From Owenia fusiformis (lineage: Eukaryota > Annelida > Polychaeta > Sabellida > Oweniidae): 64,000 nt of DNA. The position numbers were made by a program, and so were the translations under genes. Of this stretch, positions 1 to 64,000 are shown in pieces (the first letter of the stretch is position 1; the number at the start of each line of letters is the position of its first letter). The DNA is taken from assembly GCA_903813345.2 (NCBI GenBank), contig CAIIXF020000006.1, positions 28,217,936 through 28,281,935 on the forward strand, written 5' to 3'. The notes under the pieces are model-generated. The model was not told the origin of the DNA, did not search any database, and saw nothing but the letters and a program-made list of their open reading frames with translations.

Positions 1-62
1 AGGAACAATATGGTTATTTATTTGGTATGATAATACATGTATGCTTTTATTATTCTCCCCAG

Positions 63-2460
63 ATTATGACTGCCAGACCAACATCGATGAATGCAGCTTG
101 TACACTGCATGTGAAAATGGTGCAACGTGTACTGACCTCATAGATGGCTATAACTGCACATGTGTCGCTGGGTTCACTGGCGAGAACTGCTCAGTTAATG
201 TAGATGACTGTACTCCCCAGCCATGTCAGAATAACGCAACATGTATAGATGAGGTTGAAGGCTTCAACTGTGTGTGTCAGCCAGGGTTTAAAGGTACACT
301 ATTTTTTTTTAAGGTACATTATTTTCACAAAATCACTGATATGACACTGTGGCATAGCTACAAGGAGATGCATACACTCAAAATGAAAACAAATAACATT
401 TTAGAACATTGTAGTAACACGTGATTGTATTCATTCATTTATTGTATGTATTCATTCATTCATTGTATGTATTCATTCATTCACTGTATGTAGATTCCTA
501 TTGTATTCAATTGTTCAAATGATAAAATGGAAAAATTTGGCCTCTGTTATGTCCAACAATAGTCTTCCAGACTATTCTTGAATTAACTCTCTGGTGACTT
601 GGTCCCCTCCTTTATTATTGTGTCATTTCCCTTGATATCCGTATGTGTATGTGTAATGGAGGAATACAAGCTATCAGGACTAGAGCAACATCACACACCA
701 TTTTACAATGAGTGGTATTGATATCCAATCTCAAAAGGCAGTAATTTGAAATACACCTAATAGATAATCAAAAACATCAGAGACATATTATGATTCCCAT
801 CTATAATGCATTGTTCCAGGTGATGACTGTTCAATAGATATTGATGAGTGTGCATCATCTCCATGTCAGAATGAGGCTGTGTGTCATGACCTCATTGCTA
901 TGTTTCAGTGTGATTGCGCACTAGGGTGGACTGGTGAGTATAAAGAAAATAGTTCCTTATTTCAGTTTCAATTGGACTCTAAAGTGCAGATACAACCTGT
1001 TTTGGCCTTTAACTGCAAAATATATCTTGTTAATGTATGATCACAAAAACAAATATGAAGAAAATTATCGTAACTTAGTCATTCAAATAGCGAAATTGTC
1101 CATCTCCAAATTTAAATATTGTGAGCAGGCCTGTAGCCAGGATTTCCCAAGGGGGGTTCAGTTTTCAAAGATTTCCAGGGGGGTTCACATTTGACAGTTT
1201 TGGCTCAAATATGGCTAAAATCACTTGAGAAGTGCTCAAAATGGTGAAAAACTGCATAATTTTGAAAGAATTTTTGTGTGAACCCCCCCTGGCTATGGGC
1301 CCAGTGAGCATCCCAATTTGCTAATGCTATTTGAGTTTGAAATAAGATTACGAAGTGTAATGGTATGAGAAATGTGGTGACATACTGTTATAGTCTCCAC
1401 ATTTTTGTGATGGTGGTCATTGTTTGGTGTTCAGCATTCTGCGTCCATAACAAATTGAAGGTGGTGACATTTTGCATGTTATGCCTTGTTACAGTGAAGC
1501 ACAGCGACAACGGTAGTTTTTTAATAAACAAATATTGAAATAAGGTGGAATTCAGATTAGAGTATAGTTTTTCATCCTGTCTAGTCTGCCACTTTTGAAA
1601 GATTGAAATAAGCTATATTGGTAATACCTGCCATTGACAAGACTATATTGCATTTGACTCGAAATCATTAAACTAATGAAATCTTTATACATAATATAGT
1701 TGGGCAGATCTATCAGTTAAAAGACAATTGAAATTAAAAAGTAAGTATTTGACCTGCCACCAATGTTTTTAACTTTGGCAGTCTACATTTTGTATATTTG
1801 AATGTATTAACATGAATAAACAAGAAAAAAAAGTATTTGACCATAGCTTTCTATTGTATGACAATATCATACTATAATATAACCAGGTTGAACACAAGTC
1901 CTGTCCTCAATATTTCAGGTCCATTGTGCAGTGTGGACATAGATGACTGTCTACCAGGACCCTGTAATAATGGAGCCACATGTGTGGATCTGTTGAACAG
2001 CTTTCAGTGTGTATGTGCACCTGGCTTCACAGGTAAGTTATTAAACCAAGAAAAAGAAAACAAAGTTGTCAGTTACAAAAACTGAAACATTAATTTAAAA
2101 TAAACAAGATGGTAAGTTACAGAAACTGTAAAAATATGGTTAGATAAGAAAAAAACAATGGTGAATTACAAAAACTGTACTAAAGTGAATGGAATGATGA
2201 GGTACAAAAAGTGAAAAAGTAATTGAAATGGTGAGGTTCTAAAATTGGAGAAGTAAACAATATGATGAACAACACATATTTTCAATTGTAGTATTTTGCT
2301 AAAATGTTTTCTCTTACATCTACAGGTGTTAACTGCAGTACAAACATAAATGAATGCTCCTCAAATCCTTGTCAAAACAAGGGGACTTGTACAGAGCCAG
2401 CCCCCGATTCCTATCTATGCATTTGCCCCGATTACGTCACTGGCAATTTGTGTGAGACTG
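63..2460 (+). CDS. crb: Crumbs N-terminal EGF exons
   Basis: Four exons (63-293, 820-933, 1919-2032, start of 2326-2615) each encode one or two EGF modules. They have six cysteines, the D-I-D-E-C or D-I-D-D-C calcium-binding start and the C-x-N-G/N-x-T-C core. All introns here are phase 1 and cut within or just before the Gly of the final G-F-x-G turn, so the exons are symmetric and could be skipped or duplicated without a frame change. Exons two and three are exactly 114 bases (38 codons). Exon one enters in phase 1, which shows that more upstream exons exist outside the window. Confidence 0.88.
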
Positions 2461-5400
2461 TATTGACTGCAAATTTTGATGGAACAAATATCATACAAGC
2501 TGAAAGTGTGGAATCGCAAGGTGGAAGACGGAAGCGACAAGCTGAGGAGATACTAGAGATCAGCTTTGAACTGACGACTACTGTTGAGCAAGGGGTCATT
2601 CTGTTAAGTCATGAGGTAATGAATTTGAAGGTAGTTGTGAGGTTACAAAGGATATGTGACTGTGTGACAAGGGTAAAGGTGATGTCATATTAGCAAAATG
2701 AATACTGAAAATGATATTTTAACAGTGCATCATATCAATGCTTTGACTCAATCTGTTCAGGACTTGTACAGAGTTCAATATTTTTAAATCACATAAAAAG
2801 TCCATGATTATGCTTTTATAGAGCTAGAGACAACCCTTTTAATAATCAGTTCTTTTTATCTCCAAATACATTTTGAAAATGGTATGTTCTAGGGTGATAT
2901 GGCTGGACCTATGGATTACTTGGTTGTCTCATTGGTGAATGAATCTCTTACTGTATCAACTTCAGTTGTACAGGAGTTCTACACCTTTGCTATAGACTAC
3001 ACATACCCAAATATGGAAGTAGAGGTAAGAGTATGCAAAAACTTCTGTCGAGAATTTTTTCCAAAGATTCTGAAAAGAACATCATTTTATTAAACCTTAT
3101 TCCCCTGATTTAAAATGGTTGGAAATTTAGTTTTGCACCTATTCGAAGGCTTAAAATCAAAAATAAAGTAAATATTTCTGAAAGTTTTGAAATTCATATT
3201 GAGATAGAAGAGATCGGAAGACCAATACAAACTTACATTTCACCTTATTTTTTCACTATCTGCACCATATGGGATACTTCAAATGCCACAATGATTGTGA
3301 TATTGTGTTCGATTTTTTGAAATTTCCAATGATCAGTTTAACACTATGCTTTCGGAATCTATACATGTGTCACGTATTTATAGCACCACCTAAAGCACAT
3401 CCAGGAGGATAAGGGTTAAACATCCATTATGTGTGTTACTAGTACATTGTATTTCATATTTTTATTTTTAGATTCAGATATCCAAAACATCCTCTACAAT
3501 AACAACCAGGAATAAAAGTCCTACTTGTATGGTAAACTGTGTGGCCACTATAACTATACCAGAACTTGCAAACCTACAGCTAAATGGTCCTCTGTATATA
3601 GGAGGTGTGCCAATTGTGACAGCTTATATGAGAAGTAAACTCACTGTTTTTGATGGAATTGCTGGGTGCATAAAGGTGAGGTTAAATAAAAAAATTATTT
3701 TCTTTTTTTGTAGGATATACAGGTGATAAACACAAGAGTTCTGTGTCATATGTTTATTTTGTCAAATACACGATATATGATTGACTTGATCATTGATTAC
3801 AAAAAACACTTTTGCTATAGTTTTATTTAATCATGTTCTATAATAAAGAAATAATATGTAATGATGATATTCTAACATAATTTACTAAAATATACTTTTA
3901 AGTGTATGTAAAATTTGCTTCAAGTTTGTTTTCTTATTCCAGAATGTAAAAATTAGTGGGAGTATGATAAATCTTCTTCCCATCGATTCCTTAAATACTA
4001 ACCCCTCCCTACTACCAACTCCTGGGTGTCAATCACATGCTGGATGCTCCGCCCTCTTATGCCAGAATGGAGGAACATGTGAAGACAACTGGAATACTAT
4101 TGGCTGTAATTGTCCAACTGGATTTGCTGGTGTGGGCTGTGGAATACAAACTATGGCTCATTTTGCGGAGGATTCCTTCATGTATTTTGACCGTACAGAA
4201 AATGTTGATCGCTTGACTGTGTGGATCAATCCTAAACAACCGACTGGCGTATTGTGTTACACGGTAAGTAGTTATGATTTCTGGTAATCATACTTGCTAA
4301 AGGGACAGGCAAAAATATTAGAGACTTGTGGTCAAAGGACATTCAGCATGACATTAGTTTTAAAATAATGATGAAGATGAAACCATGCTTATATTTTTAT
4401 AGTCTCCAACTCTTTTGTGAATGGTGTTTGGTATTTGGTGATTGACAGTCAGCCTGTGGTATCTGTAACAAATGGCCGGTGGTGACATTTTGCATGTTAA
4501 TGCCTTGTGTTGAATATGCTGGACATTCGAATTCAACCAACCAGAAATATTTAAAAACCATTACTTGTAGTACATGTTTTGCATATCGTGTATGATCAGT
4601 TCGAGTCCATCATCTTTGGTCATGCTCTGTGAAAGATAAACCCCACCTATTCCCCATTATCAGTGTCATTACTTTCATGTGATATCACTTCTCTGTTAAT
4701 TGCAGTTAACTGGTCACCCATTGGCTGTCATGCTTGAAGATGGACGTGTGAAGGTACATATCATCACAATAACATCTGACCTCGTATCAACATTGGGAGA
4801 AAATGTCACTGGTGCATGGTGGAAGGTGAATTTACAGATCGCTGGAAACACAATCCATATTGAGGGTAACTTACATTATGACAATTTGCATCTGTTATGT
4901 AATTAGAAAATGAAAAATGAAAATAGTACTATGATTAAATCATTCCTCAAAAGCTACATTTTGAATCTTTTTATGTATCATTATGTTATGTACTCTGGTG
5001 ATTTAAGAGAAAATTAAGTCAGTCACCAAAAAGTGGTGTCATAGTATGCGCCAAATCGCTTCCAAAGGGGCTTAGTTAGTCTAAACCGATGTTGAGGTAG
5101 ATTACTAAGAAGTGGCCCATAGTCATTAAAGATTGGTTCATTGACTTTTCATTTTCACTTGTCTGCAGTTAATTAGGTGACACGAAAGGGCTAAACGGCT
5201 TGCCCCAAGGTGCAACCGTCAAAAATATGAGTTTGAAAAAAATCATGTTTTTCAAATAATAGTAGTGAGTATATGAAATAGGAGGCATATTTGATATTGA
5301 TATGTATGATAGTCTATTTGGGTGTGGTCATTTTTATCAAAAACAATAATGGTGAAGAATTATACATTACTGACCTTGAAATGCCATTTTAATTCAAAAG

Positions 5401-8400
5401 TCACTGTTGCTAATGATAATATTCCTATTTTCACTGGCATGTAGCGGTTATAGCGGTCCTGTCTTGGCTTATTGAATTGTTACGAAGTTACGTATGCGGT
5501 GCGGAAGTTAGAGAGCAAATGACCACCATTTCAATGTAATAGTTTATGCAAGAAAATTGAGATTAGGCCATTGGAGTATTTGTTTCATGCATTTGTAAAA
5601 CATTACCCACTCATAGGTCATACTTATCATTAAACCAATAACTCAAATATATGCCCTTGTACACCGATCACCTGTTGAAATTAATACAGGCCGATTTCAA
5701 CAAATGTAAACAGCGATATATTTAAAATCGTATTCAAGCATGACCACGTCCCAACTTCTTTTGTTTTCTTTACAACTAAGCTATGAGTGCAGTCTATTCA
5801 GTGTTGCGTATCGAACCTTGTTTATTATAAAAATAGTGCAACAACAAGCAGAATTCACACATTTACCTTATACTTATTCTCAACTGAAGACATTGAATTT
5901 ATCTCTTAGGTTTTACATTATAAATATCTTAACATGCAGAATACGAAAATAGAGGCTTAGGCCCAACTTTGTATGAATTTTATGAGAATAATCTGATTTT
6001 AGAGAAATGAAAAGAAAAATGTCCACACACTACACAAAATATTTATGGTTCCCCGGGAATACGTATGTGTTGCTTGTATATTAGAATCGTATTCCAGTTA
6101 CAGAAAGAAGTACATATCATGCTAAACTATATACAACAGTTATGCACTGGGAGGTTTTGGATACAGGGAATATCCCGAGGGATATATAATATATCTTCCC
6201 TTGGTCCCCCAGGAAGATATATTGTATATCCCTCGGGATATTCCCTGTATCCAAAAGCTCCCAGTGCATAACCCCTATATATTGGCCAAGGGATAATCCC
6301 AATATCCTGAACCGACTATAGGATAATATGTTTATCCCATACCAACCTTGGTCATCTGGTTCACATTGTTAAATCGTGGAAATATTTTAGAATATTCATG
6401 TCCAGTTTTCTTGGCCGTGGGCGGATTTTCATGTTCTCTCAAATATTCCCATATTTATTTTCTCGAATTTTTTATTGATTAAGTGGATGCTCCTTCAAAC
6501 AGACCCCGATTGTCTGTGTTTTCTCCATTGCCGTTTACAGTCATTCCGCGAACGTTACAAATTATGAACAAATATGTGAGCGGCGATTATGACGTAGCTC
6601 GGAGCGGGACGTAAAGCTTTATCCCATGGTTGCAAGGATATAGATCGAATATCACATGATGATATATTTGATATGTGGATCAAGATATCATATTTTAGCA
6701 AACAATTTACAAACCATCGAATATCACTTTTAAACTATCGAATATCACATCTTAAGTAGAGGATATCCTATGATTTATGAGTGATATGATTTTTATCCAC
6801 GAATGGATATGATATCTGGACGAGTGAGCGTAGCGAGAGAGTGCAGATATCAACATCCATGAGTGGATTAAAATCATATCACGAGTAAATCATAGGATGT
6901 TCTTTATATTCCATAGTTAAAGTCATCATCAGAATCGTCGGGAATTAAGTGATTTAAAACGAATTTTCAAAACGATACGGCGATATTGACACTTAGCCTC
7001 GTTTTGAGTCTGAAGTAGCAAAAATCCATAAACCATGGCATACGGCGCCGTATGTCATGGCTAAAACACTGTATGCTATGGTTAAGTGAAAATTTGTCAA
7101 AAATATCATATTTTACCACTGATTTCAAAAATACTGTTTTTATTTTGACATGTTATCCTATGGATATCATGCTAACTATGGAATAATATAGGAATATCCT
7201 ATGGCTCTGAAAAAATATCACTTATATCCATGAGTGGATACTGATATCTTCGCGAGTGAGCGCAGCGAGTGAGTGAAGATACTGATATCCATGAGTGGAT
7301 ATAAGTGACATTTTGATTGCGATAATTCAACGAACGTCATATGCGTGACGTAACAGAGTGGTTTGTATTTAATGCGAACGCTGTAAAAACAAGATCCAAA
7401 TAAATAAAATATATATAAACAATCGTTTTGCTGAATTAATAAAAAAAATTGAAAAAATCAAAACCATCGAATATCACTTTTGAAACCATCGAATATCACC
7501 TTTCAAAATGTGATATTCGATGGTTTCAAAAGTGATATTCGATGATTTGGGAATTGTTTGCTAAAATATGATATCTTCATTCACGTATCAATTATATCTT
7601 CACGTGATATTCGATCTATATCCTTGTAACCATGGGATAAATAAGGGTTATGTACTGGGAGGTTTTGGATATTGGGTTTATCCAGAGGTAGATATGCATA
7701 TCTACCTGAGGGACCATAGGGACCGAAAGTAGATGTGCATATCTCACGAGGGATGAACCCAATATCCAAACCGACCGTACATAACTGCTTTATCCTATAC
7801 CAAGTAGAGTTTTCAGTAGTACAAGGTGTAAATAAGCCACACGGTGAACAGAATCGCACCCTTGAACAGAATACACTTTTCAGGATGTAAAAATCTAAAA
7901 TGGCCACCTTAACATATGCCCAGAATGCCGGAAAACAAATGAGTTATAAAATTTCATTGGTAGAAACATCCCTGAGAATTTCAAATGAATCCCTCAAACG
8001 GTTTGGCTGGAAACCTGTAGACAAGATAATTCGGGACGCCCGCCCGCCCAACCGCCCGGCAAACTGATTACAATATAGCACCTAAGGGTGCGATAAAAAT
8101 AAACAAATCATTCATATGCAAAGTCATTTTATTGCATTTCCACTTTTTTGGAAGCGGGAAGATATGCCACGAAGCGGGAAGATATGCACCAAAGTGAGAG
8201 ATATGGTGGGAGATATGGAGGTTCTTGATATGGAAACCTCAAAATCAGGATACGGGATATATCTTACCAACTTATCTCCCTAAAACCTAACTTGGCATAG
8301 GATAAATCAAGATAATTTCTACTCGCATCTAGTCTATTCCACAGGTTTTGGAAAAGTGTACAGGAAAATCTCTATGTTCAATTGATGTATGATCAATATA

Positions 8401-11400
8401 CGAATCGAATGTATTCTCGTGTGCATTACAATATCCACATTGAAACATTTTTGGCCTGCAATGGACGTATAATGAATTAGAATATGAGGCCGTGTTATCA
8501 TTCAAATGTAGAGTCATGGTATTGGGTTGCAAGTTAATATCAGATTCAATGCAAATTAATCATTTAATATCAGATGCGCGATCAGTCCAATAATCTAATT
8601 TCAGGTCTTCAGTTCGATATCCAGCAGTTGTTCTAACGACACGGTATCACTAGGCTATCGTATTATAAATACACACACATATAAATTAATCAAACTGGTA
8701 CACGATATAAGCACGACTGCTCTTTCACTTGAGTATAAATGTTGATAAACTTACCCGGAAGCCAACACATACACATTTAGACGATGCTATTTTCAGTTCA
8801 GTGTAAGAGTAAATGCCCGGATATCGAGGCTTTTTCGTGTAAAATCGGGTTATATTGCGTGTAGAATTTATCGATATCAGGGTCGCTACATGCCAGTGTA
8901 TTTTACTTTTTCAATGTTTTCTAAATGTTTCAATTACCATTATGTTAGTTTTTGGCAAAGTAAATAATTATAGGGGTCACACAAGGATCCACTTTATTTA
9001 CAACTTTTTCATATTTAGTGATGATTTCAAAAAATACCAAGTTTAACACAATTTTGTTTGTTAAATATCAAATAAAATGATGGTATTGTGTTTGTTTCAT
9101 TGTTTCAACTAAAAATCGCAATTCATTGCTCTTGCTCTTAGAGCTGCAGGGCATATACCAGTTCAAAAAGTCTTCAATAAAGTTGATCCTTGTGTGAGCC
9201 CTATGATTATTTACTTTGCCAAAAATGAATATAACGATTATTCAGATATATAAAAATCCTTTAATAGGTTAAATAGGAATACAATGACTTTTGAATAAAA
9301 AGGCATTATACATGTACATATGAAGTTGTTGCAGTAAAATTACCAAACCAAAGTGGACTATCTTTCCATATTAATAGCAAATGGGTCTTCTATTTGCATT
9401 TAACTGAAATTATTTGTAACAAAAGTTTATTGTGATAAAGCAGGCAGTGATTTTGATACTTTTTTAGCTTGCAGACAGTGATCTAGTCGAGACAACATCT
9501 TGTAGTAATGGGTGTAACAGTGATAAGGCAGGAATTGATTTTATAAATGCAACTTTTGACAATTCCATTATTGATGGTTTATCTAACAGTTAGCCATTTT
9601 GTCCAAGCGCATTCTGCTTGGACGCCAAATTAAAAGATACTGATTTGCATCACATCAAGTTTGATTTGTTCACCGATTTTTGTCAGAGTGATACCTGTAG
9701 CAGCTGCACTCGACTGATATGCAGCAAGATATATGTGAGCTTTCATTGCAACATTTACATTTAGAACAGTTACAATTTTACTTAGCCTGATAGAAAATTA
9801 AATAATTGAAGTATATTTCTTTGAGTTTATTCAATTTGAACATTACTTTTACAATACAGATACCTTCGTTTTGAAACATTAGCAGCAAACGGTCAGTTTT
9901 CAACTTTAAATGTTTCATTTTTGTTCATAAAAAGTGTATTCTACAAAAGTCAAGGTCATTTCAAGGTAAAATGTCAATATTTAGGTAGTTGGCTTTTTAA
10001 GACACCTGACCCTCCACAACCAATGATTAGGTGACCTGAAGTCAAGGTCTGAATAGATCAAGGTAATTTTAAGGTCAATATCTAGCAAGTTGACATGAGA
10101 ACAATTGTGACCTTTGGCGACCAATGATAAGGTGATTTCAAGGTAATTTCAAGGTAATTTCAAGGTCAAAGGTCAATATCTAGGTCATAGATAGTAGGCT
10201 ACTATGGGTCTTCAGTAACATTTGATCACGAAAGATAAAGTGACCTACGGTCAATGTCACTGTTTATGGCTCAAGGTCATCTCAAGGGTAGAGGTCAATA
10301 TCTGAATATTTGGCATTTTGGGGATGCTGCTTCATGTGAGGACCCATTGATATGTGTTCTGAGGTCAAGGTCATTCATACAAGGTCAAAATCTCTGTATT
10401 TGGCGTTTTGAGGCCTTGGGGGCTGCTATGACCCTTGGCAACCCATGCTAAGGTGACATGAGGTCAAAGTCAATATCTATTGTTCAAAATTATAATAAGG
10501 TCAAAGGTCAATATCTAGGTAGTTGGCTCGTTTGAGGCTACACCGACATTTGATCATCACCAATGATAAAGTGACCTGAGATCAGTGTCATTGTTATAGG
10601 TCAGGGTCAAAGATCAATATCTAAATATTTGGCGTTTTGGGGCGGCTACCCACTTGACTCCATTGAAACGTGATTGAAAGGTCAATCTAAGGTCAAATTT
10701 CAATATCTTAGTGTTTGGCGCTTTAAGGCCACAGGGGCTGCTGTCGTGATGTGGCCCTTGGTGACTCATGATAAGGTGACATGAGGGAGTCATCATTTAA
10801 TGGTTCAATTCAAGATCGTCTCAAGGTCAATATCTAGGTATTGGTGTTTCAAGGCACTCGGGGGATGCTGTGACGCTTGGTGACACATTACAATGGTGAC
10901 ACATTTCAATTGACATTTCAAAAGTAATAGTCAATCATTTCTGTTTTATCATGTCAATTTTAATAAAATTTGCCAATTTGAAGTAAAATTATAACAGAAG
11001 AGAGGTTAACCAAATATGAGGTCATATTAATGACTGCACTCAGTAATCCTCAGTCAAGCTGACGAAGTTTTTCATGAAAGAGTTACTTTCTGTTGTGGTT
11101 CTAAATTGAATAAGTATAAGCAGGTGCGTTTTCAAAAATGCAAATTTAAAGCAAAGGACGATTCTCGGTTTGGAGAACGAAGTTCTTCAATCTAAATGAG
11201 CATTATCCCTGTTTCGGACAAATTTGATTTTTTTACATAATATAGATTTGGATGTCTTCTTTTGAATAGTCATAATTTAATTTGGGTAATATTTTTAGAT
11301 TTTTCGCAAAAAAATATTAGCGCAGTACACTGATGAACTTCTTTCCCCAAAATCAAGACTTGTATTTTATTGAATCAGTCTAATTGAGCATTATCCCTGC

Positions 11401-14400
11401 TTCAGACCAATTTGTTATTTTTACATCTTGTAGATGTAAATGTCCTCTTTTGAATATTCATAGTTTAATTTGGGTAATATTTCTATATTTTTCATGAAAA
11501 AAATTATTAGCCCAGGAGACTGTTCTCCAAACCGAGAATCGTCCTTTCGCAAAATTTAGTTATTGATATGTAGAGATAGTCCATTAGGGTATGGTTATTC
11601 TCTTAAAAACAATTATGGTACAAATTTGGTACTTCTGACTATATAATGCTTTTTTTATACAAAACACTGTTCCACAACTGGATGACTCTAACTGCAGTTA
11701 GCTTCATTCAAGATGGTTGCCGAGATTCTTTCGTTTTCGATAAACCTCGGATTTCAGCTAAACTAAGTTGAATCTTGATTCCAAAAGTTTCGCCATGCAA
11801 ATTAATAAAACTATGATTGTATTCAACCACAAATGAATGCTCTAACACCCATAATATTAGAGAATTTTAAAGAAAACGACTTCACTTAGAATGACTCTAA
11901 CTGAAGTTGATGATCTACGCCATCATGACGTCATCATAAGTGAAGTCATTCTAAGTGAAGCCGTTTTCTTTAAAATTCTCCAATATCGCGGTTGTTTGAG
12001 CATTTATTTGTGGTTATTTACCATCGTAGCTTTATTAATTTGCATGGCGAAACATTTGGAATCCAGATTCAACTTATTTTAGCTGAAATCGGAGGTTTAT
12101 CGAAAACGAAATGATCTCGGCAACCATCTTGAATGAAGCTAACTGCAGTTAGAGTCATCCAGTTGTGGAACAGTGACAAAAGTCAATTATATTATTCTTA
12201 TTTTGACTATCAAATGATTTTCATATATCCGAATAACCATTATACTTGTTTTTGGCAAAGTAAATAATAGTAGGGATCACACAAGGATCAACGATATTGA
12301 AGATTGGTCATACTGGTATATGCCCTGCCGCTCTAAGATCAAGAGCAATGAATTGTGATTTTTCAGTTGAAACAGGGAAACAAACACATTATCATTATTT
12401 TGTTTAACATTTAACAAATAATTTTCTGTTAAACGTAGTAATTTTTCAAAACATCACTAAATATGAAAAAGGTGTAAATAAAGTAGATCCTTGTGTGAGC
12501 CCCATTATTATTTACTTTGACAAAAACGAATATAATGGTAAGTGTAATATATAGAAAACATTGAATAGGTAAAATAGTAATATAATTAATAACAACCGTG
12601 ACTTTTGCATTAAAATGGCATTTTAAGGTCAGAAATGTATAATTCTTCAATATTATTGTTTTTAATAAAAATGACCACACCCAAATGGACTATCATACAT
12701 ATCAATATCAAATCTGCCTCCTATTTCATATACTCGCTGCTATTATTTGAAAAAACATGATTTTTGTCAAACTCATCTTTTTGCCGGTTGCACCTTGGGG
12801 CAAGCCGTTTAGCCCTTTCGTGTCACTTTTTTGAGTGCAGACAAGTAAAAATGAATAGTCAATGAACCAATCTATAATGACTATGGGTCAAATCATAGTA
12901 ACCTACCTCAACATCAGTTAATGGGATTTTCTGGAGTTTTGGCGCACACTATCATATTGTAATATAGCTGCCAATATTTTTCAACCAGAATTGGGTAGCA
13001 GTGTCTGCACCAAATAAATGGTGATATTTTGTCTTGTTAATGACTTGTTTATTATCATATGTAAACTTAACTGTATAATGTACAATTTTAGTGTCAAATA
13101 TTGATGGGTCCCAAGTATACACTGACAGTCTATCCTGGAGTCAATCTCTGGAAGTTCGTACTCCAATATTTTTCGGTAAACTTCATTCGGAGTCCATCTT
13201 GGAGGTTTGGAGAGATAGACCAACACAGCTGCCATCTTTTAATAGGTATGAAGTTTATTTTACCTTATGCTCATGAACTGGATAATTAAAATGTATTACA
13301 TGTATTTGCAATATTATTTCAGTATGCAGAACTTTATCATGAACAAGGTGTTGGTTGGGCGAGGTGGGCACTTATTAGGGGGTGGGCGCTGAATACATTA
13401 GTATACATTTTCCATTGTTATTTCAGTTTCAATGGCTGTATACAGAACCTTACCATAAATGAGGTGTTGGTTGGACTCCAGACATCCTTGTCATCAACTG
13501 TGGGAGCTGATCCCAGTATGGCTATCCCTGGCTGTCCTTACGAGGACTCTTGTTCACAGGAGGATTGCTCCCAGGGGACATGTGTTCTTGGCTGGGACAA
13601 ATATTCTTGTGATTGTGGGTCTAATTATATTGGGCCTCTGTGCTCTGAAGGTGAGTTGTTTTAAAAACAATATTTTACACATAAACGAGGCAATACTTTT
13701 GTTTGTATGTGTCACAGAAAAAACTGAATCCGAAATGATATTGTAGCTATTTGTCCCATTGTCTACTGGAGTAAAGGCAGTTGATCTAGTAGTACAACAG
13801 CCAATTTAATACTACAATAGAATATTTGGTATTTTGCAATTTCAATTTATTTATTTTACAGCATTGCCAAGCACATACAATGGTATCTCCAGTTATACTG
13901 CTGCCACCATAGACACCCAGAAAGTGACTTTTGGCAATAGTGGCCATATTGAATTGAGAACGAGGCAAGGTCAAGGTCACATTCTCTACCAAGAGTTCAA
14001 CTCGGGGCCTGGGAGTGAGGTAGATTACATGGAGTTAAGGTTACAAGGGGGACAAATCCAGCTTGAGACTAGCTTCAATGGAGGTGAGTAAAAGTCTTAG
14101 CAAGCCAAGGCAAAAAACGAGAGGCTAAAATCAAATCAAATCTTATAGAAAATCAAATCATACATGAAAAATGTGTGAACGCTGCTTATGTCTATACTTT
14201 TCCTATTAGTTTAATCTGTGTTTGATCTGATAATCTTTTGTGACCTTGGAGTTTTTAATTACAACTTTCACATTATTCTGATCAATAAAATAGACAGATC
14301 AGATGTGACTTGTTAAATGTTTAAATATTACAAAGGATGAAATATGTTGATTGGATTGATAGTTTGATTGATGTTTAGTAAACACTGAATGTGCTTAATA

Positions 14401-17400
14401 TAGCTTTGGCAGCATATCAGGCCAAAGGAAATTTGTTCTTGTAGCAGTGGTTCATTAATCCTGTATTTTAAAGGCCCCATGTAAAGTTCCATCTCTCCTT
14501 TGTATTGTATTTTATATGTTGTAGTTTTACTCAATTTTATTGGTCAGAATGATCCAGAATTTAATTCTTTATAAAGTTTTTAAAAGTGGTTCGGAGAAAT
14601 ATGTATTTTACTATACATGTTCTCACCAGTGATGTGGTACTTGTAAAGGTGATAAATATAGTTTTTAAAGTTAAGCATAGGAAACTATTGGAATTTAATT
14701 AATATCATCTTTGAGACATTGTAGCTTTATAATGTGATATGACAAAATTGTAATGGTTGAAGATATGCATGAAAAAGAAAAAGGGATTCAAAAACAAAAT
14801 ACCTTTTTGAACTTTTTGAAAAGAAATATCCTAAACAATTTCTGAAGGCTAAAGAATTTGAATTTTAATTCAAGATTTTTTTCTGTTTCAATTTCTACAA
14901 ATATTTCATTAGTTATGCAGTGTGGTTTTTAAAGATGTGAGAATATTGTTCTAGAATATTATGTTTATTGTACGATTGACCCATTTTAAACAGCATGATG
15001 TTAACCTAGATATCAAATTACTGACATCAAATTAATTTGATATTTGAAATATTATTTATTTGATTGATGTTACTATGGTAATGAATGTCACTAATAATCA
15101 TAATGCTAATAACTGACATCTTTCACTTCTAGAAAAAATTCCAGGGGGTCACATTTTACTTTGGGCCAAAATCACTTGAAACATGCTCAAAATGGTGAAA
15201 AACTACATGATTATGAATAAATTGGTCTGGGGGGGGGTCGCTCCAAACCCAATTTACTAAATTACTGGTAACATACAGGGATACACATACAGCATCATTA
15301 AGTCCAGGGAACTTTAAAAGAGTCTGATTCTGATGCAGAAAAAACATGGTATTTTGAACATCAATTGGATTTTAATCTATTAAAGTTAATGAAATGAAGC
15401 GCTCCCTTTGGGACACAATTAGTTCACAATTCATTTCAGCTGTGTATAACACATATTAAACATTTTAAACACTGTTTTCTGGCCGACTGAAATTTTATAT
15501 ATGCTTAGCTATGTGTGAATAATTAAATGTATAAAACGTGAATATAGGTTATTAATTTTTATTTTTGATAAAGCTCAATTACCTTATGGGAGCTGTAAAC
15601 TTTAAGTGGATGTCTGCTTCCTAGACTTACAGGAACATCCTTCATTCAAAGGTCATCATTTATTCCTCAATTCAATTCAATTCAACTCAATTCAAGAAAT
15701 GAAATACTCTGGATGGATGATGCAACAGGAATATTTCACCTTCTCTAGGGTTTTAATCTCTTGACTACCCAGTATGACGAGATTTCTCGTCACCTCAGAA
15801 ATGACCTTGAATCCCAGAGGGACGAGAAAATCCGTCACAAAATTTTTCACAAAAATTGCTCTTATTTGAACAATTTTTATCCAATTTACACAAAAATTGT
15901 TTTAAAACGTGTAGAAATGATCTCTGCTATATAATTTGACTAAGTTGAGCATCTTAAGTTGTATAGGTATGTAGTAAATGTCAAAAGGTGGCAAAAATGA
16001 AAAAATCCTCTGGTTTCAACCGATTTTAGAGCCTGGGATTCATGAGGTTAACATAAGATTTTAAATCAGGCATTTCATATAAAAGTTTTGAGATGATTTT
16101 TCACACTTGTTCATTTTTAAAGAGGGTATTGGTGTTGTACCTGCTCATTTATATAAAGAGTTTTGATATTATGTCTATTATTTTCAAATTCCATTAGTTC
16201 TTAATACAGAGAGTTTTCAGGCGATAGTCCGAACTAAACTGACGTGCTGTCCATATGAGTCTTTTACTTTCTTCCAAGGGGTCTTTATTTAATTGGGAAC
16301 GATCTGCAGCTAGAAATTCTGTATGCGGCTGAATATTCAGACTAGACATGTAGATTATGATTGATAAAGCTGATTGGTCGTATCTGTGGTTAAGCACATG
16401 TGACCCTCTCGGGGAAATACAGGAACGTTTTAAAGCACAATGTACAAGAGGAGTTAGTATATGTTTAACAGCTGTGCTATTGTTAACATAACCTTGGATA
16501 CCACCAGCAAAACTGTATTTATTAATAAATCTTGATTTTGTGACGTTAAAATATGAAAACATCCCTTTATGGGTTTTCATTGTCATATCTGTGTCTTGGC
16601 CTTGAACGAAAAAATATCCATCTTTAAGAATGAGTCTTTTTATTGGGCCAAGAGGTCCTCTGATTACTGACCCAGCATCTGAATAAAATATTGCACCATA
16701 TCGACGAACTGCATCTTGTAGAATTATAGGTTTCCAAGCGAATCCATTCCTAGATCCCAACAAAATTCGTGGAGGGGTTGTCTTCGGCAGATTGAGAGAT
16801 TCTACATTGCACCATGTGTGTACATCTTGTTTTTGTAACAAAGTCAACCCAATATCATACACTACTATTTTTGTCCTCGGTTCCCAGAAATGTACGGATG
16901 CAACAAATTCAGTTAATCCACGGAAAAACTCATTGCTGGCAGCCGTAACTATGACAACATCCATTGGTTTTAGATCAATAGACTTTAATTCATTGGTAGT
17001 TTTATTTCGATGATTTGTAGCCAGTTTAAATGTTAAAGAATCCACTTTACTATTTTTGTGGTTGTCATGGTAATCCATTGTCTGTAATCCATAATCTTTA
17101 TAATCCATCTGATAATCTTTTTCTTTTGTCATTTGTGAAATTAGTATGACAAAAGACAATGGGACTAGAATATATCCCAGAGGATGACATTTTTGAGCTC
17201 TAAAACTCCTAGAATATTTTCTCCTTATATTCATATTTATTCCAATTCATAAAAATGAAGTATACTTTTAGCATTTGGCAAACTTTATATGCCAGTAGAC
17301 AAGAACATTCAGGCAGACAAAATACATTTGTTAACCCGATTTGTAAATTCTTTCTTTTATATTTATTTGCTCAGCATAACTGTGCAAAAACAGTGGCTCT

Positions 17401-20400
17401 TATAGTCTATACCATCATTCATAATGCCTATTCAAAACTAAACAGTGAAAGTGAAAAAAACATAATTTTAGTTTGTCTTACTGTACTCCTGGTAATTTCA
17501 GTAGATGTGGATGTTATTTATTTTTTGTTTTTTTATTGTATTGCAAAATTGGCCTTTTTTCAGCAGAAAATAAATGTTTCAATAATGTAGTGCAAGTGAC
17601 ACTGCATGAAGTACTTTCAACTTCTAGAGTAATATAGAAATAGTGACTGCCATTGAGGGCAATAGTGAACAAATAGTGACTGCCATTGAGGGAAATAGTG
17701 CAAAATATTTTCCTCAAGGGAATATCCTGTCCACTGACTTGTTCCCGAGGCTGCAGGCCGAGGGAACAAGTCAGTGGACAGGATATTCCTGAGAGGAAAA
17801 TTTTTACACTATTTCCCGAAATGTGGCAGTCACTATTTGTTTTATTATATACCTGATAAGTACTCTGTAAACAAAAACAAAATGAGAAGTCTTTTCATTT
17901 CAATATCAAATGTTCACAGGTTCTTATTGGCATTTAAAGGCATTTTACCTTTCAACTCCTATAATCTCAGATTTGGGGGAAGATAAAATGTACTATTGAC
18001 TGGTCACATGACCTAACTGGTGATTAGTACAATTCATCTTCCTTGAAAGCAGGGATTTAGGACTTTCCAGGGAATTAGTTCATCTATTCCATGTCATGTG
18101 ACCATGAATAAGCCAATGAGCATCTAGAATACATTTGAGGTATATAATAATGTAAATTATTTCCCCGAAGGAATATCCTCTAAAATATTATATACCCTAT
18201 ACTGACTCTTGTCCCGTTTCCTCCGCGAAGGCCAAAAAGGCTTAGAAAGCCCCCTCCCCAGGTCCATTGTTAGCATTATAAGCTGTGACGTCATAATATG
18301 CTCAACAGAAATTTTTCCTAAGAAATTTCTGAGACTCTCACTTGGCAAATTCAATCGCGTTTAACACGCGAAATAGATTATCATAACACTTGAAATTACA
18401 CAGACGTATTGAGCTTATGGAACTTTATCCACGTTGCTTATATTGTATCGTTCAGGCACGTCTGTAATGGTGAACAGAGTTGATTTGTGTTTGTGCTTAT
18501 CCTCAATTTTTCTGTTTTTCGTCTGGGCAGTGATGATGCGCAGACTTTTCCAAGGGTAATAGAAGTTGCAATCGTGACGTCAGCGGACAATAGTTCAAAT
18601 GTATATTAGCGCTTCTTTCATTTTAGGCCTAGGGAATATAACTTTCGAAGGGAAATAGTAAATCTATTTCAGGACACGTGACTAGGTATCGACCAATCAG
18701 GATTAGTGTTACTTATTGGGTATATAATAATAGTGAGTATTGCAATAGTATCAAATTCTGTCTCCCTGTCACATCTAAGTACAGATACAAAGAAATCAGA
18801 ATAATAGTGAATTTTATAGATATTATTTTCGCAAATTCAGAACTCCTAAATTTTGCGCCAACATTTATCATACTTTGAGAGTGAATGAAGAAATAAAATA
18901 AAAAATGAATTAAAAATATCAACAGAAAATCAGACTAGGCCCATCTTTATTAAAAAATGGATTTCTATTCTTAACAAACTAGAGATACGTTTTTAACACA
19001 AACCTAACTGTATTTACTTGCGTCTTTATTACCTATTGTATTTTCACCATTCTATGTACCTGTATACTATGATTATGTTGTACAAACATGTCCCATTTAT
19101 TATGTTTTTATATTTTGTTAACGAGGTAATTTTGTTAACGATTAAAAATATCCAAAACTGTGCTTATGTGTGTGAATTATGATGTATTGTAAATTGAAAT
19201 TGTAATTGTAAAAGTAAAGTGATAATAAATATATTATGATAAAAAAAAAAAAAAAAAAGAGAGTGAATGAAATTGAAAAGAATTCAGAATAACACAGAAA
19301 TAGTAGAATGAAAAAATCACTCTGAGTACAGTAAATCACATATTGTTATGAAATCATCTGTACCAGATCTCATGTTACACTAAATGGATTTCAATTATAA
19401 CTAAGGCCAAGATAAAAAAGACAAATGTTTAACATACTCTCCTTCAGGCCTATTTAAACTCCATAAAAGTAAAGTTGGTGAGCATTTGTGCACTGTTATG
19501 GAAATGATCATCATTTTTATTATAGAGTTGTTGTACAGTTGTACATGTAGATGATTCTCTCATATTTAGGTTAAGTGCAGCAAATTCCTCGTTCACCCAA
19601 GTTTTTTGCGTAAATATAAAATCATTAATCTTCTATTGTGGGCTAAAAACAATCTGTCGCAAATTTTGACTTTCCAAATATTCACAACTTTAATGTAAAT
19701 TTACATTTGTCTCGTAGTATTTGTAATTTCTAAAATATCTAAAATTACATGTATTAACGTCTGAAAGGACTGGTCCTATAGTATTCAACAAAAGAAACAT
19801 GTCACTCAAATTTTTTAAAAACACTGTGAGTTCCAAATCATGTTTTAGTGTACAATACAATATATTTGCCAACAGTTTGCAACATAAGCAGTCATTCTAC
19901 ACATACACTACATCATAGGGTTCAGATTGACAATTCCCTTAATGCAATTGCAGATCTAGGAGCTAACGAAGGGGGTGGCCAGATTCCAAGTTTTACAAAA
20001 TATTTTGGACCCCTAAACCAAAAATTGGGCCCATTTTAAAAAATTTTCTGGGCCCACCCAAGGGGGCCCCCCTGGATCCGCCAGTATAATGCCTCAGTCA
20101 CATTTGATCTTCGGCAACCATACAGCGACTGTACCTTCCCAAAATCAAGTGGAATATGCAGCATAAAATATAAGGATAAACAGTATGATGAAGATTTTCT
20201 ATATTGATTTTGTGAAGTACTACTGTACGGACACTTTATGGCTGCCGTAAAGTAAATATGACTGAGGCTTTAGTCACTTTACTTTGAGAAACAGGTTTCC
20301 TCTCAGACAAATATGTGGATTTCAATGTACTAAAATATGGCATTCAATGCTGTCAGTCTTAATCCTGAATGGAAATGATAAACATACATTGACAAAAATG

Positions 20401-23400
20401 TCAATGTAAAAATTAGCATTTTGATCAAAAAATATTGGTATCGAAATGATTTTGATTAAAAAACATTGGTATTAAAATCATTTTGATCATGAAACATTGG
20501 TATCAAAATCACATTCTGTTTTACAGCTGATACCCTATATAATTTAAAAGCTTTGAAAGCAATTATTGTGAAATGAAATGTACATCATTGAGTTAATGAC
20601 AGCAGAGTCACCCAGTGTACACATTACTATTACACAAGTATGTCATTCAGTTTTTTTATTTAATGAATAAAGAATCTTGGATCGTTCTTTATTGGAAATT
20701 TAAGAGCACAAGTACTGACTCATACACGTAATGCACAAGGGTAGAACCTGAGTTCATTATCAGGATGGGTTAATAAATATGTGCATGAATGCTTTTAAAT
20801 CATGAATGATACAGCGTTCTTTATTGTTGCAATTCATATATACTGTCTTTCCTTTTAAAGCAGATATGAAATGGTATTTTTGACCTAAAGGAATCAATAT
20901 AATTTTTTGATAAATGTATTTGGACATGTTTTCTGCAGTATTGTGAAAATTATTTCACTCTAATGATCCTTATAGCTGCTTAATAAGCAATATTCGAATA
21001 GGTTGTGACGTTATTGGGCCCCACATGATCTCTCACTGGTCCCCATATGGCCCGTTTTAGTCCATTAAATCATGACGTCATAATGCCAAGATGTTTTGTT
21101 ATTTGTTTACACAACAATCATATGGTTGCCCTGACTTTTGTGATTACTAAGGAACCAATGAACCAAAACTATATATTATGTATGACGTTACTAATCACGT
21201 GGGGGCCAATCTGATTGATCAGTTAATTTTATTACATTATTTATGACCATTAACAGTTATCTAACATTTCTGAAATACTGAAATACTCTAAGCTGATTGG
21301 CTGAGATACACTTGGCATATTTATGAAAAACTAATGAACACCAGATAGAGTAAAATACTAAATAAGTTATACAGTGTAAATGTGCATTGGAATAGCTAAG
21401 AATGCAATGAATTCATATATACATGTATATGTTAATAAATTGTGTGTTGGTTAAGTGTCCTAGCAATCAATATGCTCCTGTCTGTTACCCAAGTACCTCT
21501 TATTTCTAAGTACTTCATACTTAGAAGGAGTGGAATCTGCAGGTTTATCTTTTAAATCTAATGTTGAATAAATGTTTTCCTCATTTCCTACCTCATCATA
21601 TGGATTCTCTTCATTAGCATTGGCCTTATTGCTCTTGTTGTCATCCTTCTCATCACCATTCACATTAACATAGCCCCCATCATCTTCCCCATGTTCATGG
21701 GGCCCATTATCATTGTTCACATTTGCATAGCCCCCATTGTCATTGTTCCCATTTACATAACCTCCATTAGCATTGCCCTCATTGACCTGAGTCTCTCTTG
21801 TTCCTGAGTCTTGTGGATTTTTCGCTCTTGGTTTCATCTCAGTTGCATTTACTTTTGCATCATCAGTTGCAGCTTCTTGTCGATCAACATCCTTCTTGCG
21901 TCTGTATATGAGGCATATCACAAGAATGGTGATCAGGGATCCCAGATATATAACACCCATAACAACTGCTATGATACGGAGGTTCACTACCTCTTGTTTG
22001 TATTGATGAAGTTCTGTTTGTTTCGTGTCAATTGTCGTCACTTCTTGATTCATAGTTGATGTGGTCATTTGTGTAGTGGGTTTTGTAGTAGTTGATAGTT
22101 CTGGTGTTGTGGGTTTTAGAGTTGTTGTGGGTTTTGAAGTTGTTGGTTTTGGTGTTGTAGTAGGCCGTGTGGTTGTAGTAGGCCATGTGGTTGTTGTATG
22201 TTTTGCCGTCGTCGTGGGTTTTGGCATTGTTGTAGGCCTTGGAGTTGTTGTGGGTTTAGGAGTTGTAGGTCTACTACTTGTGTCATGATGTAGGGCATAA
22301 ACAGCAAACTGATCGGTATTTCTATATAACTGTAGGTCATACTCCCCATTTGAGTATATAGCACATCTTCTTAGATAACAATTACCTCTCCTGTAATTGA
22401 TGACATTAGCCCCTCTCCAGGCCTGTCAACTGTCCCGCAATTTGCGTATTTGTCACGCATTTGCTGAAGAATTTGAAGTCACGCCAGTTTTTTTTGCGTG
22501 ACAGAAAATGTCACGCAAAATACGCATTTTACCTGGTAATTGTCAAGCAAAAATATTTCTGTAGAATTTTTTTCGAAATATGTTTACGATACGGTAAAAA
22601 TACGAACGCCGGAAAAAACCGAACGCAATTTGTTCGGATTTGTCACGCGAATCCCGTATGTGTCACGCATGTTCATTGGAAATTTTTAGTACCTCCCCCC
22701 CCCCCCCCCCCCCCCCCTGTTGACGACATCGCGAGCGTAGCGAGCGCGAAAAATTTGAGGTGTTCAAAGTTTGGCAAAGGTGCTCAAACTTTGGCCAAAG
22801 GTGTTTAAAAGTTGGCCAAAGGTGTTCAAAATTTGGACAAAAGTGTTCAGATTTGGACTTAGGTGTCCAACATTTTGAAGTCACTCATATTAGGTGGTCC
22901 CAAGTTGACAGCCCTGCCTCTCTGACATGCAAGTATCATGCAATGCCTTAGGTCATGGGTAGTATAATATCCTAGAGAAAAACATCCAGACATTAAACAG
23001 TTCTGTCTAAGTCTTTTGATTACAAACAGTGATTCTCCACAGTTTGGTGTTCCTGGATACGGCAAGACAGATATCCGATTGGTATAAGTATTAGAAAAGC
23101 AAGTGTTGCTATACATTGCCCAATCTGTGCCTTCTTGATTGCCCAAACATCGATAGCTTCTCACTGGGGCAGATCCATAGAATAAATTAGATCCAGATTT
23201 GCAGAGAAAATCTTGAACATTATTATTTGGTGGTGGAAAATATCCAGTCAATGAGCACGATGGGCGTGTAGTAGAGAATGATGGTCCAGGTATTGCAGGA
23301 TATGTTGCACCGCATTTCTCTGAATGAGAAAGACTGTATGTGATCACAAACCTTTGTGTTTGTTGGAAGTTGAAATTATAGTCCTCAATAGTTGGATTCC

Positions 23401-26400
23401 ATGAACAATGATATATGTTACATATTCGAGATGATGAACTATATGTTATAACATTTCCAAATCTTCCACATGCCTCTCTCATACAATCATGTACATGCGA
23501 AAATGTTAATCCACTGTTAATATAGTTACATCCAGGTGAAACATTTCTGCTTGTATCCCACGTTCTCCTCATAAAATACGAATTGTGGCATCTTGGTGTG
23601 TTTTGGTGAGGCAGAGCATATGATACACCCCATTCGCCACGACCCCGCCATCTATAGTCCCAATCATTTCCATTAGAGCGACATCTATATATGAAACAAT
23701 GTCGGGTTCGTCTAAAGTGCACGACATTTCCACGGAGCTCGCAAGCTTTTTTGAAACATGGTTCATGGGAGTTGACAGGCCATGGTGTGTATAGTCTCAA
23801 AAGTTCTGCACAATTCGGATAATGGTGTTGTCGGGAAACAAGCACAAATTTACCAAAATCACAATCATCTGGAAGTAAATCATTCTTTATTTGTAAATAT
23901 TGTTGGTGGCAACATTTCAATGATCTACAAGTTGAACTGTGACTGTCATCACTATTTCAAATCAACTATTTTAGGCTCCCACCACTATAAGCCTGTGTGA
24001 TCTAGTATCTATTTTACCTGTTATCACCTTGTCCAAGTTATTCCAATTTTTTAAAAGGGGTTGTTGGTTCTTTAAATCAAAAAGTTCTGTTTGTATTCGT
24101 CTGAATTCACTGAAATATTTAATTGTAAATTCTTAGGATAAAGGTACTAGAAAAACATATATTCTAAAAACCGTATACACAAATATAATAATGCTCTTAG
24201 TTGTTCTTCAGAGTTTTACCTTGTGCTTTTGAATTGTCTTCATTTTTAGCTGTCGTTAATATAGTTGATGTATTTTGTGCACGAGATACAGGCACAACAC
24301 ATGCAGCAAGTATGAGCCAAACAAAATACGACTTCATAACTTGGAATGATTGTATGCATTTATAAAAAGTGTCACCTTGAATATTATGCTATGTTATATC
24401 AGGCCTTTATCTCAGTCCTCAGATAATCTATGATGTATTAATTAGTGTATTATTGAGAGGGGCTCAATAAATAGTTATTTAGTAATAGTAGAATATAACA
24501 CTTTGATGAGCATTAAGTACAGTTAGTTAGAAATCATTGAGGAAGTACAGGAATAATGTTAACCCGTCAATTGAAATTTAATCAGTCTGATGGCTCAAAT
24601 TATTCAGACAGATAGCTGAAATTATAAAGTCTGGTGGCCCAAATTGTATAAACTGTTAGCTCAAATTATATAGGCTCATGGTTTAAATAATACTGGCTGG
24701 TGGCTCATTTATATAGACTGATAGCTCAAATTATATAGGCTCATGGTTTAAATAATACTGGCTGGTGGGTCAGTTGTATAGACTTATAGCTCAAATTATA
24801 TAGGCTCATGGTTTAAATAATACTGGCTGGTGGCTCATTTATATAGACTGATAGCTCAAATTATATAGGCTTATGGTTTAAATAATATTTGCTGGTGGGT
24901 CCGTTGTATAGACTTATAGCTCAAATTATATAGGCTCATGGTTTAAATAATACTGGCTGGTGGCTCATTTATATAGACTGATAGCTCAAATTATATAGGC
25001 TCATGGTTTAAATAATACTGGCTGATGGCTCAGTTATATAGACTGATAGCTGTAATTATATAGGCTCATGGTTTAAATAATACTGGCTAATGGCTCAGTT
25101 GTATAGACTGATAGCTAAAATTATACAGGATGATGGTTTAAATAATACTGGCTGGTGGCTTAGTTAAGACTGATAGCTCAAATTATATAGGCTCATGGTT
25201 TAAATAATACTGGCTGGTGGCTCAGTTATATAGACTGACAGCTCAAATTATACAGGATGATGGCTCAATTATAAATCTGATGGCTCAGATTGTACAGGTC
25301 GATGATTCACACAAGTGGGGGTATAGGACCTCTGTCTAAAAGAATGTTATCAATTTAACAAAAACAGGATATCCCTAATTATGCTTTTCAATTTATATAC
25401 TCAATGGGAACTTAACCACAACAAAATTTAGCAAATCACGCAAGCTGTAGCGTCTAATGACAGAATGATAGCCCAATCATGAATTTTGATGGTTCAAATT
25501 GTTTGATGATTCATATGCAGGTGAATGAAGTAAGGGCGTAGAACTCCAGTCTGGAAAGAATATTATACATTTAACAAATAAAAGATACTAGTTTTACCCT
25601 ATGAAAACTTAACCACCAGATATCAAATTTCCAAACAAAATTGAGCACCTGTTGATCTATCTATACGCAAAGGACGATTCTCGGTTTGGAGAACAATCTC
25701 CTGGGCTAATAATTTTTTTCATGAAAAATATAGAAATATTACCCAAATTAAACTTTGAATATTCAAAAGAGAACATTTAAATCTACAAGATGTAAAAATA
25801 ACAAATTGGTCTGAAGCAGGGATAATGCTCATTTAGATCGATTCAATAAAATACAAGTCTCGATTTGGGGAAAGAAGTTCAATAGTGTACTGCGCTAATA
25901 TTTTTTTTGCGAAAAATCTAGAAATATTACCCAAATTAAAGTATGACTATTTAAAAGAAGACATTCAAATCTATATTATGTGAAAAAATCAAATTTGTCC
26001 GAAGCAGGGATAATGCTCATTTAGATTGATGAACTTCGTTCTCCAAACCGAGAATCGTCCTTTGTATGTGGATAAAATGTCAGTTTGACATTTTTGAATG
26101 TTTGTACTGTCAGCTGGGCAATTAAACCTTTCAGTTGAGAAAATCATAAAAGATATGTCATTAGAAAGAGAAATATTAAATGTAGTTTTGTAATTTCAGT
26201 TTCCTATGAAATATACTTTTACCAACAAAGACTGATTTTCATGTGTTTGTCACATCAAAGCTATCTTAAGATCTTTTCTTTTAGAAGTAAAGTTAAAAGC
26301 ACATTTTTTATTTGAGACCTGTTACCTGTCTGTCAACAGATCATCTTCTTTATTGAGCATTCCCATCTTTGACATATCTAGTAATTATGACCTTTCAGCA

Positions 26401-29400
26401 CTCATATCATATAGTTTCACTATGAAAGAATGACATGCAACGTCTCTATTAAACTTAATAAAAAATCAATGTTTTCAAATAAAATTTTATATCAAAAATG
26501 TATATTTTTGATTTATGTACTGTACTACTTAAAATCAAAAGCTAGATATGAACATCGCACGACATGTTTTTTATGGAAATTTTTTATTTATATGGTATCA
26601 TTTATTTATAAATGTCAACATTTATTTTGGATTAATGTATTTACTTGGTCAGACCTCTCATTTGCTAAACTGTCAAAATTTAAAATGATATTCTTCCACT
26701 CCAGGCCCGTAGCCAGAGGGGTTGGGGGGTACGGGGACAAGCAAATCCCCCTGATCAAAAATTCTTTTAAAATCATGCAGTTTTTCACCATTTGGAGCAC
26801 TCTTCAAGTGATTTTGGGCCAAAATGGTCAAATGATCCCCTGGAATTTTTTAAAAAGTGAGCCCCCTTGGCAAAAGCTGGCTACAGGCCTGCACTCTAAA
26901 CGTCAACCTGCTGTCTTGGTTTACAGTTTCGGATATAATTTTGAACAGTCAACCACTTGATAAACCAACAAGTATTACAAATAAGAGGCCCATAGCGTAC
27001 CATAGTTTGCTAAGGGATGTTCAGGTTTTTAAGAAATCCAGGGAATGTTCTTTGACAATTCTTTCTGAGACTCAATCGAAGAGTGCTCAAAATTGTTCTG
27101 GCCGGGGGGGGGGGGGGGAGGGGGGTTACTCGAGCCACCCCCTCCTTGCAAAACATTACTAAATCATAACCAATTATTGTGTATAAGATATAGCAGCATA
27201 AAAAATAGTTTGGCTAAGCCAGAATAAAAAGAACATTGCCATCTATCTGTACTCAGTATAGAAAATGAGAGTTTTTGAAAACTTACTTTATCCATCTTTA
27301 ATTTATGCTTTCATAAGAACATTGGCTTTAACCTTTTGATCCTTTTTAAAAACAAGGACTCAGATTTTTTGTCTTACTCCAATATGTTATTTTTTCACAA
27401 GTTATGTTTCAAGAAACAAAAAACTTTTGATTGACCCAAAACATACTTTGTGATCGCAGTTAAAAGAAGTCGAGTAGTCTCAATCTCCTGCAATGACGGA
27501 TTGGATTTAACCTTTTGATCCTTTTTAAAAACAAGGACATAGATTTTTTGTCTTAATTACTCCAAAATGTGTATTTTCACAAATTATGTCAAGAAACAAA
27601 ACATACTTTGTGATTGCAGTTAAAAGAAGTCGAGTAGTCTCATCCTCCATCAATGACGCACAATGGCATACTCTTTCTTGGACAACAGATGGCACTAATA
27701 TCTTGACACGTGTTGACTTTAGCGCAAGTACTGTACCAGTCAACTATGCATTCTTCAAAGCAGGAAGGGACTATACTGTTGCTGTGTATGTGGCTGGGAG
27801 ACCATTGGCTCCAGGTTGGTTTTGTAGAACTCATTTAACATGTATATTGTTTACCTTAGACTAGGTCAACAATATAACATATTTTAGAAATGAAATTTTG
27901 TTTTCTGTTTAAAGTGGCAATGTACGGGGTGGTCCCAAAAAATGGGACTCTAATATTTCAAATAATAATATTGATTTTCTTGATGAAAACATATCATATT
28001 TATATACCAGTGGGTAAGGAATTTACTTAATTTGGTATATCATTAAGTTGTTGTAAAATATCTGTGGTAATATTTACATTTCTGAAGTATTATCATAATT
28101 ATACTTTATACAATTTAAGTAAAATTGCTCAGTATTTTAGTGACATATTCGTTTATAAAATGCAAAAGATGAGATATTAACCTATGATATGTCTTTATAT
28201 TTTCAGGCTCATCAAGCCCTGTGATTGGTCACTTCAAGGGCTGTTTACGTAATCTAAGATTCAATGATTACGCAGTACATATTCATGAGAATAACCATTT
28301 GGGAGTGAAACTAACCAATCAGAACGTTAAACATGGTTGCCATGGTGATGATGTGTGTTTTGAAAACACATGCCCTGTAAATGCTAACTGCATCGATGTT
28401 TGGAACCTGCATGAGTGTAGCTGTAAGATGGGCTGGACTGGTGAAAGTTGTAACATTAGTATTGATGATTGCGTCACGAACAATTGTAAAAATGGCGCAA
28501 CTTGTATTGACCAGCATATGAATTATACATGCGCTTGTGTTTATGGATTTGATGGATTTTATTGTGAGAATGTTATAGACGCTTGTGAAACTCAACCTTG
28601 TAATAATGCTACAAGTCAGACCTGTACTGCATTATTCCCTGTTGACTATGCATGTACTTGTCACGATGGCTGGACGGGGAAAAATTGCACTGAAAATTTT
28701 AATGAATGCGAGAGTAGTCCATGTAAAAATGGTGGAACTTGTACAGATTTGATTAATGACTTTAACTGTACTTGTGATTCGGATCATTTTGGACCAATTT
28801 GCCAGTTCACATATATTTGCGCATCGTTACCATGCTACAATGGAGGCAGTTGCTATGGCAAAGAAGACAATACAAACTATACATGTCAATGTACAGATTT
28901 TTATCTAGGCAGGCAATGCCAGACTTTTAATTCATGTTTCTTAAATGAATGCGCCAATAATTCAACATGTCTTTTAAATGGCACAGATTACACCTGCAGT
29001 TGTTTACCTGGTTACTATGGTAACAGATGTCAATTTGTGGATTTCTGTTATTATGAGCCATGCTTAAACAGTGCACTCTGTAGCAATGAGCCTGATACTT
29101 ATAATTGTGCCTGTGGGGTACATTATACAGGAAAATCCTGTGAAACTCCCATCGATAAATGTGAGATAAACAATTGTGAAAATGGTGGTAGCTGTTGGTT
29201 CAATATCACAAATCCAGAAACGACTTATACATGCGAGTGTATTGTAGGCTACCAGGGGTTGCTATGTGAACATGACATCAATGAATGTGACTCATCTCCA
29301 TGCCAAAATGGTGCAACTTGTATCGAAAGTAACTCATCACCAAAGGAACAGTTTGTAGCTGGTTACCAGTGCCAGTGTGCTCCTGGTTACTATGGTGACC

Positions 29401-31461
29401 AATGTGAAAGTGAGATTAATGAATGTGACAGTTCACCATGTCTTAATCAAGGCAGTTGTCAAAACTTAGTTAACTCGTATAAATGTGAATGTGTGAAGGG
29501 GTACGAAGGGACACACTGTGAGCAGGATAAAAGAGGATGTACTTCAAACCCATGTCAAAATAATGCTCCTTGCGCAGAAAATCTTGACAAAACATACTCA
29601 TGCGATTGTCTCCTTGGTTACACAGGAGCTCTTTGCGAGACAAATATTGACGATTGTTTGGGAAATAATTGTGTTAATGGTGCCACATGTTATGATTTAA
29701 TACAAAACTATACATGTTCCTGTCTACCTGGATATACAAACACATACTGTCAGGATATTAATGATACTTGCTACAGCCAGCCATGTTACAACAATGGTGT
29801 ATGTTCTTATGTAGGAATTTGTACATGTAGTGATATTGTCTCACAATGCGGTTGGCATAACGAACAGTGTCAACGAGAAAAGTGTGTAGCTAGATCTGAA
29901 TGTACGCTGCGCGAAAGATCATATACTTGTGACTGTACCGATACTGGTTACTATGACAACCGATGTGATGTTGACGTCAATGAGTGTGACATCATAGGGA
30001 CGTGCATCAATAATGGCACCTGTGAAAATACACCAGGAGGATTTCTATGTGACTGCACAGCGACTGGGTTTACTGGAACGCACTGTCACATAGATCTTGA
30101 TGAGTGTTCACTCCTGACTGAGCCTTGTTATAATGAAGGTAAAATTCACTTTGGAAACACATCCTTTTGTTCACAACCAAATAACTACATTCTAAAAAAT
30201 CTTTATCCAGGTATCACATGAAATAAAATGTTGCAACCAAAATGCTGTCATCCAAAATTCAATTGTCATTCAAATATTGTTATTGTACATTATGAAGTAC
30301 AATTGAAACTCAAAAATTGTTTTTTTATTCTCGATGAAGTAGATGATGATAAATTATAAAAATAGATTTTTTGTCAATCATTTGCACCTTTTAGTTGTTC
30401 TTATTCAAATTGTTATTAAATTATTATTCATTGTTTCAGGTACGTGTGTTAACAACCTAGGAAGCTACGGATGTATATGTGCCCTGGGATGGGAGGGCAG
30501 AGATTGTGGCCAGAACATTGATGATTGTATCAACTCACCATGTCTTCACAATTCAACATGTAGGGATGGGTAAGTTCTGCCTTTAGTAAATCAAATATGC
30601 CATTTTATCAGAGTGAATTATAACGTGCTTTTGAGCAAGATTTCTCTTGATTTTATTTTTAGTGTGAATCAGTTTCTATGTGACTGCACAAACAGTGGTT
30701 ACTATGGCGACAGGTGTGAAACAAATGTTGATGAGTGTAACAATACAGAGACAGAGACACCTATATGTGAAAATGGGGCTACTTGTGTCGATACAGTTGG
30801 GAGTTATATATGTGAATGCACATCTGCCTATACAGGTAAGGGTCTTAAAGAGTAGCTAAATATTTTCAACAATTGAAAATGGAATAATCCAATCATACTA
30901 TTCTTTTATTTAGAGCTTTTACTAGTTCATTTTACTAATACAACTTATTCTGTTAATTCACAAAAATTATAAACAGAAAGTAACATGGATCAAAAACAAA
31001 ACAAGAGATATTTTTTTATATTTAGACTGACAGTAACACAAAATAAAAAAATTCTGACAAAAAAATCTGTGTCTGCAATGTTAAAACAATTTCAAGTTGT
31101 ATGATATAAAATGAAATATAATATAATACTTTACATCTATTTCTAATTGAAGATGTTAACCCTTTGTATCCGTTCTGTAAAGATTAACCCTTTACTGTCT
31201 GTTCCAGGTTTTAACTGCGAAACTCTTATAGACCCCACCTTCGAAGAGGTTTCCCAGCAACAAAACACAGCCGCCATTGTTGTTCCCATTGTCATCATCC
31301 TCGTCTTGCTCCTGATTGGTGGAATATATGCAGCATATTATATCAAAACGAGGCGGAGATATACTGGAAAATATGGACCATCCATTGCAGAGGCCAATAC
31401 TGTATACTCTATCCCATTGGATAAGATTTTGGCGAGTGATACCGATGAAAAACTCATTTGA
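63..31461 (+). CDS. crb: Crumbs homologue, apical polarity transmembrane protein (5' partial, 16 exons)
   Basis: Exons, all phase-compatible: 63-293, 820-933, 1919-2032, 2326-2615, 2893-3024, 3472-3675, 3943-4263, 4706-4865, 13092-13245, 13427-13650, 13862-14083, 27620-27814, 28207-30138, 30440-30569, 30663-30835, 31208-31461. They encode about 1,616 residues: four to five calcium-binding-type EGF repeats, laminin G 1, EGF, laminin G 2, EGF, laminin G 3, about 18 EGF repeats, a membrane span and a 40-residue tail. The tail has a GKYGPS motif (FERM-binding type, compare GTYSPS in fly Crumbs) and ends in DEKLI, a variant of the ERLI PDZ ligand bound by PALS1/Stardust and PAR6. Family knowledge: Crumbs marks the apical membrane of epithelia. 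The signal peptide and first exons lie upstream. The tail makes the family call secure; the number of C-terminal EGF repeats is unusual. Two introns carry large transposons or nested genes. Confidence 0.9.
425..492. repeat. ATTC-rich short tandem repeat
   Basis: About three copies of a 25-bp unit made of ATTC tetramers and TTGTATGT, in the intron after the first visible crumbs exon. The rest of that intron shows nothing else. Confidence 0.7.
1126..1302. mobile_element. G/C-run inverted-repeat element (family near GTAGCCAGG)
   Basis: It begins GGCCTGTAGCCAGGATTTCC with a run of G and ends with a run of C followed by TGGCTATGGGCCC, so its ends are imperfect inverted repeats. The middle, with CTCAAAATGGTGAAAAACTG, recurs at 15125-15245, 26703-26892 and 46830-46930. 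It is a short non-autonomous repeat family scattered in introns of this window. Confidence 0.65.
2461..3675 (+). CDS. crb: Crumbs laminin G domain 1 exons
   Basis: The end of exon 2326-2615 plus exons 2893-3024 and 3472-3675 encode a laminin G domain. It begins near the I-S-F-E-L strand and ends with the usual F-D-G-I-A-G-C-I-K signature. Between the preceding EGF and this domain there is a basic R-R-K-R stretch (2526-2537) followed by Q-A, which fits a furin-type cleavage consensus. Introns within the domain are phase 0, unlike the phase 1 introns between EGF modules. Crumbs laminin G domains are extracellular; their ligands are poorly defined. Confidence 0.82.
3943..14083 (+). CDS. crb: Crumbs interdomain EGFs, laminin G domain 2 and start of laminin G 3
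   Basis: Exons 3943-4263, 4706-4865, 13092-13245, 13427-13650 and 13862-14083. The first holds a six-cysteine EGF and the start of laminin G 2. That domain closes with the F-N-G-C-I-Q-N-L motif in exon 13427-13650, which then carries a further EGF ending in P-L-C-S-E. Exon 13862-14083 begins laminin G 3 (G-H-I-E-L strand). Phases match throughout: 4865 phase 1 to 13092; 13245 phase 2 to 13427; 13650 phase 1 to 13862. The intron between 4865 and 13092 is 8.2 kb and is almost filled by transposable elements. Confidence 0.82.
6139..6272. repeat. Near-perfect 134-bp hairpin
   Basis: The arms begin GTTATGCACTGGGAGGTTTT and end with its reverse complement (one or two differences), with the ATATCCCGAGGGATAT palindrome repeated inside each arm. 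It shares its termini with the repeat at 7647-7785 and with one end at 32900-32949, so it belongs to a dispersed family. Confidence 0.8.
6618..7641. mobile_element. 1-kb inverted-repeat element rich in TCGAATATCAC
   Basis: The ends TTTATCCCATGGTTGCAAGG and the complement CCTTGTAACCATGGGATAAA form inverted termini; subterminal copies of ATCGAATATCAC follow on both sides. Two internal hairpins (about 6785-6895 and 7200-7312) have GC-rich loops of the form GAGTGAGCGTAGCGAG. No reading frame of note. Confidence 0.7.
7647..8309. mobile_element. Foldback element with GTTATGTACTGGG and CATAGGATAAA ends
   Basis: It begins with a 139-bp hairpin (7647-7785) whose arms contain TATGCATATCTACC, then TTTATCCTATACCAAGTAGA, and ends with AACTTGGCATAGGATAAA. 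A related copy in reverse order lies at 32716-32949. Between the ends are short inverted AGATATGG motifs. Confidence 0.6.
9948..10915. repeat. Degenerate array rich in AGGTCA half-sites
   Basis: Roughly 110-bp units repeat CAAGGTCAATATCTAGGTA, TTGGCGTTTTGAGGC and GACCCTTGGTGACCCATGAT with many changes. Each unit contains several AAGGTCA or AGGTCA hexamers, so the stretch holds dozens of them. It lies inside the 7.9-kb element in a crumbs intron. Confidence 0.7.
11153..11547. mobile_element. 395-bp MITE, copy 1
   Basis: The inverted termini read AAAGGACGATTCTCGGTTTG and continue through GAGAAC. Inside is a diverged direct duplication, each half with GAGCATTATCCCTG and TTTAATTTGGGTAATATTT. A second copy of exactly the same length in the opposite orientation lies at 25669-26063. 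Confidence 0.85.
11665..12175. mobile_element. 511-bp foldback element with CACTG ends and 6-bp target duplication
   Basis: The sequence is one long hairpin: CACTGTTCCACAACTGGATG at the left is mirrored at the right end, with arms of about 240 bp and only scattered differences, centred near 11925. ACAAAA flanks it on both sides (11659-11664, 12176-12181), a candidate target duplication. Confidence 0.82.
13310..13365 (+). pseudogene. Decayed duplicate of the start of a crumbs laminin G exon
   Basis: TATTTCAG followed by a sequence like the start of exon 13427-13650 lies about 100 bp upstream of the real exon. The copy lacks the first 12 exon bases but then matches about 31 of 38 bases, ending GGTGTTGGTTGG. 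Read in frame it runs into TGA soon after, so it cannot replace the exon. Confidence 0.65.
15125..15245. mobile_element. G/C-run short repeat copy
   Basis: It contains the family core (TTTGGGCCAAAATCACTTGA, CTCAAAATGGTGAAAAAC) between two G runs and is related to the copies at 1126-1302 and 26703-26892. The rest of 14084-16190 shows no gene, only AT-rich DNA and a small ATTCA microsatellite near 15668. Confidence 0.5.
16194..17234 (-). CDS. Single-exon DUF1647/glycosyltransferase-like type II membrane protein
   Basis: 346 residues with no intron, antisense inside a crumbs intron. An N-terminal basic stretch is followed by a hydrophobic span (about residues 20-35), giving type II topology typical of Golgi enzymes. 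The lumenal part has V-V-I-V-T-A-A-S-N (about 93-101), [17 protein letters not shown], and Y-S-D-A-G-S, a likely nucleotide-sugar/metal motif analogous to DxD. This pattern matches what I recall of the DUF1647 family of animals (worm, amphioxus); the biochemical role is not established. Several N-x-S/T sites are present. The start was chosen as the first Met before the membrane span. Lack of introns could mean retrocopy origin. Family call fairly confident, function inferred. Confidence 0.75.
   Translation of the reverse strand: MNIRRKYSRSFRAQKCHPLGYILVPLSFVILISQMTKEKDYQMDYKDYGLQTMDYHDNHKNSKVDSLTFKLATNHRNKTTNELKSIDLKPMDVVIVTAASNEFFRGLTEFVASVHFWEPRTKIVVYDIGLTLLQKQDVHTWCNVESLNLPKTTPPRILLGSRNGFAWKPIILQDAVRRYGAIFYSDAGSVIRGPLGPIKRLILKDGYFFVQGQDTDMTMKTHKGMFSYFNVTKSRFINKYSFAGGIQGYVNNSTAVKHILTPLVHCALKRSCISPRGSHVLNHRYDQSALSIIIYMSSLNIQPHTEFLAADRSQLNKDPLEESKRLIWTARQFSSDYRLKTLCIKN
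17690..17832. repeat. Hairpin with GGAATATCCTGTCCACTGAC arms
   Basis: A near-perfect inverted repeat: the arms carry the 27-base stretch beginning GGAATATCCTGTCC around a small loop CGAGGCTGCAGGCCGAG that is itself partly palindromic. It is flanked by TAGTGACTGCCATTGAGG-type repeats and probably forms part of a foldback element spanning about 17640-17840. A related diverged region (TATTTCCCCGAAGGAATATCC) continues at 18160-18670. Confidence 0.75.
18890..19258 (+). mobile_element. Short retro-inserted sequence with poly(A) tail and 13-bp target duplication
   Basis: GAGAGTGAATGAA occurs at 18877-18889 and again at 19259-19271, immediately after a run of A (about 18). An AATAAA signal lies just upstream of the tail (near 19224). 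This is the signature of reverse transcription primed at a nick, so the 369-bp body is probably a 5'-truncated copy of some polyadenylated RNA. No coding potential seen. Confidence 0.78.
20415..20512. repeat. Three copies of a roughly 33-bp TTTTGATCA...ATTGGTAT unit
   Basis: Three adjacent diverged copies with TTGATCAAAAAATATTGGTA as the model. Otherwise 19272-21459 contains no gene that I can support, apart from a G/C-run repeat at about 19950-20085. Confidence 0.6.
21460..24337 (-). CDS. Mucin-stalk receptor with cysteine-rich repeats and tyrosine-motif tail; exon interrupted by a transposon
   Basis: Exon 1 is 24337-24220 (signal peptide, cleavage likely after S-R-A; ends phase 1). Exon 2 starts at 23868 (acceptor TTCCAG). 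Exon 2 encodes three to four repeats of about 90-100 residues with the pattern C-x3-AC-x5-G-N-V-I/V-x-Y/F-x7-C-x-I-x-x-C, vaguely PAN/apple-like. A Thr/Pro stalk, one membrane span (about 22000-21910) and a tail follow, ending at TAG 21460. A 499-bp insertion (22418-22916) interrupts it. Removing the insertion and one CCTCTC duplication leaves 2,022 coding bases, exactly 674 codons with the frame intact. The tail has Y-V-N-G, Y-A-N-V, Y-V-N-V, P-Y-D-E-V, I-Y-S-T-L and S-K-Y-E-V-L. Family not recognised. A receptor role is inferred from topology and motifs; no ligand can be proposed. Confidence 0.72.
22418..22916. mobile_element. 499-bp element inserted in the receptor exon, 6-bp target duplication CCTCTC
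   Basis: Its termini are CAGGCCTGTCAACT and, on the other strand, CAGGGCTGTCAACTT. CCTCTC flanks it at 22412-22417 and 22917-22922. Inside are repeated TGTCACGC octamers, a long C run (about 22693-22720), a GCGAGCGTAGCGAGCGC palindrome and four diverged copies of AAGGTGTTCAAA..TTTGGCC. No transposase. On the minus strand a GC donor at AG|GCAGGG and an acceptor GGAG|A within the duplicated hexamer would exactly restore the reading frame if spliced. Confidence 0.8.
24585..25300. repeat. 65-bp higher-order tandem repeat upstream of the receptor gene
   Basis: About ten copies of a 65-bp unit, itself three related segments of about 22 bp: GATAGCTCAAATTATATAGG, CTCATGGTTTAAATAATACT, and GGCTGGTGGCTCATTTATAT. 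Copies start 65 bases apart at 24721, 24786, 24851 and 24916. It lies about 250 bp upstream (5') of the start codon at 24337. Confidence 0.85.
25669..26063. mobile_element. 395-bp MITE, copy 2 (opposite orientation to copy 1)
   Basis: Same inverted ends (AAAGGACGATTCTCGG) and same length as 11153-11547, with the body reading as its reverse complement and about one in fifteen bases changed by eye. Both copies sit in crumbs introns. Confidence 0.85.
26703..26892. mobile_element. CAGGCCCGTAGCCAG inverted-repeat element
   Basis: It starts CAGGCCCGTAGCCAG and ends CTGGCTACAGGCCTG, 15-bp inverted termini with one mismatch, with G-rich then C-rich flanking runs inside. It is the cleanest member of the short family seen at 1126, 15125, 42702, 45080 and 46830. 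A further G-run fragment lies at 27020-27145. Confidence 0.75.
27327..27660 (+). repeat. Tandem duplication covering the end of an intron and the start of a crumbs exon
   Basis: Two adjacent copies (27327-27506 and 27507-27660) each contain TTAACCTTTTGATCC, CAAGAAACAAA, ACATACTTTGTGAT(C/T)GCAG and the first 20 or more exon bases starting TTAAAAGAAGTCGAGTAG. Only the downstream copy continues into the full exon. The upstream copy keeps an AG acceptor but its exon part is cut off after ATGACGGATTGG. Confidence 0.82.
27620..30138 (+). CDS. crb: Crumbs end of laminin G 3 and giant EGF exon
   Basis: Exon 27620-27814 carries the I-N-D-A-Q-W-H strand of laminin G 3. Exon 28207-30138 completes it ([10 protein letters not shown]) and continues without an intron through about 16 EGF modules over 1.9 kb, in contrast to the one-module exons at the N terminus. 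Most modules have canonical six-cysteine spacing and several have calcium-binding I-N-E-C or I-D-D-C starts. One (near 29770-29890) is divergent, with extra cysteines. The exon ends in phase 1, inside an EGF finished by exon 30440-30569. The donor after 27814 is GTTGGT, weaker than the others. Confidence 0.88.
31208..31461 (+). CDS. crb: Crumbs transmembrane and cytoplasmic-tail exon
   Basis: The terminal coding exon has acceptor TTCCAG at 31202-31207 and stop TGA at 31459-31461. It encodes the last EGF cysteine, a short stalk, a hydrophobic span of about 24 residues rich in I, V and L, a stop-transfer run K-T-R-R-R, then a short tail. The tail carries the Y-x-G-K-Y-G-P-S FERM-binding region and the C-terminal E-K-L-I PDZ ligand. 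In known Crumbs proteins these recruit FERM proteins (Yurt, Moesin) and the PALS1-PATJ complex. The K in place of R in the terminal motif is conservative. A possible poly(A) signal AATAAA lies at 32053-32058. Confidence 0.92.
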
Positions 31462-34070
31462 GCATTAGTTTGATTATATTATACTGTGTGGTTCCCCGTG
31501 TGGTCCCTTTATTCATTCACTTCCTGCCTAACTTAATTTTAAAAAGAACCTGGTCTCTGATAAGTGTTAAAGGAGCATTCCAAAAGTTTAGTGTTGGATT
31601 GCTTACTAAACTAACTTTCTTAGTCCAGGATCCCATTCCCAATTTTAGCTAGAAATATGTAGCATTTGCCCCGGGGGAATTGGAAATTGCTATCTCTGTT
31701 TATTTCATGTATTGACACCAAAATTTGAAGCTATTCCAAAGAGGTATTGTTTTTTTATGGAGAATGGGAAGTGAATTATGAGATTTGGAGTTAAGCTTAC
31801 CCAAATTTAATTTGCTAGACTTTTGTATGCGTGGCAATTGAAAATAAGCTTGTGAATCTCATACAGATTACAGAATGTATATATTTTTTCATACAAGGAT
31901 TTTATATTCATGTATATTTACATATCATGTACCTATGTGTTAACTCATGTACACATGGGTCCTTATTAAGACTACATTATTCTAAAAGCTCACATCGCAT
32001 GAGTATAATGTGATATTACGGGATCAATTTTCTCAATAACATAGTTTTCTAAAATAAATATGAGATTAGATTTATCATGATCCATAGTGGAAATGCAAAC
32101 TTCCTATTGTATAAATCAGTTATATAATTTTGGGCTATTTTTAGGCCTCTAGATTAGAAGGTGTTAAAGCTATCTCTTTGTGGTATTTACACTGTATGAA
32201 ATGTATTTTTAATTGAGATTTGTAAAAGGTCAACATTCTATATCTAGTGCCAATATATAATTGTTAAAATACCCCAAGACAGTAAGGCTAGAATTTACAA
32301 AATAACACATCCTTTCCTCATTTATAATGAGCATGGGCAGTAAATTGAAGGATTTTCAGAGTAATAACCCATGGGCACTAAAAGAAGTGGGTCTCATAAG
32401 AATCTCTGGTATATCCATTCTGAATTGAGAGCCAGTTTAATTTTGTACTTCTTGAACATGTATATACAAAGTATATTTTATACAGATTAATGAATTGATG
32501 TGATAATTTAAAATATAATACAAAGAGTTTTTTAAAGAAATAATCATTCCCTTTATATTTATAAGGCAGGGTCGTAGTCTGACTACCCATTATATTGAAA
32601 GTTTAAACCGTCCATTAAAATACATGTAGATTTTCATATATATATTTACATCGCTACAGGATCTATATGTGTTATTTACATGTACACACATTGAATCTCG
32701 AAACAAAATAAGTAGTTTTATCCTATGCCAAGTAGAGTTTTAGGGAGATAAGTTGGTAAGATATATCCCGTATCCTGATTTTGAGGTTTCCATATCCTGA
32801 ACCTCCATATCTCCCGCCATATCTCCCGCTCCAGCGCATATCTTCGTGAGATATGCACATCTACCTTCGGTCCCTACGGTCCCTCAGGTAGATATGCATA
32901 TCTCCCTCTGGATAAACCCCATATCCAAAACCTCCCAGTATATAACCCTTATATATATTTAATTGGAGAGTAATGTGCTATGGGATACGATTTTCTGACC
33001 GCAACCGAAAATGCCTCTAACCCTAACCTTTTGATTGGTTCCCTGAGGCTTCGGCCATCTTTGTGATATAAAAAGCTTCGGTTGCGGTTTATCGATGCTC
33101 TCCCTATGTGTTATATTTGAATTTGAAATTAGATGACTCGAACATGACTGTATTCACGCCTTCTATATAAACTGTGAACAAAGTCAATAGTTCACCTGGT
33201 ATCTATTCGTTAATACGGTACCTGGTCTGTACTAAATGTTTAGTTCAGTTCAAATACTGAACCTGAACTAGAAAATAAAGTGACAATTTTGCAAAATTTT
33301 GGTGAGTTTTCATGTTTGAATCTTAAAATAGACCTCAGATCAGGTAGTAATGAATGCCTTTGGTCGTTCAGGGTACAGAAAATGTTTGTGCCTAGCCCTG
33401 CGGTATTTATTCATCGATATATCATACCTGCTCTTCGGTCTATACTTCTTAAATAGGACATTGCACAAAAGTGAAACAAGTATGTATTAATGCCAATGTA
33501 GTCATCAATCTTTGTTTGAGAATATGAGGTATTTGTTGTAATATTGTATTTATATTGTAAATATCTTATTGGCTTTTGTAGTAAGTAAGTTCAGGTGAAT
33601 GTATTTTTGTATCCATCCATATATTGTTCATTTTTTGAACCCATGTAGCATGTCACATTATTCATTGTCAAATTGTAGATCCATCCATAAAAAATAATAA
33701 ACATTTATATAAAAATGAATAAACTTGGTGTTTTTGTTTGATGGGATAGATTCTATTAAATCATACATGTACTTATTCCTTATATTCATAGTTACATCTC
33801 ACATTTTCAATAATGAAGTAACCAAACGGTGAAATTCCGACAGCCAAGAAATGTGCATACTCAGTCCTCCTTGTTTTTCATGACAGCCAGCCACTGACAA
33901 CAATAACAAATCCATTCATGCCTACAATTTCTTCATTCATTGCATCTCTTGTTCAATTGTTATGTTGCTTGAGCTATACTAAATAAATCGCAAGCAAAAT
34001 GTAATGATGAGGTTGTACAGACAAACATTTAACATTTATTGATCTCCCTTGTATATATGACATATATCAA
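31462..34070. other. Gene-free 3' flank of crumbs
   Basis: AT-rich DNA with no reading frame that resembles a protein. It probably includes the crumbs 3' UTR (AATAAA at 32053-32058). An inverted-repeat element with TTTATCCTATGCCAAGTAGA and CCAGTATATAACCC ends lies at 32716-32949, related to 7647-8309. The region 32950-34070 shows nothing further. Confidence 0.6.
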
Positions 34071-34087
34071 ATGAGTTGGTTGTGTTA

Positions 34088-35935
34088 TAAGTGACATGAC
34101 CGATTGTGCTAGAAGTGACATGTCTGATTGTGGTAGAACTAGAAAGTCTAGAAGTGACATCTTTGATTGTGCTAGAAGTGATACTTTTGGTTGCAGAAGT
34201 GACATGTCTGATTCACATGCTATCTATTGCAAGACTTACGCCTGCCACAACCGTCACCATGTTAATCAGTGTTTTTTAAGTAGCGCAAGGATCCTGCCAT
34301 GACCGTGGTAGTGTTATCATGTAAGCCTGGTATAACCGTGACAGGCTGGTATAACCGTGACAATGCTGTATTCTAATGCAAGGCCTGTCATGACCCTGGA
34401 AGTGTTATCGTGGAAGCCTGGCGCGACCGTAGCCTTTATTGTGGTTTATAAGCGAATGTGAATATTAATGTATAGTAGTAATTTTGATTTTGACATGATT
34501 AAGGTAGTGAAACACCATGATCATAGTATTAAACTGTTTAATAGTAATGAGGATCACTTAAAATTGTTAAGGATATTCCTGGCATTAATGTCATACATAT
34601 TTACTAGTCATTGCAATACATTATAACGGTCATAGTAGAACTAAGCCTAAATCTCTACATTACCACCCTCATACCTGGCCTTGCAATACTATATTACATT
34701 GTCACGGTCATACCAGGCTTTGCGATCCCATAATACATTGTCATGGTCATGCCAGGTTTTCAAATACACATTGTCACGGTCAATTATAGCAATCATAAAT
34801 TTCTACATCACCACTCTCATACCCGAACTTGGAATACTATATCACATTGCCATGGCGGTCATACCAAGCCTTGCAATACTATATTACATTGCCATGGTCA
34901 TGCCAGGCTTTGCAATACACATTGTCACGGTTATAGCAGTCCTAATCGTAAATTTCTACATTACCACTCTCATACCTGAACTTGCAATACTATATTACAC
35001 TGTCACGGTCATGCCAGGCTTTGCAGTACTATATTACATTGTTACGGTCATACCAAGCCTTGCAGAACTATATTACATTGTCACGGTCATGGCAGGCATT
35101 GCAATATAATACAGCATTGTCTCGGTTATACCAGGCTTTCACGATAACATTACCACGGTCATGGCAGGATCCTTGCGCTACTTAAAAAACACTGAATAAC
35201 ATGGTGGCGGTTACGCCAGGCGTTAGTCTTGCAACAGATAGGGTCTCGTCTGATTGTGCTAGAAGTGATATGTTTGGTTACAGAAGTGACATCTTTGATT
35301 GTGCTAGAAGTGATATTTTTGGTTGCTGAAGTGACATGTCTGGTAGTGCTAGAAGTGTGATGTGTCTGATTGTGTTAGAAGTGTGATGTGTCTGATTGTG
35401 TTAGAAGTGTGATGTGTCTGATTGTGTTAGAAGTGTGATGTGTCTGATTGTGTTAGAAGTAGTATACTTGTGTTAGAAGTGACATGTCTAGTCATGCGAG
35501 AAGTGACATGTCTATCAGTGCTAAAGTGACATGGCTAATTGTGCTAGAAGTGACATGTCTGTTTGTGCTAAAAGTGACATGGTTGTGCTGGAAGTGACAT
35601 GTCTGGTTGTCCTAGAAATGACATGTCTGGTTGTGCTTGAAGTGACATGTCTGGTTGTGCTACAAGTGACATGTCTTGTCCGAAAAGTGAGATGCCTGTC
35701 TGTGCTAAAAGTGATATTAGTTTACTCACTTCGAGAGCCATGTTAGATTTTGAAACTAAATCCAAATAGCTTTCGCAGGAAGTAAATATTAGTCTGATGA
35801 GGCTAGAAGTGATGTGTTTGTGCTAGAAATAACATGTTTTGTTGTGCTAGAACCGTAACATGTTTTTGCTAGAAGTGACATGTTTGGTTGTGCTGGAATT
35901 GACATGATTGATTGTGGTAAATCTAGAAGTGAAAT
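34088..35935. repeat. 24-bp minisatellite split by an inserted element
   Basis: The unit AGAAGTGACATGTCTGATTG plus TGCT is repeated with variation at 34088-34213 and again at 35248-35935. The two halves are separated by the element at 34214-35247. Several copies near 35345-35460 form a homogeneous 29-bp variant. Apparent reading frames here come only from the periodicity. Confidence 0.8.
34214..35247. mobile_element. Element with 8-bp target duplication, copy 1 (1,034 bp)
   Basis: It begins CACATGCTATCTATTGCAAG and ends TTGCAACAGATAGGGTCTC, with GTCTGATT on both sides (34206-34213, 35248-35255). Long inverted arms hold CCATGTTA..CAGTGTTTTTTAAGTA and GCAAGGATCCTGCCATGACC. The centre is a tandem array of palindromic units such as CATTGTCACGGTTATACC and its complement. 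No transposase. An 8-bp duplication suits hAT-like elements, but other superfamilies are possible. Confidence 0.82.
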
Positions 35936-37128
35936 GTCTTATACTTCAGAGTGCGGCTATTCGACATTAGACCCCACATTCAATAGAGTTTTAGTCGTTC
36001 TTAAATTTGGTGCATTTCATGTGTTTGACCAATCAATGAAGACGTTTCATCCCGCTTCGGGAAATTTATTAAAAAACATGTGTGCAACTTTTTTATCGAG
36101 TTTTACATTTCATCTGAGATTCCTTAAGTAACTAAGTAAGGTAAGTACTCAGACATACTCAAACATGTTTACATCTTCAAACATGCTACTTTGAAGTTCT
36201 TATGTTAATGGAAGAACGCAGTGTTTTCATTTGTTCCAAGCTTATTTCTCGTGCTAGACTACTCCTTGTTAAAGGCCAGGTTTCCCTGCCATATGGTTGA
36301 GTTCAGCCCACCTCATTAATAGCCATTAATGACTAGCCAATCATGTGAAAGATCATCTTACCATATATGGCAAGAATTATGCCAGAATGTTTACAAACAC
36401 AAGCACATGTATCTACAGATCTAGAGGATTAAATCTTTCACTGTCTTATTGGGGGAAACATCAAAATTAGATCTAGTGTGTGAAATATTTTTGGGGGAAT
36501 TTAAAATAATGTAGAGAATTAAATTTTGAAATGCAGATATGGTCCCTTCTATGCAGACTAGAAATCTTTGAAATTGACATCCCTGACATATCTCAAGGGA
36601 CACATTATTCTTGGATCTGATGAGATCCACAGAGTGATTCCAAATTTTAATCTAGGACTTCACTTGATCTTGTCAATTACTATTCATCATGTGAACATTG
36701 AACTTTGAAAATGAGATTTTGATTGTAACTCACTTCAATGTTGCAGCATGATTTCCTTTGGTCTGTTAGAGATAGGCCAAATATAACTTAGGGAAGAACC
36801 ATTTAGCTATCATTCCTCACTATCTGATGTATATCCTATTTATTTATGTATATCTTACTAGATAGTAATCAAATGCCCCCTCCCCTCACGCTCTGGGTGT
36901 CAAGAGAAATCAAGTACTATTTGAATAAATTTCCTCAGTTTCACTGACCTATACATGTATATGAAGCTAACTTGAACAGAACCAAAGTCTAACCAGAAAA
37001 AGAAATGGCAAGTAAACTTGGAAGTGAACAAAATCATTTAGGAAAACAATAGTGTACAGACAATCACAAAAAAAATTACACTGGTGCACTTGTCACTTTT
37101 ATGAAGAAAGTTACAAAATGTTCTGAAT

Positions 37129-38813
37129 CACGCGGTAGTATCTCTTCGGGACGTATCGAAACCACTCCGTCCCGAAAAACCGTTAATTTGAATTTAAAAC
37201 CTACCCCAGTGTTTGAAAATCAAGGATTGTGAGTCTCACACTTCACCGTTTTTCTTCAAACTTGTTCCGTACAAAGCTTCACAGAAATACCTTTCAGTCG
37301 ATACATTGTTTTCGTGTACAAAGTACCTCGTTTTAGCGGCGTTTTGGTCCCCAGCTGTGAGATAAAGCAAATTTTCATAACTTTCAACTGTAACTCAAGT
37401 TATCTCGCCAGTCTTTTACCCATTCTCGCCCATAATGTCAGAATGGACTCCCATTACAACCTTCCATCGCTACGTCTTGATTTTTGGGCATCAAACGCAG
37501 CAGTTTCTAAATCATCCACACATCTCTTCAAATTTGACCGATACGTCCCGTCATCTTCCACTACGCCCCGCCGAGTCTATCACTATACACGTAGAGTTGC
37601 ATTCTAAAACAATTTGTCCATCCATGTGTCCGCTTGTAGGTTGCCATTGTCGATTCTAAATACCAATCGGATTGTGTTTTAAGATTTACCCATTCTTGTC
37701 CATTTTCAATATACCTATAATAGGGTGGTCCAAAATCTCCCTAAAATTTAGATTTCCCGATATTGCAATATAGAGATTTTAATTACTGAACAATTGAAAA
37801 TATTTTTAAGAAACGTTTAAAGTGCCCTATCCTTGAAAAAATGTTAAAATGCGAAAGGATGGGTGATGTCAATTATATTATTTTCAGCATAACGTTAGAA
37901 ACATGTACATCATTTTATAATATGGTACACGTTTCATAATGTAATCCAATGGAATCATACAGAAGAAAGGTTGACACACAACAGTTAAAATCTTTATATT
38001 ACATTATCACACCAAGTCAGTAGATGTTGTTTATATACCAATTAGTGTTGTATGATGATGCATTCTTTATATGAATCTAGAAACGTTTTTGTGCCAATAT
38101 TGCTCAATTTTGATAACATCTCCGTTATTTTGAAATTAAGCGTGGCAAAGTTTCCCGATGGATTTAGCTAAAAAAAAAAGTGGTGCCTGTAGGGTTATTG
38201 AAAATCATACATGATGAAGAAAAAATACATATTCCTGAAATACAACAGTTTAATTTTAAGTTATACTTAAGACTGGTGTCAAGAATCGACCAAGGCAAAC
38301 CTATGTAAAATTACACAACGATGAACAAAATGTTTTAGAATACAACTCCACGTTTGTAGTCATAGACTCGGCGGGGCGTAGTGGAAGGTGACGGGACGTA
38401 TTAGTCAAATTTTAAGAGATGTGTGGATGATTTAGAAACTGCTGCGTTTGATGCCCAAAAATCAAAACGTAGCGATGGAAGGTTGTAATGGGAGTCCATT
38501 CTGAAATTATGAGCGAGAATGGGTAAAAGACTGGCGAGATAACTTGACTTACAGTTGAAAGTTATGAAAATTTGATTTATCTCGAAGCTGGGGACCAAAA
38601 CGCCGCTAAAACGAGGTACTTTGTACACGAAAACAATGTATCGACTGAAAGGTATTTCTGTGAAGCTTTGTACGGAACAAGTTTGAAGAAAAACGGTGAA
38701 GTGTGAGACTCACAATCCTTGATTTTCAAACACTGGGGTAGGTTTTAAATTCAAATTAACGGTTTTTCGGGACGGAGTGGTTTCGATACGTCCCGAAGAG
38801 ATACTACCGCGTG
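37129..38813. mobile_element. 1.7-kb element with inverted repeats of about 460 bp
   Basis: The left arm 37129-37585 and right arm 38340-38813 are near-perfect reverse complements, from CACGCGGTAGTATCTCTTCG inward to CGGCGGGGCGTAG. TGAAT flanks both ends (37124-37128 and 38814-38818), a candidate 5-bp target duplication. The 750-bp centre is AT-rich and noncoding. Short open frames in the arms are mirrored and have no known domain. Confidence 0.82.
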
Positions 38814-39592
38814 TGAATATGAAAAGAGAATTTAGTTTGGAAATGATTATGCAATATAAGATGACAGATCTTACCAGAATATACTGGAATGAAAATGTAG
38901 AAAGGGATTTACTAGTGTTCAGACTAAAGATGTTGCTCCTCGCAGGAAATTACAAAAAATGATTTGAAACTTAAAATATTTAATTACATGGAATTAATCT
39001 GAGATAAAGTACTAAATGTGATTGTTTCATAATAATTTTACAATCAGTTCACCCAAATTCGTCTATGACATTGAATTTATAGCTAAAATTTAAACAAGTG
39101 AAAGTAAACACCTGTACCAACCTGTATACAGCTATACTTACTGGGGATATATAATGTGAAAAATACAAATCGAGTGGTAAGTTTTTCTTTGATTTTTAAA
39201 AATTTTTATGTTTTGCAAATACCTGATTTCTTAGAATGATACAATGTGCTTGTGTTTGCAAATATCACATGACAAATTTATAGCATTCTCATTGGTCAGA
39301 TATTTAAATCCCTGTCTTATAACTCCTCCCCTAAAACCAGTACACTTTCAAATAAAAATACTTAATTACACAAAATCTAGTGATATTTTGAATCAAATAA
39401 AGCAAGATATTAAATTGACATATGTTCATGCAAAAGTGTGACAAAAAGTAGCAAGAACTGTTCAGTAGTTTTCAAGTTATGAGGAAAAAACAAAGTAAAT
39501 CCTCTGGAGCTCTGATTTTCAAAATTATCAAATCATCATATGATGTAATTCCTAACTGCCACTGGCCTTTTATACCCGACCCTGGCCTTTAA

Positions 39593-41348
39593 CTGTTAAA
39601 AATAATAAGAACATAACTTCGACATATGAGTGTTACCTGATGAATGGGACCCTCACGTGCCTTCTAAATGGTAGTAAACGAACGCTAGTGTAACTACATC
39701 AGCTTATCTTTCCGTCCGATCAACAATAAGTACAGTAATACAAGAAATGTAAACGAAGTGAAAATATTTCCAAAACTTTTCCGAAAGGCATGTCATTCCG
39801 GAAGTTATGATACGTTATGGTGTCACTACGGTAAATCATTGAAAAATATTGAAAAAATCACAAAATTCAAGTTCTGGTGTGAGGTTCCATATCCATCCGC
39901 CAAAAGGTATGACCCGATATAGTCCATTTAAAAATTTGTGGTTTTGTTCTAAATAACGCCATAGTTGGCTTCTAGGGTACCTAGTATGCCTCTATTTGGT
40001 ATCAAAATAAAGAGGAGGAGTTCAACTTTCATTTGAATTACGAAAATAGCGATGCAGGTCAAAATAGTTCCGGCGTGAGCATGTTTACTACGCGTTTGCC
40101 CATCATTTCAGAATTGAGGAAATGGTAGCAAACGCGAGTTACAATAAATGGACGCTGATATCTCAAAAAGAATTAGCCCATACAATGACTATATTTTTGC
40201 AATCCCCTATACATAACCTTCATCTTGACACTATATTTAACATAGGGTATGTGTCTCGATTTTTAAATATCGCTACGCCAACATAGGGACTCATTTTTAG
40301 GTAAAATCCCTGCTTCCCCGATGAAAATTAACGAATAAAGTAGTTCCTGTTTAGGGGACCATATTCTTGAGATTTTTTTGCTAAAAATGGCACATTTAGA
40401 AAGTACTTGGCCTCAGCTTTACATACATACCTCAAATGGCCACAGTACATACACTTACACCTACTATACACACCACTGAAGTTGGCATTGCTTCGTTTTT
40501 AAAGTATTAATAAAAAACACTTCCTACCCGGAAGTGATATTTACCGTAATAACACCTTATATTACCGAACATGGGTTTAAATGGAATGTTTTTTTGATGG
40601 CATTATTACACCAAAAGTAGGTCAAAATGGCCTTTTCACGGGTTGGCATAAAGTTTTGATGAAATTTAAAGACACAGTTCCTCCTTCGCGTACATTATCT
40701 CATGGAAATGGGCATACCAGCGCAAAGATCTTTGTTTCGTGGTGAAGAAAAGCTATCAAACATTGTCTGAAGAGCAGATTTATCTCCGTAATTCAACTTT
40801 TAGCATGGCGACCTTGACCTTGAAAAAAAAATATAGCCATTTGGGCGATAATAGGTGATTCAAAAGTAAAAAATAGTGCTTTTTCGAAGTTTTACTTTTA
40901 CCATGTCAACTTGATTTTTCAAGGACATCCGCCTGATAGTTGTTGGGCCAAGTTTGATGGAAAATGGGCATTGTTTGATATGCTGGCAGTGAGGTTGATT
41001 GTGGCAAGTAGTAAAACGGCAAACAATGGTGGAGTTATACCCGATGCTTGGATGTTCGCATTTTATTTAGCTCTCGTAAAATGAACGAACAAAAGTTCCA
41101 TTTTCACGCATGTTCGGTAATATAACGTATCATAACTTCCGGAAATGACATGCCTTTCGGAAAAGTTTTGGAAATATTTTCACTTCGTTTACATTTCTTG
41201 TATAACTGTATTTATTGTTGATCGGACGGAAAGATAAGCTGATGTAGTTACACTAGCGTTCGTTTACTACCATTTAGAAGGCACGTGAGGGTCCCATTCA
41301 TCAGGTAACACTCATATTTCGAAGTTATGTTCTTATTATTTTTAACAG
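39593..41348. mobile_element. 1.76-kb inverted-repeat element flanked by TTAA
   Basis: The arms of about 250 bp begin CTGTTAAAAATAATAAGAAC and are reverse complements at the two ends; TTAA stands immediately outside on both sides. TTAA targets are used by piggyBac and Kolobok elements. The interior has no long reading frame, so it would be non-autonomous. Because the sequence around the end is itself palindromic, the exact border is uncertain by a few bases. Confidence 0.75.
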
Positions 41349-41352
41349 TTAA

Positions 41353-42700
41353 CAAGGAGTATCTCTATAAATTTTTTCCACACCACGACAAGGTTCTGAC
41401 ATGGCAGTGATTCCAAGGGAGGGAGTGGGACTTGTATGGAAGATCGTGTAGTAAGCCTTCTTATGACAAAGTATTTTCTTATTACATTAGAGGCTTATAA
41501 GACATGATGACTCAGCTCTAGTATGTATCCAACAGACTGACTAGAAGCCCACTAGAAGTCAGTCTGTTATGATGTACTACTTTCCTGTGGAAATTGCAGT
41601 GAAATTTTTTGCACAAAATTATCAATTAGAGGAACCATTTCTTCAATGAAATAAGCATTACAAAATTTCAATTAAATAGTAAGGTACAATTAAATGCCAT
41701 AAAAAGTAACACAGCATATTGTCAAGTAGAAATAAGGCTAGTTGAAGTAAAAATGTGCAAATTAATTTTACCCAATCAGCCATTTTGAATAGCACTTCCT
41801 ATGTAAACAAATATTAAAAATTACCAAATTTTAACATAGGTGCCTTATAGTCTGAATATAATTCAGACTAAATAGGATATACAGTGCTGATATATAATAA
41901 TTAAGGGTGCGTTTTCAAACTAAACAGAGTGCTCCTATCAAAATGAATTTGCCTACATACCCCTGAGACTCTTATCTGATAGATAGAATGCACAAATAAA
42001 ACAAAAGTTTTGCTATTATAGGTAAAAAGTTCTCTTGAAATTTCGAAGTGATTTTACCTGTTAATTCTGTCCATGGTCCGCCATTTTTGCGGAAGTTACA
42101 CTGAAACGCAAACTCCATGAAACGAAACGAAATCACTAGAAAAAACATGGCACACATTGTGCGCATGTGCAGCAAAGTTTAGACCAATCAGATTATTTGA
42201 TTATTTTGCGCACATGAATTATTTGCTTCTGAGCACTTACAAGCTTACCACAATAAACAAACCTGGCAGAGACTACCCTTAGCCTACTTCATTTTGGCGA
42301 AATTTCAGCTCAAACTCGTGACAAATGCATTATGCATACGCTGTTGTGAAGCCTTGGAGACACTCATTTTAGTAAATATGATTTATGGGGTATACTTTTC
42401 TGCAGTTTGTGGGAGTTTGGGACATCAAATGTTAAAATTCAAGAAAATATGCCAATTAAACGACTGATCAATTAATATATACCAGCACTGTAGTCTAGAC
42501 TCAGCTCTGCTAAACTCTGCCCCATCTTTCATACCAGCCCCTGTGTTCCAATCTGAAAATAACGTCCACTGATGACTGAATCTGACTACCCCCATAAATG
42601 TGGGCCAGATTCTACAGGCAAATTATATTTGAAAAGGGGTTACGTTTTGCAAAAAAATAAGTGAGGGTACATGATTGCATGTCCGAAGGCAGCGCATCTC
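41353..42700. other. Gene-free stretch
   Basis: AT-rich DNA without supported genes; one small imperfect hairpin (CAACAGACTGACTAGAAGCCC...) near 41528-41570. A G/C-run short repeat follows at 42702-42811. Confidence 0.5.
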
Positions 42701-42811
42701 CAGGGCCGTAGGGAGAGGGGGTTCGGAGAGTTCGTGCCCCCCCCCCTAAATCTTGACTAAAAAAATTCAAACCCCCCTTTTCCGGCAATTATGCAAACCC
42801 CCCAAATTTTT

Positions 42812-44427
42812 GAGACCCTATCTGTTGCAAAACTTAGGCCTGGCACAACCATCACCATGTTATTAAGTGTTTTTAAGTTTCGCAAGGATCCTGCCATGAC
42901 TGTGTTAGTGTTATCGTGAAGGCCTGGTATAACCGTGACAATGCTATATTATATTGCAAGGCCTGTCATGACTGTGGTAATGTTTAAGCCTGATATGACC
43001 GTGACAATGGTTGCAAGCCTGTCATAACCGTGGTAATGTCATAGCCTGATATCACCGTGACAATGATTGCAAGGCCTGTCATTAACGTGGTAATGTTAAA
43101 GCCTGATAATGTTAAAGCCTGACATGACCGTGACAATGGTTGCAAGGCCTGTCACGACCGTGGTAATGTTAAAGCCTAATGTTAAAGCACGATATGACAT
43201 AGTTCAACGTCGTTAAACTCAATAACGGCGTTATTTATTTTTAAGAATTTTCTTGGGGCCGTTATTGAGTTTAACCTCTTTACTATTCTTTCCATTGATG
43301 CAAGTTTTGGATCCACCGAAACCATTTTTCCGCGATAACATGCAACTGATACTTGACAACAATATAAAAACACATAACATGAAGCGATTCAACACAATAT
43401 TATTGTATTAAATGGTCATTTATACGAGTAAAATGAGGTTAAACTTACCAATCTCTAAAATGACATTTCCACATGTCCGTCATTGTGTCTGTTCGTCCCG
43501 GGTTAAAATTTAAACTATTGAAACGAAATTGTTGTCAAATAGATTGATAATTATCACGCGTTTACTCGGGATAAAATAACCATTTTTGAGGATAGCAGGT
43601 ATCTTTGATTGATTTATATTGCGCTTGTATACACATAAAATAGTTATTAATTGCAAACCTACTGTTCGTTGATGCAGTGTCGCAATGACGGTTAATTCCT
43701 GATACGATTTGCAATTTCGATGTTACCGGAGCTGACCGATATTTTCGTAAAATTCCAAACATGTCATTATTTTCGTAATTATGCATCAATATGGTCTAAA
43801 GGGGATACGGGATGGTGTGTTTGTATTTATAAGGTATGTATGCATGCTTGAATCACATTCTTTATGTAATATTACCATGTTTTCGGAGTTTAATTAGTTC
43901 CGCTTGTCGGAACCTGCGGAACGATTAAATTAACGCATCAAGGGCAAAATGATCATGGAGGTTAGACCTAGCCGGGGCCATAAGACATGTCAGATAAGAA
44001 ACGAGGCCCAGGCTAGGTCTAATGTTCTTGGACTAGATATGACAGTGGTTATATTAAATGACCTTTAGTAGCATGAGAATACCATAATGAAAAATGTCAT
44101 CGTTTAGCTACCTTATATATGTAAATCTAGACTACTACTACTTTAACTCATAATTCATTTCCACAAACTATAATTCTAATCTCATTCAAGGCTCTTATCA
44201 GACTTTAATATTACCACGATCATGACAGGCCTTACACCATTGCCACAGTCTTATAATGCTTTAACATTACCAGGTCTTGCAATATAATATAGCATTGTCA
44301 CGGTTATACCAGGCTTTCACGATAACACTACCACGGTCATGGCAGGACGCTTGCGAAACTTAAAAACACTTAATAACATCATGGTGATGGCTACGCGAGG
44401 CATAAGTCTTGCAATAGATAGCATGTG
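42812..44427. mobile_element. Element with 8-bp target duplication, copy 2 (1,616 bp)
   Basis: It begins GAGACCCTATCTGTTGCAA and ends CTTGCAATAGATAGCATGTG, the same two ends as copy 1 but reversed, and is flanked by AAATTTTT on both sides (42804-42811, 44428-44435). The left arm carries tandem GCCTGTCATGACCGTGGTAATG units. About 1 kb in the centre (43190-44190) is unlike copy 1 and includes two hairpins (GTTAAACTCAATAACGGC near 43211-43275 and GTTAGACCTAGCC near 43960-44020). Confidence 0.82.
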
Positions 44428-45733
44428 AAATTTTTCGTCAATTTTTTGCAGTATTTCAGTAATTTGTTGTTTTTGATTACCTAAGATATTCGAGGTACAT
44501 GCAAAGATGGAAATAAGTGAGATGTATAACTTTATCTTGAGTAAAATGACTGAGAATACAGAAAAACGAACTATTTTGAGATGGGCATTAAAATTAGTTT
44601 AGCACTACCGAGTAGAAACTGTCTGATTGTGATATAACATCAAAATGGTCCCTAATTTATGAAATAAATCAGAAAATTTTGAACATGTGAAAGTTCAGTG
44701 ATGCAATGCATGTGATGCACCAACGTTCTGAACGCTAAAAAACTCTATTTTTGGTCAGGAGTCACTTTCAAAATTGTTTTCTTTCATTGGAGCTCACATT
44801 TTTGCTATGTTTTCACTCCTATTTATTTGAAGAGCACATTGTGCAAGTAATGGAAAATACAAGAGAATTGAACTTTACAACCTATGCTTGAATTAAATTT
44901 GGCTACGGTAAAACTTCAAATTCCAGCAAACCGGCAAAAATGAATAAAATGGGCCAAAATTAAGCTTTGGCAAAATTTAAGCAAAGGCAAAGCTAAGCAA
45001 ATCTGGCAAATTTTAATCAAATCAGTCAGAGATTAAACAAATTTGATATTTCACCAAATTCACCGTAAGGTGGCTCCAAAAAAGATTTTTGCTGAAAATA
45101 TTCGAACCCCTCCTGGCAATCCTGGCTACGCCACTGATCTCGGGGGTCCAGTGGCATGGTCCCCTGGAAAAGGAAAAATTTTTGTTTTTGACAACGCACC
45201 CCCCCCCCCTTTTGAAGCCCATTAGTGTGGTACAGTATGTCATTTGTTACTCATTAAAATCATATCACATGGACTAACTAAGAACACAAGCAAGAAAGTT
45301 AAATTTTGTAACCACAACCTTCAAAGGAACTTGACGCACCAGGTATATGGAGGTTTATAGAGTCAATGTAAAGCAAAATGTCCATCATCAACTTGAATAC
45401 ATGTACATGCAAAATCAGAGAAAATTGGTGGCATATCTCCCAAAGAAAAATTAATTATTTTATACATTTTGCCACGCTGGGGGCTATTTAGGCCAAATAA
45501 ACTCCAGGCTTAATACTTTTTTGTTTTACACATTTTCTGTAATCTCAATGCTGATGCATGGCAAAGGAAAATTAAACCAGTTTAATAGTATTTGACTACT
45601 AGCTATACTAATACATTGAGTTTCTATTTTTAATTGATTAATTGGTAAAAATGTCCTATAAATTAATATTATACTGTACACGTTATTAATGATTATGGTT
45701 TAAAACTTCAGGTTCAACATTGTCTCCTCCATG

Positions 45734-48700
45734 ATGAAGTTTGTCGTAAGGAGCTCCAGGAATGGCGTCAGGTCAGGTGTGATTACAGAGTTACCTGGGA
45801 GGCCAGATGTTACTATAGAAACACCAATGTGCATGGTGTACAGCCGCACAGGTACAGTAAAAATCACATCTTTCTGTAAATATATATCACTGGCAAACCT
45901 TCACTTAAGATTTAAGATTTTACCATGATTGAAATTCCTTACTTTAATTATTTTAGCTCAGTGGTCGAGCACTTCCGGAAAGTGAGAGGTCGTGGGTTCA
46001 ATCCCCACTAGAGTGGACTGACTTTTTCACACCAACCCTTGGAAAAAAACTGCATTTTGTGTTTTCATTAAAACCTATTTAAATTTTCTGTTTGCTTTGA
46101 ATGGATTGAGAACCTTTTATTTTATTTAAAGCTAAATTTCAATTTTCTTTTCAGGTAGTGTTCCTCACCTGACACCAGATGTCGCCTCCAAAATAGATGG
46201 CACCCCTCTCATCACACACATTCCTATTAATTCCCTGTGAGTTCATTACTACTAACTTATGTGTCTGATTGGCACACAGAAACTAGATACTATACTAGAT
46301 ACTATAGATACTGGATACTATACTATACTAGATACTATAGTAAGAATTTAATGGGGAAAAACTTACGGAAAATATTTTCATATATCACGTTTCTTGTGAA
46401 AGAAAATGAAAAGGCAACGAAAATGCAAAAAAAAGTTTAGTTGTGGATTATTCTGCTCTTTCTGAGACACATTAAGTTTTGACAATTTTGAATATTTGGT
46501 GACAGACCTTTTGAATGTCATAATGACCCTTTTGAATGTCACACAATGAGCCTTTTAAATGTCACAATGACCCTTTTTAATGTCACACTAACCTTACATG
46601 ACTTCAAGAGCTTTGTATTTGTGCTCTGGAGTGGCCAGTGTATTTTAACTATTTTCTTTCTGTAAGTGTATGTATGATACTTTCAGGATTGGCCATCTAT
46701 CTGCTGTAAAGCAATGTAAGAAAGGAATCAGGGATTTTGCTGTTCTGGGGGTAAGCATGTGTTGGAGAATAAAATAGAATCTCCCTACATCTGATCATCC
46801 CACCCAGCATGTCGCCCAGCCCACCCCAGCAGGCTCGTAGCCCCCTGGCCAAAATTCTTTCAAAATCATTCAGTTTTCACCATTTTGAGCTCAAGATTGT
46901 CAAATGTGACCCCTTGGGACATTTTCTTGGGAAATGCTGACTATGTAAAATAATTTGTTGAATGTGAGTGGAGGAGAAATGAGGTGCAGGAGACCTAACA
47001 ATAACTAACTAGGATGAAAATGATGATTTAAGTGCACATTGAACATGAATACTATATTACTATTTACTATGTAATAAATTTTATAGATTATAAGGTGAAA
47101 AAAATTGAATTCAGTAAACCAATATACACATACAAGTCACATATTTATTTTAGAGGAAATTCTAAATTAATTAGGTCCACACATGATCAATGTACACTCC
47201 CCCCATGAATTTTGCAATCAGAAGTTTTCATATATTTGTATTTCTTTAGGACACATTGCTCTATGGCTCTCTCCAAGACCCTGCAGAACCTGTATTCCCA
47301 GGGAAGAATGACAAACATTCCGTTGCAGTCTGGAGTAAAGGAGGAAGGATAAGTGTAAGCATTTTGTATTTGGTTAAGTAGAACATGCTGAAGGGAATTT
47401 GTCAGCATTGTTGCATGTGATTGGTCAACATGGCTGCATTGTTGCATGTGATTGGTCAACATGGCTGCATTGTTGCCTGTGATTGGTTAACATGGTGGCA
47501 TTGTTGCCTGTGATTGATCAACATGGCTGCATTGTTGCCTGTGATTGGTCAACATGGTGGCATTGTTGCCTGTGATTGGTCAACATGGTGGCATTGTTGC
47601 CTGTCATTAGTCAACATGGCTGGATTGTTATCTGTGATTGGTCAACATGGCTGCATTGCTGCCTGTGATTGGTCAACATGGTGGCATTGTTGCCTGTCAT
47701 TAGTCAACATGGCTGCATTGCTGCCTGTGATTGGTCAACGTGGCTGGATTGTTGCCTGTGGTTGATCAACATGGTTTCATTGTTGCCTGTGATTGATCAA
47801 CATGGCTGCATTGTTGCCTGTGATTGGTCAACATGGTTTCATTGTTGCCTGTGATTGATCAACATGGCTGCATTGTTGCCTGTGATTGGTCAACATGGCT
47901 GGATTGTTATCTGTGATTGGTCAACATGGCTGCATTGCTGCCTGTGATTGGTCAACATGGTGGCATTGTTGCCTGTCATTAGTCAACATGGCTGCATTGC
48001 TGCCTGTGATTGGTCAACATGGCTGGATTGTTATCTGTGATTGGTTAACATGGTGGCATTGTTGCCTGTGATTGATCAACATGGCTGCATTGTTGCCTGT
48101 GATTGGTCAACATGGTGGCATTGTTGCCTGTCATTAGTCAACATGGCTGCATTGCTGCCTGTGATTGGTCAACATGGCTGGATTGTTATCTGTGATTGGT
48201 CAACATGGCTGGATTGTTATCTGTGATTGGTCAACATGTATATTTATGAATTATGGGTTTAAGCTGCTACTGGTGATCAGAGTCAGTTTGTTGACAAATT
48301 ATATGCATGCTTGGTGGTAAATACAAATTCAATGAAGTTGACAACAATTTCAACATTGACTACGATTTGTCTTGACATGAGCAATAATACCTAAATGAAA
48401 GCACTGAACCCTTTAGCGGGTGTATTTTACTCAACTTTTTTACTCAAGTTTTGTCATGGCATGATCAAAACAAATTGTCCTCATCAGAGTGAGTTTGAAA
48501 AGTTCACTTTTGAACATTTCCTAGTTAAAGAGAGAATCAGATATAGCAAGCAGGCTAAACAAAAAATTGTTTCAATTTTAGAATATTTTTGGCTCATGTC
48601 ATTCCTTGTCATGCCTATTTTCTAAAAATCACAAAAGTGCATACTTTATTCCAGGAAAACTAAAGATTTTTTCAATAATGAATTATATTTCTATAAGAAT

Positions 48701-51000
48701 GATTATTTCTTATTATTTGAGAGATTTTAAACATTTTCACTCATTTTTCCACTTTGAATCATTAATAACTTCACCAATTTAAAACATATTGTGAATCTTT
48801 TGGGAGATATTGTATTTGATATTGTAAGGAATAGATTGGTAGGTCAATTATACATGTTGCTTGTAATTTTGTCACCCCCTATAGATCAGATTCTGCCTTT
48901 AAGTATTCATTGTTTTGATAGAAGTCAAATACAGTAACAGATAGATAATTTAGTTGAGAGAACAATGTTCCCTCTCACCGATATATGCTGATACTTAGTG
49001 ATATGTGTTAAATGAATGTTTAGAAAAACTTCACTTAGATTCTCATTTTTCAGGTGAATCCTGAGATGTATGTTGAAGTCCAAGAGGCATTTAAATTTGA
49101 TTGGTTCGCTGCGCTGAGTGATGGAGACACTGACAAACAGACATCAAGAAAGCGTGTTCGTAAATCAGTTGATAGAACTTTACAATGGCTGGATGAATCC
49201 ATTGAAAAACTTCAAAAATCAGATGCAAGTCTTTGTAACCTAACTATTATTAAATGTAAAAGTTATAAAGCGATTTTGTTCATATTTGATATATGAAAAT
49301 TCATAAGCATGGCACTCTGTCTAATGGCACTTTGGCTAGTAGGTGGCAGGGTGGCCATTTTGAAAAATGGCCGCCATTTACATGCACATGTGATTTTGTT
49401 GAAATTTTATATGTGCCTTCTAAGAAGCTTATTACAATTTCTTATGACAATTTGGCTAGTGAGTGACCATTTTACGATTTTTGCTATAACTGAAAAACTA
49501 GTGGAAGGATTTTGTAAAAATGGCAGCCATGGATGTTCGATGCAATTTGCTATGCTTTTGCGTTGCTGTTATCTAGTTTTACTTGTCATTTCATGTTTAT
49601 TTGTGGTAACCAATTGAAATTCATCACGTCTCCAGGTGCAAAGCAGTGAACGCCTGTTTGGTGTCCTTGAAGGGGGGTTTGAGATTGACCAGAGAGTCCA
49701 TTCTGCAAAAGAGACAGCTCTGAGGCCTGTTGCAGGTAACTTACACAGTAGAGTTTAGATACGTTAATATGTCATATTTGAGGGGTTGAATTAGTCCACT
49801 TCTGGTATAGTAAACTATTATCAATTATAATCTCCAACTTTTTTTGTGGACTAAGTTTTGTGATTGGCATTTTTTGTGGAAGGTTATTGGTGTTTGGTGG
49901 TGACATTTTGCTTGTTAGTATGCAGGATTCTTTAGCATTACAACTGTTTAACTTTTTCTTTTGTTTTCATTGCAGTAACTTAAATATATTATTCCAGATT
50001 TTTGATTTTTTTGTTTTAGGATTTTGCATAGAGGGGTTCAACACTGCAGGACCAGAGACAGAGAAAGTGGACTTCACAGAGATAAAATCCATCTTACATG
50101 AGACCCTAGTACGATATTTTACAATAGCCTTTATGGTATTGCGAGAGCCAATCACATAAAAATAATGATAAATGGTTGAGCCAATCACATTTGAGTATAA
50201 AATAGATTAAGGGAGGAGAGAGAGGATGATACAAAATGAAAATATTGAATTATGGGAAAGCTTGCTTGAAGTTATTTTGAATGGCACTTCATATAAGAGT
50301 TGTCTCTTATTTCCAATTTTATTTATTTTCAGACGCATTTACCAAGTGAAAAACCAAGAATCATGCACCAAGTATGGCCACCACACCTTGTGTTAGAGGC
50401 CTTAGAAGCTGGGATAGATATATTTGACAGCTCATTTCCTTATATAGTCACAGAACGAAATGCTGCGTTGATATTTGATTTTAAATACAACGGAACAAGA
50501 TCTCAGGTTATAAAGCCCAATGGTGGGAGTGATTCTGAGTCTGCCACTCGGGTGGGGTATGAAATTGATCTCAAGGATAAAAGGTACATTTTTCTTTACA
50601 TATGTAAATTCTTGTAAACTTGCAGACACTAACAAGATAGATTTAAAGTGATTGCCCAATTAATATATCAAAGACTGTGGTAAGGGAATTCAGAGTAGAT
50701 TGCAACTAGCTTACAGATATCTGCATTATCAATTTCCCTTCATTGGGAACAAAATCAAATTAAATAGACATTTTCCTCTACTCCCAAATATCCTGTTTTT
50801 ACATCCATGTTTCCACCCCTTATACACTTTTCCCCTGTTGAAATGTTGAATGCTTTAAGATGTATGTTTTGCAGGTTTGAGAGTGACTTTAGTGGATTAC
50901 TGGCAGGTTGTAGCTGTTACACATGTAGGAACTTTACAAGGTCATATATATGTCATCTTGTCAACACTAGGGAATTACTTGCATCTGTCCTGCTTATGAT
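45734..51000 (+). CDS. QTRT2: Queuine tRNA-ribosyltransferase accessory subunit 2 (3' incomplete)
   Basis: Nine phase-matched exons: 45734-45851, 46155-46236, 46687-46750, 47250-47354, 49054-49224, 49636-49735, 50020-50108, 50333-50583, 50875-51000; about 368 residues. Recognisable motifs are D-W/F-x-L-S-D-G-x near exon 5, [18 protein letters not shown]-x-V-T-E-R, and the zinc site C-S-C-Y-T-C in exon 9. QTRT2 pairs with catalytic QTRT1 at mitochondria to exchange queuine for G34 in tRNAs with GUN anticodons. Exon 5 appears to use a GC donor (GAT|GCAAGT), since only that ends in the phase needed by exon 6. The exon following 51000 (with the zinc-ligand His of the M-M-H-N motif) was not found. 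The start is the second of two adjacent Met codons (45731 and 45734). Confidence 0.9.
45950..46020 (+). repeat. tRNA-like sequence (SINE head or tRNA pseudogene)
   Basis: TAGCTCAGTGGTCGAGCA (A box) and GGTTCAATCCCCAC (B box) are spaced as in a tRNA, with paired D and T stems and a CACT/AGTG anticodon stem. The acceptor stem does not pair, and U33 of the loop is C, so it is not a functional tRNA. It lies in the first visible QTRT2 intron. Confidence 0.7.
46270..46590. repeat. ACTATACTAGAT microsatellite and 26-bp CCTTTTGAATGTCA repeat
   Basis: A short TACTATACTAGATAC tract (46285-46340) and four diverged copies of GACCCTTTTGAATGTCACA (46500-46590) in one QTRT2 intron. Confidence 0.6.
47395..48238. 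repeat. 31-bp minisatellite with higher-order structure in a QTRT2 intron
   Basis: About 27 back-to-back copies of TGATTGGTCAACATGGCTGC plus ATTGTTGCCTG with no spacers. Variants (GTGGC, GGATTGTTATC, CATTAGTC) recur in the same order, for example 47620-47750 and 47900-48030, showing block duplication. Every copy holds ATTGG, the complement of CCAAT. All three forward frames are mostly open only because 31-bp periodicity lacks stops. Confidence 0.92.
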
Positions 51001-51397
51001 GTAAGTATATGTCTATGTGAGCATCTATTAGGTGAATGGCTCGCTAATTTAAACAATTCTCTTTTACAGACTTATCTCTAATTTAAACAATTCTCTTTTA
51101 CGGACTTATCTCTAATATTAATGACAATCTAATATGAATGACAATCTAATGTGAACATCAATCAGGTGAATGTCTCTCTATGTGAACACTTTAATATGAA
51201 CACCTCTCTAATATGAACACCTTTCTAAACTTGAGCACTCCTAGAAAATATATTTTTAATATGAACAAATCCCTAATATGAGTTCCTGTACTGCGAACAC
51301 CTCTTATATATGTGTGATGTGAAATTTTGTAACAATCAAATGAACAATACAGATATTTTTTGTTATTTAAAAACAGATATTTTATGGAATGATGAAT

Positions 51398-54090
51398 CTA
51401 AGATAATTCTTTAGTCTTAAATAGTGTAATAACCGCAGTGCCTTTCATCATTTTAATGTACCCACTGTTATCAATAGATATGTCACTTGTCCCAACAGCA
51501 CACTGCCAGGGTGCTTCATTTGTCTTCTCAAATGTCTTCCTAATGTGGGCTGCAACTGCAAAGACGTTGTCAAACTTATATAGTGCTTCTCTGGTGCAAT
51601 TCATAGCTTGTTCCCTCTTGCTGGTTGATATGTAAGGAGGACTATCATCGTCCAATTGGCTTGATTTATCCATTGGTGATATATTATTGTAATTGTGCAT
51701 AGCCTCATCTGGAATACAATTTAAACAATTTGGGAGTTAACGCTGCTATATTTATGTAGTCTGTATGTTTAAACCAAAGGATGATGTACCAGAAGGCATA
51801 CACAAGACTTATATTAGTACTTATTTCTACTGGTTAGTTATAAACCAGTTATCAGATTATTTTTTGATACTGTAGATTGGGTTAATTTAGTGCTAATTAA
51901 TTTGGCAATATGGCGGCGATTTAATTTGGCGATTAATCTACAGTATACGTTCAAACAATTATCTTGTCCAGATCAGAAGTAACTGACTCTGGCATCTGGG
52001 TCAGAGCCCATGTCAAACCCTGGATAAAGAAGATTCTGTGCATGCGGGAAGTACAGGATTGGTGAACTTTTTTCAATTTACCTACCATGCACTGGAATAC
52101 ATGTGCAGTTGGCACCATCAGGTTCACATTTGCCATACTCCATTCTACTTGATACTAAAATATTTAACCCCTTATTAGGTAATACATGTATGTAAATACA
52201 GTCGTTATAACAATATTAAATGTGATATGAAAATGATTTTGGTTAAAGTAAAAGCAATAGTAGAATAATCTTTTTTATTTAAGTAGTTTTCTAAAAAAAG
52301 TGTGAGTCAATTATGTGCTGTTTTATATTGTACTTTTATATTGTATTGGTATAATACATGTAGCTACGAGCCATCATTTTTAAAACAATAGTTATGTTAA
52401 AGGAGATAAATGAAGTGTCCTAGTTTCATTGCAGAAATTCTGATTATCTGAAATTGATAAAACTATTCTTATGTTCTAATCCCACATTATTAACACCATT
52501 GAAATGTACGGATTAATCACCTTCTGCTAGGTTGTGTGTTCTGTAGACAACATACACAAGTTTGCCTTTTCTGAATCTGACAAAATAGATGCTGTCAAAT
52601 CGGACAGAGTAGCCAAAACGACCATGTTTACCGGCCATGCACTGCCATGGGGAGCCAAACTGTGCATTTAAGTCATGCCTTATTTGGCTACATGTTGCCG
52701 TGGTGCTTGTTTGTACCATGGTAACATGTTGGATGATATTGATCACCTCTATTCTCATTTTCTCGTATTCTAAAAGTATTATACACAGGTGAAATATTAA
52801 GCTTAAATTTGGATGATAAAGGTTATAAAATCAAGAAAACAAAAAATCTTTTAAAATTCTTCTACCGGAAATCTGCCATGCTGAAACAAAGACATCATGT
52901 CTTTGTTTCCAGTGACCTTGCCACTATGGTTGATAACAATGAATTACTATTAAAACTTACTACAGCATTCACAATTGCTTTGTATCGAAGAATTGCTGCC
53001 AGTTGCAGGTCGTGCTACCACTGGAAAATATATTTGTAAAAAAATTATTTGATATTGATTAAAAGTTTTTGATGAATAATTTTGTTCAAAAATTTAAAAT
53101 ATTTTACATATTTGATGATGAAAATCCATATTATTTCAACTGGCAGAATTGAACATCACATATTTTATAGTAAAATGTAAAACTGTCAATGATGAAAGCA
53201 GCTTTTGTTTCCCTCAACAGCCTAGTATTCAAGTACAAAAGTTCAAAAGAACCATGAAACAATTTAGTTCACCAACATGAAAAATGACACAAAGCAAAAC
53301 TTGAAGAATTTCATCGATGTAATTGTGTTTCATATAAAAGAAAAATAATATCTTCAGGAAATTGAACCGCTGCACCAAATAAATGATCTCACAATACTCA
53401 TTTTCTTTTTATATATCATGTTAAACAACAAAATAAAATTGAGCCTATGGTAAATACATTGTGACCTCAACCTCAACTAAAGTTCACTTTTCTTTCAATT
53501 TTGCCACTGTTTAAACAAAAAATAAAAGATAAGATAGACATAATAAAATGATTGTACTAGCCTTTTTTAGTTAAAAATGTCATTGTTAATCCTACAGCAC
53601 CGCCTACCACTATAGCTAGTCCTAATATTATAAAAAGTAGAATTTTCTTTTTCTTAACAGTAGTTCTGCTTTGATTATTCTGACATTGCATATGATCATC
53701 ATTTATCTGCTGGTATTCATGAATCATGCTAGACACTGCTCTAGAATGCTCCCTATTATTATTTTCAACATTGGCAGCTCTTAATAGTGTGTTGTTTGAT
53801 TCATCCTCAGTGCCTGTATCAATGAACCTAACAGGTGTTTCAACATCATTATTAATGGAGTCAGTTATAAGAATGTCTGCTCTTTCAGTGTCTGATTCAT
53901 TGCTCTGTTCTCCCTCAGTTACTTCTTGTAAGCTAGACTTTTCACTTTCAACTCTCTGGTCATCTACCTTGATGAGTCTTGTATATAGAGGCTCTTCTTC
54001 CTGAGCATTGTCATTATTTACAGTTATGTCAATGTACCGTAGAGGAGTATCACCATTTATGTTATTAGAGACGATCATTCGACAGGTCAT
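51398..54090 (-). CDS. Membrane-anchored protein with two tandem dynein-light-chain-like domains
   Basis: Exons (minus): 54090 to about 53558, 53020-52961, 52769-52521, 52154-52086, 51708-51398 (TAA/TGA-type stop at the 3' end). Exon 1 encodes an acidic N-terminal region with two P-L/V-R-Y/F-I-D repeats, then K-K-K-K and a span of about 23 hydrophobic residues, so type II topology. Exon 3 holds a DYNLL-like domain (I-R-H-D-L-N-x-Q-F ... P-W-Q-C-M-A-G ... I-Y-F-V-R-F). Exon 4 adds a small Cys-rich linker (C-T-C-I-P-V-H-G). Exon 5 holds a second (H-I-R-K-T-F-E-K ... P-W-Q-C-A-V-G). Cytosolic DYNLL has W-H-C-x-V-G at this place. Exons 2-5 are phase-consistent; the exon 1 to 2 junction is not (phase 2 meeting phase 1), so that border or the presence of one more exon is uncertain. 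Function unknown. Confidence 0.7.
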
Positions 54091-54234
54091 CTCGACAGAA
54101 TAATTGAAAAATTATCAAGTTTTTCTTTATTATTACTTCATATAATTTGTTTGTATAGTAGTACTTCCTATGATTTCTTCATTATAATGTGTTTTGATAA
54201 AGGATCTTATTTTTGTTAAACTACATATACTATG

Positions 54235-54974
54235 AAAAGGAGGAGGGAAATAGCGCAACAGATTTTGGACAGTCATATGTTGGATTTGGGCCATTTTCTG
54301 AGGATTTAAACAATTGCATATGTTAAGCCAATGCATTACCTCCAGGAAAATCACTTCTAGAGATAATAAATTAATTTCGACTTTGAGACAGGGTAGATGG
54401 AAACAACCCGCCCGCATGTTTTTTCTGAAATGTTTTCCTAATTTTCGACCCTACCCCTTCCATCCCTGCTTTTTTAATTTTTCTTGCATCAATATGTTGT
54501 GTTTTGACACATAGTTAACCACTTTAAAGGAATAAGTGATTCCTTCAGGGGTTTTAAAGATACCCATTATGGGTGACCAAACTTAGCTGAAAGCAATGAT
54601 TTTTCCCTATGGGAAAATAACATGGGAAATATTGTTTTCCACTTTATCTAAAAGGAATCATTTATTCCTTTTAAGGGATTAACTGTGTGTCAAAACGCAA
54701 CATATTGATGCAAGAAAAATTTAAAAAGCAGGGATGGAAGGGGTTGAAAATCAGGAAAACATTTCAGAAAAAACATGTCGGTGGGTTGTTTGCATCTACC
54801 CTGTCTCAAAGTTGAAATTATTTCATCATCTCTAGAAGTGATTTTCCTGGAGGTAATGCATTGGCCTAACATATGCACCTGTTTAAATCCCCAGGAAATG
54901 GCCAAAATCAAACATATGACTGTCTAAAATCTGTTGCGCTAATTTCCCTCCTCCTCCTAATTTCCCTCCTCCTT
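54235..54974. repeat. 740-bp palindrome
   Basis: Arms of about 330 bp, beginning GGAGGAGGGAAATAGCGCAAC on the left and mirrored on the right, with a loop of about 80 bp near 54570-54650 containing GGGAAAATAACATGGG. Arm divergence is visible (a few percent). No target duplication seen. The short reading frames in each arm are mirror copies. Confidence 0.8.
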
Positions 54975-55456
54975 TATTAAATTAAGACAGACACCAGAGG
55001 AAATAAACTGACTGGTTATTTATCAAAACATAAAAATGCTGTGTTTTTCTTTGGTTGATCTCAAACTTATAGTAACATTATAAATTCATGATTGATTTTG
55101 GATACACCATGTAATGAAAATAAGACCCTTTAATGATATTTAAATCAAAACGAAAGTACAAATAATATTTTGTCATTAAAGTCAGTGATTCATTGATTCT
55201 TTGAGGCCTGAGGAATTAAATATATGTTTATTGGTGCCTGGCTAGTCATCCAAAACCTTCCTGGTGTGACCAAATTATTTTGAGATATTTCTTTAATTTT
55301 GAAATGTGTTTCTGTATTTTAGGATAACAAAAACAACCCACTTCACTTTGTCAACATAAAAATTTATTATGAACATTCAAATTATAAACAAGTTATCAAA
55401 ACACTTGAACTTGAGATAACAACAATTATTACCATACATAATTATATTGTCATATA

Positions 55457-55617
55457 CAGTGAAGCCTGTGAAGTGGAACACCTCTGTAAGTGGAACCCTT
55501 TTCGAGTCCAAAGACCAAATGACTAAATGTAAAAATATACCTTTATAAGTAGAACACCTCACACGTGGAACACTTTTTAGATGTACCAAAGGTGTTCCGC
55601 TAAGACAGGTTTTACTG
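55457..55617. mobile_element. Tigger/pogo-like MITE
   Basis: 161 bp with ends CAGTGAAGCCTGTGAAGTGG and the complement CAGGTTTTACTG, flanked by TA. The CAGT...CCTGT.AAGTGGAACACC pattern is typical of pogo/Tigger-type Tc1-mariner termini. A second copy is at 60636-60794. Confidence 0.75.
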
Positions 55618-56759
55618 TAATTATAAGACATTGCTACTGTACAGCACCACCAGTACATAATTTAATACAATAATCAAAACTTCAAAGTCATAAATGGAGA
55701 TACGTCGTACGTATAATCCACTCGAAAGATGAATTTAGGTTTAGCATACTTTTCAGGAGAAATCCATCATAAATCTTGATAAACTATTTTCAGACTTCGA
55801 GGTTAGTGTATTAATGTGCTGCATGTATTTTGTATAAGTAACTCAACATGTGTGAAAACAGATAAAGTGTATGGTTAATGGTATTGATAGATATTTGAAT
55901 AAACATTCTTGATATTAGAGTTGGTTTTCTTTAAAAGGATTTTTATGTACTGTTGGTGGGTATCAATTGCCAACACTGTTAATGTAATAATAAATGATTA
56001 TGATAATAAATAAATAAAAAATAAAAAAATTATTTAACTTAAACAGCTTTATATTTATTTTGATGTGTCAAATAAGTAGAAGAAAGGGTTTCATCTTTTA
56101 CAAAATTAAATTTTGACAAAATATTCTCTGAAAATGTTAATGTTTCAAATATTTTTATATTTGCAGACACAATGTTCATCATTACTTTGAGTTTTTCCGG
56201 CACATTCGTCTCTCGATACAAGAAGATAAATTCCTAGAGTTATTGAAGCTGATTAACTCTCAGAGAAATGTTCCAGAAAAAACTTAGGACATCAGATGTC
56301 AGAGGCTGTAATAAGGAGGATAAAAATGGCAGTAAATTGGACAGTGATTATCTACTTACGCAAGACAGTGAATTTTCATTGGAACTACATGCACAAGGAA
56401 AGCTCATATACGTGTATACAAACTGAGTTTACAGAAGAGAGCATCCACAATCTAGACTGAGTGCAATATAACAAAATAGTGCATATATTGATTAGACTGA
56501 GTATATATTGATTAGACTGAGTGGAAATTAACAGGAGAATGCATCTACAGGTTAGGCTCAGTCCAAAATGACAAGAGAGTGCATATACAGACTGAGTGAC
56601 ATATATTATGACTGAGTGTCATATATTAATATATTAAAAAAATTCAACCAGCAGATATAGATATTCATAGTAGAGAATATATAATCCCAATAAAGCAGTG
56701 AAGAAGATTAATAGAATCTCTGGCCCCTGTGAAATTGGATAAACAAAATATGCAATAAA

Positions 56760-59350
56760 ATAAAATGTTTTTCTTCCCCCAGATCTTTTACATTTTCATG
56801 GTTTTCTCCAGTATGAGAAAGTATAAAATAATATTCAGTTTGCCTTCTTTTAGTATGGTTTCTTAACCCATCCCTTAAAATGATTTAAGGTATTAGTAGG
56901 GAGCATGGTTTATGTTGTTTTCATATGACGATGGAAAAATCACCTTCTGTCATTCTTAAGTCTGATTTTAGCTTCATTAAAAGTATGGTTTCTAATTAAC
57001 AGTCCTGAAAATGATTTAAAACATGAGTGAGAAGTTAAATTATTCTCATTCCTCATGCATACTTTCACATTTTGAGGGTTTTCTCCAGTATGAAAAAATG
57101 TAAATGACATTCAGTCTTGTTTGTTTTGTTTTTAAACCTTGCCTGAAAATGACAAGCGTAGGGGTAGTGGAGAAAATGGTTCATCTATATAAAAACATAA
57201 CATTTTCATGGTTTTCTCCTGTGTGAAAAAATATATAATGACCCTTTATCCACCCTGTCAGATTTGGCTTCATTATGTTTCTAACCAAGTCCTGAAAATG
57301 ATTTAAATTGTGAGTAGGGGTGATTGGAAATTGATTTTTTTTAATTCTCTTACTTCACATTTTTTAGAGTTTTTCTCTCATGTTAAATAATATAAAATGG
57401 CATACAGACAGATTTCTTCAATTCTAAATTAGTTGTAAAAATTAATAAAGTCAACTATTGAGATTTAGAGAATTACATGTATATACTTTTTATAGGCTAG
57501 CTAATATATATAATTCGTTTTGAAATCATTCACATTTTTGATTGTTTTCTCCAGTATGAAAAAATATATTGTGAGATTCAAAATCCGATTCAGTGTCATA
57601 TTTATCTTCTTTAAAAGTTTGGCTTCTGACCCAGAACTAAAAATGGTTGAAGCCAAGAGTAAGGGTTTGAACAAATTGAAATTTCTCAGTCCCTTTTTAA
57701 ATCATTAACATTTTAATTGTTTTTTCTGCTTTGTGAAATATTACAAAATGACATTCAATCTCATATTTAATACCAGATTTTGCTTTAAAAGTTTGGTTTC
57801 TCACAGAGCCCTGAAATGGTTTAAAACAAGAGTAGGGGTTTAAGTAAATTGAAATTTGTCGATTTTTTTAAAATCATTCACATTTTAATTGTTTTTTTCC
57901 AGTGTGAAATAATATAAAATGATAGTCAGTCTTAGATTTGATGCTAGACTTTGCTTCTAGTATAGTTTGTGACCCAGCCCTGAAAATGGTTCAAGCCAAG
58001 AGTAGGGGTGTGGTAAATTTATACATTTTCCATTCAACTTTTAAATCATTCACATTTTTAATTGTTTTCTAGTTAAGTTTGAGTCTCAAGAGTAGGGGTT
58101 TCATTTTTGAAAATATTCACATCTTCGATTGTTTTCTCCAGTATAAAATAATATAAAATGACATTCAATCTCATTTCAATGCCAAATTTTGCTAAGTTTG
58201 ATGTCTAACCCAGCCCTGAAAATGGTTTAAGCCAAGAGTAGGGATGTTGGGAATTTATATATTTTCTATTCATTTTTTGAAATCATTTACATTTTAATTG
58301 TTTTCTCCAGTATGAAATAATATAAAATGACATTTATTCTAAGATTCAATGTCAGATTTTGCCTCTAGTCTGGTTTTAGAAAATTGAAATTTCTCATTCC
58401 TTTTGATTGAAATCATTAACATTTTAATTGTTTTCTCCAGTATGAAATAGTATAAATTGATATTCATTCTAAGATTCAATGTCAGATTTTGCCTCTAGTC
58501 TGGTTTTAGAAAATTGAAATTTCTCATTCCTTTTGATTGAAATCATTAACATTTTAATTGTTTTCTCCAGTATGAAATAGTATAAATTGATATTCATTCT
58601 AAGATTCAATGTCAGATTTTGCCTCTAGTCTGGTTTTAGAAAATTGAAATTTCTCATTCCTTTTGATTGAAATCATTAACATTTTAATTGTTTTCTCCAG
58701 TATGGAATAATATATAATGACATTCAGTCTTAGGTTCAATGTTAGATTTTTTTTAAATTATTCACATTTTAATTGTTTTTTCTAGTGTGAAATAATATAA
58801 AATTATATTCAGTCTTGGATTCAATGTTAGATTTTGCTTCTTGTATAGTTTGTGACCCAGCCCTGAAAATTGTTTCAGGCAAGAGTAGGGGCGTGGTAAA
58901 ATATATTTTCCATTCATTTTTTTTAAATCATTCACATTTTTTGGGTTGTTTTCTCCAGTATGAAATAGTATAAAATGACATTCAATCTTGTATTTAATAC
59001 CAGATTTTACTTTAAATAAAAGTTTGATTTCTAACCTAGCCCTGAAAATTGTTTAAGCTAGAGTAGGGGTTTAATCTTTTGATTGTTTAATCTTTTGATT
59101 CAGTCTTAGATTCAATGTTAGCATTTGCTTCTAGTTTAGTTTGTGACCAAGCCCTGAAAATGGATTAAGCCAAGAGTAGGGGCACGGGAAATTTATATAT
59201 TTTCCATTCATTTTTTGAAATCATTCACATTTTTGGTTGTTTTCTCCAGTATGACAAAGTATAGAATTACATTCAATCTCATATTTAATACCAGATTTTG
59301 CTTTAAAAGTATGATTTCTTACCAGCCCTTAAATTGATTTAAGCCAAGAG
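56760..59350. repeat. Long diverged satellite with ATTGTTTTCTCCAGTATGAAA units
   Basis: Units of about 130-240 bp with AATCATTCACATTTTAATTG, TTTTCTCCAGTATGAAATAA, CATTCAGTCTTAGATTCAATG and CCCTGAAAATGGTTTAAGCC. Within it, 58371-58750 holds three almost identical 130-bp copies, a recent amplification. Each unit resembles a strong plus-strand splice acceptor. No coding content. The stretch 54975-56759 before it has only the Tigger-like element and a degenerate GACTGAGTG..ATAT repeat near 56455-56620. Confidence 0.82.
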
Positions 59351-60144
59351 AGTGAAACATTTGTGAAATAATAACTAACAATTTCTCTAAAGGTAACATT
59401 TATTTGACACTAGGTCTACTTTAGCAAGAGAAATGAGCCAAAATCACAGGTCAAACCAAAAGCTGTTCAAATAAATAAAATTATATAATTACCTCTTTAC
59501 AGTTGAAATATACTTATGTTTTTTAGGTGATGTACCCTAAAATGGGTTAGATTATTCATATTGTATTGTGTTTGGTGTAAATTAGAGTTTGATATTTGAG
59601 TGTTTTGTTTTCTGCTATCTAATGTTGCCGATAACTATTTTATAGACCGTATCCACATATCAGTTCACTGAATCACCAATATTTGCTGGTCAAAATACAA
59701 CCTCTGACTATGTCAGTGCGTTTCCAGTCACATGAACGTCACTTTTGGAACAGAATTCATGCCCATTTATGTCCTACATGTGCTACAGACAATTGGTACT
59801 CATGTTTCAGGGCCATCAAGGCCTCATTATATTGGTGAACCTGCTGGTGTAGGCCAAGATTTTTTGTAGTTAAGTTGAGCATTCAAGTTTAGCTCTCTTG
59901 AATAAAGATCTTCAGCAGAAACTATGACTGTTTATCTTTAACATACTTTGACAACCCTCTAGCACAAGATGTTAAAGAAATAAAGGAACGACTTTGGCTT
60001 ATGTTTAAAACTTGGACTTTGAAGGCAGATAATCAACATTTACTTATTATGCAGCATCTTCGTAAAGAAATATTTATTTTCTCATCAGACTCTCATTCTA
60101 ACATGAAGTATAAATAATTCACACTACAATACATCATACGCTAG

Positions 60145-62497
60145 TTATCTCTTATTTTTAATAATTTCTTGATCTTGAGGCACATTTTCCAGTCTTTTTT
60201 CGGCGTCAAAACAACCAGGATCCAATGAGGGAGTGTCACGATCCCCAGGCTCCAATGCTGACGTGTCTCTATGCTCTAATTGTATCATGTTTGGCCCTGG
60301 TTTCAATAAACTTCGCTTTGTCAGAGATTTACAATGTTTTATATTTGATAAGATATGCTCGACTGTCCAGTGTTTATCTAAAAGGGCGTGACTAAGTGTA
60401 AAATGTCCGTAGCGAATTCTTCGTATCTGTGTACAAATGGCTGTAGATTTTGCCTCCAGACCGACATTGTGCGTAATCTGTCTGAGATATTTAGAGTGTT
60501 CATTTACACAGTGCACTTCTGAAAGAAAGTATTGAAAACAAAGTTTATTGAGGTTGTGAAGTGTTAAAATAATAGGAAGGTAAAGCAGATATACACTTAA
60601 ACCAGATTGAGGGATTTCGTACTCAGAATATTTTACAGTAAAACCTGTAAAGTGGAACACCTCCGTAAGTGAAACTCTTTTCAAAGTCCTGTTATATATA
60701 AACTTAATGTAAAATGAACTTCTGTAAGTGGAATGCCTCCCAAGTAAAACAATTTTTGAGGCAACACGGGTGTTCTCTTACACAAATTTTACTGCATTTG
60801 TGTACATAATTTGTTGAGTGTTTTAATATGATGACTTGCTTTATTAGACACCAATATCACTAGAAATGTTTCAATATTATATGAAACCAGCGACGAGGCG
60901 AAATTAAAATTAGGTAAAACACCATGACAAACTTAGTTTGATAGTGGCAATCAAAAAACACAATGATAACCCTTACTTGTTGAGATTATACACAATTGAA
61001 TAAAAATTGATGACAACTACATTGATATAGGAATATTTCTCAAAGTATGGTAAAAAGCGACAAGGCAAGGACTTTGTCTGCCTCATCCTGGCTACACTAG
61101 AGGGAACCTCAACTGCAATATGTCTTTATTTTGATGGTGTTTGTTTATCATGCGGTAGATACTAATTTTGAATTGCCTCCATGTCATGCCAAGAATTGCA
61201 AAATACCAATTTAAAATGGATAAAGGTTTTTGATACATAAAAAAGTCGAAAATTAAGTAGCACTAAAATTAATGTAAAATACAACTGTTGAATAGATCTT
61301 TAAATCAACTTCAAAGGAATTCTTGCAACTCTAGATCTTTTACATCAACTTCAAAGGAATTCTTGCGACTTCTGGGGGAACTTACCCACTGTAAAATCTG
61401 GTGGCTGAAACTCTATACACTTCATGTTGTAAATGATAGGAGCTGTGTAGCCATCTTCAGGTCTTATCAGACCTTTGGCTGCAATATCATAAGCCTCTTG
61501 ACTTTGGGGGTCAACACGCATATTCCTTTAAATAAAATATATGGGAATTCAGTTTAAATTCCTGATGAAGTGGTTATTGCACTACTACAAATTTTTAATG
61601 AATAACTGAGAGGTTTTATTGTTTCATATAATTTTTTATCAAAAGTACTTTTATTTAGAATATGGATTCCTAGAGTAGATAACAATCTGGATGTATTTTT
61701 GAGATATTACATTGCAAAAATATGAGGGTCGTCCAAAAAGTCATGCACAATTTACTTTTTCAATATTTGTTTTTAATGACTTCATCCATAAATGATATAA
61801 TTTAAAGATATTACAGGTAACACTTCAATTGAAACACTTCAATTGAAGAACATCTGAGAAAATCAGAGCAATACTTTTGGTACAACCCTTGTATATTTGC
61901 AATTAAATGTATTGTATTACACTCACAAGAACATTTGTCTCTGGTGTAATGCCTGACTAGCTGCGAGAATACGATCAATTGTTGGGCGCTTGACGTGATT
62001 CCATGTTGTTTTCTCCACCAGATGGCCATCAGGTGCGAAATTATCTGTCGCTCTACCAAGAGTGCCTGAAAAAGAATGGTAATATTTTATAGACTTTTGA
62101 GCACATTACATTGACTTTAATATGATATACTATTACCCTTAACATGGTATATTTAGTCTTTTAGTAAGGTATCATTACCTTTAACATGGTATATCAATAC
62201 CTTTTACAGGGTTTACCTTAAACATGTCATATCAATAATACAGTGGGCAGGGTGAACATGGAATATTAAAAATCTGTAACATGATATATCAAAACTTTTA
62301 ACACAGTACATCAATTATATCTTAATGTGGTTTACTACCTTTAACATGGTATACATGAATGTAACGGGCATCGAGAATTTTCTTCACCAGTTTACATCCT
62401 TCCCCAATGCCAAGGACAGTCACCCCAGATGCAAAGGATCCCAGTTCTCCACAGTAGTGCACTCTGAAATCTTCTGGTTGGTACATGGGGCCCAGGA
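60145..62497 (-). CDS. TRUB2: Mitochondrial pseudouridine synthase TRUB2 (5' partial)
   Basis: Exons (minus): 62497-62339, 62065-61927, 61525-61386, 60518-60145, with phases 1, 1, 2, 1 matching; about 270 residues, the C-terminal three quarters. Motifs match TRUB2 as I know it: L-G-R-A-T-D-N-F ... G-x-L-V-E-K-T-T-W-x-H-V, D-R-I-L-A, Q-E-A-Y-D-I-A-x-K-G-L-I-R-P, and V-G-L-E-x-K-S-T-A-I-C-T-Q-I-R-R. Vertebrate TRUB2 acts in mitochondrial RNA granules on mt-mRNA and 16S rRNA. In the first exon the segment aligned with R-L-D-x-x-A-S-G reads E-L-G-x-x-A-S-G, so the Asp expected to be catalytic is Gly. A poly(A) signal (TTTATT on plus) lies at 60073-60078. N-terminal exons were not found before 64000. 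Confidence 0.88.
60636..60794. mobile_element. Tigger/pogo-like MITE, second copy
   Basis: It starts CAGTAAAACCTGTAAAGTGG after TA and ends near AAATTTTACTG. It lies in the last TRUB2 intron and is more diverged than 55457-55617. Confidence 0.65.
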
Positions 62498-62877
62498 CTG
62501 CAAAGGAAGAGCTCATTAAATCAATAATTGAAATGGAAGAGCTCATCAAATACAAGGGGCCTAAGACTGAAATGGAAGAGCTCATTAAATACATGGGGCC
62601 AAGGACTAAAATGAAAGAGCTCATTACATACATGGGGCCCAGGACTGAAATGGAAGAGCTCATTAAATACAAGGGGCCCAAGACTGAAATGGAAGAGCTC
62701 ATTAAAAACATGGGGCCCAGGACTGAAATGGAAGAGCTCATTAAATACATGGGGCCCACGACTGAAATGGAAGAGCTCATTTAATCAATAATTGAAATGG
62801 AAGAGCTCATTAAATACAAAGGGCCTAAGACTGAAATGGAAGAGCTCATTAAATACATGGGGGCCAGGACTGAAATG
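62480..62877. repeat. 39-bp tandem array made from the TRUB2 splice-acceptor junction
   Basis: About nine full 39-bp units plus two 30-bp variants. On the minus strand each full unit reads GAGCTCTTCCATTTCAG, then TCCTGGGCCCCATGTA, which is the intron end, AG and first exon bases of exon 62497-62339. The unit nearest the exon is the real junction (TTTGCAG|TCC). Because 39 is a multiple of three, the array reads open in the minus frame as a 13-residue repeat joined to the exon. Confidence 0.88.
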
Positions 62878-64000
62878 GTTCAATGAAAGAATAATATTTT
62901 TCCACTTAGATGGAGGAGTTAAATTGGTGAAATTATTGGAAAGTGCCGTTAATCTGATTAAGTCGGCTGACATTTGGCATTTCAATGTAAACCTACTCTA
63001 CTTGGTCAATTAGTATGCAATTTATAGTCATTGAAAACAGTCCTTAGAGTCCCTAGTGTTGTTACACACTTGTGTGGCTTTCAAATTGAATCATTTATAT
63101 GGAAATTAATTCAAATTAATTTCAATTTATAAAAATGCAGCAAACTCCTCCCCACTGTCTCTGAAAAATTTTGTTTGACCTAAAGTAATAGTCAATATTA
63201 TCCCCAGTAATGCTTTATCTTTTTTATACTTTTATTACACAGATCTTGCAATACTTGGTGGACATACATGTAGTTGGTCAGCACCAACTAGTCAGCACAA
63301 CAGTCAGCTCAAATTTACCAAGATCCAAGGGCTCAGTCACTGTATGTTTGTTTAGTTGCTTATGATGCAAAATGTTGTTTATATGTCAAAATGAATATGG
63401 TGCACACAACAGATGATGTACATGAAATTATAAGCCTATTGAACAAAGCTCGAGGGATATAAAGATACAGCCTTATTAAGCTGTCTTATGAAAATTTGGC
63501 TAATCGACAGTCATTCCAAAATAGGCAGCCATGGCTGTTTGATGGGATTTGCTACGCCTTGGAGTTGCTGGTATTTAGTTTAACCCTTTCCCGACGTGAA
63601 TATAAGAGGAAAAAGTTGGCCCTGGTGACGGATAAGTAAGAGCGGTTTTTAGGGGAAAACTGCAAATTACCTACACCCTGGAACCTATACCTTGAATTTT
63701 ATCACTGAAATACAATTTTCAGTAAGGATTATAACATAAGAACAACTTGTCAAAATTTGGTGTAAAAATATTCAATAGAACTGGAGATATTGTCATTTCA
63801 TTGATGTATGTAAATAGAAATAGTGGTGCCAAAAGGAGCCTATCGTCCTGAAAGGTATTACATATTAGGGCTCCATATGGAGCCCATCGTCGTGAAAGGG
63901 TTAAGTTAATAACAAGTTGTAATCCATATAGCCATTTTCCATGACTTTGACTTTGGAATGTTGCCATCTGTATGATAACAAACCGTTGAAATTTGTTAAG
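62878..64000. other. No gene recognised
   Basis: AT-rich DNA upstream of the visible TRUB2 exons. A diverged ACGTGAATATAAGAGG..CGTGAAAGGGTTAA stretch near 63590-63905 has small inverted motifs. No N-terminal TRUB2 exon could be identified. Confidence 0.5.

Follow-up and report, generated by a model that had tools for sequence, protein, structure and literature searches.

A receptor-like gene apparently antisense to a Crumbs-like gene

The window (the whole 64-kb stretch of DNA that was analyzed) carries, at positions 21460-24337 of the minus strand, a gene that looks like a single-pass, animal cell-surface receptor. It appears to lie antisense in a large intron of a plus-strand gene (about 2292-31461) that we take to be Crumbs-like, with an exon chain judged by eye; this gene contains EGF repeats recognized by Pfam (28188-30218) and a tail ending in EKLI (31147-31461). 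Also within its span, a single 350-codon frame on the minus strand (16194-17246) matches Pfam DUF1647 above the cut-off (28.6 vs 25.7 bits). Elsewhere, an inverted repeat at 37129-38813, with 501-nt arms that are 96% complementary and 683 nt apart, is probably another mobile element. Rfam at gathering thresholds and tRNA scans of the 64-kb window gave no matches.

The receptor-like gene appears to consist of 2 exons. Exon 1 (24220-24337), the start of which resembles a signal peptide on inspection, is followed by a GT-AG intron (24219-23869); the intron ends were placed from the reading frame and GT/AG dinucleotides, and among 9 AGs tried as the intron end, a single one (exon start 23868) gave the full frame. 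Just upstream of exon 1 lies a 65-bp tandem repeat (24631-25263; 9.8 copies, 89% matches). Exon 2, also on the minus strand, spans 23868-21460 and is divided by an inserted element into a part with cysteine-rich repeats (22917-23868) and a part that completes the last repeat and continues with a Thr/Pro-rich stalk, a membrane span, a tyrosine-rich tail and the stop codon (21460-22417). As the DNA stands, these parts are read in 2 separate minus-strand open reading frames: the cysteine-rich repeats in one that extends from stop to stop over 22859-23956 and ends in unrelated sequence, and the repeat remainder, stalk, membrane span and tail in another (21460-22425). In the protein that results from joining them, hydropathy peaks at residue 507. 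The tail (21460-21900) contains 3 GGYxN motifs (GGYVNG, GGYANV and GGYVNV), ENPYDEV, and 2 YxxL motifs 13 residues apart (NIYSTL and SKYEVL). YxN and YxxL are characteristic motifs of phosphotyrosine signaling, and the tail looks like a signaling tail of this kind.

Database searches gave the receptor no family. Pfam returned none for the part before the insertion and only 9 matches, all below the cut-off, for the part after it, while a sequence search of the PDB returned only 4 weak antibody matches (E 0.51-0.92). No relatives were present in viral_contigs, a viral collection that says little in this respect, and the structure predicted for the receptor without an alignment had a mean pLDDT of 33.7, too low for use.

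A 499-bp transposon interrupts the last cysteine-rich repeat

The element that divides exon 2 is a non-autonomous DNA transposon of 499 bp (22418-22916). Its ends are CAGGSCTGTCAACT-type terminal inverted repeats (TIRs) of 14 bp, namely CAGGCCTGTCAACT on the plus strand (22418-22431) and CAGGGCTGTCAACT in the minus-strand reading (22903-22916), which match at 13 of 14 positions. Flush with both TIRs are 2 copies of CCTCTC (22412-22417 and 22917-22922), identical in 6 of 6 positions, which form the target-site duplication (TSD). Internally, the element holds 5 copies of TGTCACGC (4 plus, 1 minus; 22451-22668), which occur nowhere else in the window and could possibly be transposase-binding repeats, as well as a 23-bp poly-C tract (22695-22717) and a 21-bp tandem repeat of 5.7 copies (22758-22875), both on the plus strand. 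No frame in it is of transposase length, as stops leave at most 129 consecutive codons open. No second copy was found in the 64-kb window; searches of viral_contigs, genome_contigs and phages also gave no match, which says little, as these are viral or prokaryote collections.

To put this structure in context, we counted all pairs of TIRs with at least 13 of 14 matching positions, about 150-700 bp apart and flanked by a perfect, non-palindromic 6-bp direct repeat. The window contains 2 such structures, one of which is the 499-bp element, and no such structure arose in any of 30 resamples generated from the window with a first-order Markov model. The other is a 511-bp element at 11665-12175, whose inverted arms measure 232 nt (91%) and which is flanked by ACAAAA at each end; its ends differ from those of the 499-bp element, and it is another transposon-like insertion.

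We find it likely, but not proven, that the 499-bp element is a non-autonomous member of a hAT6-like group. Because neither a transposase nor another copy was seen, this assignment rests on the length of the TSD and on the end sequence. The CAGG end of the element fits the CAGG-type ends that are typical of hAT elements. These elements usually have 8-bp TSDs (PMC3942097; PMC12730594), and hAT6 is recorded in PMC12730594, with reference to Kapitonov and Jurka 2007, as a hAT group whose TSDs are 6 bp long, the length found here. Thus, hAT6 and our element share a 6-bp TSD and short TIRs, but the latter has no transposase and no full-length relative that we could find. Two other groups with 6-bp TSDs fit less well: IS3EU, for which the fungal set described in PMC12730594 has TAYGG ends and TIRs of more than 30 bp, and Dada, which is described as targeting small-RNA genes and of which Dada-U6 and Dada-U1 lack TIRs (PMC3706591).

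The insertion point splits codon 357 and separates the residues AC from NV in the last repeat. When this repeat is read over the empty site, it aligns with 2 other repeats of the protein, and the element therefore sits within a formerly coding exon. The alignment with repeat R1 scored 58, against at most 39 in 2000 shuffles, and that with R2 scored 48, just above the maximum of 45 in its 2000 shuffles; region R3 showed no similarity (score 20, equaled or exceeded by 123 of 2000 shuffles). Further downstream, the frame is open for 321 codons; when its last 949 bases were resampled 2000 times, every resample contained a stop. A sequence-only reading of this DNA had claimed a 499-bp element with a CCTCTC duplication in the last cysteine-rich repeat of a receptor, and had claimed that deleting the element plus one duplicate restores the frame. 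Each of these claims was borne out, with the match of the repeat confined to R1 and R2, and the deletion left one uninterrupted frame that encodes 673 residues and, with the stop, counts 674 codons.

A probable loss-of-function or soluble-form allele

If the element is not spliced out, translation runs into an in-frame stop at 22859-22861 on the minus strand and gives a product of 375 amino acids, the last 18 of which are wholly encoded by the element, preceded by one codon split with it. This agrees with the earlier expectation of a stop about 20 residues into the element, and also with that of a product without stalk, membrane span and tail, as the 375-residue translation ends upstream of all three. 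Since the lost tail bears the YxN and YxxL motifs, loss of signaling would be the expected effect. The premature stop appears to lie in the last exon of the gene, and a polyA-like AATAAA is found at 21233, 227 bases past the normal stop. Junction-dependent decay may therefore spare the mRNA, and a secreted fragment could be made.

We consider it likely, with good but not full confidence, that the locus records a recent insertion of a non-autonomous cut-and-paste element, most like the hAT group with 6-bp TSDs, into exon 2 of a receptor-like gene, and that this element is not efficiently spliced. A small element of this kind would have inserted recently into the exon of the single-pass receptor-like gene; judging from consensus scores, the transcript would not be efficiently spliced at the element, and the allele would then yield a secreted fragment of 375 residues, if it yields anything of use. 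The allele probably segregates, with loss of function or a soluble receptor form as its effect. Points against this explanation are the missing similarity of R3 to the interrupted repeat, the R2 score that barely exceeds the shuffles, the low splice scores of the gene's own first intron and the 8-bp TSDs usual for hAT elements. As the downstream frame is still open, the insertion should be of recent date, unless intact alleles have been kept in the population or splicing takes the element out of the RNA. If unspliced, the locus would clearly exemplify a natural knockout or truncation of a receptor whose tail bears tyrosine motifs, which is of modest interest.

Splice signals at the element and alternative explanations

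The main alternative is that the transposon has become an intron. A GC-AG junction from GAG/GCAGGG to GGAGAG/GG (slashes mark the splice points) would remove exactly the element and one duplicate: the donor AG/GCAGGG takes its G from the TSD and its CAGGG from the element end, the acceptor AG lies in the second duplicate, and the spliced product would be the 673-residue protein. The sequence-only reading had proposed this junction, and its arithmetic is exact, with both frame and sequence restored and the frames on both flanks still open; a coding insertion that leaves the frame intact after exact removal is also what is expected of an introner. Among the introner families described in PMC9860276 are some that have TSDs and TIRs and in which GC makes up as much as 50% of the donors. 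We scored the splice sites with approximate textbook consensus weights, which capture sequence signals only. The GC donor scored 5.70 when the penalty for GC was omitted, placing it in the top 0.24% of the 3,756 GC dinucleotides of the window, and dropped to -0.93 once GC donors were given a prior of 1%. The acceptor scored -4.49, and of all 6,490 AGs in the window, 63% do at least as well. This acceptor is poor in pyrimidines, with a fraction of 0.35 vs 0.70-0.75 in 4 inferred acceptors of the Crumbs-like gene (the 4 best-scoring of 6). Its last 60 nt hold a single branch-point-like YTRAY motif, only 13 nt away from the junction, which is not the usual distance; by inspection, other AGs intervene. 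An exact GT/GC-AG junction can also arise by chance: when each hexamer of the window was considered in both orientations, element ends like these would create one in 6,740 of 255,976 cases (2.6%).

For comparison, the best sites near each of 5 by-eye exon ends of the Crumbs-like gene scored 1.77, 3.01, 8.22, 6.51 and 3.08 as donors, and those near each of 6 by-eye exon starts scored 5.03, 7.42, -2.05, 0.53, 6.09 and 6.46 as acceptors (2 of them weak), values that are biased upward because each was chosen as the best within its stretch. The receptor's own intron 1 has a donor of 1.77 and an acceptor of 0.10, both low, and weak sites may therefore work in this genome. Overall, the splice signals speak against efficient removal of the element, and an intron born from the transposon is possible but not supported; we regard it as improbable. 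Of the 2 outcomes that had been put forward earlier, a transposon-born intron or a loss-of-function allele, the former is weakened by its poor acceptor and by the availability of exact junctions by chance, and the latter holds as the better reading. Still more doubtful is the specific idea that the hAT-like CAGGG end, by serving as the donor from position +2 to position +6, turns any insertion after AGG into an instant GC-AG intron, with this locus as an animal introner at its first step.

Splicing could also be imprecise, with a different donor, located in exon 2 or within the element, joined to a different acceptor, so that an in-frame receptor altered in its last repeat results. We paired 17 donors, lying between the stop and a point 150 bases ahead of the element, with 25 acceptors (up to 200 bases after the element). 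This yielded 90 open in-frame combinations, but the summed scores were negative for all 90. With the 1% GC prior, the exact GC-AG pair ranked only 9th among them. The best pair (GT at 22991 with exon start 22390; sum -1.01) entails a net loss of 96 bases and, on inspection, deletes pre-insertion residues including repeat cysteines. We hold this explanation to be very unlikely.

Little credence can likewise be given to a retained soluble-receptor allele, in which the truncated, secreted ectodomain would be a useful decoy kept by selection. The signal-peptide-like start, the position of R1, R2 and region R3 upstream of the cut, the loss of stalk, membrane span and tail, and a stop apparently in the last exon ahead of the polyA-like AATAAA all fit with it. 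However, the cut at codon 357 falls within the core of the last repeat, which then continues into 18 residues unrelated to it and is likely to misfold. Finally, an assembly or haplotype artefact, by which an element from elsewhere was wrongly joined, is hardly credible: homopolymers such as the 23-bp one in the element are common trouble spots for assembly, but a perfect TSD flush with both TIRs is a hallmark of real transposition.

Comparison with known transposon insertions and transposon-derived introns

Exon-breaking transposons and transposons that became introns are both known kinds of phenomenon, and the former are commoner than the latter. For maize Ds, a de novo intron with observed splicing was reportedly described by Giroux et al. 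in 1994. That case resembles ours in that a hAT element in an exon can be removed by splicing near its ends, but splicing was reportedly observed there, whereas here it is only arithmetically possible.

Transposon insertion is one of 7 proposed mechanisms of intron gain in the review PMC3443670, which lists 35 transposon events in Oryza, Drosophila, Oikopleura and Zea, gives no in vivo demonstration as of 2012 and refers to Giroux et al. 1994 for maize Ds. Introners and transposon-derived introns have thus already been reported in some animals (PMC9860276; PMC3443670). Our own literature searches gave no paper that, judged from its listing, concerned mollusc introners, no match by phrase search for MITEs spliced as introns, and, with the terminal sequences of the element as text, only papers unrelated by title. 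If the element is spliced, the new part would be the GC donor shared between the target and a hAT-like end, and the locus would represent a datable intron gain from a transposon in an animal, with a donor built jointly by target and element.

A close published parallel is that of the introners, which PMC9860276 describes as present in 175 genomes, with TSDs, TIRs and GC donors in some families. That account concerns groups of similar annotated introns, whereas we have one copy with a poor acceptor, read from DNA sequence alone. In their features, the two are nevertheless alike: introners are described there as mostly non-autonomous and DNA-transposon-like, some with a TSD and TIRs, as is the element analyzed here, and their splice sites are sometimes recruited from the TSD and include GC donors, comparable to the candidate junction in the receptor-like gene.
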